From positions 248,001 through 312,000 of the forward strand of contig NZ_JACIFV010000004.1 in NCBI RefSeq assembly GCF_014197535.1: a DNA stretch of 64,000 bases, written 5' to 3'. The notes under the pieces are model-generated. The model was not told where the DNA came from and made no database searches. It was given only the letters and a program-made list of their open reading frames with translations. The translations under genes and the position numbers were made by a program. Below are positions 1-64,000 of this stretch, piece after piece (positions within the stretch are counted from its first letter, which is position 1; each line of letters begins with the position of its first letter). Origin of the DNA: Rhizobium aethiopicum. Lineage in GTDB: Bacteria > Pseudomonadota > Alphaproteobacteria > Rhizobiales > Rhizobiaceae.

Positions 1-339
1 GCGCCGGCGCTCGACGCCGTTGCCGGGTCTTCCTCGGACGACATGCGCGCACTCTCCGAGTATCTGCGCAAGGTCTCCGAAGAAGGCGGTGTCGGCAACC
101 AGCGCTCTGTCGCCGCCATGGCAAGCCTTGCCGAAGGTATTCAGGGTCTGGTCAAGAATATGCGCAACGAGCAGCAGATGCTGCGTGACTGGATCGAGGC
201 ACAGCAGGACGAGGCGAAGGCAATGCGCCGCACGCTCGACCGGCTGGCCGAGCGCATCGGCCTGCAGGAGCGGGGCGGCGAGCGGACCGAGCGCCTGCGC
301 GAGCGCACGAGTCATGCAGAAAAGAGCGAGGGCAAGTAA
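1..339 (+). CDS. MotA/TolQ/ExbB-like proton-channel protein, C-terminal part
   Basis: The reading frame is open from the first base of the window, so only the last 112 residues are visible. They are hydrophilic, rich in Glu, Arg and Gln, and look like a helical or coiled cytoplasmic tail. No membrane segment falls in this part. The stop is followed three bases later by the ATG of an OmpA-domain protein with one N-terminal membrane helix. That pairing is the MotA-MotB / TolQ-TolR arrangement, and it is the main reason for the call. No flagellar genes are nearby, so this is probably a chromosomal non-flagellar stator-like pair rather than the flagellar motor. The family call is inferred from context because the diagnostic membrane part lies outside the window. 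Confidence 0.55.
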   Translation, partial: APALDAVAGSSSDDMRALSEYLRKVSEEGGVGNQRSVAAMASLAEGIQGLVKNMRNEQQMLRDWIEAQQDEAKAMRRTLDRLAERIGLQERGGERTERLRERTSHAEKSEGK

Positions 340-342
340 GCC

Positions 343-1374
343 ATGGCACTTGCCCGCAACCGCCGCCGCGAACGCACGGTGGATTACTGGCCGGGCTTCG
401 TCGATGCGCTGTCGACGCTGCTCATTTCGATCATGTTCCTGCTGACGGTTTTCGTCGTCGGGCAGTTCATCCTCAGCCGCGAAATCACCGGACGCGACGA
501 GGTGCTCAATCGCCTCAATAGCCAGATCAATGAGCTGACGCAGCTTCTGGCGCTCGAAAAGGGCAGCAACCAGGATCTCCAGGATTCGGTCGCCAATCTG
601 CAAGCCTCGCTCGCGACTGCCGAAGGCGACCGCTCGCGGCTTCAGGCGCTGCTGAACGCCGGCTCGGGCGGCCAGGATGCGGCTCAGAAGCGGATCGGCG
701 CGATGACGCAGGAGCTCGACGAGCAGAAGCAGGTGAGCGAACGGGCGCTGAGCCAGGTCGAACTCTTGAATCAGCAGATCGCCGCACTCCGCAGCCAGAT
801 CGCCGCGGTCGAAGCGGCGCTGCAGGCATCCGAGGAGAAGGACCGGGTCTCGCAGACCAAGATCGCCGATCTCGGCAGTCGCCTCAACGTGGCGCTGGCC
901 GCGCGCGTGCAGGAACTGAACCGTTACCGTTCCGACTTCTTCGGCCGGTTGCGTGAAATCCTGTCAGATCGCGAGAATATCCGCATCGTCGGCGACCGGT
1001 TCGTCTTCCAGTCGGAAGTGCTGTTTCCCTCGGGAGGCGCCGATCTCAATCCGGACGGGCAGACGGAGATGGCGAAGCTCGCCGCCGCTCTTCTCGATCT
1101 CGCCAAGGAAATTCCCCCGGAGATCAACTGGGTGCTGCGCGTCGACGGCCATACCGACAATGTGCCGCTCGCCGGGACCGGCCGCTATCGCGACAACTGG
1201 GAACTCTCCTCAGAGCGCGCGATTTCGGTCGTCAAGTTCCTGATCGGCAAGGGCGTGCCGGCCGACCGGCTGGTTGCCGCCGGCTTCGGAGAGTTCCAGC
1301 CGATCGCGCCGGGCGATACGCCGGATGCGCGCGCCACCAACCGCCGCATCGAGCTGAAGCTGACGGAGAAATGA
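343..1374 (+). CDS. OmpA/MotB-like peptidoglycan-binding membrane protein
   Basis: This is a 343-residue protein. A basic N-terminus is followed by one hydrophobic helix at about residues 24-44, the MotB/TolR-type anchor. Residues about 50-190 are Gln/Glu/Leu-rich and strongly coiled-coil in character. An OmpA-type peptidoglycan-binding domain fills about 215-343, with FPSGGADLNPDG, VDGHTDNVPL and ATNRRIELKL as its recognisable blocks. In the family this domain docks on peptidoglycan in the periplasm while the helix pairs with a MotA/TolQ-like channel, here the gene immediately upstream with a 3-base gap. The long coiled coil between membrane and OmpA domain exceeds that of flagellar MotB, and no motility genes are adjacent. 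A non-flagellar energised envelope function is therefore more likely, but the exact role is unknown. Confidence 0.8.
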   Translation: MALARNRRRERTVDYWPGFVDALSTLLISIMFLLTVFVVGQFILSREITGRDEVLNRLNSQINELTQLLALEKGSNQDLQDSVANLQASLATAEGDRSRLQALLNAGSGGQDAAQKRIGAMTQELDEQKQVSERALSQVELLNQQIAALRSQIAAVEAALQASEEKDRVSQTKIADLGSRLNVALAARVQELNRYRSDFFGRLREILSDRENIRIVGDRFVFQSEVLFPSGGADLNPDGQTEMAKLAAALLDLAKEIPPEINWVLRVDGHTDNVPLAGTGRYRDNWELSSERAISVVKFLIGKGVPADRLVAAGFGEFQPIAPGDTPDARATNRRIELKLTEK

Positions 1375-2625
1375 TCAACCTGGCGAGGCTTGGCGCACCT
1401 GCTCCAGTCGGCTGGCGAGGAAGTCGCGCACGGCGGGACTGTCGCTGAGGCCGATCGCCGTCAGGTAGGCGTCGGCCGCGGCAGCATCGTCGCCGGCTCG
1501 TGCCAGAAGAAAGGCACGTACAGCCCAGTAGGGCTGATAGGCTATGACCGCGCGCGGATCGACCTTGTCGAGCAGGGTCAGGCCCTCGGCGGGGCTTAAA
1601 GCCCGGCCAATCACCGCCGCTTGGGCGACGCGCGCGCCGAGCGTCGGCTTCATCGTCAGCAACGCGGCATAGAGCGTCGTTAGCGCCTGCCAGTCGGTCG
1701 TTCCCGAGACGCGGCGCGCCGCATGCACCGATTGAATCGCTGCCTGGCACTGATAGGGGCCGAAACGGTTGAAGCTCCCTGCCTTGCGCAGCAGCGCGTT
1801 CGCCTCCGCGATCATGGTGGCGTCCCAGCCGGCCGGGTCCTGCTCGTCGAGCGGTACATAGCGACCGGCGCTGTCACGCCGGGCGCTCCGGCGGGCTTCG
1901 CAGTAAAGCATCAGCGAGACGAGGCCAATCGCTTCCGGTTCATCCGGCAGCACCGTCAGAAGCGCCCGTCCGAGCCAGATCGCTTCGCCGGCAAGCGAAT
2001 GGTGCGCTTCCTCGCCATCGAGACCGTCCCATCCGAGGCCGTAGGCGGCGTAGATCGCCGAAAGCACGGCGGTAAGGCGCCCAGGCAGGGCGGGCCGAGA
2101 CGGAATGGTGAAGGGAATCCCGGCGTCCCGGATCTTCACCTTGGCCCGCACCAGCCGCTGGCTCATCGCTTCCGCCGAAACGACGAAGGCTCGTGCAATG
2201 GTCCTCGCTTCGATGCCGAGAATCGTCTGCAGCATCAGGGCCGTATGCACGGAGCTGTCGATGGCAGGGTGGGTACAGGCGAAGAGCAGCTTCAGCCGTT
2301 CATCGGGAAAAACGGAATTGCTGGCCTCGTTCATGTGTTCCTCGGCTTCCTCCAAGGCCACCGATATCGTCGTTTGCGCATTGGCCTCGACAGTGCGGCG
2401 GCGTGCCGCCTGCATCAGGTTGCGGCGGGCGGCCACGAGCAGCCAGGCTTCCGGATTGGCAGGAACGCCGCGCTCCGGCCAGACGCGCAGGGCCGAAGCC
2501 AGCGCGTCCGACAATGCGTCTTCTGCCGCCGGCACGTCGCGCGAGCGGGCGGCGAGAAAGGCGATCAGCTTGCCGTAGGACTGTCGCGCCACCTGTTCGG
2601 TGGCGCGTCCTGCATCGGGTGGCAT
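1375..2625 (-). CDS. ECF42-type RNA polymerase sigma factor with C-terminal extension
   Basis: This 416-residue sigma-70-family protein has region 2 at about residues 10-75 (AEDALSDAL, EAWLLVAARRNL) and region 4 at about 110-170 (LMLQTILGIEARTIARAF, MSQRLVRAKVKIR). A helical extension of about 230 residues follows, far longer than an ordinary ECF factor. That architecture, together with a DGPF/YCII-type gene 6 bases upstream on the same strand, matches the ECF42 group, where the extension takes the place of an anti-sigma factor. The targets are not visible. By analogy it may direct transcription of the neighbouring DGPF gene and related loci. Its stop lies next to the stop of the convergent OmpA-like gene. 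Confidence 0.85.
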   Translation of the reverse strand: MPPDAGRATEQVARQSYGKLIAFLAARSRDVPAAEDALSDALASALRVWPERGVPANPEAWLLVAARRNLMQAARRRTVEANAQTTISVALEEAEEHMNEASNSVFPDERLKLLFACTHPAIDSSVHTALMLQTILGIEARTIARAFVVSAEAMSQRLVRAKVKIRDAGIPFTIPSRPALPGRLTAVLSAIYAAYGLGWDGLDGEEAHHSLAGEAIWLGRALLTVLPDEPEAIGLVSLMLYCEARRSARRDSAGRYVPLDEQDPAGWDATMIAEANALLRKAGSFNRFGPYQCQAAIQSVHAARRVSGTTDWQALTTLYAALLTMKPTLGARVAQAAVIGRALSPAEGLTLLDKVDPRAVIAYQPYWAVRAFLLARAGDDAAAADAYLTAIGLSDSPAVRDFLASRLEQVRQASPG

Positions 2626-2631
2626 CCTTCC

Positions 2632-2970
2632 TCACATCTGCAGGCGAGGGCGCACTTCGACAGAACCCTTGTCGGAAATCGGAACGCGCATCGCCCATTC
2701 GAGCGCGGCGTCCAAATCGGGCACCTCGATCAGATAGAAGCCGCCCAGTTGTTCCTTGCCTTCCGGATAGGGACCATCCTGGACATCGTGATCCTCGCCT
2801 TTGCGGCGTATGACCGTGCCAGTCTCGGGCGCTGTCAGCCCGGCGCCGCCGGTCATGATCCCCGCCTGGACAAGCGCCTGGGTGTAGGCGACCCAGCCGT
2901 CGCGATAGACCGGGTCGCTACGGCGGGCGAAATCCTCCGGCGCTTCGCGAATGATGAGGGCATATTGCAT
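2632..2970 (-). CDS. YCII-related DGPF-domain protein
   Basis: The protein is 112 residues, starting MQYALIIREAPE. This ATG has a GGAG Shine-Dalgarno sequence about 7 bases upstream; the in-frame ATG 54 bases earlier has none and would add a non-conserved stretch. The family signature DGPYPEGKEQLGGFYLIE is near residue 70 and corresponds to the DGPF motif of the YCII fold. Such proteins are small alpha/beta dimers of poorly defined function, often encoded beside ECF42 sigma factors, as here. The two genes are almost certainly co-transcribed, with this one first. The biochemical activity is unknown. Confidence 0.85.
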   Translation of the reverse strand: MQYALIIREAPEDFARRSDPVYRDGWVAYTQALVQAGIMTGGAGLTAPETGTVIRRKGEDHDVQDGPYPEGKEQLGGFYLIEVPDLDAALEWAMRVPISDKGSVEVRPRLQM

Positions 2971-3181
2971 GGAAAACTCCTGATCTCGTTGTTGGCTTTG
3001 ATCCAGGCCGCCGACGAAAGCCATCTGGCCTGGTGGAGCGGTTCAGCCGTTCCAAGACAATGAGGCGCGATCGCCGTTCGTTTCGACATGCTTTGAAAAA
3101 ATACTTGAAAAGGAAAAACCGCGCCGGACATTCAAAGCAGGTGAGGCGGGTTTCAAAGACACCAGCGCCTTTCAAGGCGCG

Positions 3182-3209
3182 AAAAAGCAGGGCGGCATTC
3201 ATGCCGCCC
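3182..3209 (-). terminator. Rho-independent terminator of the YegP-like gene
   Basis: A 9-bp perfect stem, GGGCGGCAT/ATGCCGCCC with a 2-base loop, occupies 3190-3209. On the minus strand it is followed by TGCTTTTTC, giving a U-tract. It lies 12 bases beyond the stop of the minus-strand DUF1508 gene. Confidence 0.75.
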
Positions 3210-3221
3210 GTGCCGTCCTGC

Positions 3222-3410
3222 TCAGGCTTCGGCCTTGGTCTGATCTACGATGTCGGCGCCGGGCGAGTTCTTCTTGATGGATTCGATGGCGTTCAGGGCG
3301 GATGCCTTCGCCTTGTAGCCTTCGGAACTGAACATGGTTTCGCCGTTCGATGCCTTGAATCGGAAACGGAATTCGCCTGATTTATCCTTGTAGACTTCGA
3401 ATTTATACAT
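3222..3410 (-). CDS. DUF1508 (YegP-family) protein
   Basis: A complete 62-residue protein beginning MYKFEVYKDKSGEFRFRF and containing the family's core pattern, in which a phenylalanine-rich strand pair is followed by ASNGETMFSSEGYKAKASALNAIESI. YegP-type proteins consist of one or two copies of this small beta-beta-alpha unit; this one carries a single copy. GGGAG lies upstream of the ATG. A terminator follows directly, so it is a single-gene unit. The function of the family is unsettled, with stress or DNA-processing roles having been suggested. I infer only the family membership. Confidence 0.88.
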   Translation of the reverse strand: MYKFEVYKDKSGEFRFRFKASNGETMFSSEGYKAKASALNAIESIKKNSPGADIVDQTKAEA

Positions 3411-3570
3411 TGATGTCTCCCAAAACGCTGAATTCCAACCATCAGCATGGCCGAGGCTAGACCAAAATGGTGAGCTTTTCCACTACCTTAATTAGAAATG
3501 AGTTGCACGGCGTCCAATTGCCGTCGCTTCCGTGGAACGCAAGCGAGGCGAGCGGCGGCATAGACCGGCG

Positions 3571-4563
3571 TCACTCCATCTGGATATTCGCGCCCTTGAC
3601 GACTGGTCCCCATTTGGCGAGCTCGGCTTTCACATGGGCGGCGAGTTCCTCCGGCGTCGAGCCGACGATGGTGGCGCTGAATTCCTTCATGCGTTCGGCA
3701 ACGGCTGGATCTTTGAGCGCCTTGTTGGCCGAGGCGTTGAGACGCGTCACCACCTCGCTCGGCGTGTTGGCCGGGGCAAAAAGCGCGTTCCAGGTATAGG
3801 TCTCGTAGCCCGGTATGCCCGACTCGGCAATCGTGGGCACATCAGGGAAGGAGGGCGCGCGCTCGGCGGTCGTCACCGCCAGCGCCCGCAGCGTGCCGGC
3901 CTTGATGTGGCTGGAGGAGGAGGGCAAGTTGTCGAACATGATCGGCACCTGGTTGCCGATGACATCGTTCAATGCCGGACCGGCACCCTTATAGGGGATA
4001 TGCTGCATGCTGACGCCGGCCATGGACTTGAAGAGCTCGCCGGAGAGATGCAGCGGCGTGCCGTTGCCCGACGAGGCATAACTGTATTTGTCGGGCTCGG
4101 CCTTCAGCAGCGCGATCAGTTCCGGCACGGTTTTTGCCGGTAGTTCCGGATTGACGACCAGCACGTTCGGCACGACGACGAGCAGCGAGACAGGGGCGAA
4201 ATCCTTCTCGGGGTCGTAGGGGGTCGATTTGAGGATCAGCGGATTGAGGGCGTGGGTCGCGACGGTGCCCATCAGAATGGTATAGCCGTCGGGCTCGGCG
4301 CGCGCGACGTTGCCGGCGCCGAGATTGCCGCCGGCGCCGGCGACGTTCTGGACGATCACCTGCTGGCCGAGATCCTCCGACATCTTCTGCGCGACGATGC
4401 GGGCGACGACGTCGGTCGAGCCGCCGGCCGCGAAGGGCACGACCATGGTGATCGCGCGATCGGGAAAATCCGCAGCAACAGCAGAGCTGCCGAGCCCCAG
4501 CATTGCAGTCAGGCCAAGAGCGAGCGCGAGGCCCGTGCGTCGCGTGATGTTGGAAAGCGCCAT
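3571..4563 (-). CDS. Bug/TctC-family tripartite tricarboxylate transporter substrate-binding protein
   Basis: The protein has 330 residues when started at MALSNITRRTG, where GGAGGAG precedes the ATG; an upstream in-frame ATG lacks a comparable site. A Sec signal peptide with an AVAA-type cleavage region ends near residue 31. The mature part begins DFPDRAITMVVPFAAGGSTDVVAR, the hallmark start of Bug proteins, and continues with NVAGAGGNLG. These periplasmic proteins capture carboxylates or aromatic acids for TctAB-type permeases. No tctA or tctB lies next to it, so it is an orphan binding protein whose permease partner must be elsewhere, or it may act in sensing. The substrate cannot be told from sequence. 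Confidence 0.9.
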   Translation of the reverse strand: MALSNITRRTGLALALGLTAMLGLGSSAVAADFPDRAITMVVPFAAGGSTDVVARIVAQKMSEDLGQQVIVQNVAGAGGNLGAGNVARAEPDGYTILMGTVATHALNPLILKSTPYDPEKDFAPVSLLVVVPNVLVVNPELPAKTVPELIALLKAEPDKYSYASSGNGTPLHLSGELFKSMAGVSMQHIPYKGAGPALNDVIGNQVPIMFDNLPSSSSHIKAGTLRALAVTTAERAPSFPDVPTIAESGIPGYETYTWNALFAPANTPSEVVTRLNASANKALKDPAVAERMKEFSATIVGSTPEELAAHVKAELAKWGPVVKGANIQME

Positions 4564-4701
4564 TCCTATCTCCTCCCACGATTTCAACAGCAATCCCCAC
4601 CCAGGGGCATGAAGAGGGTAGGGCAGGAGGCGGTAAAGACAACCGTAGGGAGGCGCAGTTGAGCCAGACTTTAGTCTCGTGCGGCCAGAGGCGCCTGCCT
4701 T

Positions 4702-6501
4702 CTATTTGGCTGCGAGCACATCCTCGTTGGCGGCGTCGAATTGCAGGCGGGCGAGGCGGGCATAGATGCCGCCGTACCGGATCAGGCTCTGATGCGTGCC
4801 TTCCTCCACGACGCGGCCCTGGTCCATGACGAGGATGCGGTCGGCCTTCAGCACGGTTGCCAGGCGATGGGCGATGACGAGCGTCGTACGGCCGTCGACC
4901 AAGCCGTCGAGCGCCTTCTGCACCAGCGTCTCGCTTTCGGCGTCGAGTGCGGAGGTCGCCTCGTCGAGCAGCAGCACGGGCGCGTTCTTCAGGATGGCGC
5001 GCGCAATCGCGATGCGCTGTCGCTGGCCGCCGGAGAGGGTGACGCCGCGTTCGCCGACCTCGGTCTCGTAGCCGTTATCCAGCCGGGCGATGAATTCATC
5101 GGCCTGGGCGGCAAGCGCTGCGGCGTGGACTTCCTCACGCGATGCACCGGGGCGGCCGAAAGCGATGTTGTCATGGATCGATGCAGCGAAGATGGTGACG
5201 TCCTGCGGCACGATGGCGATGCGCTGGCGCAACTCGTCAGGCGTCGTCAGCCGGGCATCGACACTGTCAATTGCCACGCTGCCCTGCTGCGGGTCGTAGA
5301 AGCGCAGCAGCAACGAAAAGACTGTGCTCTTGCCGGCGCCGGAGGGGCCGACAATGGCGACGGTTTCGCCCGGGGCAACGGCGAAGCTCAAGCCATGCAA
5401 GGCCGATTTGCCGGGGCGCGAGGGATAGGCGAAATGCACGTCGGAAAACTCGACGCGGCCGCGGCTGGGCGAAGGGAGAGCCTCGGGGTTGGCGGGGGCT
5501 GATATCGGCGACACCTCGTCGAGAAGTTCGGTCAACCGGTCGGCGGCGCCGGCCGCCTGCGAGAGTTCGCCCCAGACCTCCGACAGCGCGCCGAGCGACC
5601 CCGCGGAGATCACGGCGTAGAGCAGGAACTGGCCGAGCGTGCCGGCAGACAGCGTGCCGGCAAGCACGCCGTGGGCGCCGACCCAGAGCACGGCGACGAC
5701 GCTGCCGAAGATCAGGGTGATGGCGATGCCGGTCAAGAGTGCGCGCGAGCGGATGGCGGCGCGGGCGGCCTCGTAGGCAGATTCGACGGCGCCGGCGTAT
5801 CGCCTCGCCGCGGCATCCTCGCCGTTGAAGGCCTGTACCGTACGGGTCGCGGCGATCGTCTCATTGGCGAAGGCGGACGCTTCGGCAAGCGTATCCTGAG
5901 CGGCGCGAGAACGCCTGCGCACCGAGCGGCCGAAGGCGACGAGCGGAAAGACGATCAGCGGGATCGCTCCGATGACGAGGCTCGAAAGTTTCGGCGAGGT
6001 GACGACCATCATGCCCATGGCGCCGAGACAGAGAATGAGGTTCCTGAGCGCCACCGAGGCGGTGGCGCCGACGGCGGACTTGATCTGCGTCGTATCGGCA
6101 GTCAGACGCGAGACGATCTCGCCGGACTGGTTGACGTCGAAGAAGGAGGGCGACAGCCGCGTCACATGGTTAAAGACGTCGCGGCGAAGATCGGCGACGA
6201 TACGTTCGCCGATGGTAATGACGAAATAATAACGCAACGCGCTGGCGATCGCGAGCACGACGGCCATGACCATCAGCATAGCGAAGTAGCTGTTGATGAA
6301 GCTGCCGTCAGACTGGGTGAAGCCGTGGTCGATCATGCGGCGTACGGCGAGCGGAAGTGCCAGCGAGGTCATGGCGGCGAGCGCCAGCGAAATCAGCGCG
6401 CCGGCCACCAGCCCGCGATAACGCGTGACATAAGGTATCAGCCTGCCGAGTGGCCGCAGCGACCGCCTTCTGTTTTCCTCAGCCCGTGCCTGTTCTGCCA
6501 A
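4702..6501 (-). CDS. ABC exporter, fused permease and ATPase (MsbA/LmrA-like half-transporter)
   Basis: A 599-residue type IV ABC exporter. Six predicted membrane helices fill about residues 25-320, starting at YVTRYRGLVAGALISL. The nucleotide-binding domain covers about 350-590 with Walker A GPSGAGKST, signature LSGGQRQRIAIARAI and Walker B VLLLDEATSALD. As a half-transporter it should work as a homodimer in the inner membrane. Lipid or multidrug export is typical of the family, and the substrate is not identifiable here. It diverges from rpmE, sharing the 190-base intergenic region, and has no accessory partner gene. Confidence 0.9.
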   Translation of the reverse strand: MAEQARAEENRRRSLRPLGRLIPYVTRYRGLVAGALISLALAAMTSLALPLAVRRMIDHGFTQSDGSFINSYFAMLMVMAVVLAIASALRYYFVITIGERIVADLRRDVFNHVTRLSPSFFDVNQSGEIVSRLTADTTQIKSAVGATASVALRNLILCLGAMGMMVVTSPKLSSLVIGAIPLIVFPLVAFGRSVRRRSRAAQDTLAEASAFANETIAATRTVQAFNGEDAAARRYAGAVESAYEAARAAIRSRALLTGIAITLIFGSVVAVLWVGAHGVLAGTLSAGTLGQFLLYAVISAGSLGALSEVWGELSQAAGAADRLTELLDEVSPISAPANPEALPSPSRGRVEFSDVHFAYPSRPGKSALHGLSFAVAPGETVAIVGPSGAGKSTVFSLLLRFYDPQQGSVAIDSVDARLTTPDELRQRIAIVPQDVTIFAASIHDNIAFGRPGASREEVHAAALAAQADEFIARLDNGYETEVGERGVTLSGGQRQRIAIARAILKNAPVLLLDEATSALDAESETLVQKALDGLVDGRTTLVIAHRLATVLKADRILVMDQGRVVEEGTHQSLIRYGGIYARLARLQFDAANEDVLAAK

Positions 6502-6693
6502 ATCGTCTCCGATCGCCTGCAGGACCCGCTAATGCGGCCTGTTGGCTCTTGTTATCCCGGCGTCCTTCATGTATAGGCACCGCATCCTAATGGGAAGCCG
6601 TAGCCATCACGACTGCGGCTTCATTTATTCAATCGGTTCGTTGGCCGCAACTGCATGCGGCAAATTGAACTCCGGTATCGCAGGAAGATTGTT

Positions 6694-6915
6694 ATGAAGG
6701 CAGGCATCCATCCCGACTATCACACGATCAAGGTAGTCATGACCGATGGCACCGAATACGAAACCCGCTCGACCTGGGGTTCGGAAGGCGCTGTCATGAA
6801 CCTAGAAATCGATTCCAAGTCGCATCCGGCCTGGACGGGCGGCAACCAGCAGCTCATGGACCGCGGCGGCCGCGTTTCCAAGTTCAACAAGCGTTTCGGC
6901 GGCCTCGGTCTCTAA
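6694..6915 (+). CDS. rpmE: 50S ribosomal protein L31
   Basis: A 73-residue L31 starting [19 protein letters not shown] and ending with [12 protein letters not shown], typical of the family. An in-frame ATG 39 bases upstream would add a non-conserved leader, so the internal ATG is preferred. The cysteines of the zinc-binding (C+) form of L31 are absent, so this is the zinc-independent type. A strong rho-independent terminator follows about 30 bases after the stop, so the gene is transcribed alone, divergently from the ABC exporter. Confidence 0.95.
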
Positions 6916-6945
6916 TCGCTTCTGCTTGAACGACGTTTCGCAAGG

Positions 6946-6969
6946 AGCCCGGTTCTGCCGGGCTTTTTT
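6946..6969 (+). terminator. Terminator after rpmE
   Basis: The stem AGCCCGG/CCGGGCT with a 5-base loop is followed directly by a run of Ts. It is a canonical rho-independent terminator on the plus strand. Confidence 0.85.
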
Positions 6970-6995
6970 GCGTTCGCAGAACGGTGCGCAGCGGC

Positions 6996-7029
6996 AACAA
7001 AAAACCGGCCGCGCACCGCGCAGCCGGTC
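6996..7029 (-). terminator. Terminator after the rcdA homologue
   Basis: The inverted repeat ACCGGC/GCCGGT (7004-7009 and 7023-7028) surrounds a GC-rich inner part. On the minus strand it is followed by TTTTTTG. It lies 23 bases past the stop of the leftward DUF1465 gene, back to back with the rpmE terminator. Confidence 0.75.
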
Positions 7030-7051
7030 CAAATGGATTTAGCAGATCTGG

Positions 7052-7567
7052 TCAGTTGTTGCCGAAGGCCGTCTGTAGCAGGGAAAGCTGCGCCTGGACG
7101 CTGTTCTGATTGTCATGAACGATCACGGCTTCGGCCGGACGATAGATTTCGCGATCCAGCAGCGCGATGCGGTTCTGCAGGCGCAGGGAGCGCTCGACGA
7201 GGTCGCGGAAGGATTCCGGCAGATCGCCCCAGCCGGGTGCCGCGCGGTCGACGTTGAAGCCGTCGAGGCGGACCTTGTTCTTCTCGGCCAGCACCTGGTC
7301 GCGCGACATTTCGCCATTGTTGACGGCGCGCTGCAGCAGCAGCCACGAGGCCATCTGCATCAGGCGGGTGGTCAGCCGCATCGATTCCGCGGCGTAGAGG
7401 ACAGATGCCATGCGCGGCAGAACCTTGGAGGCTGCGCGGCCTTGGCCGTCGAGATAGGCGGCGGTCTCTTCGACCAGCGACATGCCTTCGGCATAGAGTG
7501 CCTTGAACTGTGAGGATGCAGCCGCGCGGCCCGCAAAACTGATCGTGTTCAATCCAACTTCCGACAT
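7052..7567 (-). CDS. rcdA: DUF1465-family protein, RcdA homologue (CtrA-degradation adaptor)
   Basis: This 171-residue alpha-helical protein belongs to the DUF1465 family, whose characterised member is Caulobacter RcdA. RcdA acts with CpdR and PopA to deliver the cell-cycle regulator CtrA to ClpXP. Recognisable blocks include YAAESMRLTTRLMQMASWLL (a long helix of the three-helix bundle) and FRDLVERSLRLQNRIALLDREIY. The C-terminus ends in a flexible, polar tail. The 390-base upstream region contains two perfect TTAA-N7-TTAA boxes, as expected if CtrA controls it. A terminator follows. Family membership is firm; the adaptor function in this organism is inferred from the Caulobacter homologue. 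Confidence 0.85.
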   Translation of the reverse strand: MSEVGLNTISFAGRAAASSQFKALYAEGMSLVEETAAYLDGQGRAASKVLPRMASVLYAAESMRLTTRLMQMASWLLLQRAVNNGEMSRDQVLAEKNKVRLDGFNVDRAAPGWGDLPESFRDLVERSLRLQNRIALLDREIYRPAEAVIVHDNQNSVQAQLSLLQTAFGNN

Positions 7568-7692
7568 CGCAATAGTCCCTGTTGCACGCAGCTACTTATG
7601 GTCAGGTAACGCCGGGGTTGACGGAAAAGTTTCCGCGTCCGGTCTTTATGACTTTAAGATGGTATCATTAGCGCAAATGCGCAAGCCGTTTC

Positions 7693-7707
7693 TTAAGAAA
7701 GGGTTAA
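7693..7707. promoter_or_regulatory. CtrA-like box upstream of rcdA (proximal)
   Basis: The sequence reads TTAA-GAAAGGG-TTAA, an exact match to the TTAA-N7-TTAA core recognised by CtrA in Alphaproteobacteria. It lies about 126 bases before the rcdA start codon. Binding is inferred. Confidence 0.5.
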
Positions 7708-7749
7708 TCTCCACAGTTTCATGGAAATGCGCCGGCCGCAGCAAAAAGA

Positions 7750-7772
7750 AGAGCCGCAAAAGCGGCTCTCAA
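7750..7772 (-). terminator. Terminator downstream of the DUF1192 gene
   Basis: The stem GAGCCGC/GCGGCTC with an AAAA/TTTT loop is followed on the minus strand by TTCTTTTTGC. It should end leftward transcription from the DUF1192 gene before rcdA. The 390-base stretch between the two genes holds this hairpin and two CtrA-like boxes; I see no further gene in it. Confidence 0.65.
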
Positions 7773-7868
7773 GGTAAAACAGGGAGAAAAATCAGACCAA
7801 TTCACCGCGTGGAAAACTGTCTGAGATCCAGAGAAAGCCTGGATGAGTACAGTAATACCTTATAAAGC

Positions 7869-7884
7869 TTAATGTTTTATTAAC
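7869..7884. promoter_or_regulatory. CtrA-like box upstream of rcdA (distal)
   Basis: The sequence reads TTAA-TGTTTTA-TTAAC, an exact CtrA core plus the following C. It lies about 300 bases before rcdA and 75 bases beyond the DUF1192 stop. With the proximal box it makes two perfect sites in one intergenic region. Confidence 0.5.
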
Positions 7885-7958
7885 ATTGTGCCGAATGAAG
7901 ACTTGAGGCTGGCTCATTTTGCCTGCCTATGGTCTTGTTTTCGGAGGCTTTTAGCGGA

Positions 7959-8150
7959 TCACGAGCGGAAGAAGCTTTCAGCGACCTGCCGCTCGGATGC
8001 TTTGCGGGCGGCTTCGGCTTCGAGCCGGGCGATCTCGGTTTTCAACAATTCCACTCGCGCCTTCAGCTCATCCACCGAAAGCATGGAGAGATCGGCGCCG
8101 ATCTCGTGGGCGGTTTTCTTCTGCGGCCGGTCGTCATCGATAAAGCTCAT
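7959..8150 (-). CDS. DUF1192-family small coiled-coil protein
   Basis: The protein has 63 residues when started at MSFIDDDRPQKK, where AGGAGGAG precedes the ATG; a start 30 bases upstream has no such site. The region SMLSVDELKARVELLKTEIARLEAEAARK forms a leucine-repeat amphipathic helix, and the tail ends ESFFRS. DUF1192 proteins are short alphaproteobacterial coiled coils of unknown function. It is encoded just before rcdA on the same strand, but a terminator-like hairpin and two CtrA-like boxes separate them, so they are probably separate transcripts. Confidence 0.85.
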   Translation of the reverse strand: MSFIDDDRPQKKTAHEIGADLSMLSVDELKARVELLKTEIARLEAEAARKASERQVAESFFRS

Positions 8151-8309
8151 CGGTTCTCCTCCTTTTGCTGCCGGCAGCATAATGCCGAAAAATGCGGCCG
8201 ATACGGAATCGGAATTTAGGCCGATCCGGCCGAAATCCAGTCTCGCCTCCCCATTTTCGTTTTTCGTGAGCCACGGAGAAAACCGCAGCGCGGCTTTGTG
8301 CAGGAAGGC

Positions 8310-9590
8310 TTAACCGAACTTTACAGCAGGATCGCTGCTTTCGGGAGATTTGCCGGTGCCACGATCGGCCAGCGACATGCTCTGCGGTGTCAGCATCGGC
8401 GACGTGCCGGTCGGGATCGTCGTATAGGCGTCGCGGTCGCTGGCGGGGACGGCGGCGCGGATGCGGCTTCTGATAATCGCATAAACGGTGATCAACACAT
8501 GGGCGACGGCGGTGACCAGGAAAAGCGCGTGCGGGGTGATTGCCGACATGACGGGGCCGCCGAGCGTCGGGCCGATGACCGTGCCGATGCCGTAGAGCAG
8601 CAGCAGGCCGCCGGAGACCTTGACGAAATCCTCCGACGCCGCGAAGTCGTTGGCGTGAGCGACAGCGATCGGATAGAGCGTGTTTGCCACCGCGCCGTAA
8701 AGGACAACGAGCCCGATCAGCAAGGCTGGAGATGTCGGGTGAAGCAGAAAGATCAGCAGGCCGGCGATGGCGGCAATCGCCGACAGGGCGGCAAGCACGT
8801 AGCGCCGGTCGATACGATCAGAAAGCCGGCCGGCCGGCAGCTGCATCATGGCGCCGGCGAAGATGGTTGCGCTCATCATGATGGCGATGCTGGTGTCGGA
8901 AAGGCCGGCGCCGGCGCCGAAGACAGCGCCCAGCGTGCCGTAAGCGCCGTTGGCAATGCCGACGAGCAGAATGCCGAGGCAGGAAACGGGCGAATTGCGA
9001 TACAGCGCCGGCAGGTCGAGGCGCACGGCCTTCAGCGGCTGCGGTGAAGCCGCGGTCGAGAGCGTCGTCGGCAGCATGGCGATGCAATAAAAGATGCCGC
9101 AGATCATGAACAGCACCGGCGTGCGTACATCTTCGAGCGGGATCATCATCTGGCCGCCGACGACACCGAGCAGGGTGATGCCGATATAGAGCGAGAAAAT
9201 CGCACCGCGGCTCTCGTTGCTGGCGCGCTCGTTCAGCCAGCTTTCGATGATCATCGACGTGCCGGCGGTGGAGAAGCCGGTCACCGCGCGCAGGATCACC
9301 CACCAGAACGGATCGATGATTATGCCGCTGACCAGCGCGATGATGGCGATGATCGAGATGAATCCGGAGAAGGCTCTGACATGGCCGACGCGGCGCACCA
9401 GTTTCGGCGCCACCAGGCAGCCGATGACGAAGCCGCCGGCCCATGAGGTGCCAAGCAGGCCGAGCGTCGTCGTGGCGTAGCCTTCGAGATTGCCGCGTAC
9501 GGGAAGCAGGATACCCTGCAGACCATTGCCCATGAAAAGGAAGAGCGTGCCAAAGAGCAGCGCGGCGACGGACAGCAGATTTCTCTTCAT
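8310..9590 (-). CDS. MFS transporter
   Basis: A 426-residue protein with about twelve hydrophobic segments through residue 395 and a polar cytoplasmic C-terminal tail of about 35 residues. The loop after the second helix (APKLVRRVGHVRAFSG) matches the GxxxDRxGR-like region of the major facilitator superfamily, and GRLSDRIDRR in the middle loop is the second copy. The overall composition resembles the YcaD-like subgroup. The substrate is not identifiable. No regulator is adjacent. Confidence 0.85.
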   Translation of the reverse strand: MKRNLLSVAALLFGTLFLFMGNGLQGILLPVRGNLEGYATTTLGLLGTSWAGGFVIGCLVAPKLVRRVGHVRAFSGFISIIAIIALVSGIIIDPFWWVILRAVTGFSTAGTSMIIESWLNERASNESRGAIFSLYIGITLLGVVGGQMMIPLEDVRTPVLFMICGIFYCIAMLPTTLSTAASPQPLKAVRLDLPALYRNSPVSCLGILLVGIANGAYGTLGAVFGAGAGLSDTSIAIMMSATIFAGAMMQLPAGRLSDRIDRRYVLAALSAIAAIAGLLIFLLHPTSPALLIGLVVLYGAVANTLYPIAVAHANDFAASEDFVKVSGGLLLLYGIGTVIGPTLGGPVMSAITPHALFLVTAVAHVLITVYAIIRSRIRAAVPASDRDAYTTIPTGTSPMLTPQSMSLADRGTGKSPESSDPAVKFG

Positions 9591-9762
9591 TTCCCAGACT
9601 CGGTCTTAAGCGATTATGAACGGACATAAGGCAAGACCTGCGCCTGCCCAGCCTCAAGATGATTGATTGTGCCCCGGAATGCCTTTACGGCGTGTGTGAT
9701 CCTCTTGTTCGCGCGGAAAAATGTCCGTCCTGTGGCATTCGGAAAAACGGAAAAAATAAAGC

Positions 9763-9927
9763 ATGACAAAGCTGATAGCCTTGCTGCTCATCCTTGCCAT
9801 GGCGATACAGGTGATCAAGCCGCTCGGGCTTCCCGGCCTCCGGCGGCGGATGGATTTCTGGAAGATCGCGCTGATCGCCTTCGGCATATGGGCAGTGGCG
9901 TTGCTGTCGCGCGACTTTCTGATGTAA
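9763..9927 (+). CDS. 54-residue predicted inner-membrane protein
   Basis: A short gene that length cut-offs easily miss. The frame from ATG 9763 to TAA 9925-9927 encodes 54 residues, starting MTKLIALLLILAMAIQVIKP. A first hydrophobic helix spans about residues 4-17, a basic turn LRRRMDFWK follows, and a second helix spans about 35-48 (IALIAFGIWAVALL). It ends RDFLM. The ATG follows an A/G-rich stretch (GGAAAAACGGAAAAAATAAAGC), a possible weak ribosome-binding site. It lies between the divergent MFS gene and the convergent phzF. The two-helix hairpin pattern with a clean basic loop argues for a real small membrane protein. Its function is unknown. Confidence 0.65.
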   Translation: MTKLIALLLILAMAIQVIKPLGLPGLRRRMDFWKIALIAFGIWAVALLSRDFLM

Positions 9928-9954
9928 GCCTCGGCAGAAGCCTCGATGTGGCCG

Positions 9955-10878
9955 TCAGTCCTGCAGGATGATTTCGCCGCGCATCACGGCAACGCAGTTT
10001 CCCGAGATGATGACATCGGTGACGAGGCCGCCGGATTTTGCCACGTCGAGGGTGATGACGCTGCGGCGGCCCATTTCCACGCCCTGTTCGATGGTGATGC
10101 GGACGTTCATATCGGCCTCCGGCGTCAGCGCGACGAGATAGGCGCCGAGAGCGGCCGAAGCGCTGCCGGTTGCCGGATCTTCGGGTACGTTGTCGAGAGG
10201 CGCGAACATGCGGGCGCGAATAGCCCACGGATTTTCGGGTGTCCTAGCATAGACGAAGAGGGAGAAGTCGTGGCCGCTCGTCGTCTGCCGGCCGGCGGCG
10301 GCCTGGAAGCCGGCGAGATTCGGACGGGCGGCGGAGAGCGCCTCGAGCCCGTTCAACTCGGCAATGGCGAAGTTCAGGCCGACCGAGGCAAAGACAGGGG
10401 CGTGGGCGGTTTTGACGATGGCGCCGGGTTCGAGCCCGATGCAGCGGGCGATGATTTCCTCGGCAATGGTATCGCCGACCGTTAGTGGCTGCGGCGCGCG
10501 GATGGCTGTTGCCGCAACCTTTCCGCCGCTGCGTCTCAGGTCGACCTCGACGATGCCGGCTTCTTCCTCGAAGCGCAGCTTCTCGCCGACCGGCTTACCG
10601 AAGATCTCCGCCTGCTGGCCGAGCACGTAGGCGGTGCCGACGTTCGGATGGCCGGCAAAGGGGATTTCCATCGTCGGGGTGAAGATGCGCACGCGGGCAG
10701 AATTCTCGGGGTCTTCCGGCGGCAGGACGAAAGTCACCTCGGAATAGTTGAACTCGGTGGCGATCTTCTGCATCGCCGCATCGGTGAGGCCGCGCGCATC
10801 GGAGATGACCGCAAGCGGATTGCCCTCGAAGCGCGTGAAGGTGAAGACATCGACGGTGACGTAGGAAAGGGTGTTCAT
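9955..10878 (-). CDS. PhzF-family isomerase
   Basis: The protein has 307 residues with the PhzF (DapF-like fold) signatures. FEGNPLAVI lies near residue 20, FNYSEVTFVL near residue 45 includes the catalytic glutamate of the family, FAGHPNVGTAYVLG lies near residue 75, and [15 protein letters not shown] lies near residue 235. Despite the name, most PhzF homologues outside phenazine producers are isomerases or epimerases of unknown substrate, and no phz genes are nearby. It is a stand-alone leftward gene, with a RIME repeat pair in its upstream region. Confidence 0.88.
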   Translation of the reverse strand: MNTLSYVTVDVFTFTRFEGNPLAVISDARGLTDAAMQKIATEFNYSEVTFVLPPEDPENSARVRIFTPTMEIPFAGHPNVGTAYVLGQQAEIFGKPVGEKLRFEEEAGIVEVDLRRSGGKVAATAIRAPQPLTVGDTIAEEIIARCIGLEPGAIVKTAHAPVFASVGLNFAIAELNGLEALSAARPNLAGFQAAAGRQTTSGHDFSLFVYARTPENPWAIRARMFAPLDNVPEDPATGSASAALGAYLVALTPEADMNVRITIEQGVEMGRRSVITLDVAKSGGLVTDVIISGNCVAVMRGEIILQD

Positions 10879-10992
10879 CGCGGCTCCTGTTGTGGCGGGC
10901 CGTTATGAATAATCACGGATTTAGATGGGACGAAGTGGTTTCTTGTCGCCGTGACAATGAGAAGGAGGGTGTCTGGCGCGTTGGGTTGGTTG

Positions 10993-11151
10993 CTCCCTTC
11001 CCCCCAGCGGGGAGAAGGTAGCCCGAAGGGTCGGATGAGGGGGCCGCGGCAGAACATTTGTTATTGTTGTGAGCGAGCAGGGCAATCAATGCTGTGCCGT
11101 GTGGCCCCCTCATCTGCCTGCCGGCATCTTCTCCCCGCTGGGGAGAAGGGG
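10993..11151. repeat. RIME-like intergenic palindrome pair
   Basis: Two GC-rich palindromic modules face each other. Module 1 (10993-11047) has a CCCCAGCGGGGAGAAGG core followed by CCCGAAGGGTCGGATGAGGGGGC. Module 2 (about 11103-11151) is the reverse arrangement, GGCCCCCTCAT ... CTTCTCCCCGCTGGGGAGAAG. They enclose about 55 bases. This matches the Rhizobium intergenic mosaic element (RIME) type, and a second pair with the same design lies at 47734-47888. The rest of the 397-base gap between phzF and the aldolase gene shows no coding signal. Confidence 0.8.
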
Positions 11152-11275
11152 TATGTGGCGGCGCTGAGCTCCTCCCTCAATGTGACGGCCACAGACGTAG
11201 CGAGGGAGGCGGGGGGATTAGGCAAGAGCAGCAACATTGTGGTTGCTGCCCTCGCCCTTTCCCAAATGCTCAAAA

Positions 11276-12301
11276 TCAGGCGGCCTTTTCCAGGTCCTTC
11301 TTCCAGCTGCCCTTGGCGGCGAGACTGTTCATCTCGGCGCGATGGGTGAATTCACGCTGGCCGGCGGCGACGTTTTCCGGCTTGCCGTTCCAGGCCTTCA
11401 GCGCACTGTCCTGCAGGGCGCGGCCGTAGGAGAAGGTGACGAACCAGGGCAGGTCGGCTGTGGCATTGATCGCCGAAAGGTGCGCGCTCGCTTCTTCGGT
11501 CGACTGGCCGCCGGAGAGGAAGGCGATGCCGGGAACCGCAGAGGGAACCGTGCGCTTCAGCACCTGCACGGTGCGTTCGGCGACTTCGGCGACCGAGGCC
11601 TTGCGGGCGTTCTTGCCGTCGATGACCATGTTCGGCTTCAGGATCATGCCTTCGAGGCTGACGCGGGCATCGGCCAGTTCCTCAAAAACGATGCGCAGCG
11701 TGGATTCGGTGACTTCGGCGCAGCGGTCGATATTGTGGTCGCCCGGCTTGCCGTCCATCAGGCATTCCGGCTCGACGATCGGAACGATCTTGGCTTCCTG
11801 GCAGAGGGCCGCGTAGCGGGCAAGCGCCTGAGCGTTGGCGCGAACCGAGCCGCGGGTCGGCAGTGTCGAGGAGATGGCGACGACGCCGCGCCACTTGGCG
11901 AAACGGGCGCCAGCCTCATAATAGCGGGCAAGGCGCTCGCCGAGACCATCGAGGCCTTCGGTGATGGTTTCGCCCGGAAATTTGGCCATCGGCTTGGCGC
12001 CGGTATCGACCTTGATGCCGGGAATGGAACCAGCGGCGCGGATGATATCGACGAAAGGCGTGCCGTCCGCGGCCTTCTGGAAGAGCGTCTCTTCGAAGAG
12101 GATAACGCCGGAAATATATTTCTTCATCGCCTCGTCGGAGCGGAAGAGCATCTCGCGGTAATCGCGACGGCTCGTTTCGGTCGATTCGAGATTGATCGTG
12201 TCGAAACGCTTCTTGATGGTCGAGGTCGATTCATCAGCCGCAAGCAGTCCCCTGCCGCCTGCAACCATCTGCACTGCAATATCTTCCAGTCGTTCGCTCA
12301 T
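11276..12301 (-). CDS. fbaB: Fructose-bisphosphate aldolase, class I
   Basis: A 341-residue class I (Schiff-base) aldolase. The start is placed at MSERLEDIAVQMVAGGRG, with GGAGAG before the ATG; an upstream ATG only adds six residues. The conserved GLLAADESTSTIKKRF lies near residue 20, and EPECLMDG and LEGMILKPNMV contain the expected acidic residue and the Schiff-base lysine. GIAFLSGGQS forms the phosphate-binding loop. It cleaves or forms fructose-1,6-bisphosphate and serves gluconeogenesis in rhizobia. It is downstream of pgk on the same strand, but a terminator-like hairpin and a large operator-like palindrome lie between them, so it likely has its own promoter. Confidence 0.95.
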   Translation of the reverse strand: MSERLEDIAVQMVAGGRGLLAADESTSTIKKRFDTINLESTETSRRDYREMLFRSDEAMKKYISGVILFEETLFQKAADGTPFVDIIRAAGSIPGIKVDTGAKPMAKFPGETITEGLDGLGERLARYYEAGARFAKWRGVVAISSTLPTRGSVRANAQALARYAALCQEAKIVPIVEPECLMDGKPGDHNIDRCAEVTESTLRIVFEELADARVSLEGMILKPNMVIDGKNARKASVAEVAERTVQVLKRTVPSAVPGIAFLSGGQSTEEASAHLSAINATADLPWFVTFSYGRALQDSALKAWNGKPENVAAGQREFTHRAEMNSLAAKGSWKKDLEKAA

Positions 12302-12396
12302 TCGTTCTCTCCACAGCATGAAACATCGGCGGTTTAAGAATATAGGACGGCGATAACAGAAGTTTATAGGGAGGAAAATGGAAGGCTAAGTCACTG

Positions 12397-12423
12397 AAAC
12401 GATTGAAATCGTTTCAATCGTTT
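12397..12423. promoter_or_regulatory. Large LacI-type operator-like palindrome upstream of fbaB
   Basis: Perfect 12-bp arms AAACGATTGAAA (12397-12408) and TTTCAATCGTTT (12412-12423) are separated by TCG. It lies about 95 bases before the aldolase start codon. The nested TTGAAA-TCG-TTTCAA resembles LacI-family operators. PckR, the LacI-type regulator of central carbon metabolism in Sinorhizobium, is a candidate binder by analogy only. Confidence 0.55.
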
Positions 12424-12452
12424 GAAAAACTGGGATTTTTTCCGGCGCTTGA

Positions 12453-12488
12453 GCAAAAGACCGCGGAAGGCTTCTCGCCGCCGCGGTC
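12453..12488 (-). terminator. Terminator after pgk
   Basis: The stem GACCGCGG/CCGCGGTC (12459-12466 and 12481-12488) has a 14-base loop. On the minus strand it is followed by TTTTGC. It lies 36 bases beyond the pgk stop. Confidence 0.7.
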
Positions 12489-12524
12489 TATCCACATGTA
12501 AAACCTGCCAAATTCGCTTAGCGC

Positions 12525-13727
12525 TCATTTGCCGGCGTTGAGGACGGCGACGCCGGGTAACTCCTTGCCTTCCATCCATTCGAGGAAAGCGCCGCCGGCG
12601 GTGGAGACATAGGTGAAATCGTCGGCAACGCCGGCATGGTTCAGCGCTGAGACGGTATCGCCGCCGCCGGCAACCGAGGTCAGCTTGCCGGCTGCTGTGC
12701 GCTCGGCGGCGTATTTTGCGACTGCAACCGTTGCGGCATCGAAGGGCTCGATCTCGAAGGCGCCGAGCGGACCGTTCCAGACGAGCGTCGAGGCGCGCTC
12801 GATCCAGGCATTGATGGCCTGAATGGATTTCGGCCCGACGTCGAGCACCATGGCATCGGCGGGAATGGCGTTGATATCGACCGTCTCATTGGCGGCACCC
12901 GCCTTGAACTCGCCGGCGACGACACCGTCTTCCGGCAGAATGATGGCGCAGCCTGATGTCGCGGCCTCGATCATGATCTGCTTGGCGGTTTCAGCAAGAT
13001 CATGCTCGCAGAGCGACTTGCCGACATTGGTGCCACGCGCGGCGATGAAGGTATTGGCCATGCCGCCGCCGATGACGAGTGCATCGACCTTCTTCACAAG
13101 ATTCATCAAAAGATCGATCTTGGTCGAGACCTTGGCGCCGCCGACGATGGCGACGACGGGGCGGGTGGGACTGCCGAGACCTTTTTCCAGCGCTTCCAGC
13201 TCGGCCTGCATGGTGCGGCCGGCAAAGGCCGGCAGGTGGTGAGCAAGGCCTTCGGTGGAAGCATGGGCGCGGTGGGCGGCGGAGAAGGCGTCATTGACAT
13301 AGATATCGCCGTTGGCGGCGAGCGCCTTGGTGAAATCGGGATCGTTCTTTTCCTCGCCCTTGTGAAAGCGGGTGTTTTCCAGCAGCAGAATATCGCCATT
13401 ATTCATTCCGGCTACTGCGGAAGCGGCGGCCTCGCCGATGCAGTCGGAGGCCGTCAGCACCGCGTGATCGAGCACTTCCTCGACGGAAGAGGCGATTAGC
13501 GACAGCGACAGATCCGCCGACGGACCGTCCTTCGGCCGGCCGAAATGGGCAAGCAGGATCACCTTGGCGCCTTTGCCCGACAGTTCGAGGATCGTCGGCG
13601 CCACTCGCTCGATGCGCGTCGTATCGGTGACCTTGCCGTCCTTGACCGGGACATTGAGGTCGACACGGATGAGCACGCGCTTGCCGCTGATGTCGGAGAG
13701 ATCGTCGAGGGTCTTGAAAGAAGGCAT
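12525..13727 (-). CDS. pgk: Phosphoglycerate kinase
   Basis: A 400-residue PGK started at [19 protein letters not shown], the usual family start; the upstream in-frame ATG adds 18 residues that do not fit. [11 protein letters not shown] near residue 22 and LLAHFGRPK near residue 60 form the phosphoglycerate site. [16 protein letters not shown] and [11 protein letters not shown] mark the nucleotide side. The length is normal for bacterial PGK. It lies in a leftward cluster with tkt and gap upstream and fbaB downstream, although two small genes and an antiporter gene separate it from gap. Confidence 0.97.
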
Positions 13728-13797
13728 GGGGAAGATCCAGTCTTGGTTGGCGGAAGTCGCGCCGACCATAGCAAGGATCATTCGAGACGCAAGGCGT

Positions 13798-15678
13798 TCA
13801 ACGGCCGTTTTCGCGTCTAGCTTCCTCGCCTCCGGCCGATGCTTTCGGCATGGTTTCGGAGGCCGCCGCTTCGCGGTTGCGGCGTCCGTTCAACCTGTCG
13901 TGGATGCGCTGGATAATGTCCTTGAGATTGATGAAGATCGGCAGGGTGGTGGCCGGTTCGACCGCTTCGAGCGACATGCCGACCGAGGTGACGTGGTCGT
14001 GCTCGTCGAGATCACGGACGATGAGGATGATCGAGCCGAGACGCACGCGATCGGCATAATCGGCCTTGCCGCCGAGGCGCTGCCGCATCAGTTCCGCGAT
14101 CGTCAGGCCTTTCTCGGATTCGTTGAGCAGGCCGGGCCCATAGGCGGCATCGAGATCGGCGGCGGGACGGGCGGGCGAGAGCGCGAAGGCGCCGAAGAAT
14201 TCGGCATCGTCCTCATCCACCGGCGCACGGCTGGCGAAGAGCCGGTCGAGCAGCCGGGAATAGCTCGGCACGATGAAGAGATAGACCAGATCGTTTTCGC
14301 GCAGCCGCCCGGCATATTGATAACGCATTGACTTGCCGTCGCGGATGACAAGCGAAGGGGTGGCCCAGCGCGGAATGCGCTCGCCGCGCAGCACCGGACT
14401 GTCCTTGATGACACGGTAGGAGAGAAGTTCGTGGTTGGCGGCGCCGGGAAGATCGACCTCGACCTTGTCGACGGCGCCGATGCGCGGCGGAATGATCAGG
14501 CCGAGCTTCTTGGCTATCGGCTTGATCGTCCAGCCCTGGACGAGCAGGGAGACCAACACGATGATGAAGGCGGTGTTGAAGAAGAGCTGACCGTTTTCCA
14601 GGCCGCCGAGGATCGGCATGATAGCGAGCAAAATGGAGACGGCGCCGCGCAGGCCGACCCAGGCGACGAAACCGATCTCCTGCTGCGTATAATCGAACGG
14701 AAGCAGCGACAGCCAGATTGCCAGCGGTCGGGCAATGAAGATCAGGAAGAGGGCAAGCAGGATCGCCGGCACGACGATGGCGGGAAATTGTGACGGCGTG
14801 GCGAGCAGGCCGAGCACCAGGAACATGATAATCTGCGCCAGCCAGGTCATGCCGTCCTGGAAGCGTTTGATGGTGCCAAGCGCCTGCATTCTCCGGTTTC
14901 CGGCGTAGATGCCGGCGACATAGACGGCGAGGAAGCCGCTGCCGCCGACCGCACCGGCGAAGGAGAAGACGAGAAGGGCAAGCGCCAGCACGAAGATCGG
15001 CGTCAGGCCGCGATCGGTGTCGAGCCTGCTGACGATCAGCACGATCATCATGCCGCCGAGCAGGCCGAGGATGACGCCGAGCCCCATCTGCTGCACGAAC
15101 ATGGCGAGCATGCCGATATTGATGCCGGCATAACGCTCGCCGCTCGCCAGGACCTCGACGAGGGCGATGGTGAGGAAGATCGCCATCGGATCGTTGGTGC
15201 CGGATTCGACTTCCAGCGTCGAGCGCACCTTATCGCGGATGTTGATGCCGCCGATGCGCAGCAGGAAGAAGACGGCGGCGGCATCCGTCGATGCGACGAT
15301 CGAACCGAGCAGCAGGCCTTCGAGCCAGGTGAAATTCAACAGCCACATGGCAGCGACGGCAAAGAGCGAGGCGGTGATCAGAACGCCGACCGAAGCGAGC
15401 GTCAAAGAAGGCACGGCCGCGAGCCGAAAGGCCTGCATCGGCGTACCGAAGCCGGAATCGAACAGGATGACGGCGAGCGCAATAGAACCGAGAATATAGG
15501 CGAGATAGTTGTTGCTGAATTCGATGCCGAGCCCGTCGACGCCGGCGGCAAGGCCGATCATCAGGAAGAGCAGCAGCAGCGGGGCGCCGAAGCGGAAGGC
15601 GAGCAGACTCGAAAAAGCGGCAAGAAGCACAAGCGCCGTCGCGACCAGCACCACGATATAGAACGCTTCCATGCCCAC
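13798..15678 (-). CDS. CPA1-type K+/H+ antiporter (CvrA/NhaP2-like)
   Basis: The protein has 626 residues. About twelve membrane helices lie in residues 1-400, beginning [17 protein letters not shown]. The conserved ion-site region [14 protein letters not shown] with its TD pair, and [18 protein letters not shown] with the ND pair, are both present. The cytoplasmic C-terminus holds a TrkA-C-like segment (about 405-490) and a CorC/HlyC-like domain (about 510-600, ending in [21 protein letters not shown]). This domain order is that of NhaP2/CvrA, which exchange K+ for H+. It sits between the small gene pair and pgk, with 70 bases to pgk. Confidence 0.88.
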
Positions 15679-16001
15679 CCCTTTCCATCGAATCCTTCGC
15701 GGATGCGGCCACCCCCGACCGATCCGTCCGTCTCAACCCCTCCGCCACGCACGTCGATCCATCAGTAAACGGCAAAACGGCAGAGAAGGGTAGGCCTTGC
15801 GGCTTAACCTCGTCTCGTGCTGCATCATGCTGCTGAACGGCTGCCGGACGGCCACCGACACGGAAATGCTACGGGAGAAACTCTCTATGAAGAATGTATA
15901 AGAAAATCAGGCAAGAGCAGGGCGAAAGGCAGGAAGATCGATTTTTCCTGCGGGTATCCGCAAACCGCAGCAGGATAGACACATTCCTCCATGCGGCCCC
16001 G
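15679..16001. other. Intergenic stretch, nothing recognised
   Basis: About 320 bases lie between the antiporter start and the end of the 58-residue small gene. Apart from the presumed antiporter promoter I see no gene, long palindrome or repeat. Confidence 0.5.
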
Positions 16002-16178
16002 TCAGAACACTGCCTGAAGTATGATGACGGCGAGGAACGAAAGACCGATGAACGCGGCAACCCGGATGGCCAGACGATTAGCCTTTGCCAACACGGCAGG
16101 TCTGACGTCCCGCTTGGGGTGAAAGCGCTGCCGCCGCTTGAGGGTGGTTTGGGACAAGCGTTTTTGCGCCTCTGCCAT
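16002..16178 (-). CDS. 58-residue single-pass membrane protein
   Basis: A small gene that length cut-offs would miss. The ATG at 16176-16178 is preceded by GGAGG at ideal spacing. The product is 58 residues, with a strongly basic N-terminal half (QKRLSQTTLKRRQRFHPKR) and one C-terminal hydrophobic helix (VAAFIGLSFLAVIILQAVF) running to the last residue. This is a tail-anchored or N-in single-pass topology. It follows the 106-residue conserved protein on the same strand with a gap of about 136 bases. The function is unknown; the strong ribosome-binding site and clear topology support it being real. Confidence 0.72.
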   Translation of the reverse strand: MAEAQKRLSQTTLKRRQRFHPKRDVRPAVLAKANRLAIRVAAFIGLSFLAVIILQAVF

Positions 16179-16314
16179 TTATCGCCTCCACTTAGATCAT
16201 CTCAGCCATTGTGCAGCGCTATTGCATTTCCTCAGTTTATCACGCTTGGCCAGCGAATTGCCAACCGTGATTCCGTTCTTCGGCCGCAACGAACCCGTCG
16301 CTTCGAAATGGCTT

Positions 16315-16635
16315 TCACGGTCCGTCTTCGGTGTCCTCGCCCTCGTCGGTCAGGTCTTCGACCGGCACCAGGAAAACGACGAACTCATCATCGATGGTCC
16401 TTTCCGGATCGTCGTCGAATTCATAGGCGTGTTCGACTTCGCTGGCTTCCTCAGCCGTCGCTTTGCGCAGGCTGAGCGTCGCCTTCCGGTCCCACAGGGG
16501 CTTGCCCTCGGATTCTAGAATGGTGAGGTCGTCACGAAAATCTTCCGCTTCGAAGAAATGCGTCGCTTCCTCATGGTTCTTCGAGCGAAAGCTGGCGACG
16601 GCGCGGCCGGCGACTTCAACGGTAAAGTAAACCAT
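16315..16635 (-). CDS. Conserved acidic hypothetical protein
   Basis: 106 residues from MVYFTVEVAGRAVASFRSK, with GAGGG in front of the ATG; an upstream ATG adds 11 residues without a good site. The N-terminal part looks like alternating strands and one helix. The C-terminal third is very acidic (DDDPERTIDDEF and EDLTDEGEDTEDGP). I recognise no domain. It lies directly downstream of gap on the same strand, beyond the gap terminator. Confidence 0.6.
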   Translation of the reverse strand: MVYFTVEVAGRAVASFRSKNHEEATHFFEAEDFRDDLTILESEGKPLWDRKATLSLRKATAEEASEVEHAYEFDDDPERTIDDEFVVFLVPVEDLTDEGEDTEDGP

Positions 16636-16715
16636 CCATCCCTCTTTATCTCCTCCGGATGGCAACACGGCCCCGGGGCCATCAACGATGCCATGACTGG
16701 CTTCACACGCCTATA

Positions 16716-16741
16716 ACAAAAACGGCCCGGTTTCCCGGGCC
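16716..16741 (-). terminator. Terminator after gap
   Basis: The stem GGCCCGG/CCGGGCC with a 4-base loop (16724-16741) is followed on the minus strand by GTTTTTG. It lies 26 bases past the gap stop. Confidence 0.85.
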
Positions 16742-16767
16742 ATCCATGATTTTCAATGATCCACCGC

Positions 16768-17778
16768 TCAGATGAGCTTGGCGAAAGCCACGGCCGTGTC
16801 CGACATGCGGCTCGAGAAGCCCCACTCGTTGTCGTACCAGGACAGGACGCGCACGAAATTGCCTTCCATGACCTTGGTCTGATCGGTTGCGAAGATCGAG
16901 GAGTGGCTGTCGTGGTTGAAGTCGCGGGAGACGAGCGGCTCGTCGGTGTAGCCGAGGATGCCCTTCAGCTTGCCGTTGGAGGCAGCCTTGATGGCTTCGT
17001 TGATTTCGCCGACCGTGGTGGCCTTCTTGGAAACGAACTTGAAGTCGACGACCGAGACGTTCGGGGTGGGAACGCGGATCGAGGTGCCGTCGAGCTTGCC
17101 CTTGAGGTGCGGCAGCACGAGGCCGACGGCCTTGGCGGCGCCCGTCGAGGTCGGGATCATGGAGAGAGCGGCAGCGCGGGCGCGATACAGATCCTTGTGC
17201 ATCGTGTCGAGCGTCGGCTGGTCGCCGGTGTAGGAGTGGATCGTCGTCATGAAGCCGTGGTCGATGCCGACGGCGTCGTCGAGAATCTTGACGACCGGCA
17301 CCAGGCAGTTGGTGGTGCAGGAGGCATTGGAGATGACCATGTGCTCCTTGGTGAGCTGGTCATGGTTGACGCCGTAGACGACGGTGAGATCGGCGCCATC
17401 AGCGGGAGCCGAGACGAGGACGCGCTTGGCGCCGGCCGTCAGATGGGCGGCGGCCTTGTCGCGGGCGGTGAAGATGCCGGTGCATTCCATGGCGATATCG
17501 ACGCCGAGCTCGCGGTGAGGCAGCGTTGCCGGATCCTTGATCGCGGTGACCTTGATCGGCTTGCCGCCGCCGACGATGATCGTGTCGCCTTCGACCTTCA
17601 CTTCGGCCGGGAACTTGCCGTGGATCGAATCGTAACGCAGCAGATGGGCATTGGTCTCGACCGGGCCGAGGTCGTTGATGGCGACGACCTCAATGTCGGT
17701 GCGGCCGGATTCGACGATAGCGCGGAGGACGTTACGGCCGATGCGGCCGAAACCATTGATGGCAACCTTGACTGTCAT
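16768..17778 (-). CDS. gap: Glyceraldehyde-3-phosphate dehydrogenase, type I
   Basis: A 336-residue GAPDH starting [18 protein letters not shown]. An ATG two codons earlier sits too close to the GGGAG ribosome-binding site, so the second ATG is preferred. The NAD-binding GFGRIGR is at the N-terminus, the catalytic cysteine lies in SNASCTTNC near residue 155, and [13 protein letters not shown] is near the C-terminus. It interconverts glyceraldehyde-3-phosphate and 1,3-bisphosphoglycerate. It lies 84 bases downstream of tkt in the same direction and ends at a strong terminator, suggesting a tkt-gap transcription unit. Confidence 0.97.
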
Positions 17779-17862
17779 GTTCATTCACTCCCGATAGAAT
17801 AGGGCCCAGTAGGCCGGGCGGCCTGGAATTGAGGAGATGGAGAGCGCCTCAAGGCGCCCTCT

Positions 17863-19836
17863 TTAAAGCTTTGCTTCGGCAGCCGCAACGACGGCGTCGG
17901 CGGTGATGCCGAAATGCTTATAAACGTCCTTGACCGGACCGGACGCGCCGAAGCTCTTCATGCCGATGAAAGTGCCTTCCGGCCCGATGAAGGCGTCCCA
18001 GCCTTCGCGGACGGCGGCTTCGACGGCGATCTTGACCGGGGAGTTGCCGAGCACTTGCTTACGATAGGCGTCCGGCTGTTCGAAGAACAGCTCCGTGCAG
18101 GGAACCGATACGACGCGCACCGTCACACCCTTAGCTTCGAGCGCTACGCGGGCGGCAACGGCGATTTCGACTTCGGAGCCGGAGGCGAAGATCGTCACCT
18201 TGGCGTCGGCATAGCCGGCAAGCGTATAAGCGCCCTGTTCGCAGAGGTTCTTTTCGCTGTATTCGGTGCGGGCCGGGCTGAGGTTCTGGCGCGTCAGGGC
18301 AAGGCCCGAGGGACGGTTGTGGGTCTTGATGGCGATTTGCCAGCATTCCGCCGTTTCCGTGGCGTCGGCCGGGCGGAAGACCAGCAGGTTGGGGATGGCG
18401 CGCAAGCCGGCGAGCTGTTCGACGGGCTGGTGCGTCGGGCCGTCTTCTCCGACGCCGATCGAGTCATGCGTCAGAACGTGGATGACGCGGATGCCCATCA
18501 GTGCAGCGAGGCGGATCGGCGGGCGGCAGTAATCCGAGAAGATCAGGAAGCCGCCGCTATAGGGAATGAGGCCGCCGTGCAGCGCAATGCCGTTCATGGC
18601 CGAAGCCATGCCGTGCTCGCGGATGCCCCAGTGCACGTAACGGCCGGCGAAATCCGTCGGCGTGATCGAGTGCATCTGGCTGGTCTTGGTGTTGTTAGAC
18701 GGCGTCAGGTCGGCGGAACCGCCAAGCGTTTCCGGCACGAAGCCGTTGATGATCTCCAGCGCGTCTTCGGATGCCTTGCGGGTTGCGACCGTCGGCTTGG
18801 TCTCGGCCAGCTTCTTCTTATATGCGCTGATCGCGGCGTCGAAACCCTCCGGCAATTCGCCTGCCATGCGGCGGGAGAATTCCGCTTTGACGGGCGACTT
18901 GGCCAGAGTTTCTTCCCATGCCTTGACGATATTGTCGGAACGGGTGCCGGCGGCGCGCCATGCATCGAGAATGTCCGAGGGAACGACGAAGGGCTCGTAA
19001 TCCCAGTTCAGCGCCTTACGGGTGGCGGCGATCTCGTCGGCGCCGAGCGGGCTGCCGTGAACCTTGTGGCTGCCGGCCTTGTTCGGGGCGCCGAAGCCGA
19101 TCACCGTCTTGCAGGCGATGAAGGTCGGGCGATCAGACTTGTGGGCGGCTTCGATCGCATCGGCGATGGCGGCCTGATCGTGGCCATCGATTTCGATCGT
19201 ATTCCAGTGAACGGCCTTGAAGCGGGCGATCTGATCGGTCGAATCCGACAGCGAAACGGCGCCGTCGATGGTGATCGAGTTGTTGTCCCAGAAAAGGATC
19301 AGCTTGTTGAGCTTCAGGTGGCCGGCAAGGGCGATGGCTTCATGGCTGATGCCCTCCATCAGGCAGCCGTCGCCATTGATGACATAGGTGTAGTGGTCCT
19401 GGAGGTCCGCACCGAATTCGTCGCGCAGCTTGCGTTCGGCGATTGCCATGCCGACCGCATTGGCGATGCCCTGACCGAGCGGGCCGGTGGTGGTCTCGAT
19501 GCCGGTTGCGTGGCCGTATTCAGGGTGGCCGGCGGTCTTGGAGCCGACCTGACGGAACTGCTTCAGATCCTCGATCGTCATGTCGGGATAACCGGTCAGA
19601 TACAGCAGCGAATAGAGCAGCATCGAGCCATGGCCGGCCGACAGCACGAAGCGGTCGCGGTTCGGCCAATGCGGCTTCTTGGGGTCGAAGCGCAGATATT
19701 TGGTGAACAGGACCGTCGCTACGTCAGCCATGCCCATCGGCATACCAGGGTGGCCGGAATTCGCCTTTTCAACGGCGTCCATGGCGAGGAAACGGATCGC
19801 GTTCGCCATCCGGTCGTTTTGTTGGAGAGAGGTCAT
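17863..19836 (-). CDS. tkt: Transketolase
   Basis: A 657-residue transketolase started at [20 protein letters not shown]; in-frame codons upstream would add 33 non-conserved residues. The N-terminal signature [20 protein letters not shown], the thiamine-diphosphate motif [13 protein letters not shown]...[12 protein letters not shown] near residues 160-200, and [19 protein letters not shown] near residue 470 are intact. It transfers two-carbon units in the non-oxidative pentose phosphate pathway. The gap gene follows on the same strand. Confidence 0.97.
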
Positions 19837-19974
19837 AGCTTTTCTGCGAGCTCCGGGTGTCGGGGGATGGCCTCGAGCCTCCAAGACCATCGAGTGAAAG
19901 CGGCTGACACATAGCAGTTGGGGCTGGCGAGTCAATCAATGGCGGGGCAAATCCCAGCGTCCTTCGGCAATTTT

Positions 19975-20002
19975 TTGACATTTGATCGCTCGACTTTACA
20001 AA
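19975..20002 (+). promoter_or_regulatory. Candidate sigma-70 promoter for the DUF4164-zapA unit
   Basis: TTGACA (19975-19980) and TACAAA (19997-20002) are separated by 16 bases, oriented toward the DUF4164 gene about 170 bases away. The surrounding 335-base gap (19837-20172) between divergent tkt and DUF4164 contains no other gene or repeat that I can see. Confidence 0.35.
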
Positions 20003-20172
20003 AGACCAAACGGGCGCGGCGGGCCTGTCTAAAACGTTCATCCACAGATAGGCAGGCTGGCGGGTGACGGGATTTATTGACGGGCCGTTGGCGAGCTGCA
20101 TATCCTCTTGAAATCACAAGATCGGCAGATGTGGCCGATTCGCAGGTCCTGCACGGGAATCGGAAAGGCATG

Positions 20173-20445
20173 ATGCCCACAGGCAAAACCATGGAAGCAG
20201 CGCTCGACGAATTGAGACAGGCGATTTCGAGCCTCGAAAACGCCGTCGACATGCGTGTCGAGCGGCAGCGCGAGCAGGGGGAGATCGAGGGCGAGGTGCG
20301 GCGTGTGCATGCCGACCGCTCCCGTCTGGCCCAGGAGCTCGACCAGGCCGAGTTTCGCGCCAACCGGCTGGAAGAGGTCAATCGCGAGGTATCGCGGCGG
20401 CTGGTGACGGCCATGGAGACGATCCGCGCGGTTCTGGACCGCTGA
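20173..20445 (+). CDS. DUF4164-family coiled-coil protein
   Basis: About 90 residues from MPTGKTMEAALDELRQAISS. Tandem ATGs at 20170 and 20173 follow GGAAAGG; the second has the better spacing, and a third ATG at 20191 is also possible. The protein is almost entirely coiled coil (LENAVDMRVERQREQ, LAQELDQAEFRANRLEEV). DUF4164 genes typically lie directly before zapA in rhizobia, as here with a gap of 16 bases. The two small coiled-coil proteins may act together at the division site, but only ZapA has an established role. Confidence 0.8.
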   Translation: MPTGKTMEAALDELRQAISSLENAVDMRVERQREQGEIEGEVRRVHADRSRLAQELDQAEFRANRLEEVNREVSRRLVTAMETIRAVLDR

Positions 20446-20461
20446 TGAGAGAGAATTTGAT

Positions 20462-20839
20462 ATGGCGCAGGTGACGGTAACGATCGACGGCAAGGCCTAT
20501 CGCATGGCCTGCGAGGAAGGGCAGGAGGATCATCTGACCGATCTCGCCACCGGTTTCGACCGCTATGTCGGCCATCTCAAGGGCCAGTTCGGCGAGATCG
20601 GCGATCTCAGGATCACCGTCATGGCCGGCATCATGATCATGGACGAGATTGCCGAGCTGACGCGCCGCATCGCGGGGTTGGAGTCCGAACTCGAGTCGCT
20701 ACGCGGCAACCGCGACACCGTGCTTGCCGCGACCGCCCGCACAGAGGAAACGCTGGCAGCTGCGCTCGGCGAGGTTTCGAGCCGCATTCGCGGCATCACC
20801 GACAAGCTGAATGGCCGGGCCGCTCCCGAACTCAATTGA
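20462..20839 (+). CDS. zapA: Cell division protein ZapA
   Basis: The protein has 125 residues. The N-terminal ZapA globular domain opens MAQVTVTIDGKAYRMACEEGQEDHLTDLA, and a long C-terminal coiled coil (ELTRRIAGLESELESLRGN) follows, as usual for the family. ZapA tetramers cross-link FtsZ filaments at midcell in the cytoplasm. It follows the DUF4164 gene by 16 bases and precedes the 6S RNA candidate, the common zapA-ssrS order of proteobacteria. Confidence 0.92.
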   Translation: MAQVTVTIDGKAYRMACEEGQEDHLTDLATGFDRYVGHLKGQFGEIGDLRITVMAGIMIMDEIAELTRRIAGLESELESLRGNRDTVLAATARTEETLAAALGEVSSRIRGITDKLNGRAAPELN

Positions 20840-20895
20840 TGTCAATAAAATAAAAACGGCCGGCCGTCGCCACTGGCGCGTCGATGCAAACGGCC

Positions 20896-21068
20896 TTATA
20901 TATCGCGATGCGGTCTGCGCCTCTCGACAGGAACCACAATCCCTGGGGCCATACTCGATCCAAAGGGAGCTGTCCCTGTCCGGGCTCGTGGGCCTGGACA
21001 CACGGTGCCCACCTACGTTTGTAGGCGCCCAGGATCGTAAACATCCATCGGTCGACGTGGATCGCACC
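20896..21068 (+). ncRNA. ssrS: 6S RNA candidate (with its -10 region)
   Basis: The RNA is placed downstream of zapA, the standard location of ssrS. A TATA-rich -10 (about 20896-20902) precedes a transcript starting near 20905. The ends can pair: GCGAT (20905-20909) with ATCGC (21061-21065), and TCGAC with GTCGA just inside. The middle holds an irregular stem with an apical TGTCC...GGACA hairpin and a CCTAC/GTAGG hairpin. This fits the 6S architecture of a long interrupted rod with a central bubble that mimics open promoter DNA and binds the sigma-70 holoenzyme. Assigned from position, foldability and recalled alphaproteobacterial 6S features; no covariance search was run. Confidence 0.72.
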
Positions 21069-21145
21069 TTTTCCTTTCATCATCGACGAAGACGCCGGGT
21101 CAACGGGCGAACGCTGCTCGCGCGTCCGCCCCTCGTGGCGCGCAG

Positions 21146-22618
21146 TTACTTCTTCAGACCGGGAAGCGTCACCTGGAAGACCTGGAACATGGTGTCCACG
21201 TCGGCGCCGCCGTCAGCCTTATAGGCGGCCCCCACCTGAAAGCCATCCTGCGTCAGGAAGTCGTTGTCGTTGGCGACGAACAGGAAGTAATCGTCCGGCA
21301 GCTTCGGATCGAGAACGCTTGCCAGACCCATGGCTTCCCATTTTTCCGACAGATCGTTCTTGTCGTTCGGTGCGCCGTTGTGCAGGCCGAAACGGCCAAG
21401 CTCGGCCTCGTCGTTGAGGTCGATGAACGGCGTCAGCGTCGCCGGCGTCAGCGACGGGTCGAGGACACCTTTCGGTGCGACCGCCTTGCCGGCATCGAAA
21501 TCGCTGCCGGCGATATCGGTCGCGGCGGACAAGTCGACGATGTTGATCTTGCGATATAGAGACGTGTCGCCCTTCACGCCCTGGCCGTTGCCGCTGTCAC
21601 GGGCAAGCATCAGGAAGGTTTTGTCGGAAAGGGCGACGATCTCGCTCTCGGCGGCGATCGTCGTCTTGCCCTTGGCGTCTTTGAAGACCGGCAGCGGCAC
21701 GACATATTCGTGCACCAGCTTCAGATGATCGGGATCGGCGGCGTCATAGATCATGGCGCGGGTATTCTGGCGGGTCGAGCCGGAATCGCCGCCGTCCTGG
21801 CGGGCCGCCGACTGCAGTACGGCAACGATAAACTTGCCGTCGGGCGTCATTGCCATGCCTTCGAGACCCTGGTTGTTCTGGCGGCCGGTTTCGGGGTCCT
21901 TCGGATCGGGAGCGGACCCGCCGGGACCGGGATTGTTTGAGGCGAAGCTCAGCGCGCCCTTGCGCATCGGCAGAAGCGCCTTGGGCGGCTGGGTGGCTGA
22001 AAGCAAGTGGCCATCGGCGGAGAAGCGATAGATATAGGGGCCGTATTCGTCGCTGACGAACATAGTGCCGTCGGCCATGCGGATGATCGCCTCATCGTCG
22101 AGGGCGATCTTGCCGTTCGCCGCCTGCGGCAGCGGCGGGAAGTTGCCGGCAGCGGCGCGGACGCCGGATTCCGGGTCGAGACCGGTCGTGTCCGCCCCCT
22201 TGTCGTCAACAAAGAGCATGGAATCGACGAGTTTCGCCTCGACGCCCGATTGCTCCTTGCCGGCCTCGGGGGCCGCCCCTGGCGCGGTGGGGGTCAGAAT
22301 GATCGAGAGGGTGTTCAGGCGCGGGTGGTAGTCGACAGTGCCGGCGACATTGTAACCGCGGTCGGGCAGCAGGTAGAGCGTGCCCCTATAGCTGGCGCCA
22401 TCCCGACTCCAGGCGGCGGGGTCGATCGCCATGCCGGAGCCGGAGCCGAAGGTTTCACCGAATTTGTCGCGCTGGTTGGCCGGAATGCGGCCGACGCCGA
22501 CCAGGCCCTTATTGACGAAAGTGGCGGAATTCTCCGCCCTTGCCATGGCGGGAATGGCGGCGGATGCCGCGAGAACTGCGGCGAACAGCCGCGATGCATA
22601 TGGTCTGACGTTCTTCAT
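21146..22618 (-). CDS. Exported esterase-like/phytase-like beta-propeller protein
   Basis: A 490-residue secreted protein. A Sec signal peptide (about residues 1-28, ending AMARAEN) precedes a domain of the esterase-like activity of phytase family. Characteristic stretches are GSGMAIDPAAW near residue 65, ADGTMFVSDEYGPYIYRFSADG near 180, QGLEGMAMTPDGKFIVAVLQSA near 250, and VANDNDFLTQDGF close to the end. The repeats suggest a propeller fold, and homologues are periplasmic or secreted phosphoesterases. No phosphate-regulon gene is adjacent. The substrate is uncertain. Confidence 0.85.
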   Translation of the reverse strand: MKNVRPYASRLFAAVLAASAAIPAMARAENSATFVNKGLVGVGRIPANQRDKFGETFGSGSGMAIDPAAWSRDGASYRGTLYLLPDRGYNVAGTVDYHPRLNTLSIILTPTAPGAAPEAGKEQSGVEAKLVDSMLFVDDKGADTTGLDPESGVRAAAGNFPPLPQAANGKIALDDEAIIRMADGTMFVSDEYGPYIYRFSADGHLLSATQPPKALLPMRKGALSFASNNPGPGGSAPDPKDPETGRQNNQGLEGMAMTPDGKFIVAVLQSAARQDGGDSGSTRQNTRAMIYDAADPDHLKLVHEYVVPLPVFKDAKGKTTIAAESEIVALSDKTFLMLARDSGNGQGVKGDTSLYRKINIVDLSAATDIAGSDFDAGKAVAPKGVLDPSLTPATLTPFIDLNDEAELGRFGLHNGAPNDKNDLSEKWEAMGLASVLDPKLPDDYFLFVANDNDFLTQDGFQVGAAYKADGGADVDTMFQVFQVTLPGLKK

Positions 22619-22817
22619 GAAATAGCCTCTCGGTCAAAAGCGTTCCTGCACGGTTCCTGCCCGCAAGCTGGACACCGTTTCGAATGACATTCCTCGGTTT
22701 TGGGAGCGACTCCTCAGAACGGAACACGCCCGGATTTCGCCCCTATCCGGCTAAACGTCTAGGATGGGATCGTGATAACTGGATGACACCCTCGAAGCCT
22801 GCAATCAGCTCATTGCC

Positions 22818-23801
22818 CTAATCGACCGGATAGGGTCCTTCGGTGAATACTTCCTCGTGGTAGCCCTTGGAGCCGACATCGAGCGCCAACGGGCTTCGCC
22901 ATTCGCGACGCTCGCGCAGGCAATCGACCACGAAGCGGAAATCATAGCGCGGCTGCCAGCCAAGTTCGCGCCTTGCGCGTTCGTTGACGTAGACGCGATC
23001 GAGCGTCGGGAACATTTTCCAGCCACGTTCGGCGTAAAGGGTGTTCGCACCTGGAAACAGCCGCTCGACGACAGCAGGCGCGTCACGCCTGAGCTCAGCG
23101 ACGTCGCCCGATAGAAAAGGCGTCGTGGCCGAGATGATATAGCGGCCGAAGCCGATCACCGGCGCCTTTTCGAGCGCCAGAAAATGGGCGCCGACCACGT
23201 CGCTGATATCGACGCGGCGATGAAGCAGCTCGTTGGCCTGCGCATTTTCCGCGGAATAGCTGTTGCGAATCTCGGGATCGTCATCGCTTTCGGGAAAGAA
23301 GCGAGACGTCCTGAGGATGACGACAGGCAGGCGGGATTTGCGGGCGAAAAGTTCCGCGATTCCTTCGGCAGCGAGCTTCGTCACGCCGTAGATATTCTTC
23401 GCGACAGGAAGCACGTCCTCGGTGACCCACGCCGCGGGCTCGCCGGCGGCCGGCGTCAATGCCGCGCCGAAAGCGCTGGTGGTGCTCGTGAAGACGAAGC
23501 TTGCAACCCCCGCGGCGGTCGCCTCTTCGAGCAGGTTCAGCGTGCCGCCGACATTGGTGTCGAGGAAATCGCGATTGCCATGGGTCGCCACATGCGGCTT
23601 GTGCAGCGTGGCGGCATGGATGACGTGGCTGATGCCCGACATCGCCCGCCTGACGAAACCAGGGTCACCGATGGAGCCGACCATATTGGTAAAAGCCGAT
23701 GGCTTGATGTCGATGCCGCGCGCCCACCGGCTCTGCGCGCTCAAGCTGCGCATCAGCGCCTCGCCGAGGTGGCCGGCGCTTCCCGTCACCAATATCGTCA
23801 T
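22818..23801 (-). CDS. NAD(P)-dependent epimerase/dehydratase (extended SDR)
   Basis: 327 residues from MTILVTGSAGHLGEALMR, with CAGGAG upstream. The TGSAGHLG nucleotide-binding loop is at the N-terminus and the catalytic YGVTK (YxxxK) is near residue 138. FTSTTSAFG carries the serine-containing strand of the active site. These are the marks of an extended short-chain dehydrogenase acting on nucleotide sugars or related substrates. The XRE regulator gene lies 68 bases upstream on the same strand. The substrate is unknown. Confidence 0.87.
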   Translation of the reverse strand: MTILVTGSAGHLGEALMRSLSAQSRWARGIDIKPSAFTNMVGSIGDPGFVRRAMSGISHVIHAATLHKPHVATHGNRDFLDTNVGGTLNLLEEATAAGVASFVFTSTTSAFGAALTPAAGEPAAWVTEDVLPVAKNIYGVTKLAAEGIAELFARKSRLPVVILRTSRFFPESDDDPEIRNSYSAENAQANELLHRRVDISDVVGAHFLALEKAPVIGFGRYIISATTPFLSGDVAELRRDAPAVVERLFPGANTLYAERGWKMFPTLDRVYVNERARRELGWQPRYDFRFVVDCLRERREWRSPLALDVGSKGYHEEVFTEGPYPVD

Positions 23802-23869
23802 CGCGTCGTCTCCTGGCCCCATTCGCGGCAGAGGCTACAAAAGACCGGCATTTGCGGACAACGCATAAA

Positions 23870-24436
23870 TTATGCAGGAGGGTGCAGGAAAGCTGCATGC
23901 TCCGCGACGGTCGTGACGAGACGGCCGGCGCTGCCGTCGGAAAGCCTGATCCGCTCCCAGGTGACGCGGCCGGCGGCAATCGGCAGGCGCGCATTGCCGT
24001 TGGCTCCGGTATCGAAGGTCAACGACAGCAGCCTGCCCTCATGCCAGCCGCGCTCCTCCAGAGAAATTTCGGCGGCGGCGATCTCGGCGGAGGCGTAAGA
24101 GAAGAGAGAGCGGCCGAGAAAAGCGTCGAGCGGTGCGCGCCATTCCGCCTGCCGCGGACGGGAGGCAGACAGCAGCCGATGGGTGCCATCGCAGATCAGA
24201 TGCACAGGCCGGACGGAATCTTCGACCAGCCGCTTTAAAGCCGCATCGGCCGCAGCATGTTGCGGCGAGGCGAAAATCCGATCCAGCTTGACGGCTTGGT
24301 CGGGCGAGGGAGCAAGCTGGCCGCGCTCCCAGCGCGAAACGGTCGCCTGGTTCACGCCGAGGAGTTCCGCGAGGTGCTGCTGCTTCATGCTGCGCAGCAA
24401 CCGCATGCGGCGTATGCCGGCTCCTGATATCGTCAT
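23870..24436 (-). CDS. XRE-family transcriptional regulator with C-terminal sensor-like domain
   Basis: 188 residues from MTISGAGIRRMRLLR, with AGGAC in front; the frame stays open upstream but without a good site. A helix-turn-helix lies at about residues 8-60 (QQHLAELLGVNQATVSRWERG). The C-terminal 110 residues begin RPVHLICDGTHRLLSAS and resemble a PAS-like ligand-sensing fold, though the match is weak. It is encoded directly upstream of the epimerase gene on the same strand and is a natural candidate to control it. Confidence 0.75.
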   Translation of the reverse strand: MTISGAGIRRMRLLRSMKQQHLAELLGVNQATVSRWERGQLAPSPDQAVKLDRIFASPQHAAADAALKRLVEDSVRPVHLICDGTHRLLSASRPRQAEWRAPLDAFLGRSLFSYASAEIAAAEISLEERGWHEGRLLSLTFDTGANGNARLPIAAGRVTWERIRLSDGSAGRLVTTVAEHAAFLHPPA

Positions 24437-24530
24437 TTGTCCTGAGCTCCCACGCTTCTTTTGCCAGGATAGGAGTTCGGCGGGCCGGAAGGCAAGCCGA
24501 CCCTCACGCCGGAGCATTGTTCCGGCTAAT

Positions 24531-24854
24531 CTAATCTTCGAGATCGCTTCTCAGCCGATCGAGGATCGACAGGGCATGACCTGCATAGGCGCTGATCCAG
24601 CGGTCGTAGATGTGCTTGATCGGCAGGCTGTTCAGGTGGTTCCAGCGTTCTCGGCCTTCCTTTCTGGCGACGATCAGATCCGCTTCCTCAAGCACCTTCA
24701 GATGCTGCATCACCGTGCAGCGGTCCATGTCCGGAAACATTTCGCAAAGCGTCCCGGTGGTGCGGGGCGCGTCCTTGAGCAGATCGAGAATCTCGCGGCG
24801 GCGATGATGCGCCAGCGCCTTGAAGATTGGATCGTCAGTTGATTCGCTTGACAT
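24531..24854 (-). CDS. ArsR-family winged-helix repressor
   Basis: A 107-residue ArsR/SmtB-type regulator. The winged helix spans residues about 8-85, including ALAHHRRREILDLLKDAP, the recognition-helix region MDRCTVMQHLKVLEEADLI and the wing ARKEGRERWNHLN. It lacks the paired cysteines of the metal-sensing members. It diverges from an SRPBCC/AHSA1 gene, a very common pairing in which the repressor controls both genes. A perfect inverted repeat overlaps its start codon. Confidence 0.9.
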   Translation of the reverse strand: MSSESTDDPIFKALAHHRRREILDLLKDAPRTTGTLCEMFPDMDRCTVMQHLKVLEEADLIVARKEGRERWNHLNSLPIKHIYDRWISAYAGHALSILDRLRSDLED

Positions 24855-24872
24855 GTTATGTTTTTATAACAT
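24853..24872. promoter_or_regulatory. Operator candidate between arsR-type and SRPBCC genes
   Basis: The perfect inverted repeat ATGTTAT-N6-ATAACAT occupies the divergent region and overlaps the start codon of the ArsR-type gene. It is the expected form of an ArsR-family operator and would repress both genes. Confidence 0.65.
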
Positions 24873-24909
24873 AATGGCATCAGACACAATGGAGAAGAGG
24901 AGAAGTGCC

Positions 24910-25392
24910 ATGTCTCTCGGAATCCGCGTTTCCGGCCGTATCGGCCGCCCCGTTGCCGAAGTGTTCGATGCCGTCGTCAACCCGAAGAAGCTCAGCAGCT
25001 ATTTCACCACGATCGGCGGGGCGAGCGCCCCGCTTGTTCAAGGCACGACGGTAACTTGGTGGAAGGATGCGCCGGTCGAGGTTGTCGAACTTGTGCCGGA
25101 AAGCCGCATCGTGCTGCGCTGGGACGGCGGCACTGCTGAGGACAAGACAAGGTATAAGACGCTGGTGGAAATGAATTTCAAGCCGCTGGAGGATGGCGGC
25201 ACGCTGGTGACGATTGCCGAGACCGGTTGGCGCGAGGACGAGGCCGGCCGGCGCGGCACCTATCTCAACTGCGAAGGCTGGACGCAGATGCTTTGCAGCA
25301 TGAAGGCCTTCGTCGAATACGGCATCAATCTGCGCGAGGGCATGTATCTCAGCGAGATGAAGGGCGAGCCGGCCAGCGCCCCGGATGTTTGA
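24910..25392 (+). CDS. SRPBCC/AHSA1-family ligand-binding protein
   Basis: 160 residues from MSLGIRVSGRIGRPVAEVFDAVV, with GAGGAGAAG in front. The helix-grip (START-like) fold is suggested by PVAEVFDAVVNPKKLSSYF at the start and YLNCEGWTQMLCSMKAFVEYGINL in the long C-terminal helix. These proteins bind hydrophobic ligands, and those encoded beside ArsR regulators are usually the regulated partner. Ligand and role are unknown. Confidence 0.88.
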   Translation: MSLGIRVSGRIGRPVAEVFDAVVNPKKLSSYFTTIGGASAPLVQGTTVTWWKDAPVEVVELVPESRIVLRWDGGTAEDKTRYKTLVEMNFKPLEDGGTLVTIAETGWREDEAGRRGTYLNCEGWTQMLCSMKAFVEYGINLREGMYLSEMKGEPASAPDV

Positions 25393-25505
25393 CGAGGCCT
25401 GTCTCGAAGGAGATCGGCGATCCATCGCCAGACTTTGCTTGCCTGTCACACTGCGGGTGCTAGTTTCCGGAGTCGATATTCATCTCGGTTTCCAGGAGAT
25501 TCATT

Positions 25506-26537
25506 ATGCAGCTTGGTATGGTCGGTTTGGGCCGCATGGGCAATTATATGGTCCAGCGCCTGATGCGGGGCGGTCACGAATGCGTCGTCTACGACACCAG
25601 GCCGGAAAGCGTTGCCGAGCTCGCAGGTCTCGGCGCGACCGGCAGCGCTTCGCTGGAGGAATTCGTCTCCAAGCTCACGCATCCGCGTGCGATCTGGCTG
25701 ATGCTGCCGGCGGCGATCGTCGACAAGGTGCTGGCGAGCCTGGTGCCCCTGCTGCAGAACGGCGATATCGTCATCGATGGCGGCAATTCCTACTATCATG
25801 ACGACATCCGCCGCGGCGCGGAGCTCATCACCAAGGGCATCCATTATGTCGACGTCGGTACCAGTGGCGGCGTCTTCGGCCTGGAGCGTGGCTATTGCCT
25901 GATGATCGGCGGCGAAAAGGGCATCGTCCAGCACCTTTCGCCGATCTTCGCAACACTCGCGCCCGGCGCCGGCACGACGGAAGCCTCACCGAACCGAACC
26001 GCCGAAGCGGCTGCAGCCAGCACCGCGGAACAGGGCTACCTGCATTGCGGCCCACATGGCGCCGGCCACTTCGTCAAGATGGTGCATAACGGCATCGAAT
26101 ACGGCTTGATGGCTGCCTATGCCGAAGGTCTCAATATCTTGAAACGCGCCAATATCGGCGCTGCCTCGCATGAGGCCGATGCGGAAACCGCGCCGCTCGC
26201 CCATCCCGAACATTTCCAATACGACTTCAATCTGCAGGATGTCGCGGAAGTCTGGCGCCGCGGCAGCGTTATCACCTCCTGGCTACTCGATCTCACCGCC
26301 GATGCCCTGCATGTCGACCCCGCACTTTCGAGATATGCCGGCCGCGTCTCGGACAGCGGCGAGGGCCGCTGGACGATCATGGCGGCAATCGACGAAAGCG
26401 TGCCGACGCCGGTGCTGAGTGCCGCGCTCTACGGCCGCTTCTCCTCGCGCGATAATGACGAGTTCGCCAACAAGGTGCTGTCGGCAATGCGCGCGGGTTT
26501 CGGCGGCCACGTGGAAAAGCCGGCTCCGAAATCCTGA
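25506..26537 (+). CDS. gnd: 6-phosphogluconate dehydrogenase (decarboxylating), short GndA-like form
   Basis: 343 residues beginning MQLGMVGLGRMGNYMVQRLMRGGHECVVYD, a Rossmann NAD(P) site. DVGTSGGVFGLERGYCLMIGG and HCGPHGAGHFVKMVHNGIEYGLM carry the substrate-binding and catalytic Lys/Asn residues of the family. The protein is much shorter than the 470-residue dimeric enzyme of enterobacteria and fits the short, often NAD-preferring, class. It converts 6-phosphogluconate to ribulose-5-phosphate. It is transcribed alone; a GCTGCTC/GAGCAGC hairpin lies at 26545-26564 after the stop. Confidence 0.9.
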   Translation: MQLGMVGLGRMGNYMVQRLMRGGHECVVYDTRPESVAELAGLGATGSASLEEFVSKLTHPRAIWLMLPAAIVDKVLASLVPLLQNGDIVIDGGNSYYHDDIRRGAELITKGIHYVDVGTSGGVFGLERGYCLMIGGEKGIVQHLSPIFATLAPGAGTTEASPNRTAEAAAASTAEQGYLHCGPHGAGHFVKMVHNGIEYGLMAAYAEGLNILKRANIGAASHEADAETAPLAHPEHFQYDFNLQDVAEVWRRGSVITSWLLDLTADALHVDPALSRYAGRVSDSGEGRWTIMAAIDESVPTPVLSAALYGRFSSRDNDEFANKVLSAMRAGFGGHVEKPAPKS

Positions 26538-26743
26538 GGGCCAAGCTGCTCTTCATTGAGCAGCATGCGTCCGTCACACCGCAAATAGCGGGCTTGACGG
26601 CCGGGTTCTGGTAGGCGGCGACAGCGTCTTTCCTAACCATCGGTAGGGCTTTCCTACCGCTTGCTGGCGGCAGCAGTCGCGAGTATCCATTGCAAGAAGT
26701 CGGTTGCTTTGTGCAAGCGCCGACAATTCATTGGAGGGCGGTC

Positions 26744-28858
26744 GTGACGCGTAACAGGGCAGGAGGCTTGACGGCCGCCATATCGGGCATATTGGCATTC
26801 ATCGCGCTTTTTTCCGTGGCTTCGGCCAGCCTTGCCCAGACGCAGCCGGCGCAAGTGCCTGCCGCGACCGCTCCGCCGGCCCAGGTGCGTGAGATGATGC
26901 AGCTCATGCAGACGCCCGAGGTCAAGCAATGGATGTCGACTCAGATGGCGGCGACGCCTGCGGGCGATGCAGCGGCGGAAAACCAGATGTCCGTCCTGTC
27001 GGGTTTGCTGCAGCATTCCCGTCGTCATGTCTCGATGATTTCCGATGCCGCGATGACGCTGCCCTGGCAGATCGGCAATGCATCCTCGCTGCTTTTCGGC
27101 GAAATCGCAGCCACTGGCCGGGTTCGCATGATCGCCCAGTTCTTGGCGATCTTTCTGGTGGGCGCGATCATCGAGAGCATTGCCCGCTATGCGTTCCGCC
27201 GCCGCCGTCGCCGTCTGGCTCAGATGGCAGGCATGCATCTGGCGCCGCGTGTCATCCCGGCGCTGATCTTCGCGGCAGCGACGGTGCTGACGCTGCTCAG
27301 CCTCTACTGGCCGCCGCTCAGCCAGAGTATCGCGATCGTCTGTGTCGTTGCGCTGATCGTCCAGCGTTTTACGATCTGCATCGGCGGTGTGCTGGTCGAT
27401 CTCATTGGACTCGCGCGAGCCGAGGAGGAGCGGCAGGGTGTGACTGCTCCAATCATGCCGGGACGCTCCGTCGCGCTCTTCTGGTATCGCCGTTGCGCGA
27501 CCTTCGTTATCTATTTCGCTTTCGGCTGGGCAGTGATCCAGTCGATGGCGCCGCTCGGCTATACACCGAGCGCTCGGCTTCTCGTCGGCTACTTCCTCGG
27601 TATCGGACTGCTGCTGCTCGCGGTCGAGGCGGTCTGGTCGCGGCCGCATAAGGACGAGAAGCGTGGATATGGAATCTCCTGGGCACTCACCATTTATTTC
27701 CTGCTGCTTTGGGGACTGTGGGTCGCGGGCTTCAACGGGCTGCTCTGGCTCGGCATCTATGTGCTGCTGCTGCCGCGCGTGCTCGCGGTCTCGACGCTTG
27801 CGGTGAAATCGCTGCAGCAGACCGAAGCGAGCTTCCTTGCAACACGCCGCATCGCGACCGTGCTGCTCGACCGTGGCGTGCGGGCGCTGATTATCGCCTT
27901 TGCCGCCATCTGGCTCGGGCGGATGCTCGGCGTCGGCGCCGATACGATGGCTGCTGGTGATCGGATGGCCGACAAGATCGCGCGCGGCGTCATCGGCGGG
28001 ATTGTCATCCTGCTTGCTGCTGATCTGCTCTGGCACGTCGTCAAAGCCTATATTGACGGCAAGCTCCTCGATTCACCTCTGGACGGTACCGCGACGGACG
28101 AGGAGAAGGCCAAGCACGCGCGGATCCAGACGCTGCTGCCGATCTTCCGCAATATCCTTGCCGTGGTCATCGCCGTCATCGCGGTTCTGATGGTGCTCTC
28201 CGGCCTCGGCATCGAGATCGGGCCGCTGATTGCCGGTGCCGGCGTCGTCGGCGTTGCCGTCGGTTTCGGCGCCCAGACGATCGTCAAGGACGTCATCAGC
28301 GGCATGTTCTATCTCTGGGACGATGCTTTCCGTGTCGGCGAATATATCGAAAGCGGCAGCCATAAGGGCGTCGTCGAAGCCTTCAGCCTCCGATCGGTGA
28401 AGCTCAGGCATCATCGCGGGCCGCTGACAACTGTGCCGTTCGGCGAACTCGGCGCGGTGAAGAACTTGAATCGCGACTGGACGATCGACAAGATCAGCCT
28501 CAACGTCAAATACGACACCGATCTCGTCAAGGCCAAGAAGGTGATCAAGCAGATCGGCCAGACACTGCTCGAAAACCCGGAATTCGGCCCGCACATCATC
28601 GAGACGCTGAAGATGAAGGGCGTGGAACAGTTCGGCGAATTCGCGATCGAGATCCGTCTGTCGATGATGACGAAGCCCGGCGAACAGTTCGTCATCCGTC
28701 GCAATGCGCTGGCGATGATCCGCAATGCCTTTAAGGAAAACGGCATCGAGTTCGCCGTGCCGACGGTGCAGGTGGCGGGCGATCGCGAGGCCGATTTGGA
28801 GGCTGCCGTCGCGCGTTACGCTTCCCATATGCGAGCCAACGGCGAACCGGCGGCATGA
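26744..28858 (+). CDS. Large MscS-family mechanosensitive channel
   Basis: 704 residues from a GTG start preceded by GGAGGG; the upstream ATG has no ribosome-binding site and would disrupt the signal peptide. A signal peptide (ending SASLAQTQ) leads into a periplasmic part, then about ten membrane helices. The MscS core begins near residue 475 with the pore-lining GPLIAGAGVVGVAVGFGAQ and continues TIVKDVISGMFYLWDDAFRVGEYIE. The soluble C-terminal domain completes the family layout. Such channels release solutes on hypo-osmotic shock. No partner gene is visible. Confidence 0.9.
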   Translation: MTRNRAGGLTAAISGILAFIALFSVASASLAQTQPAQVPAATAPPAQVREMMQLMQTPEVKQWMSTQMAATPAGDAAAENQMSVLSGLLQHSRRHVSMISDAAMTLPWQIGNASSLLFGEIAATGRVRMIAQFLAIFLVGAIIESIARYAFRRRRRRLAQMAGMHLAPRVIPALIFAAATVLTLLSLYWPPLSQSIAIVCVVALIVQRFTICIGGVLVDLIGLARAEEERQGVTAPIMPGRSVALFWYRRCATFVIYFAFGWAVIQSMAPLGYTPSARLLVGYFLGIGLLLLAVEAVWSRPHKDEKRGYGISWALTIYFLLLWGLWVAGFNGLLWLGIYVLLLPRVLAVSTLAVKSLQQTEASFLATRRIATVLLDRGVRALIIAFAAIWLGRMLGVGADTMAAGDRMADKIARGVIGGIVILLAADLLWHVVKAYIDGKLLDSPLDGTATDEEKAKHARIQTLLPIFRNILAVVIAVIAVLMVLSGLGIEIGPLIAGAGVVGVAVGFGAQTIVKDVISGMFYLWDDAFRVGEYIESGSHKGVVEAFSLRSVKLRHHRGPLTTVPFGELGAVKNLNRDWTIDKISLNVKYDTDLVKAKKVIKQIGQTLLENPEFGPHIIETLKMKGVEQFGEFAIEIRLSMMTKPGEQFVIRRNALAMIRNAFKENGIEFAVPTVQVAGDREADLEAAVARYASHMRANGEPAA

Positions 28859-28894
28859 ATGCCGTCACCTGAACCTCATTATCGCGGCAAGGCA

Positions 28895-28910
28895 TTCGTA
28901 AGCTTACGAA
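28895..28910. promoter_or_regulatory. 16-bp perfect palindrome upstream of lpiA
   Basis: TTCGTAAG-CTTACGAA is a perfect palindrome with no spacer, located 37 bases after the MscS gene and about 173 bases before lpiA. It is too short and lacks a T-tract to be a terminator, so an operator is more likely. No known factor is assigned. Confidence 0.4.
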
Positions 28911-29082
28911 AATGCAATGTGCCATCACGTATTCCTGCGCAAATTCGCCCCAATTGAGGATGATTGAGGCGCAGGCGGCGGGGTTGGGTAGCGTCGGGCA
29001 TGACTTCATAGAGCTTATATGCCTGTCATGTTACGTCTTCGAAAAATGATTCGCGCCGAATTGGAAACTGCGCAGGTACGAG

Positions 29083-31686
29083 ATGTCGGGTCACGGCAAT
29101 TTGGATGAGATCGAGGCGACGGACGGTTTTTCTTTTCGCACGCTTTTCAGACGTTACAGGACGCCGCTCACGGCAGCCGCGACGCTGATCGTCTTCTGTC
29201 TCGTCGGTTACGCCATCATGCAGCTCACCAACGAGGTGCGCTATGACGATGTCGTCGGTGCACTGGCGGCGACCAGGCCGAGCGCGATCTTGCTTGCGCT
29301 GTTCTTCACCGCTCTCAGCTTTCTCTCGCTGGTCTTCTACGATCTCAACGCGATCGAATATATCGGCAAGAAGCTGCCCTTTCCGCATGTGGCGCTGACG
29401 GCGTTCAGCGCCTATGCGGTCGGCAACACAGCCGGCTTCGGCGCACTGTCGGGCGGGGCGATCCGCTATCGCGCCTATACGCGCCTCGGGCTCTCGCCGG
29501 AGGATATTGGCCGCATCATCGCCTTCGTCACGCTCTCCTTCGGCCTCGGGCTCGCGGCCGTCGCATCGATCGCCCTCATCATCATCGCCAGCGAAATCGG
29601 GCCGCTGATCGGTGTCAGTCCATTCCTTCTCCGGCTGATCGCCGGCTCGATCATCGCCATTCTCGGGGCTGTGATGATCATCGGCCGCGAGGGCCGCGTG
29701 CTCGATTTCGGCGCCGTGGCAATCCGCCTGCCGGATTCGCGCACCTGGTCGCGCCAATTCCTCGTCACTGCCTTCGATATTGCCGCCTCCGCATCGGTGC
29801 TCTACGTGCTCTTGCCTCAGACGGCCATCGGCTGGCCGGTCTTCCTCGCCGTCTATGCGATCGCCGTCGGTCTCGGCGTGCTCAGCCACGTTCCGGCCGG
29901 GCTCGGCGTGTTCGAGACCGTGATCATCGCTTCGCTCGGCAGCGCGGTGAATATAGACGCGGTGCTGGGATCGCTGGTGCTCTATCGGCTGGTCTACCAT
30001 GTATTGCCGCTGTTGATCGCCGTGCTCGCGGTCTCGGCGGCGGAGTTGCGCCGTTTTGTCGACCACCCGGCCGCCTCCAGTGTCCGCCGTATCGGCGGAC
30101 GGCTGATGCCGCAGCTGTTGTCGACCTTGGCGTTGCTGCTCGGCGTCATGCTGGTGTTTTCGAGCGTCACGCCGACGCCGGACCAGAACCTGGAATTCCT
30201 CTCCAATTATCTGCCGCTGCCAATGGTAGAAGGCGCGCACTTCCTCTCCAGCCTGCTCGGGCTCGCGCTGGTGGTCGCGGCCCGCGGCCTCGGTCAGAGG
30301 CTCGACGGCGCGTGGTGGGTGGCCGTGTTCTCGGCCGTTGCCGCATTGACCTTGTCGCTTCTGAAGGCGATTGCCCTGGTCGAAGCTGCATTTCTCGCCT
30401 TTCTCATCTTCGGGCTCTTCGTCAGCCGGCGGCTCTTCACCCGGCATGCGTCACTGCTCAACCAGGCGATGACGGCATCCTGGCTGATGGCGATCGCGGT
30501 CATCGTCGTCGGCGCCGTCGTTATCCTGCTCTTCGTCTATCGCGATGTCGAATACAGCAACGAACTCTGGTGGCAGTTCGAATTCACCGCCGAGGCGCCG
30601 CGGGGACTGCGCGCCCTGCTCGGCATCACCATCATCTCCTCGGCGATCGCCATTTTCAGCCTGCTCCGGCCAGCGACCTTCCGGCCGGAGCCGGCGACGG
30701 AGGAGGCGCTGACGCGTGCGGTCGAGATCGTCAGGAAGCAGGGCAATGCCGATGCCAATCTGGTGCGCATGGGCGACAAGAGCATCATGTTTTCGGAAAA
30801 AGGTGACGCCTTCATCATGTACGGCCGACAGGGCCGTTCATGGATCGCGCTGTTCGACCCGGTTGGCGATCATCGCGCCGTGCAGGAACTCGTCTGGCGC
30901 TTCGTCGAAGCGGCGCGGGCCGCCGGCTGCCGCGCCGTCTTCTACCAGATCTCGCCGGCGCTGCTTTCCCATTGCGCCGATGCCGGCCTCCGCGCCTTCA
31001 AGCTCGGCGAACTGGCGGTGGCCGACCTCCGGACCTTCGAAATGAAAGGCGGCAAATGGGCGAACCTTCGCCAAACGGCGAGCCGAGCCCAGCGCGACGG
31101 GCTGGAATTCGCGGTAGTCGAATCCGAGGACGTGCCTGATATCATCGATGATCTCGCCGCCGTTTCCACGGCCTGGCTTGAACATCACAATGCCAAGGAA
31201 AAGGGCTTCTCCCTCGGTTCCTTCGATCCCGATTACGTTTCCTCGCAACCGGTCGGCATCCTGAAGAAGAACGGCAAGATCGTCGCCTTCGCCAATATCC
31301 TCGTCACCGAATCCCGCGAGGAGAGCACGATCGATCTCATGCGCTTCTCGCCGGACGCGCCGAAGGGCTCAATGGACTTTCTCTTCGTGCAGATCATGGA
31401 ATATCTGCGTAACCAGGGTTTCACCCACTTCAATCTCGGCATGGCGCCTCTCTCCGGCATGTCGAAACGCGAAGCGGCACCCGTCTGGGACCGTATCGGC
31501 AGCACCGTCTTCGAACACGGCGAGCGCTTCTATAACTTCAAAGGCCTTCGGGCATTCAAATCCAAGTTTCATCCGCACTGGCAACCGCGCTATCTTGCGG
31601 TTTCCGGAGGAGGCAATCCGATGATCGCGTTGATGGACGCGACATTTCTGATCGGGGGCGGATTGAAAGGGGTAGTGAGAAAATGA
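29083..31686 (+). CDS. lpiA: Lysylphosphatidylglycerol synthetase/flippase MprF (LpiA)
   Basis: An 867-residue bifunctional MprF-type protein. Up to fourteen membrane helices fill about residues 25-545 and form the flippase part. The cytoplasmic C-terminal domain, about 560-867, has the GNAT-like synthase fold (FIMYGRQGRSWIALFDPVGD, FSPDAPKGSMDFLFVQIMEYL and RFYNFKGLRAFKSKFHPHWQPRYL). It moves lysine from Lys-tRNA to phosphatidylglycerol and flips the product to the outer leaflet. In Rhizobium this gene is the low-pH-inducible lpiA and is followed by acvB/atvA, exactly as here with an ATGA overlap. Confidence 0.95.
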   Translation: MSGHGNLDEIEATDGFSFRTLFRRYRTPLTAAATLIVFCLVGYAIMQLTNEVRYDDVVGALAATRPSAILLALFFTALSFLSLVFYDLNAIEYIGKKLPFPHVALTAFSAYAVGNTAGFGALSGGAIRYRAYTRLGLSPEDIGRIIAFVTLSFGLGLAAVASIALIIIASEIGPLIGVSPFLLRLIAGSIIAILGAVMIIGREGRVLDFGAVAIRLPDSRTWSRQFLVTAFDIAASASVLYVLLPQTAIGWPVFLAVYAIAVGLGVLSHVPAGLGVFETVIIASLGSAVNIDAVLGSLVLYRLVYHVLPLLIAVLAVSAAELRRFVDHPAASSVRRIGGRLMPQLLSTLALLLGVMLVFSSVTPTPDQNLEFLSNYLPLPMVEGAHFLSSLLGLALVVAARGLGQRLDGAWWVAVFSAVAALTLSLLKAIALVEAAFLAFLIFGLFVSRRLFTRHASLLNQAMTASWLMAIAVIVVGAVVILLFVYRDVEYSNELWWQFEFTAEAPRGLRALLGITIISSAIAIFSLLRPATFRPEPATEEALTRAVEIVRKQGNADANLVRMGDKSIMFSEKGDAFIMYGRQGRSWIALFDPVGDHRAVQELVWRFVEAARAAGCRAVFYQISPALLSHCADAGLRAFKLGELAVADLRTFEMKGGKWANLRQTASRAQRDGLEFAVVESEDVPDIIDDLAAVSTAWLEHHNAKEKGFSLGSFDPDYVSSQPVGILKKNGKIVAFANILVTESREESTIDLMRFSPDAPKGSMDFLFVQIMEYLRNQGFTHFNLGMAPLSGMSKREAAPVWDRIGSTVFEHGERFYNFKGLRAFKSKFHPHWQPRYLAVSGGGNPMIALMDATFLIGGGLKGVVRK

Positions 31687-33065
31687 TCAGGACAATCCTT
31701 CTTGCCGCAGCATGCGCCTGCATGCTCGCTGCCGCACCGGCTAATGCTGCCGAGGAAACCACGCAGAGCTTCGAAAGCGGGCTCATCCCGTCACCGCACA
31801 TCTTCCTGCCGGAAGGGGAGGTGAAGGGCGCCGTGATGCTGATCTCGGATGCCGCCGGGTGGGGCGATTATGAGAAGGCCGAGGCCGACAGGCTAGTCGC
31901 CGAAGGCGCAGTCGTCATCGGCGTCGACTTTCCCTCCTATATCCAGGCGCTCAGCCGCTACGACGTCAGTCTCAACGACGGCTGCATCTACACGGTCTCG
32001 GATATCGAATCGCTGAGCCAGCAGGTGCAGCGCGCGACCGGTAACAATGCCTATCATTTGCCGATCGTCGCCGGCATCGGCGAAGGCGCAGCCCTGGCGC
32101 TGGCAATCGCGGCTCAGACGCCGGATGCGACGATCGGTCAGACGCTTGCGGTCGATCCGCTGGCTGGTATTCCGCTCACCAAGGAGCTTTGCACGCCGGC
32201 TTCCAAGAAGGTGATTGGCCAACGCACGGTCTATGGCCTCAGCGACGGCGCCCTGCCGGACCCGATCATATCAGTCTTCACGCCTAAAGCTGACAAGGAT
32301 GGCCGGACGCACGCCGAGGCGTTGCAGAAATCTCATTCGGCAATCGAGATCCGTGACGCCACCGACGATGCGCAGACAGTATTTGCCGATACGCTCGATG
32401 ACCTCGTCACTGCCTCCGGCGCCTTCGGCAATCCGCTCGGCCTGCCGCTGGCCGTGCTCGAGGCAACGCCAGCCTTCGATACGATGGCGGTTATCTATTC
32501 CGGCGACGGCGGTTGGCGCGACATCGACAAAGAGGTCGGCGGCACGCTGCAGAAGGAAGGCATTCCTGTCGTCGGCGTTGATTCACTTCACTATTTCTGG
32601 TCGGAGCGCAAGCCGGAGGAGACGGCCAGCGATCTTTCGAAGATCATCGATTTCTATCGTAAGCAGTGGAAAGTGAAGCATGTGCTGCTCGTCGGCTACT
32701 CTTTCGGCGCCGATGTCGTGCCCGCGACCTATCAGCTGCTCAAACCGGCCGAGAAGTCCTCGGTGGTGCAGTTGTCGCTGCTGTCGCTCTCGCACCAAGT
32801 TGATTACGTCATCTCCGTTCTCGGCTGGCTCGGCCAGAAGACCGAAGGGGCAGGGGGAGACCCGGTCAGCGACCTGAAGAACGTCGATCCGAAGCTGGTG
32901 CAGTGCATCTACGGCAAGGATGATGACGACGATGTCGCCTGTCCGGCACTCAAAAATAGCGGCGCCGAAGTGGTCGAACTGCCCGGCGACCATCATTTCG
33001 ATGAGAATTACGACCTTCTCACCAAGTCGATCATCGATGGGCTGAAGAGACGGCTGCAGGATTAA
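31683..33065 (+). CDS. acvB: AcvB/VirJ-family periplasmic alpha/beta hydrolase
   Basis: 460 residues with a Sec signal peptide (MIRTILLAAACACMLAAAPANA). The C-terminal VirJ-like half contains SGDGGWRDIDKEVGG near residue 270, the nucleophile elbow LVGYSFGADVVP near residue 337, and the histidine-containing DHHFDENYD near the end. The N-terminal half is a diverged copy of the same fold. Agrobacterium AcvB is a periplasmic hydrolase of lysyl-phosphatidylglycerol, so this gene would turn over the product of the gene it overlaps by four bases. The rhizobial name atvA is also used. The shared operon supports acid-stress and envelope-charge homeostasis. Confidence 0.92.
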   Translation: MIRTILLAAACACMLAAAPANAAEETTQSFESGLIPSPHIFLPEGEVKGAVMLISDAAGWGDYEKAEADRLVAEGAVVIGVDFPSYIQALSRYDVSLNDGCIYTVSDIESLSQQVQRATGNNAYHLPIVAGIGEGAALALAIAAQTPDATIGQTLAVDPLAGIPLTKELCTPASKKVIGQRTVYGLSDGALPDPIISVFTPKADKDGRTHAEALQKSHSAIEIRDATDDAQTVFADTLDDLVTASGAFGNPLGLPLAVLEATPAFDTMAVIYSGDGGWRDIDKEVGGTLQKEGIPVVGVDSLHYFWSERKPEETASDLSKIIDFYRKQWKVKHVLLVGYSFGADVVPATYQLLKPAEKSSVVQLSLLSLSHQVDYVISVLGWLGQKTEGAGGDPVSDLKNVDPKLVQCIYGKDDDDDVACPALKNSGAEVVELPGDHHFDENYDLLTKSIIDGLKRRLQD

Positions 33066-33076
33066 GGCTTCGCTAA

Positions 33077-33106
33077 CTCCCGGAAATCGACGCCGATTTC
33101 CGGGAG
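33077..33106. terminator. Strong hairpin between acvB and dinB-like genes
   Basis: Perfect 13-bp arms CTCCCGGAAATCG / CGATTTCCGGGAG have a 4-base loop. The hairpin lies between convergent genes, 11 bases past the acvB stop and 7 bases from the dinB-like stop. There is no T-tract on either strand, so it may block both directions as a bare stem or protect 3' ends. Confidence 0.55.
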
Positions 33107-33112
33107 GCGATA

Positions 33113-33676
33113 TTAACACATCAACCTTTCTTCACTCCAGCCGAGTTCGGCGAGTTCCCTGCCGCGAAACCGCGCATCATCGGCGACGATGAATTCGTCA
33201 AGCTGCGGCGGGGCAACGCTGGTGCCGGCAAGCATCGCATGGACCTGGCCGCGATGATGGGTCTGATGCTGGAAGAGGTGGGCGAGCACGTCGTCCATCC
33301 GCTCCTGCTGAATACGATCGCCGCGATGGAGACTGACGATCGAGATTAGCCTTTCCGGCGTCAGGGCTTCGCAAAGGTCGATCAGGCGCTGATCAACCTT
33401 TGCCTGCGCTTGCGTCAGTGACTCGACGTCATCGAAGGGTTCGTCCACCTCGAAGGCCTGGAACCCGAGCGTGCCGCCTTCGATGCCGTCGACATAGAAC
33501 CAGTCGACCGTGATGATGTGATTCAGGGTCTCCTTGATCGATGGAAAGAAGCTCGTGCGCGGCGCTTCGAATTCGCCGACTTTCAACGCTGCGCAGGCGT
33601 GAAGCAGCCGGTGGTTGGCGAGGGCGTTGTTATAGGCAAGCTTGCGAAAGGCCCTGGCGGGATCGAAGATCGACAT
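33113..33676 (-). CDS. DinB-family protein (putative metal-dependent hydrolase/transferase)
   Basis: 187 residues from MSIFDPARAFRKLAYNNALAN, with GAGGAAAG upstream; a longer in-frame start exists but overlaps the preceding gene. The four-helix-bundle DinB fold is indicated by the metal-binding histidines in LNHIITVDWFY near residue 53 and HLFQHQTHHRGQVHAML near residue 140. These DNA-damage-inducible or thiol-transferase-like proteins mostly lack a known substrate. It is the last gene of the leftward ruv-containing run, 37 bases after the frameshifted NUDIX gene. Confidence 0.88.
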   Translation of the reverse strand: MSIFDPARAFRKLAYNNALANHRLLHACAALKVGEFEAPRTSFFPSIKETLNHIITVDWFYVDGIEGGTLGFQAFEVDEPFDDVESLTQAQAKVDQRLIDLCEALTPERLISIVSLHRGDRIQQERMDDVLAHLFQHQTHHRGQVHAMLAGTSVAPPQLDEFIVADDARFRGRELAELGWSEERLMC

Positions 33677-33713
33677 CGGCGGCTTTCCTCTCCCTGCACT
33701 CAAAATGTTTGCG

Positions 33714-33814
33714 TCAGTCATCGAGATTGCCGTCGCGCCAGGCGAGATGACGTGGTGCCCCGGGCAGGTTCTCGATTTCATCAGCGATGAAATAGGGCGG
33801 GATGTCGAGCGCGG
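33714..33814 (-). other. Out-of-frame remainder of the NUDIX gene 3' end
   Basis: In the frame shifted by -1 from the NUDIX reading frame, translation continues as APALTALDIPPYFIADEI, then NLPGAPRHLAWRDGNLDD, to a stop at 33714-33716. This reads like the natural C-terminus of the NUDIX protein, which otherwise stops abruptly after VPATRRP. The shift must fall within about 33818-33840. Confidence 0.7.
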
Positions 33815-34219
33815 TCAGGGCCGGCGCGTTGCCGGCACCCATTTGAATTCGAGATGGTTGTCGCCATCTTCGACGCGATGGATGATCTCGTGTGGCTGAA
33901 AGGGAAATTCCGCCGGGATTTCCATCAGGTAGTAGAGGCCGAGTTCATGCCAGTCGCGTTGTTCGTAGTGGAAAAAGTTCTCGACGATCCAGAGCAGGCG
34001 CAAGACGGTGACCTCGAGGCCAAGCTCCTCCACCATCTCGCGTTTCAGCGTCTCTTCCGACGTCTCTCCGATTTCCGCCCGACCGCCCGGAACGGTCCAG
34101 AAGGGCTCGTGCATGGCGCGATGAACAAGCACGTGCCCATCGCGAAAGCCGAGGCCGGCAATGCGATAGTTGAAACGCGCAGCACCCTGAGTCAGGCGGA
34201 TGGGGGTGCGCTTGCTCAT
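33815..34219 (-). CDS. NUDIX hydrolase with apparent C-terminal frameshift
   Basis: 134 residues as the frame stands. The Nudix box is complete, G-x5-E-x7-REM-x-EE-x-G-L: it spans GGRAEIGE through KREMVEELGLE at about residues 44-67. Catalytic capacity for cleaving nucleoside diphosphates linked to another moiety is therefore plausible. The frame ends VPATRRP, while the expected C-terminus continues in the -1 frame for about 35 more residues. A single missing base in a GC-rich stretch (GCAACGCGCCGGCCC) would explain it. It begins 8 bases after the metallophosphoesterase stop. It may be a recent pseudogene, a tolerated truncation or a sequencing error. Confidence 0.8.
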   Translation of the reverse strand: MSKRTPIRLTQGAARFNYRIAGLGFRDGHVLVHRAMHEPFWTVPGGRAEIGETSEETLKREMVEELGLEVTVLRLLWIVENFFHYEQRDWHELGLYYLMEIPAEFPFQPHEIIHRVEDGDNHLEFKWVPATRRP

Positions 34220-34226
34220 GTCATTC

Positions 34227-35129
34227 TTATCCGAGATCGATTACGACGATTTCCGGCGGCACGCCGAAGCGGACCGGAGCAATGGAACAGCCGAGCCCAC
34301 CGGAAACGATGATATTACGCCCCTCCTCGACGATATGGCCATAGGCGTAGCGATCGCCGTAGCGCGAGGGGACGATCGGTGAACGACCGAAGAAGCGGAT
34401 CTGTCCGCCATGGGTGTGACCCGAGAGCGTCAGCGAGACGCGCTCGGGCACGCGAGGAAAGATATCGGGCTCATGGGCAAGCAGGATGACGGGCGCGTCA
34501 TCAGTGACCTGAGCCATCGTTCCATCGAGATCGTCGAGGCCGGTCATGCACGTGCGACCCCATTTCCTGCCGGGGAGCAGCGCCAGCTGATCTTCGAGCC
34601 CTGCGAGCCAGAAGCCGCGGCCATCCTTATCGAGCCGGACGGCGCGGTTGCCGTAGACAGGGATGCCGACATCGGCAAGCGCCCGGTGTCCGAAGGTTTC
34701 CATCCCGCCGTTGTTCTGGGCGGTCCTGTCCTCCCACCAGTCATGGTTGCCCATGATCGCGTGGACGCCTAGCGGGGCTTGAAGGGTTGCGAGCGCCTTC
34801 GACCATTGGCTCGAATGCACATATTGCGTCACCATGTTCATGCCCGATGCGTAATCGCCGAGCAGGATGGTCACGTCGCCTTCGAGTTCATTGGCCCGGT
34901 GGCAGATAGAGGTAATGCGGTTTGCCGACATCCAGGGTTCGCAGGCATGGATATCGGCGAGGGCGACAACGCGAAGCTTCAGCCCCGGTGTCCATCCCGG
35001 CGGCGTCAGCCGGTAGCGGGCGATGCTGAGCCGCGCCAGTGGTTCATAGGCGAAGGCATAACCGCCGAGCGCCATGGCGCCTGCGATACCGCCGCCAAGA
35101 ACCTTGAAAAATCCGCGGCGGGTGATCAC
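34227..35129 (-). CDS. Tat-exported metallophosphoesterase (YkuE-like)
   Basis: 300 residues from a GTG that directly follows the ruvB stop codon (TGA-GTG), so translational coupling is likely. The N-terminus TRRGFFKVLGGGIAGAMALG is a twin-arginine signal. The calcineurin-like motifs are complete: ALADIHA, LLGDYAS, GNHDWWED and LSGHTHGGQ. Related proteins are periplasmic or membrane phosphodiesterases acting on lipids or nucleotides. There is no functional link to RuvAB beyond the shared transcript. Confidence 0.9.
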   Translation of the reverse strand: MITRRGFFKVLGGGIAGAMALGGYAFAYEPLARLSIARYRLTPPGWTPGLKLRVVALADIHACEPWMSANRITSICHRANELEGDVTILLGDYASGMNMVTQYVHSSQWSKALATLQAPLGVHAIMGNHDWWEDRTAQNNGGMETFGHRALADVGIPVYGNRAVRLDKDGRGFWLAGLEDQLALLPGRKWGRTCMTGLDDLDGTMAQVTDDAPVILLAHEPDIFPRVPERVSLTLSGHTHGGQIRFFGRSPIVPSRYGDRYAYGHIVEEGRNIIVSGGLGCSIAPVRFGVPPEIVVIDLG

Positions 35130-36170
35130 TCAGTCGTCCTCCTGGAACAGCCGGAACTGCGCAGCCTCCATCTCCTTTGGCGGTTGCATACCCAGATGTT
35201 TCCACGCGATTGCGGTGAGAACGCGGCCGCGCGGCGTGCGCTGAATGAAACCCTGCTGGATCATGTAGGGCTCGATAATGTCCTCGATCGCGTCGCGCGG
35301 CTCCGAAAGGCCGGCGGCGATGGTTTCTATGCCGACCGGACCGCCGCCGAAATTGACGGCAATCATGTTGAGGTAGCGTTTGTCGAGCTGATCGAAGCCG
35401 ACATTGTCGACCAGCAAGCGGGTCAGCGCTTCGTCGGCGATCTCGCGGGTGACGGCCTCGGCCCTTGCCACCTCGGCGAAATCACGCACGCGCCGCAGCA
35501 GCCGGCCGGCAATGCGCGGCGTACCGCGGGCGCGCCTGGCGATCTCGCGGGCGCCCTCTTCGGTCATCGGCAGGTTCATCAGCCGCGCGCCGCGGCGCAC
35601 GATCAGCTCCAGTTCCTCGACGGTATAGAAGCTGAGCCGCACCGGAATGCCGAAACGATCGCGCAGCGGTGTCGTCAGCAGGCCGAGACGGGTGGTGGCG
35701 GCGACAAGCGTGAATTTCGAGAGGTCGATCTTCACCGAGCGCGCGGCAGGGCCTTCCCCGATGATGAGGTCGAGCTGGTAATCCTCCATGGCGGGATAGA
35801 GGATTTCCTCGACGGCGGGATTGAGGCGGTGGATCTCGTCGATGAAGAGCACGTCGCGCTCCTCGAGATTGGTGAGCAGGGCGGCGAGGTCGCCGGCCTT
35901 GGCGATGACGGGACCGGATGTCGATCGGAAGTTGACACCGAGCTCCTTGGCCATGATCTGCGCCAGCGTCGTCTTGCCGAGGCCGGGCGGACCGACGAAG
36001 AGTACATGGTCCAACGCCTCGCCGCGGTTCTTCGCCGCCTCGATGAAGATCTTGAGATTGGCGCGCGCCTCGGCCTGGCCGGTGAATTCGTCCAGCGACT
36101 GCGGGCGCAGCGTCACATCAAGGTCTTCGCCCCGCTTTTCCGGCGATATCAGGCGGGCGGGTTCACTCAT
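35130..36170 (-). CDS. ruvB: Holliday junction branch-migration helicase RuvB
   Basis: A 346-residue AAA+ motor started at [19 protein letters not shown]. Walker A GPPGLGKT falls at residues 60-67, Walker B is LFIDEIHRL near residue 115, and the C-terminal winged helix contains [41 protein letters not shown]. It drives branch migration with RuvA in recombination and repair. It lies downstream of ruvA with an 82-base gap and abuts the metallophosphoesterase gene. Confidence 0.97.
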
Positions 36171-36252
36171 GCTCTCATTCCGTTTTGAAACCTGTTGCAG
36201 CAATACACCAAACGTCGGGCGCCCCGACACCCATTCATTGGTTTTCCGGTCT

Positions 36253-36867
36253 TCACCGTGCCAGCTCTTTCAATCCGAGCCTGATCAGCTTGGCGCTGTC
36301 GGCGCCGTCGCCGGCCGTTTTCATCGCCGCGGCAACGGCATTTGCCGCCTGGTCTCTGCTGTAGCCGAGGTTGGTCAGCGCGGAAACCGCATCGGCAACG
36401 GGTGCGGCGGCGACACCTTCGCCGAGTTCCTGTTTGAGGGCGATATTGATCGCCTCGCCGGCATAGGCCGGCGCGCGGTTCTTCAGTTCGGTGACGAGAC
36501 GCATCGCCACTTTCGGGCCGACACCCGGCGCGCGCGAGACGGCAGCGCGGTCCTGGAGGGCGATCGCATTGGCAAGTTCGCCTGGCGTCAGGGTCGAGAG
36601 CACCGCGAGCGCCACCTTGGCGCCGACACCCTGGACGCTTTGCAGCAGGTTGAACCACTCCCGCTCCAGCGCCGTCATGAAGCCGAAGAGCTTCAACTGG
36701 TCCTCGCGGACATAGGTTTCGATGAAGAGCACGCAGGCTTCGCCCGCCGATCCGAGCTTGGACAAGGTGCGGGCCGAGCAATAAGCGACGTAACAGACGC
36801 CGTGCACATCAACGAGCACATAATCTTCGCCGATCTCGTCTATGGTGCCTTTCAGCTTGCCGATCAT
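36253..36867 (-). CDS. ruvA: Holliday junction-binding protein RuvA
   Basis: 204 residues from [20 protein letters not shown]; the frame is open upstream, but this start matches the family. The OB-fold N-terminal domain, helix-hairpin-helix motifs ([18 protein letters not shown] and [18 protein letters not shown]) and C-terminal RuvB-interacting domain ([20 protein letters not shown]) are all present. It begins 13 bases after the vapC stop, so it is likely translated from a transcript that also carries the toxin-antitoxin genes. Confidence 0.96.
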
Positions 36868-36880
36868 GAGTCGCGGTCTT

Positions 36881-37294
36881 TCAAGGGTGCGTTTCGGGCG
36901 TAATGATTTCAACGGAAGGAAAATAGGAACGATAACCGCCGGCATCGCGGGTCAAAATTCTGTAGCCCCTTATCGCCGCATGCGCGCCGATGAGGAAATC
37001 CGGCAATATCCGTTCGCGTCCTCCGCCCGCGCGGCGGTAAAGCCGGAAGGCTTGAGCCGCGGCAAATGCGGCCGGCCACGGCAGGTTCTCGCGGCGGAAT
37101 TCATCCTGCGGAAGCAGGCGATCGACTTCATCGACATCGTCATACCGAACGGAAAATTCGGAATAGATGATCGGATTTATAAGGACCGGCCCATCTCTGA
37201 AGATATCGAGTATCTTCCGGCGCGACCAGTCGTGCCAGTCCGAGCTGATCATAGCCAGATCGACGAGGACGTTCGTGTCGACAAGCGTCGCCAT
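36881..37294 (-). CDS. vapC: VapC-type PIN-domain toxin
   Basis: 137 residues. The PIN-domain acidic residues are visible: [10 protein letters not shown] (first Asp), YSEFSVRY (Glu), [10 protein letters not shown] (Asp) and LTRDAGGY (last Asp). PIN toxins are Mg2+-dependent RNases that typically cut initiator tRNA or rRNA. The start codon overlaps the antitoxin stop (TGATG), the usual coupled arrangement. The pair is embedded between ruvC and ruvA on the same strand. Confidence 0.9.
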
Positions 37295-37545
37295 CAGCGA
37301 TCACGCGTCATAGACATGAGATCTTCGGCATCGATTTCCTGATCGCCGGTTCCCTCCAGACGGCGGATCGTCTCAATGAAACGGTCCAGCCGACCTCTAT
37401 CCTCGACTTCCTGCTTGCCGTTCTTCGGCGAGAGAACGAGCTTGCCGCCCTCGATCGAGAAAATGACCTCGCTGTTGGTCTCGATGCCGGCAAGCTCCCT
37501 GAGATCGCGGGGAATAGTGACCTGACCTTTGGATGTGACACGCAT
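37294..37545 (-). CDS. vapB: VapB/AbrB-type antitoxin
   Basis: 83 residues from MRVTSKGQVTIPRDLRELAG, with AAGGAG in front; a TTG start 15 bases upstream is less likely. The N-terminal swapped-hairpin AbrB/MazE DNA-binding domain (SKGQVTIPRDLR) is followed by a flexible acidic tail that would bind and block VapC. A GTAAG-N7-CTTAC inverted repeat lies just upstream, as expected for autoregulation. It overlaps vapC by one base. Confidence 0.88.
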   Translation of the reverse strand: MRVTSKGQVTIPRDLRELAGIETNSEVIFSIEGGKLVLSPKNGKQEVEDRGRLDRFIETIRRLEGTGDQEIDAEDLMSMTRDR

Positions 37546-37561
37546 CAGAGGCTCCTTCAAA

Positions 37562-37578
37562 GTAAGAATTATCCTTAC
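37562..37578. promoter_or_regulatory. Operator candidate of the vapBC module
   Basis: GTAAG-AATTATC-CTTAC inverted repeat, 17 bases before the antitoxin ATG and 24 bases after the ruvC stop. It fits AbrB-type autoregulation and implies an internal promoter between ruvC and ruvA. Confidence 0.5.
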
Positions 37579-37601
37579 CGCAGGAACAAGTCAAGAACGG
37601 A

Positions 37602-38111
37602 TTATCCCGCCAGCGCTTGGCGCATCCGGTGGCCGCCGCGATTGTGGGCGTGACAAATGGCGATCGCCAAGGCATCGGCAGCGTCATCGCCCTTGAACTC
37701 GGCCTTCGGCATCAGGATCTTCAACATCATGTGAATCTGCTGCTTTTCGCCGTGCCCGACGCCGATGACCGCCTTCTTCACCGCATTCGGGGCATATTCG
37801 GAGACCGGCAGTCCGGCGCGCGCCGGCACCAGCATGGCGATGCCGCGGGCTTGGCCGAGTTTCAGTGTCGCTACGGCGTCCTTGTTGACGAAGGTCTGTT
37901 CGACAGCGGCTTCATCGGGCTTGTGAGCGTGGACGATATCGGCGAGCCCGTCATGCAGCTGGCAGAGGCGGGAGGCGAGGTCCATCTCGCCATCGGAGGT
38001 CACCGTTCCCGATGCCACGAATTTCAGGGAATTGCTTAACGTGTCGATGATTCCCCAGCCTGTGCGACGGAGGCCGGGATCGATGCCAATGATGCGAATC
38101 GTATTTTGCAT
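37602..38111 (-). CDS. ruvC: Crossover junction endodeoxyribonuclease RuvC
   Basis: A 169-residue RuvC nuclease. [16 protein letters not shown] holds the first catalytic Asp, [24 protein letters not shown] the Glu, and [17 protein letters not shown] the last two Asp residues of the RNase H-like active site. It resolves Holliday junctions made mobile by RuvAB. It is the first gene of the leftward run and diverges from the chemoreceptor gene. The usual direct ruvC-ruvA junction is interrupted by vapBC. Confidence 0.96.
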
Positions 38112-38353
38112 GGTTCAACCTATAGCGATTGCGAAATAAGTGCCATCGATATGTGAACAAACCGAAAACACCCTCGGTTTTAGAGCGCGCATTTACCGCG
38201 AATTAAAAGAGATGTCTGAATTCTAGTTCATCGAATGTGCGAGGGGCTTCGTTCCACAAGAATAAGTCCCCGATGTTCTGTTGACAGGTCAGCCGGCCGG
38301 GGATGCACCGCGTGCCCAGGCTGGCAGGTGCCGTTCAGAAGGGTTCATTGTAT

Positions 38354-40669
38354 ATGGCTCAGAGATTTCAGTCCCTGTCCTTCAAGGTCATTGCCACTTT
38401 CATCCTGATGACCGTGCTGTCGATCGCGGTCATCGACGTGCTTGCCTATTTTGCCAGCAGCCGCATATCCGACGAGCAGGCGCTGAAGGCCAAGGAAAGC
38501 GTGCTGATCTTCCGTGGCGACATGTTGCAGGACCAACTGGCGCAGCTTGAGAACCAAGCCAATTCCATCGCGCGCATCGAGGCGCTGCAGATGTCGATCA
38601 CCAGCTTGAAGAGCGGCTGGAAGACAATCCAGAAGACTTCGGGGGATGCCCGCGCCGAGCTGAAGAAGGTTTTCATCACGGGCAATCCCAACCCGGCCGA
38701 CCAGCGCGAGAAGCTGATGAAGCCGGAAGGGCCGAGCGGGTTCTATTATTCGAATCATGAGCAGACGCAGGGCGAAGTTGCCCGCGACCTCGACAACACC
38801 GCTTTCAGCGATCTGCTGATCGCCGATCTCGACGGTAGCGTGCTCTATTCCTACAAGAAGGACGACGACTTTGCCGAAAACTTGAAGTCGGACGCCTGGA
38901 AGACAGCGGGCGCCGGCATCGCATTCGCCAAGGCGATCGAGAATACCGCCAAGGCGACGGATGACGCCGCGCCGACGGGCTTCTCCGGCCTCCGCGTCGA
39001 TGCAGCAAGCGGCAAGCCCGCGATCTTCTATGCCGTGCCCATCGTCAAGCTCGGAGCGGCCAAGGGTATCATCCTGTTCAAGGTGCGTGAGGACATCGTC
39101 ACCAGCATCCTTGCCAAGGGCATCGTCCAGGGCAGCACCGCGCGGGCTGCGATCGTCTCCGGCGATGGCTCCGCTATCGCTCTCGATGCCGGCGGCAAGC
39201 TTGCGACGCTCGATGCCACCCCCTTCACCTTCATCAAGGACGCGCTTGCCAGCTCCGCGATGACCGTGGCCGATTTCGACCGGGCGGATGGCGCGGCCCG
39301 CGCCTATGTCCGCGGCATCGACTATCGCGGCGATCGCTTCCTGGTGGTCGAGAGCGTGCTGCTCAGCGAGCTCAATGCCGGCTCGATCGAGATCGCCACT
39401 TTGCTGACGATGATCGGCATGGGCGTGCTCGTCGTCATGGCCATCGCGACCGGGCTCGTCACCAATTTCCTGTTTTCGCCGCTGGCCCGGCTTGCCGGTG
39501 TCACCCGCGACGTCGCCGACGGCAAGCTCGACAGCGAGATCGGCAGCCTGAACCGAAAGGACGAGATCGGCACGATGGCCAACGCGCTTGCCCGTTTCCG
39601 CCAATCGCTGATCGAAAGCCGCGAACTCGAAGCCGCCAGCGAAGAGACGCGCCTGCAGGCCGAGCATGACCGTCAGCAGAACCTCGCCGAGCGCGAGGCC
39701 GAGGCGAAGACGCTGCAGCAGGTGGTCGAGGCGATTGACGAGGGGCTGCATCATCTGGCGAGCGGCGATCTCTCCTATCAGATCGATACTCGCTTCCCGA
39801 ACGAACTCGAAAGTCTGCGTGTCAATTTCAACGAGGCGCTCGCCACACTCAGCGAAACCATGACGGCGATCGGCGGCAACTCGATGGCGGTGCGCGCCGG
39901 CTCCGAGGAGATGCGCACTGGCGCCGACGAGCTTGCCGGGCGCACCGAACGTCAGGCCGGCTCGATCACCGAGACGGCGAATGCGATCAGCGCCATTACC
40001 CAGTCCGTTCGCCGCCAGATCGAGAGGGCAGAACAGGCCGAGCGCATCGCCCGCGACGCCAAGAAGGAGACGACCGGCTCCAGCCAGATTATGCGCGAGA
40101 CGATCGCGGCGATGGAGGCGATCCAGACCTCCTCGCGCCAGATCAACACCATCATATCGGTCATCGACGATATCGCCTTCCAGACCAACCTGCTGGCGCT
40201 CAACGCCGGCGTTGAAGCGGCGCGTGCGGGGGAATCGGGCAAGGGCTTTGCCGTGGTCGCCATGGAAGTCCGGGAGCTCGCCCAACGCTCATCGAGCGCG
40301 GCAAAGGAGATCTCCAGCCTGCTGCAGAAATCGACGCATGAGGTCGAAAGCGGTGTCGCGCTCGTCGAAAAGGCCGGCGTTGCCCTGACCGGCATCGGCG
40401 CCCATGTCGAGGAGATCAACGGACAGATCAACGAGATCATGGAGTCGACCCGCGAGGAAGCCACTACGCTGCGCGAGATCAACAGCGCCGTGGCCGAACT
40501 CGACGCGATGACGCAGCAGAACGCCTCAATGGTCGAGGAGACGACGGCGGCGATCCACCGGCTGGCGACGGAAGCTCTGGAAATGGACCGCCAACTCGGC
40601 AATTTCACGCTGCCGCAGGGGCATCAAAGACCGAGCGCCGAGGTGCATGTGCTGCGTCGTCACCGGTGA
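38354..40669 (+). CDS. Methyl-accepting chemotaxis protein
   Basis: 771 residues from [21 protein letters not shown]1 spans about residues 10-32, a periplasmic sensing domain runs to about 345, and TM2 ([21 protein letters not shown]) follows. HAMP is near 375-425, and a second HAMP-like segment ([19 protein letters not shown]) lies near 470. The signalling domain has the conserved tip [23 protein letters not shown]. There is no CheR-tethering pentapeptide at the C-terminus. It passes periplasmic signals to CheA/CheW. The ligand is unknown. It is transcribed divergently from ruvC and is not near a che cluster. Confidence 0.92.
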
Positions 40670-40791
40670 GACGTCGCTTCCGATATTCGACGAGGGCTGC
40701 CATCGCGCGGCCCTTTTGTTTGGGTGTACGGTTTGGAATGGGCGGACGCCAACCTACATAGACGGCATCGTTCAACTGCCGGCAGGTTTCC

Positions 40792-41793
40792 ATGGTTCCC
40801 TTCTCCATACTCGACCTTTCTCCTATCGCCGAAGGCAGCACCGTGCGCCAGTCGCTCGAAAGCTCGGCGCGGATGGCTCAGAAGGCTGAAGAATTCGGTT
40901 ACAAGCGCTTTTGGCTCGCCGAGCATCACGGCATGCCGGGCATCGCCAGTGCTGCAACCGCCGTGGTCATCGGCCATGTCGGGGCTGCGACAAAACGCAT
41001 CCGCATCGGTTCCGGCGGCATCATGCTGCCCAACCATTCGCCGCTCGTCATCGCCGAGCAGTTCGGCACGCTGGAAGCGCTTTTTCCCGGCCGCATCGAT
41101 CTTGGTCTCGGGCGGGCGCCGGGAACGGACATGCGCACGGCACAGGCGCTGCGGCGCAATATCGAGGCCGGCGCGAACAGTTTCCCGAACGACGTGGTGG
41201 AATTGCAGCAGCTTCTCGGCACGCCGGTCGAGAACCAGGCGATCCTTGCGGTGCCCGGCAATGGTTCGCATATCCCGATCTGGCTGCTCGGCTCCAGCCT
41301 CTACAGCGCCCAGCTTGCGGCGATGCTCGGGCTTCCCTATGCCTTCGCCTCGCATTTTGCCCCTGATATGCTGCTCGACGCCATCGCGATTTATCGCGAC
41401 CGCTTCCAGCCCTCGGCGGCGCTCGAGAAGCCCTATGTGATGGTCGGCGTCATGGGCGCGATGGCGGCGACGGACGAGGAGGCGCGCTACCATTTCACTT
41501 CCGCCCAGCAGCAGTTCGTCAACCTGCGCCGCAATGTCCGCGGGCCGTTCCCGCGCCCTGTCACCGATATGGAGAGCTTCTGGTCGCCGATGGAGAAGAT
41601 GAACGTCGAACACACACTGCGCTACGCCGTGGTAGGTTCGCCGGCGACGGCTGAGGCGAAGCTGACGGAGTTTCTCCGGGAAACGGAGGCCGACGAGGTG
41701 ATCATCTCGATGCCGATCCATGATATCGAGGCGCGGCTGAAGTCGGTGGAACTGTTCGCGGGGCTGGGAAACTTCGCGCGGGCCGCCGCCTAA
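40792..41793 (+). CDS. LLM-class flavin-dependent oxidoreductase
   Basis: 333 residues of the luciferase-like monooxygenase family. [14 protein letters not shown] opens the TIM barrel, [19 protein letters not shown] and [42 protein letters not shown] are the signature strands that bind FMN, and a C-terminal helix closes the barrel. It matches the YhbW-like subgroup. Partner flavin reductase and substrate are not visible. A hairpin with an imperfect T-tract lies 30 bases downstream. Confidence 0.9.
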
Positions 41794-41824
41794 GATTTTT
41801 CCAAGCAGTCGCCAGAGACAGAAA

Positions 41825-41855
41825 AACCCGGCGCCAAGGCCGGGTTCCGTTTGTT
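41825..41855 (+). terminator. Terminator after the LLM oxidoreductase gene
   Basis: The stem AACCCGGC/GCCGGGTT with a 6-base loop is followed by CCGTTTGTTGG, a weak T-tract. Position and stem strength support it. Confidence 0.55.
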
Positions 41856-41873
41856 GGCAACGCCTCCACCGTC

Positions 41874-41983
41874 ATGCTCGGCCTTGTGCCGAGCATCTAA
41901 CCACAGCAATTGTTTGAAAGGGAAATGTTTATTTTCAGATACTTAATCAGGCCGGCGCAGATCCTCGGCACAAGGCCGAGGAT
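41874..41983. repeat. Pair of related hairpins in opposite orientation
   Basis: The first hairpin is ATGCTCGG-CCTTGTG-CCGAGCAT (41874-41896). The second is ATCCTCGGC-ACAAG-GCCGAGGAT (41961-41983). Their cores (CTCGGCCTTGTGCCGAG and CTCGGCACAAGGCCGAG) are reverse complements. They look like two halves of a repeated palindromic element between the LLM gene and yebC. Confidence 0.55.
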
Positions 41984-42007
41984 AATGTCGCAGGTTTGCA
42001 GTGCGGC

Positions 42008-42754
42008 TCAAGCTGAAAGCTTCGCCAGAACCTCTTCAGAGACCTCGAAGTTGGAATAGACGTTCTGCACGTCGTCATCGTCTTCAAGCGAGTCGATGAG
42101 CTTCATCAGCGACTGAGCCTTTTCCTCGTCCACCGGCACGTTGTTCTGGGCGCGCCAGACGGCCTTGACGGTTTCGGCTTCACCGAGGCTCGTTTCCAAA
42201 GCTTTCGATACTTCGCCAAGGGCTTCGAAAGCGCAGGTGATGTAATGGCCTTCTTCGTCGGTCTCGACGTCATCGGCGCCGGCTTCGATTGCGGCTTCCA
42301 TCACGTTGTCGGCGTCGCCTGCGGAAAGCTTGTAGGTGATTTCGCCGACATGGTCGAACGAGAAGGAAACAGAACCGGTTTCGCCGAGAGCGCCGCCGGC
42401 CTTGGTGAAGATCGAGCGGACGTTGGAGGCAGTGCGGTTGCGGTTGTCGGTCAGGGCTTCGACGATGATCGCCGTGCCGCCCGGACCATAGCCCTCGTAG
42501 CGCACTTCGTCATAATTTTCGCTGTCGGCGCCGGCTGCCTTCTTGATGGCGCGGTCGATGTTGTCCTTCGGCATGGACTGGGCCTTGGCATTCTGGATCG
42601 CCAGGCGAAGACGGGCGTTCATTGTCGGGTCGGGCAGGCCGGCCTTGGCGGCCACGGTGATTTCGCGCGCAAGCTTGGAGAACATTTTCGACCGCACGGC
42701 GTCCTGACGGCCCTTGCGGTGCATGATGTTTTTAAACTGTGAATGGCCAGCCAT
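42008..42754 (-). CDS. yebC: YebC/PmpR-family protein (TACO1-like)
   Basis: 248 residues from [19 protein letters not shown], with AGGGG before the ATG. The family's N-terminal basic stretch, the central [28 protein letters not shown] and the C-terminal [19 protein letters not shown] region are all intact. YebC proteins were described as DNA-binding regulators, including of ruvC, and more recently as relieving ribosome stalling at polyproline stretches. Here it lies about 4 kb from the ruv genes on the same strand, with the MCP and LLM genes between. Confidence 0.94.
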
Positions 42755-42895
42755 GGCACCCCTGTTCACGTCTCATTGTTCGGAATGGGCCGCCTTATAA
42801 GAGCGAAACGGCAGCCTTTCAAGGGAAAAGCAGTTCGGAACAAAGGCGAAGGGATGACGTTTCAACCGAACTCCATCCAGCGGAAAGGAACGGTC

Positions 42896-43399
42896 ATGGC
42901 AAGTCTCAGCGAGGCGCGGGAGCAACCAGCACGTCAGCTTTGGGATCAGGTCAACGGCGTTCATGCCGGCATGCTCGGAATTTCCGGGCTTGATATGCAC
43001 ATGCAGCCGATGGCGCCGCATGCCGATCCCACCACCAACACGATCTGGTTCTACACCAAGACCGACGCCGACATCGTGCGCGCCATCAAACCCGGCAGCC
43101 GCGCGCATTTTTGCGTCATCGGCAAGGATCACGACTATCACGCCTGCCTTTCCGGCGTCATCGAGGTGCGCCCCGACCCTTCCAAGATCGAGGAATATTG
43201 GAATTCGATCGTGGCGGCCTGGTATGACAACGGCAAGAAGGACCCGAAACTCACCATGCTTTCGCTGCATGTCGATGATGCCGAGATCTGGGTTTCGACA
43301 GGCAGCACGCTGAAATTCGGTTGGGAGATCGCCAAGGCCAATCTCGACGACGAGAAGATGCCCGACGTCGGCGTCAAACGCCACCTGCAATTTGCTTGA
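42896..43399 (+). CDS. Pyridoxamine 5'-phosphate oxidase-family (general stress FMN-binding) protein
   Basis: 167 residues from MASLSEAREQPARQLWDQV, with AAGGAACGG in front; an ATG 42 bases upstream is an alternative. The split-barrel flavin-binding fold is suggested by AGMLGISG, TIWFYTKTDADIVRAIKPGSRAHFCV and EYWNSIVAAWYDNGKKDPKLTML, which match the GS-26-like subgroup. Function is likely flavin- or F420-type cofactor binding in stress, with no established reaction. It diverges from yebC. Confidence 0.85.
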   Translation: MASLSEAREQPARQLWDQVNGVHAGMLGISGLDMHMQPMAPHADPTTNTIWFYTKTDADIVRAIKPGSRAHFCVIGKDHDYHACLSGVIEVRPDPSKIEEYWNSIVAAWYDNGKKDPKLTMLSLHVDDAEIWVSTGSTLKFGWEIAKANLDDEKMPDVGVKRHLQFA

Positions 43400-43430
43400 T
43401 CAGCAAGGTTTGCAGGACCCGCCGGGCTTT

Positions 43431-44276
43431 TTACTGCACGCCTTTCATCACATAGATCAGCGGCTTCTTTGGAAGCGTGCGCATGGAAACGGTGAGGCTG
43501 TCATCAGGCGCGTAAGCGATATCGAAGTCCTTTCCAAACATGGAGACGAAAGCATTGACCGGTGGGCCGCGGCGATGCATCGGCAGGATCAGCGACGAGC
43601 GCAGCCGCTTGATGACGCGGCTCATGCTGTCGGCGCCCATGGTCAGGCCGCCGTCGACCGGAACCATGACGACGTCAAGGCGGCCGATTTCGGTATAATG
43701 GGTGTCCGTCAGCTCGTAGTGCAGATGGCCGAGATGGCCGATGCAGAGACCGGCAATTTCGAAGATGAAAATCGAGTTTCCATCCTCCTGCGAGCCGCCG
43801 AGGCCGTAGCTGAAGCGGATATCCGTCGTGACGTTGCGGATATAGGCATCGCCGACGACGAGATTGATGCTGGCCTTCTCGCCCGGCACGTCGCTCCAGC
43901 CGTGGAGCACATGCTTGATGTCGGGCTCAGGCGTCAGGGTGAAGTGGGTCGTATGAGCCTTGTTCATCGTGACGACATCGGGGGTCGTCGCCGGCCTGTA
44001 CCAGCCATTATAATCCGTCGCGATGATGATGCCTCCGGGTGTCTCGATTTCGAAGGTGGAATGGCCGAGATAGGTGAATCTAACATTCTCGCCTTCGGAT
44101 ACGGCCGGCATCGGCGCCGCGGCGACGGAGAAACTGGCGAAGGTCGCCCTGGGCATATTCTCGGCGATCGCGTGGCATTGGCTGGCTCGCTGGCGCTGCT
44201 CCAGTGCCTCTGCGGGATCTGATGCGGCGAAGGCCGCCAGGCATGTGACAGCGAGGATAAGATAATGCGGCTTCAT
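43431..44276 (-). CDS. Exported metallo-beta-lactamase-fold protein (UlaG-like) with altered metal motif
   Basis: 281 residues starting MKPHYLILAVTCLAAFA, a Sec signal peptide preceded by GGAGGGGG; an upstream start would hide the signal. The MBL-fold beginning VRFTYLGHSTFEIETPGGIIIATDYNG matches UlaG-like members. Where HxHxDH is expected, the sequence is MNKAHTTHF, so one or more metal ligands differ. GLCIGHLGHLHYELT supplies later histidines. It may be a non-canonical hydrolase or a non-catalytic relative. It lies downstream of ymdB on the same strand. Confidence 0.78.
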   Translation of the reverse strand: MKPHYLILAVTCLAAFAASDPAEALEQRQRASQCHAIAENMPRATFASFSVAAAPMPAVSEGENVRFTYLGHSTFEIETPGGIIIATDYNGWYRPATTPDVVTMNKAHTTHFTLTPEPDIKHVLHGWSDVPGEKASINLVVGDAYIRNVTTDIRFSYGLGGSQEDGNSIFIFEIAGLCIGHLGHLHYELTDTHYTEIGRLDVVMVPVDGGLTMGADSMSRVIKRLRSSLILPMHRRGPPVNAFVSMFGKDFDIAYAPDDSLTVSMRTLPKKPLIYVMKGVQ

Positions 44277-44377
44277 GCCACCCCCTCCGGCGCTTTCATT
44301 CAGCGGCGGAGGATGCGTCATGAGGTCGCAGCGGTCCAGAGCAGCGATGCTCACATTCGCGTGTTGGAGCGGCTGGA

Positions 44378-45202
44378 TTACCGCCAGAACTCCGGCACCG
44401 TTTCCGCCAAACGCGGCCCGAGCCGAAGTGGCGCGATCTTTTCGGCCAGTCCGGTGGCATCAGAAATCTCCACCCCAACGCCGCAGATCGTCGCCGGGCC
44501 GCTTGCCGCTTCCATGCGGCCCTTCGGCATCTTGGAGATGAAGCGGTTGAGCGGCTCCTCCTTGTCCATGCCGAGGGAGGAGTCGTAATCGCCGCACATG
44601 CCGGCATCCGACATATAGGCGGTGCCGCCGTTGAGGATCTGCGCATCGGCGGTCGGCACATGGGTGTGGGTGCCGACAACGAAACTGGCGCGGCCGTCGA
44701 CGAAATGGCCGAAGCATTGCTTCTCGCTGGTCGCTTCCGCATGGAAATCGAAGATGATCGCATCGGCCTGCTCCTTCAGCGGGCAGGCATCGAGAATCGC
44801 TTCCGCCGATTTGAAGGGGTCGTCGAGTTCCGGATGCATGAAGACGCGACCCATGACATTGGCGACGAGCACGCGCGCGCCGTTCCGGGCATAGAAGAGG
44901 CCGGAGCCGCGGCCGGGTGTGCCTTGCGGATAATTGGACGGCCGCAGGAACTGATCATGCCGCCCGGCAAAGGCGACGGCTTCCTTCTGGTCCCAGACGT
45001 GATTGCCGGTCGTCACCACATCGGCGCCGGCATTGATCGTTTCGAGAAAGATGTCCTCGGTAATGCCGAAACCGCCGGCGGCATTCTCGCCGTTGACGAC
45101 GACGAAATCGAGCCTGAGGTCGGAGATGAGACCGGGAAGGCGGTCCCAGACCGCCGTGCGTCCCGTCTTGCCGACCATGTCACCCAAAAAAAGCAGCCGC
45201 AT
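44378..45202 (-). CDS. YmdB-family metallophosphoesterase (TIGR00282 type)
   Basis: 274 residues with the family's metal-binding motifs LFLGDMVGKTGR, VVNGENAAGGFGIT, VTTGNHVWDQKE, IIFDFHAEATSEK and VGTHTHVPTADAQIL. Bacillus YmdB is a 2',3'- and 3',5'-cyclic nucleotide phosphodiesterase affecting biofilm switching; the alphaproteobacterial role is not established. It begins 3 bases after the fau stop, so the two genes are one operon. Confidence 0.92.
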   Translation of the reverse strand: MRLLFLGDMVGKTGRTAVWDRLPGLISDLRLDFVVVNGENAAGGFGITEDIFLETINAGADVVTTGNHVWDQKEAVAFAGRHDQFLRPSNYPQGTPGRGSGLFYARNGARVLVANVMGRVFMHPELDDPFKSAEAILDACPLKEQADAIIFDFHAEATSEKQCFGHFVDGRASFVVGTHTHVPTADAQILNGGTAYMSDAGMCGDYDSSLGMDKEEPLNRFISKMPKGRMEAASGPATICGVGVEISDATGLAEKIAPLRLGPRLAETVPEFWR

Positions 45203-45205
45203 TCC

Positions 45206-45793
45206 CTATCCAATCCAAGAGGCAAAAAAGCGAAGGCCGCTTTCTGTCAGGATGGCATCCAGGCTTATGTCATGCGGCTCGTCGGGCACATGTGCCACTT
45301 CCTGGCAGTCGAATGCAATGCCGATCAGCTTGGGATGCAGGCCTTTCTCTCTGAGCCGGCTGATGGCGCGGTCGTAGTGACCGGCGCCGTAGCCGATGCG
45401 ATGGCCTCTGACATCGAAGGCCGAAAGCGGCACCAGCATGATCTCGGGATCGAGGACGGCGGCGTACTCGGCGGGGCCGACCGTGCCGAAACCGGTTGCG
45501 ATCAGCGGTGCGCCTTCCGCCAGCTCGCGAAAGACGATGGTCTGCTTGTCGAGGATCGCCGGCACGCAGAGCCGCGCGCCGCGTGCTGCAAAGCGCGCCA
45601 TCAGCGGCCTGAGATCGGCCTCCGACCGGATCGGCAGGAAGCCGGAGATGATGGTGCCTGGCTCGAAGGCGACCGCCTCGCCGGCGTGATCGGCCATTGC
45701 GAGGCTTTTGGAGATGCGCTCTTCGGGAGCGATGGCGTCGCGGGCGGACAGCCGTTCGTTGCGCAACTGCGCTTTCAGTTCTTTTGCGGTCAT
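45206..45793 (-). CDS. fau: 5-formyltetrahydrofolate cyclo-ligase
   Basis: 195 residues from MTAKELKAQLRNERLSARDAI. The characteristic C-terminal motif RIGYGAGHYDRAISRL is near residue 135, and the N-terminal basic KAQLRNERLSAR is typical. The enzyme converts 5-formyl-THF to 5,10-methenyl-THF using ATP. In many proteobacteria fau (ygfA) directly follows zapA and 6S RNA. Here it lies 24 kb away from them on the opposite strand. Confidence 0.93.
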   Translation of the reverse strand: MTAKELKAQLRNERLSARDAIAPEERISKSLAMADHAGEAVAFEPGTIISGFLPIRSEADLRPLMARFAARGARLCVPAILDKQTIVFRELAEGAPLIATGFGTVGPAEYAAVLDPEIMLVPLSAFDVRGHRIGYGAGHYDRAISRLREKGLHPKLIGIAFDCQEVAHVPDEPHDISLDAILTESGLRFFASWIG

Positions 45794-45924
45794 TCGATCT
45801 GCCGGATTGAGAGGTTCGACCGAGCATAGCCGGCTGGAGACCCGATGCAAATGCCGGCTGCGACAGGGCTGCGCCCGTTTCACGTCGTATCGATCTGCGG
45901 TTGCCGATCGTCGGACGAGGATGC

Positions 45925-46845
45925 CTATCGATCCTGCGCAGATTCGTGTCGCGGCGGCACCGGCAGCGTGGCGGCCAGCCGCCGCATCGTTTCCTCGAAC
46001 AGAGGAGTTCCACCTGGCAGCCAGCCGAGCGCACGGATTTTCGCCGTGTTCATCGGCTTGAGGGCAGCCTTGTCGGCGGTGGACGGCAAGGCGTGAGGAC
46101 AGCTCGTTTCACGGCGGATAGGCGCGAGAATGTCCTGCGTGTCGACTGTTATGTCCGATATGTTGAAGACCTCGCCAGAGATGCGGGTGCTTTCCGTCTC
46201 CAGCATCAGCCGCACCGCGCGGCCGAGGTCGCGGCCATGAACCTCCGTCCCGGCGCGAGCAGCAACAGGCCGGCCGGCGAGATAATCGGCGATGAGATGA
46301 TCCCATTTGTTCGGCGTGAGATCGCCATAGACACCGGTCGCCCTCAGGCTTACCCCGGCAAAACCCGGTGCCGAGAGATGGGTAAGCGCACCTTCGGCGT
46401 CGAATTTGATCTGGCCGTAGAGCGTCTCCGGCTTCGGCGGCATCGTTTCGACAAGCTCGGTTTCCGGCGGGTGGTCGCCATAGGCAGCGCGGCTGGACAG
46501 GAAGACGCAACGGCGCGTGCCGGCGCGTTTGGCCGCTTCGAAAAGCCGGACGGTGCCGTCGAGGTTCAATCTACGGAAGCTCTTGGGATCGTCGCCCTCG
46601 CCGCCGCGATATTTGCCGGGAACATGGCTGAAGGCGGCATGAACGAAGAAATAGGCGTCGTCGAAGACGTCGATCTGATCCTTGCCGGGATCGAGGGAGA
46701 GCGCTGCGAACTCGACCGGGCGGGAGAAGAAGCCCGGCAGCGGCGCGCGGCGTCCGCCGACAATCACCTGATAGCCGGCGGCCAGCAGCTCCTCGACGAC
46801 GTACCGGCCGACGAGACCCATTCCCCCGGATACCAGTACTTTCAT
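45925..46845 (-). CDS. sqdC: Sulfolipid biosynthesis protein SqdC (extended SDR)
   Basis: 306 residues from MKVLVSGGMGLVGRYVVEELL; the ATG overlaps the sqdD stop (ATGA). SGGMGLVGRY is the nucleotide-binding loop and CVFLSSRAAYGDHPP and LYGQIKF carry the SDR active-site Ser and YxxxK-type residues. Its place as third gene after an SqdB and a glycogenin-like protein is that of sqdC in Rhodobacter and Sinorhizobium, where it contributes to sulfoquinovosyl diacylglycerol synthesis by an unsettled step. The call relies on the gene order. Confidence 0.82.
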   Translation of the reverse strand: MKVLVSGGMGLVGRYVVEELLAAGYQVIVGGRRAPLPGFFSRPVEFAALSLDPGKDQIDVFDDAYFFVHAAFSHVPGKYRGGEGDDPKSFRRLNLDGTVRLFEAAKRAGTRRCVFLSSRAAYGDHPPETELVETMPPKPETLYGQIKFDAEGALTHLSAPGFAGVSLRATGVYGDLTPNKWDHLIADYLAGRPVAARAGTEVHGRDLGRAVRLMLETESTRISGEVFNISDITVDTQDILAPIRRETSCPHALPSTADKAALKPMNTAKIRALGWLPGGTPLFEETMRRLAATLPVPPRHESAQDR

Positions 46846-47666
46846 GCCGTCCCTTCCGGATTTCTCAGCGCCGTGATCTCCGGCATATCGCCGCTCTCGT
46901 GTATACGGTGCCATAGATCGATCAAGGGTTGTAGATGTTTTGCCTTGGGATGATCCTTTTCCCACGGTTTTTCGTACTGGTAGTGCACGATCGAAATGCT
47001 CTTCCAGTCCCAAAGCTCCGGCATGGTGAACCATACATATTGCAGCATGTTGTAATAGACCGGCAGGCCGTGCCATTCCGGGAAGAACGTCTCCAGAAAC
47101 GTCTGGTCGGTGCGTCGCCAGAAGGCCTCCGGCCTGTCGAGGCTTTCCAGCATGCGCCGGAATGTGTCATGCGAGGGCGTCGCGACGAAGACGCCGGAAT
47201 TCATCCGGCGAAAATCGGCGAGACTCTCATAGACGTTGGGAGCGGCGGAAAATTCCGGATAGAGGAAGAGCCTGTCGACGTTCTTCAGCACCAGGGCGTC
47301 GGCGTCGATGAACACACAGCGCTCATACTCCACAAGCTGCCAGAGCCTGAGCTTGCAGAAATTGTCGAGCGGCGAATGGAACTCCGGCTTACGGCCCTTG
47401 GTGAAGGGGGCGGCGGAATGGAGATGGCCGCGGGCGTGGCGCTCGTTGAAGGTATGGGAGAGCGGCAGGTGCTCGACCTGGATCAGGCGGCAGTCGAGGG
47501 TCTCGAGCGGGGCGAGAGCGGCTGCGTCAACGCCGCCGGTGTGGAGGACGACGATGTCGGCGCCGGTGCCGGTGCGGTGCAAGGAGCGGGCGAGGGCGGT
47601 GGCGCCCATCGCGTAGTCGGCGTTGGTGATGAGGGTGACGTAGGCGAAGGCGGGTGGGCGATTCAT
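46842..47666 (-). CDS. sqdD: Glycogenin-like glycosyltransferase SqdD (GT8)
   Basis: A 274-residue family GT8 protein. AYVTLITNADYAMGATALARSL forms the nucleotide-sugar strand and VFIDADALVLKNVD carries the DxD metal-binding motif near residue 123. MNSGVFVATPS is also family-typical. In sqdBDC operons SqdD is the glycogenin-like enzyme thought to use UDP-sulfoquinovose to make the sulfolipid headgroup. It overlaps sqdC by four bases and follows sqdB across a 267-base gap that contains a RIME pair. Confidence 0.85.
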   Translation of the reverse strand: MNRPPAFAYVTLITNADYAMGATALARSLHRTGTGADIVVLHTGGVDAAALAPLETLDCRLIQVEHLPLSHTFNERHARGHLHSAAPFTKGRKPEFHSPLDNFCKLRLWQLVEYERCVFIDADALVLKNVDRLFLYPEFSAAPNVYESLADFRRMNSGVFVATPSHDTFRRMLESLDRPEAFWRRTDQTFLETFFPEWHGLPVYYNMLQYVWFTMPELWDWKSISIVHYQYEKPWEKDHPKAKHLQPLIDLWHRIHESGDMPEITALRNPEGTA

Positions 47667-47733
47667 CGGGTTCGACTGCTCCGATAAATCTTGCTCCGGT
47701 CAAAGAGAGGTGCAAGGCGCGTGCCATACGTCT

Positions 47734-47888
47734 CTTCTCCCCAGCGGGGAGAAGGTGCCGGCAGGCGGTTGAGGGGGTGAGCGACGAGGGGAGCGAATGC
47801 ACTGAGCGCGAGCGAAGGGCAATGAATGGCGTGCGGTGTGGCCCCCTCATCCGACCCTTCGGGCCACCTTCTCCCCGCTGGGGAGAAG
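47734..47888. repeat. RIME-like palindrome pair between sqdB and sqdD
   Basis: Two modules, CTTCTCCCCAGCGGGGAGAAG (47734-47754) with GAGGGGGTGA after it and GGCCCCCTCAT...CTTCTCCCCGCTGGGGAGAAG ending at 47888, face each other around a GCGAGC-AAGGGCAATGAATGGC stretch. The design is the same as at 10993-11151. It interrupts the sqd operon, so it is transcribed and could fold in the mRNA. Confidence 0.8.
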
Positions 47889-47933
47889 AGGGAGCAAGCC
47901 CAGGACTTCCTCGTGTTCGTCATGTCTCAGCGC

Positions 47934-49154
47934 TCACGACACCGATTTCAACCGCTTGCCTTCCGGATCGTGATCAATCGTCGCGGCAATGTCCTTGGTC
48001 CAGGCGGAGACGGCCGGCACGCGGGAGCGGTCGACGCGATAAGCGAATTTCTTCGCCACGTCGACGATCTCGCCCAGCAGCCCGGCTTCCAGCGTGGTCG
48101 GTTCGAGGCCAAGGTCGAGGAACTTTTCGTTCCGGACGATCAGCTCGTTTTCGGCGGCCTCCTTGCGCGGGTTCGGCAGCCAGGTAATCTTGGCGCCGCT
48201 TATCCCGGCGATCATCTCGGCGAGGTCGCGCACCCGGTGGGTTTCCGTCATTTGATTGAAGATCTCGACGCGGGCGCCGCGGGCGGGCGGGTTCTTCAGC
48301 GCCAGCTCGATACAGCGCACCGAATCCTGGATGTGGATGAAGGCGCGGGTCTGGCCGCCGGTGCCATGCACCGTCAGCGGATAACCGATCGCCGCCTGAA
48401 TGAGGAAACGGTTCAGCACCGTGCCGTAATCGCCGTCATAATCGAAACGGTTGATCAGCTGCGCGTGGCGGCGCGTCTGCTCGGTATGCGTTCCCCAGAC
48501 GATGCCCTGATGCAGGTCGGTGATCCGCAGGCCGTCATTCTTGGCGTAGAACTGGAAGAGAAGCTGATCCAGGCATTTGGTCATGTGGTAGATCGAGCCC
48601 GGATTGGAGGGGTAGAGAATCTCCTGGCTGACCGTTTCGCCGCCCGCGGTCTCGATGCCGACCGGCAGATAACCTTCGGGGATAGCGGCGCCGACCGTCG
48701 AGTAGCCATAGACGCCCATGGTGCCGAGATGGATGAGGTGGGCGTCGAGATTGAGCTCGGTCAGCGCGTTCAGGAGGTTGTGCGTGGCGCTGACATTGTT
48801 GTTGACCGTGTAGTTCTTGTGGCGGTCGCTCTTCATCGAATAGGGCGCGGCGCGCTGTTCGGCGAAATGGATGATGGCATCCGGCCGGTGTTCCGAAAGC
48901 CATTTCTTCAGAAGTTCGTAATCCTTGGCGAGATCGATCAGGTTGAAGTGGATGCGGCGTCCTGTTTCGGCATGCCAGATGCGCGTGCGCTCCTGGATCG
49001 AATCCATCGGAGTGAGCGACTGAACGCCGAGTTCGGTGTCGATCCAGCGGCGCGAGAGGTTGTCGAGAATATGGACGTCGTGACCGGCATCGGAAAGATG
49101 GAGCGATGTGGGCCAACCAATGAAACCGTCTCCGCCCATAACCGCAATCTTCAT
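47934..49154 (-). CDS. sqdB: UDP-sulfoquinovose synthase SqdB
   Basis: A 406-residue SDR. MKIAVMGGDGFIGWPTSLHL is the NAD site, LGTMGVYGYS supplies the active-site Thr/Ser region and SIYHMTKCLDQLL the YxxxK pair. VWGTHTEQTRRH and FNQMTETHRVRDLAEMI are typical of SqdB. The enzyme makes UDP-sulfoquinovose from UDP-glucose and sulfite, the first dedicated step of sulfoquinovosyl diacylglycerol synthesis, a phosphorus-free lipid important under phosphate limitation. It heads the leftward sqdB-sqdD-sqdC set. Confidence 0.95.
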   Translation of the reverse strand: MKIAVMGGDGFIGWPTSLHLSDAGHDVHILDNLSRRWIDTELGVQSLTPMDSIQERTRIWHAETGRRIHFNLIDLAKDYELLKKWLSEHRPDAIIHFAEQRAAPYSMKSDRHKNYTVNNNVSATHNLLNALTELNLDAHLIHLGTMGVYGYSTVGAAIPEGYLPVGIETAGGETVSQEILYPSNPGSIYHMTKCLDQLLFQFYAKNDGLRITDLHQGIVWGTHTEQTRRHAQLINRFDYDGDYGTVLNRFLIQAAIGYPLTVHGTGGQTRAFIHIQDSVRCIELALKNPPARGARVEIFNQMTETHRVRDLAEMIAGISGAKITWLPNPRKEAAENELIVRNEKFLDLGLEPTTLEAGLLGEIVDVAKKFAYRVDRSRVPAVSAWTKDIAATIDHDPEGKRLKSVS

Positions 49155-49295
49155 CGCATCGTCTCCTGATCGGTCGCTTATTATCGGGAATAGTTAGGAA
49201 TTATGACAATCATTCAATGCCTGCCGGCGGCGCATTCAATGCTTGCCTGCCGCGAAGCGTTGCGCCAAAGAGGGCACCTCACTTTGGAGAAAATT

Positions 49296-49751
49296 ATGAC
49301 GGAACGCCCTTTTTCCATTTCGGGAGAGCTGACGGAGGCCGGACACCGCCTCGTCCAGCGGGTCTATTATGAAGATACGGATTTCTCCGGCCTGGTCTAT
49401 CACGCCCGCTACCTGCACTTCCTCGAGCGTGGCCGTACCGATTATCTGCGCTGCCTCGGTGTCGAGCAACGCGAACTCGTCAGCGCCGACGAGGAAGGCC
49501 TCGTCTTCGTCGTCCACCGCATGGAGATCGATTTCAAGAGCCCCGCGCGCATGGATGACGTGCTGACGATCCTGACGCATACGGAAAAGGCCGGAGGCGC
49601 CAAGATGGTGCTCAACCAGCAGATTCGCTCAGGCGAAACCCTGCTGATTGCAGCCAGGGTGATCATCGCCGTCATCAATGCCAAGGGGCGGCCACGGCGG
49701 CTGCCGGAAACGCTGGCGGCAAAATTCCTGGAAGGCAGCCAGCCTCTGTAG
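49296..49751 (+). CDS. ybgC: Tol-Pal-associated acyl-CoA thioesterase YbgC
   Basis: 151 residues from MTERPFSISGELTEAGHRL, with TTGGAGAAAA upstream; an earlier ATG would add 31 residues. The hot-dog fold active site is clear: YYEDTDFSGLVYHARYLHFLERGRTDYL contains the catalytic Asp of the family. It hydrolyses acyl-CoA or acyl-ACP and is regularly the first gene of tol-pal clusters, as here. A 365-base gap follows before tolQ. Confidence 0.93.
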   Translation: MTERPFSISGELTEAGHRLVQRVYYEDTDFSGLVYHARYLHFLERGRTDYLRCLGVEQRELVSADEEGLVFVVHRMEIDFKSPARMDDVLTILTHTEKAGGAKMVLNQQIRSGETLLIAARVIIAVINAKGRPRRLPETLAAKFLEGSQPL

Positions 49752-50116
49752 TTCCGAATCAGGCCTTGTCAAAACTTGAGCTTTATGTGAAGGAATTCCC
49801 GCGCCGCAGGATAAGCGCTCTTTCGGCAGCCGGACCATGCTCCGGTCAAGTAATCCACGGAACAAAATCTTCCGAACACAGGCTTGCTGTCACAGTCCGG
49901 CACTAACGATCTATTAACCATAATAGTGTCTTACTAGGAAAGTCGGAGTTTGTGCGGTGCACGCCTTCCTTTGACCAAATTTGACGGCAAGAAGGCGGAA
50001 GAAGAGCTTGGAAGCTTGACCAGGGCTTTGGGCGGCGGTCGCCGGACACTTCTTGCGAGATCATTTTGTGCCGCCCGGTCCAGCGCCGGGCGTTTGGATT
50101 CGGGGATTTTGGATCA
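49752..50116 (+). promoter_or_regulatory. Intergenic region ahead of tolQ with CtrA-like site
   Basis: About 365 bases without a gene. CTAA-CGATCTA-TTAACCAT at 49903-49921 has seven of eight core positions of the CtrA box plus the extended CCAT. The following TAATAGTG may contribute a -10. The region presumably drives tolQRAB; I see nothing else in it. Confidence 0.4.
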
Positions 50117-50836
50117 ATGGAACAAGTAGGATTGGCAGCAGCCACGACGGACGTCAGCCTCTGGTCGCTATTCATGCAGGCCGGCATCGTCGTCAAGCTC
50201 GTCATGCTCGGGCTCATCGCGGCCTCGGTCTGGACGTGGGCGATCGTCATCGACAAATACCTGGCCTATGGCCGCGCGCGACGCCAGTTCGACAAGTTCG
50301 AACAGGTTTTCTGGTCGGGCCAGTCGCTGGAAGAGCTTTACCGCTCACTGTCGGAACGCAACAATACCGGGCTGGCGTCGATTTTCGTCGCGGCCATGCG
50401 CGAGTGGAAAAAATCCTTCGAACGCGGTGCCCGCTCGCCGATCGGCCTGCAGATGCGTATCGACCGCGCAATGGACGTGACGCTTGCCCGTGAAACCGAA
50501 TATCTCGGCGCCCGTTTGGGATCGCTTGCGACCATCGGTTCGGCCGGTCCGTTCATCGGTCTCTTCGGCACGGTTGTCGGTATCATGACTTCGTTCCAGG
50601 CGATCGCCGGCTCGAAGTCGACCAATCTCGCGGTCGTCGCGCCCGGTATCGCCGAAGCGCTGCTCGCCACCGCGATCGGCCTCGTCGCCGCTATTCCGGC
50701 TGTTATCGCCTACAACAAATTCTCTGCCGATGCCGGCAAGCTCTCGGCCCGCATGGAAGGTTTTGCGGACGAATTCTCCGCCATACTTTCGCGCCAGATC
50801 GACGAGAAGCTGCAGCCGCGCGCTGCCGCTCAGTAA
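50117..50836 (+). CDS. tolQ: TolQ, proton-channel component of the Tol-Pal system
   Basis: 239 residues from MEQVGLAAATTDVSLWSLF. Three membrane helices lie at about 20-45 (VVKLVMLGLIAASVWTWAIV), about 140-165 (LGSLATIGSAGPFIGLFGTVVG) and about 175-205 (APGIAEALLATAIGLVAAIPAVIAY). These match the TolQ/ExbB family. With TolR it harvests the proton motive force to energise TolA during outer-membrane constriction at division. tolR starts 18 bases later. Confidence 0.96.
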   Translation: MEQVGLAAATTDVSLWSLFMQAGIVVKLVMLGLIAASVWTWAIVIDKYLAYGRARRQFDKFEQVFWSGQSLEELYRSLSERNNTGLASIFVAAMREWKKSFERGARSPIGLQMRIDRAMDVTLARETEYLGARLGSLATIGSAGPFIGLFGTVVGIMTSFQAIAGSKSTNLAVVAPGIAEALLATAIGLVAAIPAVIAYNKFSADAGKLSARMEGFADEFSAILSRQIDEKLQPRAAAQ

Positions 50837-50854
50837 CCAACGGAGTATTCTGAC

Positions 50855-51310
50855 ATGGGTATGGCTGTTGGAGGCAATGGCGGCGGGGGCGGCGGACGCC
50901 GCCGTCGCGGCGGTCGGAACAAGGCCGTGATTTCCGAAATCAACGTGACGCCGCTCGTCGACGTCATGCTCGTGCTTTTGATCATCTTCATGGTCGCGGC
51001 TCCAATGATGACTGTCGGCGTGCCGATCGACCTGCCGGAAACGCAAGCCAAGGCGCTGAATTCCGAGACGCAGCCGATCACGATTTCGGTCAAGAACGAC
51101 GGCGAGGTGTTCCTGCAGGAAACGCCGATCCCGGCAGCCGAGATCGCCGCCAAGCTCGAGGCGATCGCCACCACCGGCTATAACGAACGCATCTTCGTGC
51201 GCGGCGACGCGACGGCGCCCTATGGTGTCATCGCCGACGTCATGGCTCGCATCCAGGGGGCCGGCTTCAAGAATATCGGCCTCGTGACGCAGCAGAAGAA
51301 GGACCAATAG
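50855..51310 (+). CDS. tolR: TolR, stator partner of TolQ
   Basis: 151 residues. A Gly/Arg-rich N-terminus (GGNGGGGGGRRRRGGRN) is followed by ISEINVTPLVDVMLVLLIIFMV, the single membrane helix with its essential Asp, and a periplasmic domain. The poly-Gly/Arg start is typical of alphaproteobacterial TolR. CGGAG precedes the ATG. tolA follows 8 bases later. Confidence 0.95.
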   Translation: MGMAVGGNGGGGGGRRRRGGRNKAVISEINVTPLVDVMLVLLIIFMVAAPMMTVGVPIDLPETQAKALNSETQPITISVKNDGEVFLQETPIPAAEIAAKLEAIATTGYNERIFVRGDATAPYGVIADVMARIQGAGFKNIGLVTQQKKDQ

Positions 51311-51318
51311 CGCTCAAA

Positions 51319-52464
51319 ATGAAGGCCAGCGTCGTCACATCTGCTGTTCTGCATTGCCTGGTGCTTACCTGGGCGATGGTGTCGCTCGGCGCGCCGGAAT
51401 CCTTCAAGGTCGAGGATTTCGAGGCGATGCCGGTCGATCTCGTGCCGGTGGAATCCATCACCCAGATGCAGCAGGGCGACAAGAAGGCTCCGAAGAAGGA
51501 GACGTCCGCCCCCGTGCCGACGACTCGGCCGCCGATCGCGCAGCCGGCCGAGAATGCCGGTGACAACAATGCCGACCTGAAGACGCCACCGGTGCCGAAC
51601 GCCAAGCCCAGCAACAGCGAAGCTGCAGCGGCGAATTCGAGCGAGAAGCCACTGCCGACGATCGATCCCAAGCCGAACGACGTCAAGGAGGTCAACAAGG
51701 AAGAGACCGAGGTCGAACAACCGAAGGAAGTCGCCTCCATTCCGCCGCCGAAGCCCGTCGAAGTGACGCCGCCGAAGCCGGAGGAAAAGCCGCCGGAAGA
51801 ACAGGCGAAGCCCGAAGAGCCGCCGAAGCCGGATGCGGAAGCCTTGCCGGACAAGGTGCCGACGCCGGTCGTCAAGCCGCAGGTAAAGCCGCCGGAGCCA
51901 CAGAAGACGGCCGAAAAGCCGCCGGAAAAGACACCGGACCAACCGAAGGCTGCGGAAGCGCCGACGGACAAGAAGAAGGCTGACAAGAAGCAGGAAGTGG
52001 CGAAATCAGCCTCCTCGATGAAGAGCGATTTCAATGCGGACGAGATTTCGGCCTTGCTGAACAAGACCGACCCTTCCGCCGGCGGTGCAAAGCGCTCGAC
52101 GCAGGAGGCATCGCTCGGTGCGAAGAAGAGCAATAACGGCTCGAAGCTCAGCCAAAGCGAAGAAGACGCGCTAAAGGGTTTGATCGAGGGTAACTGGCTT
52201 GTCACTCCCGGAATGGAAGGCCTTTCCGGCATGGTCATCAAGGTGCATTTCAAGCTCGACAAAGATGGAAACATTATCGGTCAGCCCGAGATCGAGTCTT
52301 CCGGCGGAAGCAGCACCGATTCGACGCGTCGTGCGCTGGAAAGTGGCGCTTACCGCGCCGTGATGAAATCTGCTCCCTCGTTCCGCACGACGCTTCCGAT
52401 GGACAAGTATGACGTTTGGAACGAGGTGGTCCTTAACTTTAATCCCAGCGATATGGGAATTTAA
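51319..52464 (+). CDS. tolA: TolA, periplasm-spanning energy transducer
   Basis: 381 residues. A short N-terminal membrane helix (residues about 5-24, VVTSAVLHCLVLTWAMVSLG) leads into a long Pro/Lys/Glu-rich spacer (about 45-235) and a C-terminal TolA/TonB-type domain (about 270-381: LKGLIEGNWLVTPG, VKVHFKLDKDGNIIGQPEI-like and KYDVWNEVVLNFNPS). It links TolQR in the inner membrane to TolB and Pal. The stop is directly followed by the ATG of a second protein carrying the same C-terminal domain. Confidence 0.93.
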   Translation: MKASVVTSAVLHCLVLTWAMVSLGAPESFKVEDFEAMPVDLVPVESITQMQQGDKKAPKKETSAPVPTTRPPIAQPAENAGDNNADLKTPPVPNAKPSNSEAAAANSSEKPLPTIDPKPNDVKEVNKEETEVEQPKEVASIPPPKPVEVTPPKPEEKPPEEQAKPEEPPKPDAEALPDKVPTPVVKPQVKPPEPQKTAEKPPEKTPDQPKAAEAPTDKKKADKKQEVAKSASSMKSDFNADEISALLNKTDPSAGGAKRSTQEASLGAKKSNNGSKLSQSEEDALKGLIEGNWLVTPGMEGLSGMVIKVHFKLDKDGNIIGQPEIESSGGSSTDSTRRALESGAYRAVMKSAPSFRTTLPMDKYDVWNEVVLNFNPSDMGI

Positions 52465-52908
52465 ATGTTGAGGAATCCATTCAATTTCGCGAAGTCTTTC
52501 GGGATATACGCGGTGCTGACAGGGGCGATCCTTGGCCTCGCATTTCCCTTCGATGCAAATTCAGAGACGGCTGATCGCCGAAGCGATGCAAATTCGCCGG
52601 TTCTCAGCGTGGCTGAAGTTAAGGCGGTGCGAGACGCGATCGAACGTCAATTCTTCATTCACAGCCGCCTGAAAGACATCGGCGGCGTGCGTTTGACGAT
52701 CCACATAAAGCTAACCAGAGACGGGCAGATCGTAGGCAACCCTGATGTGCAGGTCACCGGTGGCAGTGAGCGTGCGCAGAAAAGTCTCACCGATGACGGC
52801 CTCCGCGCAGTTCGTCGCGCAGCTCCTTTTACGATGCTTCCGAAAGATAAATACGATGTCTGGAAGGAAGTTGTCTTTAATTTCGACACCAGCGCTCTTA
52901 TCCAATAA
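52465..52908 (+). CDS. TolA C-terminal-domain paralogue within the tol operon
   Basis: 147 residues. An N-terminal hydrophobic stretch ([19 protein letters not shown]) looks like a signal peptide or anchor. The rest is a diverged copy of the TolA C-terminal domain: [17 protein letters not shown] and [17 protein letters not shown] align with TolA's VHFKLDKDGNIIGQPEI and MDKYDVWNEVVLNFNPS. It lacks the membrane helix plus spacer of TolA. It starts on the base after the tolA stop (TAA-ATG) and ends 22 bases before tolB. Codon choice is less GC-biased than in tolA. It is probably periplasmic and could bind TolB or Pal; the function is unknown. Confidence 0.85.
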
Positions 52909-52930
52909 GATGCTGAAAGGCTTGTTTGAT

Positions 52931-54241
52931 ATGGTCAAGTGTTCCCTCATCCGCGCTCTGATGGTCATTGCCGGCCTGATTGGGGTCGCAATCTTTACAA
53001 CGCCGGCGAACGCGTTGGTCACCCTCGATCTTCGAAAAGGTAATGTCCAGCCGATGCCGATTGCGGTGACGGACTTCCTGCAGGGCGATATGGGCGCGCA
53101 GGTTTCGCAGGTCATCGCAGCCGACCTGCAGCGTTCCGGCCTCTTCGCGCCGATCAACAAGAGTGCCTTCATAGAGAAGATTTCCAATCCCGATGCCGCG
53201 CCGCGGTTCGAGGATTGGAAGGTCATCAACGCCCAGGCGCTGGTCACCGGCCGTGTGACGCAGGAGGCCGATGGACGCCTTCGCGCCGAATTCCGTCTCT
53301 GGGATCCCTTCGCCGGCCAGCAGATGACCGGCCAGCAGTTCTATACGCAGCCGGAGAATTGGCGCCGTGTGGCCCACATCATCGCGGACGCGATCTACAA
53401 GCAGATCACCGGTGAAGAGGGTTATTTCGACACCCGCGTCGTCTTCGTCTCCGAATCCGGCACCAAGCAGCAGCGCAAGCGTCAGCTGGCGATCATGGAC
53501 CAGGACGGTTTCAACGTGCGGACGCTGACCGATGGCAGCGACCTCGTGCTGACGCCGCGCTTTTCGCCGAGCCGGCAGGAAGTCACCTACATGTCCTTCG
53601 CCAACCAGCAGCCGCGCGTCTATCTGCTGCAGCTCGAAACCGGCCAGCGCGAAGTCGTCGGCAACTTCCCCGGCATGACCTTCTCGCCGCGCTTTTCGCC
53701 GGATGGCCAGAAGGTGATCATGAGCCTGCAGCAGGAGGGCAATTCCAACATCTATACGATGGACTTGCGCTCGCGCACGACGACGCGGCTGACCTCGACG
53801 GCGGCGATCGACACCTCGCCCTCCTATTCGCCCGATGGTGCGCGCGTCAGCTTCGAAAGCGACCGTGGCGGCAAGCCGCAGATCTACGTGATGAACGCCG
53901 ACGGTTCCGGCCAGACCCGCATTTCCTTCGGCGACGGCTCCTATTCGACGCCGGTTTGGTCGCCGCGCGGCGATCTCATCGCCTTCACCAAACAGTCCGG
54001 CGGCAAGTTCTCGATCGGCGTGATGAAGCCGGATGGCTCGGGTGAGCGCATCCTGACGTCCGGCTTCCACAATGAAGGCCCGACCTGGGCGCCGAACGGC
54101 CGTGTGCTGATGTTCTTCCGCCAGGCGGCAGGCGCGGGTGGTCCGCAGCTCTATTCGATCGATCTGACCGGTTATAACGAGCAGCTGGTCAAGACGCCGA
54201 GCTATGCTTCCGACCCGGCCTGGTCGCCGCTGCTGGAGTAG
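52931..54241 (+). CDS. tolB: TolB, periplasmic beta-propeller of Tol-Pal
   Basis: 436 residues from [18 protein letters not shown], with AAAGG ahead; a start 21 bases upstream lacks a site. The signal peptide ends TTPANA, placing [19 protein letters not shown] at the mature N-terminus. The N-terminal alpha/beta domain is followed by six propeller blades marked by repeated FSPDG-type turns ([36 protein letters not shown] and [11 protein letters not shown]). TolB shuttles between TolA and Pal. Confidence 0.96.
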
Positions 54242-54394
54242 CGGGTGCAGCAATGCCTTCATGTCGCCTCAAAGTCGTGGAAACCGGGCGACTACGGGAC
54301 AAATCAGTAAATTGTTAACCATAATCTTTGAGGGGCGGTTAACCGAGTGCGGTTACTGTCCGGAAACCCTGATGAACTCGCAAGGAGACCGGCC

Positions 54395-54931
54395 ATGAGC
54401 CGAATTCATACCCCGGCACTTAGCCGTATGCAGAATTTCGCCCGCAACCCCGTCATGATCGCGCTTGTCGCCGGTCTCGCGCTTGCGGGTTGCGCCAACA
54501 AGAAGAACGGCGGCATGCCGAACAGCGCCGGCGACATGGGTCTCGGCGCAGGCGCCGCGACGCCGGGCTCGACTCAGGACTTCACGGTCAATGTCGGTGA
54601 CCGCATCTTCTTTGACACCGACTCCACGTCGATCCGCGCCGATGCCGCTCAGACGCTCGACCGTCAGGCACAGTGGCTCGGTCGTTACCCGAACTATCAG
54701 ATCACCGTTGAAGGCCATGCCGACGAGCGCGGCACCCGCGAATATAACCTCGCCCTCGGCGCCCGTCGCGCTGCTGCTACCAAGGACTATCTCGCTTCCC
54801 GCGGCGTTCCGGCACAGCGCATGAAGACGATCTCCTACGGCAAGGAACGGCCGGTCGCCGTCTGCGACGATATTTCCTGCTGGTCGCAGAACCGCCGTGC
54901 AGTCACCGTGCTCGGCGGCGCCGGCATGTAA
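54395..54931 (+). CDS. pal: Pal, peptidoglycan-associated lipoprotein
   Basis: 178 residues from MSRIHTPALSRMQNFARN, with AAGGAG upstream. The signal sequence ends with lipobox LALAGC, so the mature lipoprotein is acylated at Cys and anchored in the outer membrane. An OmpA-type domain follows: RIFFDTDSTSIRADAAQTL, VEGHADERGTREYNLALGARRA and KTISYGKERPV. It ties outer membrane to peptidoglycan and is the target of TolB. TTAACCAT lies in the 153-base gap before it. Confidence 0.97.
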   Translation: MSRIHTPALSRMQNFARNPVMIALVAGLALAGCANKKNGGMPNSAGDMGLGAGAATPGSTQDFTVNVGDRIFFDTDSTSIRADAAQTLDRQAQWLGRYPNYQITVEGHADERGTREYNLALGARRAAATKDYLASRGVPAQRMKTISYGKERPVAVCDDISCWSQNRRAVTVLGGAGM

Positions 54932-54954
54932 TTCAAGCTTTAATGGATTTTACG

Positions 54955-54987
54955 AAGGCGGTCCCATCCGGGGCCGCCTTTTCTTTT
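54955..54987 (+). terminator. Terminator after pal
   Basis: The stem AAGGCGG/CCGCCTT (54955-54961 and 54974-54980) is followed by TTCTTTTT. A rho-independent terminator separates pal from cpoB. Confidence 0.75.
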
Positions 54988-55089
54988 TGACCACACTTTG
55001 GCCAGACTCCGTTGCTTTTTGACAGCAATTGGAAAAATCTCCTGTTCGCGCCTCAAGGCGCGAAGAATCACTGGGACAGGACGATACAT

Positions 55090-56076
55090 ATGAAGAAACT
55101 TGTCGTGGCAGGCATGCTGTGCCTGGCGGCTATGACCGGGAGCGAACGAGCGGCCTATTCGGCCTCGTTCTTCGGGCTGCATCTCGGCGGCCGATCCGCG
55201 GAGCAGCAGCCGGCCCCGCCCGTCGTCAAGGTGCAGAGCGGAGACGCGGAAATCCGCGTGCAGCAGCTCGAAGAACAGATGCGGCAGTTGAACGGCCGGA
55301 TCGAGGAGATGAGCTTTCAGCTCCTGCAGATGCAGGAGACGATCCGCAAGCAGCAGGAAGACAATGAATTCCGCTTCCAGCAACTCGAAAAAACCGGTGC
55401 CGGCGGCGGCGCCAAGGCTCCCGTCAAGAAGAGCGAGACGGATGCTGCGCCGGCAGCGTCCGGCAGCGACGACGTCGCCAGGGTGATCCAAGCACCGCAG
55501 GGGGCCGAAACGGCTCCCTCCACCGATGTGCCTGATAATACCGGCCTCGGCCAGCCGCCGAAGCAGCTCGGCTCCATCGACTTCGATCAGAACGGCAATG
55601 CGATTGGCGGAAGCGTCGATAAAAACGCCACCATCGGCTCCGGCCCGATTCCCAATGCCAACAGCGGCACGCCGCAGCAGACGGCCTCGCTCGGGGGCGA
55701 GTCGGATCAGTACAAGTCAGCCTACGGCCACGTGCTGTCAGGCGATTACGGCACGGCCGAGCAGGAGTTCAACCAGTACATCGCTCGTTACCCGAGCAGT
55801 GCACGGGCGGCGGACGCCAATTTCTGGCTCGGCGAAGCGCTCTATTCGCAGGGCAAATACAATGAGGCGGCCAAGACTTTCCTCAACGCGCATCAGAAAT
55901 ACGGCAGTTCGGAAAAGGCGCCGGAAATGCTGCTGAAGCTCGGCATGTCGCTTGCGGCCCTCGACAATAAAGAGACGGCCTGCGCGACCCTGCGTGAAGT
56001 CTCGAAGCGTTACCCGAAGGCGTCACGCGCCGTCATAAGCAAGGTTGCGAGCGAACAGAAACGCCTCGCCTGCTGA
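55090..56076 (+). CDS. cpoB: CpoB/YbgF, Tol-Pal-associated TPR protein
   Basis: 328 residues from MKKLVVAGMLCLAAMTGSERAAYS, a signal peptide. A coiled coil (residues about 50-110, VQQLEEQMRQLNGRIEEM...LQMQETIRKQQEDN) is followed by a low-complexity linker and three C-terminal TPR repeats (about 215-320: YKSAYGHVLSGDYGTAEQEFNQYI and ADANFWLGEALYSQGKYNEAAK). In E. coli it couples Tol-Pal to PBP1B peptidoglycan synthesis. It is followed by tilS 11 bases later. Confidence 0.93.
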   Translation: MKKLVVAGMLCLAAMTGSERAAYSASFFGLHLGGRSAEQQPAPPVVKVQSGDAEIRVQQLEEQMRQLNGRIEEMSFQLLQMQETIRKQQEDNEFRFQQLEKTGAGGGAKAPVKKSETDAAPAASGSDDVARVIQAPQGAETAPSTDVPDNTGLGQPPKQLGSIDFDQNGNAIGGSVDKNATIGSGPIPNANSGTPQQTASLGGESDQYKSAYGHVLSGDYGTAEQEFNQYIARYPSSARAADANFWLGEALYSQGKYNEAAKTFLNAHQKYGSSEKAPEMLLKLGMSLAALDNKETACATLREVSKRYPKASRAVISKVASEQKRLAC

Positions 56077-56087
56077 GGTCTCCCGGA

Positions 56088-57551
56088 ATGTCTCCGGAAG
56101 CCGCATCGCCTCAACAGGCGATCCGCCAGTTTCTCGCAGCGCTTCGAAGTCCTGCGCGTATTCTCGTCGCGATCTCGGGCGGCAGCGATTCCACCGGCCT
56201 GCTTCTCCTCCTCGATGAAGCCATAAAGGCCGCGCCCCATCCTGGAATTTCCCTTTGTGCCGCGACCATCGACCACGCGTTGCGCGCCGGCTCCGCAGAC
56301 GAGGCGCGAGAGGTCGCAGCTCTCTGTGCATCCCTCGGCATTCACCATATGATCGCTAGATGGCAGGGCGAAAAGCCGAAAACCGGCATCATGGCCGCGG
56401 CCCGTGAGGCCCGTTACGGCCTTCTGGCCGAGGCAGCCGAAGCGCTCGACGCCAATCTCATCGTCACCGGTCATACGCTGGACGACCAGCGCGAAACGCT
56501 TGCAATGCGTGGCATGCGAACGGAGCAGGTTTCGACCGGTATTGCCGATGCCGTGCTTTTCGACCGGCGATTCTGGATTTTGCGCCCATTTCTATTTTCC
56601 ACACGCCCGGATATCCGCGCTTTCCTGCGGGCGGGGGGCGTGCGGTGGATCGACGATCCGAGCAATGAGGATATCAAATACGAGCGTGTGCGGATGCGCC
56701 GGCAGCTATCTGCCGATCCTGCGGCGGAGACGGATATTCGCGCAGCCTGGGAAGAGCGGCTCGCTCTGTCGTCTCGAGCCGCCGAATGGCTGGATCCTCA
56801 TTTCCAGCTTCACGGCGGCGTGCTTGGGCAGGTGATGCCCGAGGGATTGCGGCAGGACCGTGCGGTCCTCGACTATACGCTCGGCCGTCTGACGGCGGTG
56901 TTCGGCGGGCAGCCGTTCGTGCCGGGCAGCGTGCAAATGGACCGTATTCTCGCATTCGCCGCCGGCAGCGGGTCGGGACGGATGACCGCCGGCAGAGTGG
57001 TGTTCGATCTCAGGCGCGACGGGCTTTATCTGGCACGGGAAAACCGGGGGATGGTGCCGCTGGTATTGCGGCCGGGGGAGGCTGGGGTTTGGGACGGGAG
57101 ATTTCAGGTGCGCAATGGGTCAGCGATCTCGATTGCAATCGAATCCGCCGCTACCCACTCTCCCTCATTCCTGTGCTTGTCACAGGAATCCAGCGCGCCC
57201 AAGTCCTTGGGCGCGGAAGACTCTCTTCCGCCGCACATGGAGTCATTCACCGCGCGGACGCGCGGTGGCTGGATTCCTGTGACAAGCACAGGAATGAGGG
57301 AGCGTCATTTTGGGCACCTGCCGAAGGCGGCATGGAAACGCGCAATCGCGTCGGCGCCTGCCTTATCCTCAGATGGAGCCTATTTATCTCCAGAATCCGC
57401 TTCAATGGTTGAACTGGTGCCCTATTTCGCACCCTTCGACCGCTTTTTGACACGATTTGATTTCATCTTTGCCGACAGGCTATCGGCGGTTTTCGCGAAG
57501 GCGCCCTATGCGGGACCGCCTTTAAGAAGTATTGACGGAAAAACCATCTGA
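56088..57551 (+). CDS. tilS: tRNA(Ile)-lysidine synthase TilS carrying an in-frame palindromic repeat
   Basis: 487 residues. The PP-loop SGGSDS is at residues 30-35 (ILVAISGGSDSTGLLLL), with VTGHTLDDQRETLAMR and RWIDDPSNEDIKYERVRMRR further on, all diagnostic of TilS. It converts cytidine-34 of the tRNA-Ile2 anticodon to lysidine, an essential step for decoding AUA. Residues about 358-406 are encoded by a 143-base palindromic element (57161-57303) that reads through without a stop, adding about 48 residues beyond the core domains. TilS proteins of relatives lack this stretch as far as I recall. The catalytic half is untouched. Confidence 0.92.
   Translation: MSPEAASPQQAIRQFLAALRSPARILVAISGGSDSTGLLLLLDEAIKAAPHPGISLCAATIDHALRAGSADEAREVAALCASLGIHHMIARWQGEKPKTGIMAAAREARYGLLAEAAEALDANLIVTGHTLDDQRETLAMRGMRTEQVSTGIADAVLFDRRFWILRPFLFSTRPDIRAFLRAGGVRWIDDPSNEDIKYERVRMRRQLSADPAAETDIRAAWEERLALSSRAAEWLDPHFQLHGGVLGQVMPEGLRQDRAVLDYTLGRLTAVFGGQPFVPGSVQMDRILAFAAGSGSGRMTAGRVVFDLRRDGLYLARENRGMVPLVLRPGEAGVWDGRFQVRNGSAISIAIESAATHSPSFLCLSQESSAPKSLGAEDSLPPHMESFTARTRGGWIPVTSTGMRERHFGHLPKAAWKRAIASAPALSSDGAYLSPESASMVELVPYFAPFDRFLTRFDFIFADRLSAVFAKAPYAGPPLRSIDGKTI
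57161..57303. repeat. Composite palindromic element inside tilS
   Basis: Perfect 35-bp terminal inverted repeats (57161-57195 and 57269-57303) begin CTCCCTCATTCCTGTGCTTG on the left. Inside are two more perfect hairpins, GCGCCCAAG-TC-CTTGGGCGC (57196-57215) and ACCGCGCG-GA-CGCGCGGT (57250-57267). The element is open in the tilS frame. It has the character of a mobile rhizobial intergenic palindrome that has landed in a coding region. Confidence 0.88.
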
Positions 57552-57564
57552 CTTGGGGGATTGC

Positions 57565-57593
57565 CTTGGCAATAGCGCGGCGCAACCCTATGT
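57565..57593 (+). promoter_or_regulatory. Candidate promoter of ftsH
   Basis: CTTGGC (57565-57570) and CTATGT (57588-57593), spaced 17 bases, resemble the alphaproteobacterial CTTGAC-N17-CTATAT consensus and also a heat-shock-type CTTG...CCCTAT. It lies about 55 bases before the ftsH ATG. Confidence 0.4.
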
Positions 57594-57648
57594 TAGAACC
57601 TAATAAGACGGTCGCCATGAGGCGGCTGTTGCAGTGCTGGGGAGTTCA

Positions 57649-59580
57649 ATGAACCCTAACTTACGTAATTTCGCATTGTGGGCGATCATCGCGCTTCTGC
57701 TGATCGCCCTTTTCAGCATGTTTCAGACGGCGCCGGCGCAGACGGGCTCCCGCGATATCCCTTATTCGCAGTTTCTGCGTGAGGTTGATGCGGGTCGTGT
57801 GAAGGAAGTCGTGGTCACGGGCAACCGTGTCTCCGGAAGCTATGTTGAAAATGGCTCCACCTTCCAGACCTATTCGCCTGTCATCGACGACAGCCTGCTC
57901 GATCGCCTGCAGCAGAAGAATGTGCTGGTTTCCGCCCGTCCAGAAACGGATGGTTCTTCGGGTTTTTTGAGCTATCTCGGCACGCTGTTGCCGATGCTTC
58001 TCATTCTCGGCGTCTGGCTGTTTTTCATGCGGCAGATGCAGGGCGGCTCCCGCGGCGCGATGGGTTTCGGCAAGTCCAAGGCCAAGCTGCTGACGGAAGC
58101 GCATGGCCGCGTGACCTTTGAAGACGTCGCGGGCGTCGACGAGGCCAAGCAGGATCTCGAGGAAATCGTCGAATTCCTGCGTGATCCGCAGAAGTTCCAG
58201 CGTCTCGGCGGCAAGATCCCGCGCGGTGTGCTACTGGTCGGCCCTCCGGGCACCGGTAAGACGCTGCTCGCCCGCTCGGTCGCCGGCGAAGCCAACGTGC
58301 CCTTCTTCACCATTTCCGGTTCCGACTTCGTCGAAATGTTCGTCGGTGTCGGTGCAAGCCGTGTGCGCGATATGTTCGAGCAGGCGAAGAAGAATGCGCC
58401 CTGCATCATCTTCATCGACGAAATCGATGCCGTCGGCCGCCATCGCGGCGCCGGTCTCGGCGGCGGCAATGACGAACGCGAGCAGACGCTGAACCAGTTG
58501 CTGGTCGAAATGGATGGCTTCGAGGCGAATGAGGGCGTGATCCTGATCGCCGCCACCAACCGCCCTGACGTTCTCGATCCCGCATTGCTGCGTCCCGGCC
58601 GTTTCGACCGGCAGGTCGTGGTGCCGAACCCCGATATCGTCGGCCGTGAGCGCATCCTCAAGGTGCATGCCCGCAACGTTCCGCTGGCCCCGAACGTCGA
58701 TCTCAAGGTTCTCGCCCGCGGCACGCCCGGGTTCTCCGGCGCCGATCTGATGAACCTCGTCAACGAAGCCGCTCTCATGGCTGCCCGCCGCAACAAGCGC
58801 GTCGTCACCATGCAGGAGTTCGAGGACGCCAAGGACAAGATCATGATGGGCGCCGAGCGCCGTTCCTCGGCAATGACCGAAGCGGAGAAGAAGCTCACCG
58901 CCTATCACGAGGCCGGCCACGCCATCACCGCGCTCAACGTCGCCGTTGCCGATCCGCTGCACAAGGCGACGATCATTCCGCGCGGCCGTGCACTCGGCAT
59001 GGTCATGCAGCTTCCCGAGGGCGACCGCTACTCGATGAGCTACAAGTGGATGGTTTCACGCCTCTGCATCATGATGGGCGGCCGCGTCGCCGAAGAACTT
59101 ACCTTCGGCAAGGAGAACATCACATCGGGTGCCTCCTCGGACATCGAGCAGGCCACCAAGCTTGCCCGCGCCATGGTGACGCAATGGGGCTTCTCCGACC
59201 AGCTTGGTCAGGTCGCCTATGGCGAGAATCAGCAGGAAGTCTTCCTCGGCCACTCGGTTTCGCAGTCGAAGAATGTTTCGGAGGCGACCGCGCAGAAGAT
59301 CGACAACGAAGTGCGCCGCCTGATCGACGAAGCCTACACGCAGGCCCGAACGATCCTGACGGAAAAGCACGACGAATTCGTCGCCCTCGCCGAAGGCCTG
59401 CTCGAATACGAGACCTTGACCGGTGAGGAGATCAAGGCCCTGATCCGCGGCGAGAAGCCTTCCCGCGATCTCGGCGACGATTCGCCGCCGAGCCGTGGAT
59501 CGGCCGTTCCGAAGGCCGGCGTGCGGCCTGCCACCAAGGGTGATGAGCCCGAAGCCGGTCTCGAACCGCAGCCGCATTGA
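57649..59580 (+). CDS. ftsH: ATP-dependent zinc metalloprotease FtsH
   Basis: 643 residues from [18 protein letters not shown], with GGGGAG in front; a start 15 bases earlier is less likely. Two membrane helices (about 8-26 and 110-132) flank a periplasmic domain. The AAA domain has Walker A GPPGTGKT at residues 198-205, and the zinc site HEAGH begins at residue 420. The second region of homology and C-terminal coiled region are complete. It degrades misfolded membrane proteins and selected regulators. Confidence 0.97.
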
Positions 59581-59602
59581 TCTGCGCGACAATCTCGAAA
59601 AC

Positions 59603-59640
59603 AGGCCGGATTTCCGCTATGGGAGATCCGGCCTTTTTCA
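59603..59640 (+). terminator. Terminator after ftsH
   Basis: The stem AGGCCGGA/TCCGGCCT (59603-59610 and 59627-59634) is followed by TTTTTCA. It is a rho-independent terminator between ftsH and glmM. Confidence 0.75.
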
Positions 59641-59821
59641 TTGGTAACGGGATATAATCATTTTTCTCGCTAATTTACGTGCCGATTGCCGCAATTTGTG
59701 GCATTCCGCTGAAGAGAAGCAAGCATGAATCACGCTCCTGGACTGATGACAATCCACTGAAGCCGGATTTGCTTGGAAAGATGCGCTGCCTTGAATGGCG
59801 CGCCAAAGTGCAGGAGTGCAG

Positions 59822-61174
59822 ATGAAAAGACGCTATTTCGGTACGGACGGTATTCGCGGTCAATCCAACGTCTTCCCGATGACGCCGGATCTTGCCATGC
59901 GGGTCGGCATCGCCGCCGGCACGATCTTCCGCCGGGGCAACCACCGTCATCGCGTCGTCATCGGCAAGGATACGCGCCTTTCCGGCTATATGCTCGAGAA
60001 CGCCATGGTGGCGGGCTTCACGGCTGCGGGCCTCGACGCTTTCATTCTCGGCCCGATCCCGACGCCCGCCGTCGCCATGCTGACGCGTTCGCTGCGCTGC
60101 GATATCGGCGTGATGATCTCCGCTTCGCACAATCCTTATGAAGATAACGGCATCAAGCTTTTCGGTCCCGACGGCTACAAGCTGTCGGACGACATCGAGG
60201 CCGAGATCGAGGACCTGCTCGAAAAGGACCTGAACGCGCAGCTCGCCAAATCCGACGATATCGGCCGGGCCAAGCGCGTCGACGGCGTGCATGACCGCTA
60301 TATCGAACATGCCAAGCGCACGCTGCCGCGCGACGTGACGCTGCAGGGGCTAAGGGTCGCGATCGATTGCGCCAACGGTGCTGCCTACAAGGTGGCGCCC
60401 GCCGTGCTCTGGGAGCTTGGCGCCGATGTCGTGACGATCGGCAACGAGCCGAACGGCACCAACATCAATCTCAATTGCGGCTCCACCAGCCCCGTCGCAT
60501 TGCAGAAGAAAGTCGATGAGGTTCGCGCCGATATCGGCATCGCGCTCGACGGCGACGCGGACCGCGTCATCATTATCGACGAGAACGGCTCGATCGTCGA
60601 CGGCGACCAGCTGATGGCCGTCATCGCCGAGAGCTGGGCCGAGAGCCAGCAGCTGCGCGGCAACGGCATCGTGGCCACGGTCATGTCCAATCTCGGCCTC
60701 GAACGTTTCCTCGACGAACGCGGCATGGCGCTTGCCCGCACAAAGGTCGGCGACCGCTACGTCGTCGAGCATATGCGCCAGCACAATTACAATGTCGGCG
60801 GCGAGCAATCGGGCCACATCGTGCTTTCGGATTACGGGACGACGGGCGACGGTCTGGTCGCGGCGCTGCAGATCCTTGCCGCGGTCAAGCGCACCGGCCG
60901 CACCGTCAGCGAAGTCTGCCGCCGCTTCGAGCCGGTGCCGCAGCTCCTGCGCAATGTCCGCATCAGCGGCGGCAAGCCGCTGGAGGATATTCAGGTGCAG
61001 AAGGCGATCGCCGATGCCGAAGCCGAGCTCGCCAAAAATGGCCGTCTCGTCATTCGCCCCTCGGGCACCGAGCCGCTGATCCGCGTCATGGCCGAGGGCG
61101 ACGACCGCGCCCAGATCGAGCGCATCGTCAACGAGCTGATCGGCACGATCTCGAATGTCCGGACCGCTGCCTGA
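59822..61174 (+). CDS. glmM: Phosphoglucosamine mutase
   Basis: 450 residues from [16 protein letters not shown], with CAGGAG upstream; an ATG 27 bases earlier has no site. The catalytic phosphoserine lies at Ser102 in [14 protein letters not shown], the metal-binding loop is [14 protein letters not shown] near residue 245, and the sugar loop is [33 protein letters not shown] near the end binds phosphate. It interconverts glucosamine-6-P and glucosamine-1-P for peptidoglycan and LPS precursors. Confidence 0.97.
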
Positions 61175-61195
61175 TTCTGCGAGAACAGACAATGA

Positions 61196-61229
61196 AAAGG
61201 CCGGTGCGTGAGCGCCGGCTTTTTTTGTT
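61196..61229 (+). terminator. Terminator after glmM
   Basis: The stem GCCGG...CCGGC around a GTGCGTGAG-like loop is followed by TTTTTTTG, 25 bases beyond the stop. Confidence 0.7.
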
Positions 61230-61332
61230 GCGCACGTGAGTGGTATGTATCTCTGCTCAAACCATTTCACGAAGCAGTCGATCTTCTGTTTCATGCGACT
61301 GAGATGCTTGAAATCGAAGTAAACAAGCGTGG

Positions 61333-61348
61333 TTAAGCAGCTTTTAAC
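61333..61348. promoter_or_regulatory. CtrA-like box upstream of the porin-family gene
   Basis: The sequence reads TTAA-GCAGCTT-TTAAC, an exact CtrA core, 84 bases before the start codon of the outer-membrane protein gene. Confidence 0.55.
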
Positions 61349-61431
61349 GTTTCCAATTCATTATCCATGCAAAGCGTATCAGATTGGCAGCGACTGAGCT
61401 GCCGACGCAACGGGATTTTGGAGTGAAATCC

Positions 61432-62268
61432 ATGAAAAGAAGCTTGTCCGGCATCTTCGCCGCATTCTTGATAGCGACAAATGCCTATTCTGCGGATCTC
61501 GCCCCTGCCGAACCCATTCCGGAGCAGCCGCCGGAGGTGACCGTCAGCGAAGCGACCGGCTGGTATCTGCGCGGCGATGTCGGTTATGCCTTCACAGATC
61601 TGCGCGGCGCGCGCTATTTCCAGGGCAGCAACGCCACGGAGGTTGATTTCGACGACGCCGATCTCGACGACGCATGGACCGTTGGCGGTGGTGTCGGTTA
61701 TCAGATCAACAGCTATCTGCGCACCGATCTGACCTTCGACTATCTCACCCAGGCGGATTTCAAGGGCTCGACATCCGGGCAGTGCGGCTTCCCGCTGGTG
61801 GATTGCACCTCGCGCGACCGCTCTTCGCTGACCGCCTATACGCTGCTGGCCAACGCCTATGTCGATCTCGGCACCTACGGCTATGTGACGCCGTATGTCG
61901 GCGCCGGTATCGGCGGTTCCTACGTCAAATGGAAAAACCTGCGCAACGTCGCCTGCGCCGATGACGGCAGCTTCTGCGACGATGAGGTCACCCATGGCGG
62001 CAAGGGCAACTGGCGCTTCACCTACGCGCTCATGGCCGGCGCCTCGGTCGACGTGACCTGCAACTTCAAGGCCGATGTCGGCTACCGATACCTGCATATC
62101 GATGGCGGCAACATGTTCGGCTATGCCGAAAATGGCGGTCCGGGCCGCGACAAGGGCCTCAGCGCCCATGAAGTCCGCGTCGGTGGCCGCTACCTCTTCG
62201 GCGGATGCGCCCAGGCGAGCTACGAACCGCCGCCGGAAATCCCGCTGCAGCAGCCGGTCTACAAGTAA
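61432..62268 (+). CDS. Outer-membrane beta-barrel protein (Omp25/Omp31-like)
   Basis: 278 residues from MKRSLSGIFAAFLIATNAYSADL, with TTTTGGAG in front. The signal peptide is cleaved near AYSA-DL. The rest alternates aromatic and polar residues in barrel-strand fashion (GWYLRGDVGYAFTDLRG, WTVGGGVGYQINSYLRTDLTFDY, YVTPYVGAGIGGSYVKW and ADVGYRYLHIDGG) and ends on a strand near VGGRYLFGG. The extension after it is proline-rich. Two cysteine pairs lie in external loops. Homologues include Brucella Omp25/31-like proteins and RopB-like proteins. A CtrA-like box is upstream. Confidence 0.88.
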   Translation: MKRSLSGIFAAFLIATNAYSADLAPAEPIPEQPPEVTVSEATGWYLRGDVGYAFTDLRGARYFQGSNATEVDFDDADLDDAWTVGGGVGYQINSYLRTDLTFDYLTQADFKGSTSGQCGFPLVDCTSRDRSSLTAYTLLANAYVDLGTYGYVTPYVGAGIGGSYVKWKNLRNVACADDGSFCDDEVTHGGKGNWRFTYALMAGASVDVTCNFKADVGYRYLHIDGGNMFGYAENGGPGRDKGLSAHEVRVGGRYLFGGCAQASYEPPPEIPLQQPVYK

Positions 62269-62289
62269 ATCCAATCTCTTGCATCAGAA

Positions 62290-62316
62290 AGCCGTCCGAC
62301 ATCCGGACGGCTTTTT
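62290..62316 (+). terminator. Terminator after the porin-family gene
   Basis: The stem GCCGTCCG/CGGACGGC (62291-62298 and 62303-62310) with a short loop is followed by TTTTTT, about 22 bases after the stop. Confidence 0.85.
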
Positions 62317-62412
62317 TCATTTTGACGAGCTCTCTGCGTCAAAATATCTTCCGCTTGCGACATTTCGATCTTGACTGTGAAGCCTCCGATCCATACACAC
62401 AGCGGCGGGACA

Positions 62413-62454
62413 CCCTTCCCCAACGAAGGGCTTTCTATCTGAGAGGATAGCATC
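62413..62454 (+). promoter_or_regulatory. serC leader RNA motif with ribosome-binding site in a hairpin
   Basis: Two consecutive hairpins sit directly before serC: CCCTT/AAGGG (62413-62417 with 62426-62430) and CTATC-TGAGAG-GATAG (62435-62450). The GAGAGGA ribosome-binding site lies in the loop and 3' arm of the second hairpin, four bases before the ATG. This position and shape agree with the serC motif described upstream of serC in Alphaproteobacteria. Its regulatory mechanism is not established. Confidence 0.65.
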
Positions 62455-63633
62455 ATGGCGAAGACCGCAAAGCCGGACATCCGTCCGCACAATACCCATT
62501 TTTCTTCTGGCCCCTGCTCGAAGCGCCCCGGTTGGTCGCTCGAGGCCCTTTCCGACGCGGCCCTCGGCCGTTCGCACCGCGCGAAGGTCGGCAAGGCCAA
62601 GCTCAAGCAGGCCATCGACCTTACCCGTGAAATTCTCGAAGTGCCGGCGGATTACCGCATCGGCATCGTGCCGGCTTCCGACACCGGCGCCGTCGAAATG
62701 GCGCTCTGGTCGCTGCTCGGCGAACGCGGTGTCGACATGCTCGCCTGGGAAAGCTTCGGCGCCGGCTGGGTCACCGACGTGGTCAAGCAGTTGAAGCTCA
62801 AGGATGTGCGCAAGCTCGAAGCGGGTTACGGCGAGCTTCCCGATCTTTCCGCCGTCGATTTCGACCGCGACGTCGTCTTCACCTGGAACGGCACGACCTC
62901 GGGCGTGCGCGTGCCGAATGCCGATTTCATTCCTGCCGACCGCAAGGGTCTGACGATCTGCGACGCCACCTCGGCCGCATTCGCGCAGGAACTCGATTTC
63001 GCCAAGCTCGATGTCGTCACCTTCTCCTGGCAGAAGGTGTTGGGCGGCGAGGGTGCCCACGGCGTCATCATTCTCTCGCCGCGTGCTGTCGAGCGTCTTA
63101 CCACCTATACGCCGGCCTGGCCGCTGCCGAAGATCTTCCGCATGACCTCGGGCGGCAAGCTGACGGAAGGCATCTTCCAGGGGGAGACGATCAACACGCC
63201 GTCGATGCTCTGCGTCGAAGACTATATCGATGCGCTGCTCTGGGCCAAGGAGCTCGGCGGTCTCCAGACGCTGATCACTCGTGCCGATGCCAATGCCAAG
63301 GTCATCCACGATTTCGTCGCGGCAAACGACTGGATCGCCAATCTCGCCGTCAAGGCGGAAACGGCCTCCAATACCTCCGTCTGCCTGAAGATCGTCGACA
63401 AGGACATCGCGGCTCTCGACGACGACGGCCAGGCGAATTTCGCCAAGGGCCTCGTCGGCCTGCTGGAAAAGGAAGGCGTCGCCTATGACATCGGCCATTA
63501 CCGCGACGCGCCGTCGGGCCTGCGCATCTGGGCCGGCGCCACGATCGAGGCATCCGACATGCAGAAGCTGATGCCCTGGCTTTCATGGGCCTTCGAAACT
63601 CAGAAGGCGCAGCTCGCTCAGGCAGCCGCTTGA
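62455..63633 (+). CDS. serC: Phosphoserine aminotransferase
   Basis: 392 residues of the class V aminotransferase fold. [19 protein letters not shown] is the expected N-terminus, the pyridoxal phosphate lysine is Lys194 in [15 protein letters not shown], and [19 protein letters not shown] binds the cofactor phosphate. It makes phosphoserine from 3-phosphohydroxypyruvate. The next gene begins 85 bases later and encodes SerA, so the pair covers two steps of serine biosynthesis. An unusual leader lies just upstream. Confidence 0.96.
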
Positions 63634-63718
63634 CGTGATCGCATCCGGCTCCGCCACGTCCGGCGGAGCCCAGCATTCCATTTTCACTCATCGCTGAACA
63701 CTTTTGAAGGAGGCCACA

Positions 63719-64000
63719 ATGGCACCTCGCGTTCTCGTATCCGACGAATTGTCGGAAACCGCCGTCCAGATCTTCCGCGACCGCGGCGTCGAAGTCGATT
63801 TCGAACCGCAGCTCGGCAAGGACAAGGACCGTCTGCTCGAAGTCATCGGCAAGTATGATGGTCTGGCCATCCGCTCCGCCACCAAGGTGACGGAAAAGAT
63901 CATCGAAGGGGCGAAGAACCTCAAGGTTGTCGGCCGCGCCGGCATCGGCGTCGACAATGTCGATATCCCGGCCGCCTCGCGCCGCGGCATCATCGTCATG
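63719..64000 (+). CDS. serA: D-3-phosphoglycerate dehydrogenase, N-terminal part
   Basis: The first 94 residues are present and the gene runs out of the window. It starts MAPRVLVSDELSETAVQIF with AAGGAGG about 7 bases before the ATG. The N-terminal substrate-binding domain is recognisable up to VVGRAGIGVDNVDIPAASRRGIIV, including the RAGIGVDNVD hinge typical of SerA. It oxidises 3-phosphoglycerate, the first step of serine synthesis, and is in the same direction as serC. Confidence 0.93.
   Translation, partial: MAPRVLVSDELSETAVQIFRDRGVEVDFEPQLGKDKDRLLEVIGKYDGLAIRSATKVTEKIIEGAKNLKVVGRAGIGVDNVDIPAASRRGIIVM

Follow-up and report, generated by a model that had tools for sequence, protein, structure and literature searches.

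We think it likely that a palindromic repeat of the Rhizobiaceae has inserted in frame in TilS, that it is tolerated there as a disordered loop, and that two alleles of the insertion have been exchanged between species. A sequence-only reading of the window (the whole 64,000-nucleotide stretch of DNA that was analyzed) had recognized the palindrome in tilS. It had also proposed an alignment of Rhizobium TilS proteins, a genome-wide search for the element, and a structure prediction for the insert. The palindrome is confirmed, and the interpretation given in that reading is partly supported by the data below. It had not anticipated that the insertion is common to dozens of species, that it occurs in two classes of orientation and frame, and that it appears to be exchanged as a cassette. 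In-frame palindromic insertions are already known in Rickettsia, and tilS is a clear case in Rhizobium. With many species sequenced, insertion, decay, putative in-place inversion, and putative exchange can be traced in this one gene.

A composite palindrome lies in frame within tilS

The open reading frame (ORF) that hosts the element matched TIGR02432 at 148 bits (cutoff, 93.6) and PF01171 at 141 bits, both above their cutoffs, and its PDB relatives are 1ni5, 3a2k, and 1wy5. The sequence-only reading placed a 143-bp composite palindrome at 57161-57303. The size was correct, but the coordinates were one base too far to the right: read directly from the sequence, the element spans 57160-57302 (Table 1). 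Its left arm is CTCCCTCATTCCTGTGCTTGTCACAGGAATCCAGC, and the right arm is the exact reverse complement. The two arms are perfect over 35 bp each, and 37 of 38 bases pair when the ends are included (57157-57194 with 57268-57305). Between the arms are two perfect 8-bp hairpins, which had been described correctly together with the 35-bp terminal inverted repeats, plus a small third hairpin. The 27-nt arm pattern occurs in the window at the two arms alone, with 0 matches expected from 100 shuffles. The computed RNA fold of the element has an energy of -114.8 kcal/mol (z = -14.5). A chance origin of the element is excluded.

Translated in the tilS frame, the element is stop-free and reads HSPSFLCLSQES...GGWIPVTSTGMRE, about 48 residues, just as had been claimed. 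Because 143 is not a multiple of 3, the net insertion in tilS includes one or two extra bases or has lost some. We were unable to delimit a target-site duplication around the tilS element.

Table 1. Positions in the window of the element, its parts, and neighboring features
Feature	Position	Strand	Basis
Host gene tilS, encoding tRNA(Ile)-lysidine synthetase (487 aa)	56088..57551	+	TIGR02432, PF01171, PDB relatives
Palindromic element, 143 bp, orientation A, in frame, about 48 residues	57160..57302	+	Arms, shuffles, fold, genomic copies
Left 35-bp arm, SFLCLSQESS frame	57160..57194	+	Sequence
Right 35-bp arm, GGWIPVTSTGMRE frame; reverse complement of the left arm without mismatch	57268..57302	+	Sequence
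Inner hairpin 1, GCGCCCAA-GTCC-TTGGGCGC	57195..57214	+	Retained in nearly all genomic copies
Small hairpin GGAAGA-CTC-TCTTCC, variable center, peculiar to the tilS copy	57215..57229	+	Center varies among genomic copies
Inner hairpin 2, CACCGCGC-GGAC-GCGCGGTG	57248..57267	+	One covarying pair: 8 genomic copies with G-C, 5 with C-G
Candidate exchangeable linker cassette (left-flank haplotype plus element)	57100..57320	+	About 50 to 60% mismatch between allele classes; adjoining sequence of the same pairs far less different
ftsH, downstream gene, 3' reference in the tree test	57634..59580	+	ORF

The element belongs to a dispersed repeat family of the Rhizobiaceae

The 6.49-Mb genome holds 19 near-full-length copies, including the one in tilS, plus several fragments. 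The 18 further copies show 82 to 91% identity. The arm palindrome matched the genome 41 times (22 forward and 19 reverse), versus 0 for a control pattern. Copies that could be excised cleanly measured 137 to 158 bp, had a variable central stretch, and were of any length modulo 3. The consensus of 13 copies has one outer stem and two inner hairpins, and one inner-hairpin pair covaries across the copies (Table 1). An Rfam search returned just a chance-level match to a plant microRNA, far below the gathering score. Plasmid records contained 1,361 places in 189 records (Rhizobium, Sinorhizobium, and a few relatives), and family-wide sampling gave matches in 29 of the 109 genera sampled, some of them to the arms only. 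All matches seen in the Rhizobiaceae genomes and plasmids scanned fall within the family. The insert peptide had no match in 10 genomes from other families of the order.

At one site upstream of ispH, the aligned genomes contained the full-length element (three), no element (seven), or a solo arm (one). Therefore, copies of the element come and go. There was no clear target-site duplication at this site. As expected of a MITE, the element has terminal inverted repeats, has no gene of its own, occupies dispersed nonhomologous sites, and is polymorphic for presence and absence. The solo arm palindrome (L221, genome G067) stands where relatives keep the whole element and looks like a deletion of the core between the arms. 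Single-arm remnants are also found in the tilS genes of L116-L118.

The sequence-only reading remarked that such elements are normally intergenic, and that this one lies in a conserved enzyme. Indeed, the other copies examined look intergenic, whereas the tilS copy does not, and tilS genes without the element exist in other clades. Among the copies in this genome, only that in tilS was found within a recognizable gene. We scanned nine long ORFs that overlap element copies, and in no case did a Pfam domain extend over the element; one of the nine has a domain (di-haem oxidoreductase), with the element upstream of it. In all, the long open frames examined around copies in relatives lacked a Pfam domain spanning the element, and we rejected them as other in-frame host genes. 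In a spread sample of 60 plasmid records, no gene was listed under the best match in the 47 annotated ones, for which the gene table is incomplete.

Two allele classes occupy the TilS linker

We found tilS in 148 of 148 genomes of the genus, and all of the best matches listed were open. In a large Rhizobium clade, most tilS genes carry the element or in-frame remnants of it. The insertion is thus shared by dozens of species and is not strain specific. The 63 rows of this clade comprised 18 A1, 21 B2, and 1 A2 alleles, 19 remnants, and 4 sites scored as empty (although L108 could be a remnant); all are open. In class A1, the element is in orientation A, with the left arm read as SFLCLSQE and the right arm as GGWIPVTSTGMRE. 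Class B2 has orientation B and reads SLIPVLVTGIQPPR...DLGALDSCDEHRNEGG. Class A2 has orientation A with frame-2 arms. Hence, A1 and B2 are in opposite orientations and in different arm frames in the same linker.

Outside the large clade, Rhizobium linkers are empty or hold further copies (L099/L101, L112, L114, L116-L118, L120, L121, L123, L125, and L132), which may be separate insertions or transfers. In L121, L123, L125, and L132, which belong to another Rhizobium clade, the element lies amid extra low-complexity linker that is missing from their close relatives L122, L124, L126, and L130, whose sites are empty. The tilS gene of genome G002 (L133, G002:C1:3348534-3350590) gives two separate matches, to residues 1-184 and to residues 179-487, that are not in the same frame; either this presumably essential gene is frameshifted or the assembly is wrong.

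Allele class follows the left flank and not the rest of tilS

Along tilS, the Fst between classes was near 0 and no more than that of random labels, except at 57048-57347 (0.16, 0.47, 0.68, and 0.14). When close species of different class were compared, mismatches jumped at about 57100 and dropped back near 57310-57325. In the pair L062/L072, for example, mismatches number 2 over the 160 sites before 57100, 29 over the 59 sites of the flank, and 71 over the 117 sites of the insert.

We then compared class with trees from either side of the element. On the 5' tree (961 nt, 51 species; 27 of one class versus 24 of the other, both being common), class changes 19 times (19 to 20 in bootstrap trees), and at least 15 changes are forced by supported branches; the mean for shuffled labels is 17.4. 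A 5' tree in which class A was held together was rejected (p-AU = 1.8e-98). On the 3' tree, built from the 3' part of tilS plus ftsH, class changes 16 times. On neither tree does class fit better than shuffled labels do. On a tree of the 51-nt left flank alone, with the insert excluded, class changes once, with 99/99 support. The retention index of class is 0.21, and those of ordinary two-state sites are 0.57 to 0.64 in 5' tilS (computed on the tree built from that same 5' part), 0.60 in 3' tilS, and 0.46 at the start of ftsH.

On these sequence comparisons, the simplest reading is that two insertion alleles, with one origin each in the clade, have since been exchanged at least 15 times as a cassette of about 200 bp. 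Because each species is represented by one genome, exchange between species is indistinguishable from the random sorting of an old polymorphism that recombination meanwhile separated from its surroundings. We suggest that a loop in the C-terminal domain of TilS received an in-frame insertion of a nonautonomous palindromic repeat, MITE-like or RIME-like. The inserted segment would be translated as a disordered loop. In this scenario, each allele would have arisen once in the clade and would then have moved between species via recombination, in short tracts that measure around 200 bp or slightly longer.

Alternatively, the TilS linker could be an insertion hotspot, with each species gaining its own copy in either orientation by recurrent transposition. 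This would explain why the element occurs in both orientations and with different frames at almost one position, and would account for the copies in the linker of other Rhizobium clades (L099/L101, L114, L121, L123, L125, and L132). However, each class in the large clade comes with one flank haplotype only, and the variable center of the element is alike between species in tilS but unlike among genomic copies. The single origin of the left flank leads us to reject fifteen or more independent insertions in the clade, which needs at least two. Recurrent transposition is thus largely refuted within the clade, and we regard it as quite improbable overall.

The two A2 alleles, L074 and L132, have a reversed core with both arms in the frame-2 reading, and the flanks of L074 are B2-like. 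These two alleles suggest that the core can be inverted in place while the arms stay in their frames, possibly by recombination between the inverted arms, which would leave the frame unbroken. In-place inversion was rejected as a switch between A1 and B2, as the two classes read their arms in different frames and have different left flanks. We also rejected the idea that breaks made by SbcCD drive the exchange: the genome gave no SbcC match, although at the limited sensitivity of that search this is weak evidence only. A lack of SbcC might help long palindromes persist; the SbcC model matches only weakly in relatives too.

The insert is predicted to be disordered and is probably tolerated

The insert lies at about residues 358-406 of TilS, and the catalytic domain ends near residue 207. 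In the AlphaFold model, residues 356-408 have a pLDDT under 50 and form a loop between a strand (349-353) and a helix (413-421). The insert and the C terminus are the least confident parts of this model, which is shallow (17 sequences; mean pLDDT, 65), so that the low confidence of the insert may partly reflect few informative rows. The top matches in a fold search were TilS structures covering about residues 5-318, and none covered the insert.

Across 20 pairs, which are not independent, the insert had a pN/pS of 0.86, compared with 0.24 for the core. The pS values were 0.070 and 0.225, respectively; the low value of the insert indicates that constraint or conversion at the DNA level is also acting, and pN/pS is therefore a rough guide. 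The low silent change may come from structure, from arm-to-arm correction, or from recent shared ancestry of the cassette. These substitution patterns suggest that the amino acid sequence of the insert is nearly free to change. Because the insert is predicted to be disordered and drifts almost neutrally, our best reading is that it is tolerated rather than useful. This fits the earlier suggestion that it may be tolerated because it lies beyond the catalytic half. The reading frame must nonetheless be preserved, as TilS is presumably essential and its activity depends in part on its C-terminal domains (PMC12514573).

It is also conceivable that the loop acquired a function in TilS, such as a contact with tRNA, and that selection keeps both classes. 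Both are common and lack phylogenetic signal, the cassette is more homoplasic than ordinary sites by retention index, and C-terminal TilS domains matter for activity (PMC12514573). However, we consider a functional loop unlikely given the pN/pS and predicted disorder of the insert, the many partial deletions that preserve the frame alone, and the empty sites in relatives. Similarly doubtful is a broader proposal, in which the linker would be a balanced exchangeable cassette, and selection or conversion promoted by the palindrome would have maintained two repeat-derived loop alleles of opposite orientation in dozens of Rhizobium species. If this were true, a transposable repeat would have given a tRNA-modifying enzyme a functional polymorphism of long standing. 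With its perfect association with the 51-nt flank and its lack of linkage to the remainder of tilS, the two-allele pattern makes the choice between tolerated and selected loops testable.

A third possibility is that the hairpin acts as DNA or RNA, in mRNA stability or as a chromosomal element, and that its coding is incidental. The very stable predicted fold, the low synonymous change in the insert, the compensatory inner-hairpin pair across genomic copies, and the extra segments on both arms in L059, L076, and L089 would all agree with such a role. Yet arm-to-arm correction or recent insertion can explain the agreement of the arms with no need for function, and several tilS alleles lack one arm or most of the element. 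We judge such a role quite improbable. The extra segments of L059, L076, and L089 match each other on the two arms, whereas other tilS alleles have one on a single arm only, which suggests arm-to-arm correction.

Comparison with known palindromic repeats

Like the bacterial MITEs ERIC, NEMIS/Correia, and RUP, the Rhizobium element is short, highly structured, and dispersed, with inverted ends and no coding gene of its own. It differs in that no TA ends or target duplication were identified for it. REP sequences also occur inside ORFs, tRNA modification genes among them, and in some cases related species have them at about one site, as in recB of two Xanthomonas species (PMC3733652). As palindromic repeats in coding genes, they resemble the tilS element. 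However, REPs measure 20 to 40 bp and are tagged at one end with GTAG or CGTC, the GTAG type being linked to RAYT transposases (Di Nocera et al. 2013, PMC3733652), whereas the tilS element measures 143 bp and has neither tag at its CTCCC...GGGAG ends.

The sequence-only reading likened the element to the Rickettsia palindromic elements (RPEs), and by analogy this holds for the effect. As far as the available accounts go, RPEs are palindromic repeats of about 100 to 150 bp that lie in frame in conserved protein genes and are tolerated, and a gmk product carrying an RPE is active (PMC2229807; PMC10969869). The Rhizobium element is a palindrome of comparable size, with 19 near-full-length genomic copies, and it is inserted in frame in a single conserved gene, tilS. 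RPEs are found in many different genes in those accounts, whereas a clear in-frame copy of the Rhizobium element was found in tilS alone. The orientation-frame dimorphism with putative cassette exchange seen in Rhizobium tilS is not described for RPEs in the same accounts. We therefore suggest that the Rhizobium element works like an RPE, and do not claim that it is one.

The Rhizobium-specific intergenic mosaic elements RIME1 and RIME2, reportedly introduced by Osteras et al. in 1995, are said to be about 108 to 109 bp long, to consist of two large palindromes, to occur in several copies, and to be restricted to the Rhizobiaceae. Measured against this description, the tilS element is likewise a mosaic of palindromes in the same bacteria, but it is 143 bp long and intragenic. 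We looked for related copies at 36 chvI loci of Rhizobiaceae, which do not include the type-strain copy, and found none; the chvI-chvG intergenic region is presumably the type-copy locus of RIME1. A related copy of 119 bp is present on pSymB of S. meliloti 1021.
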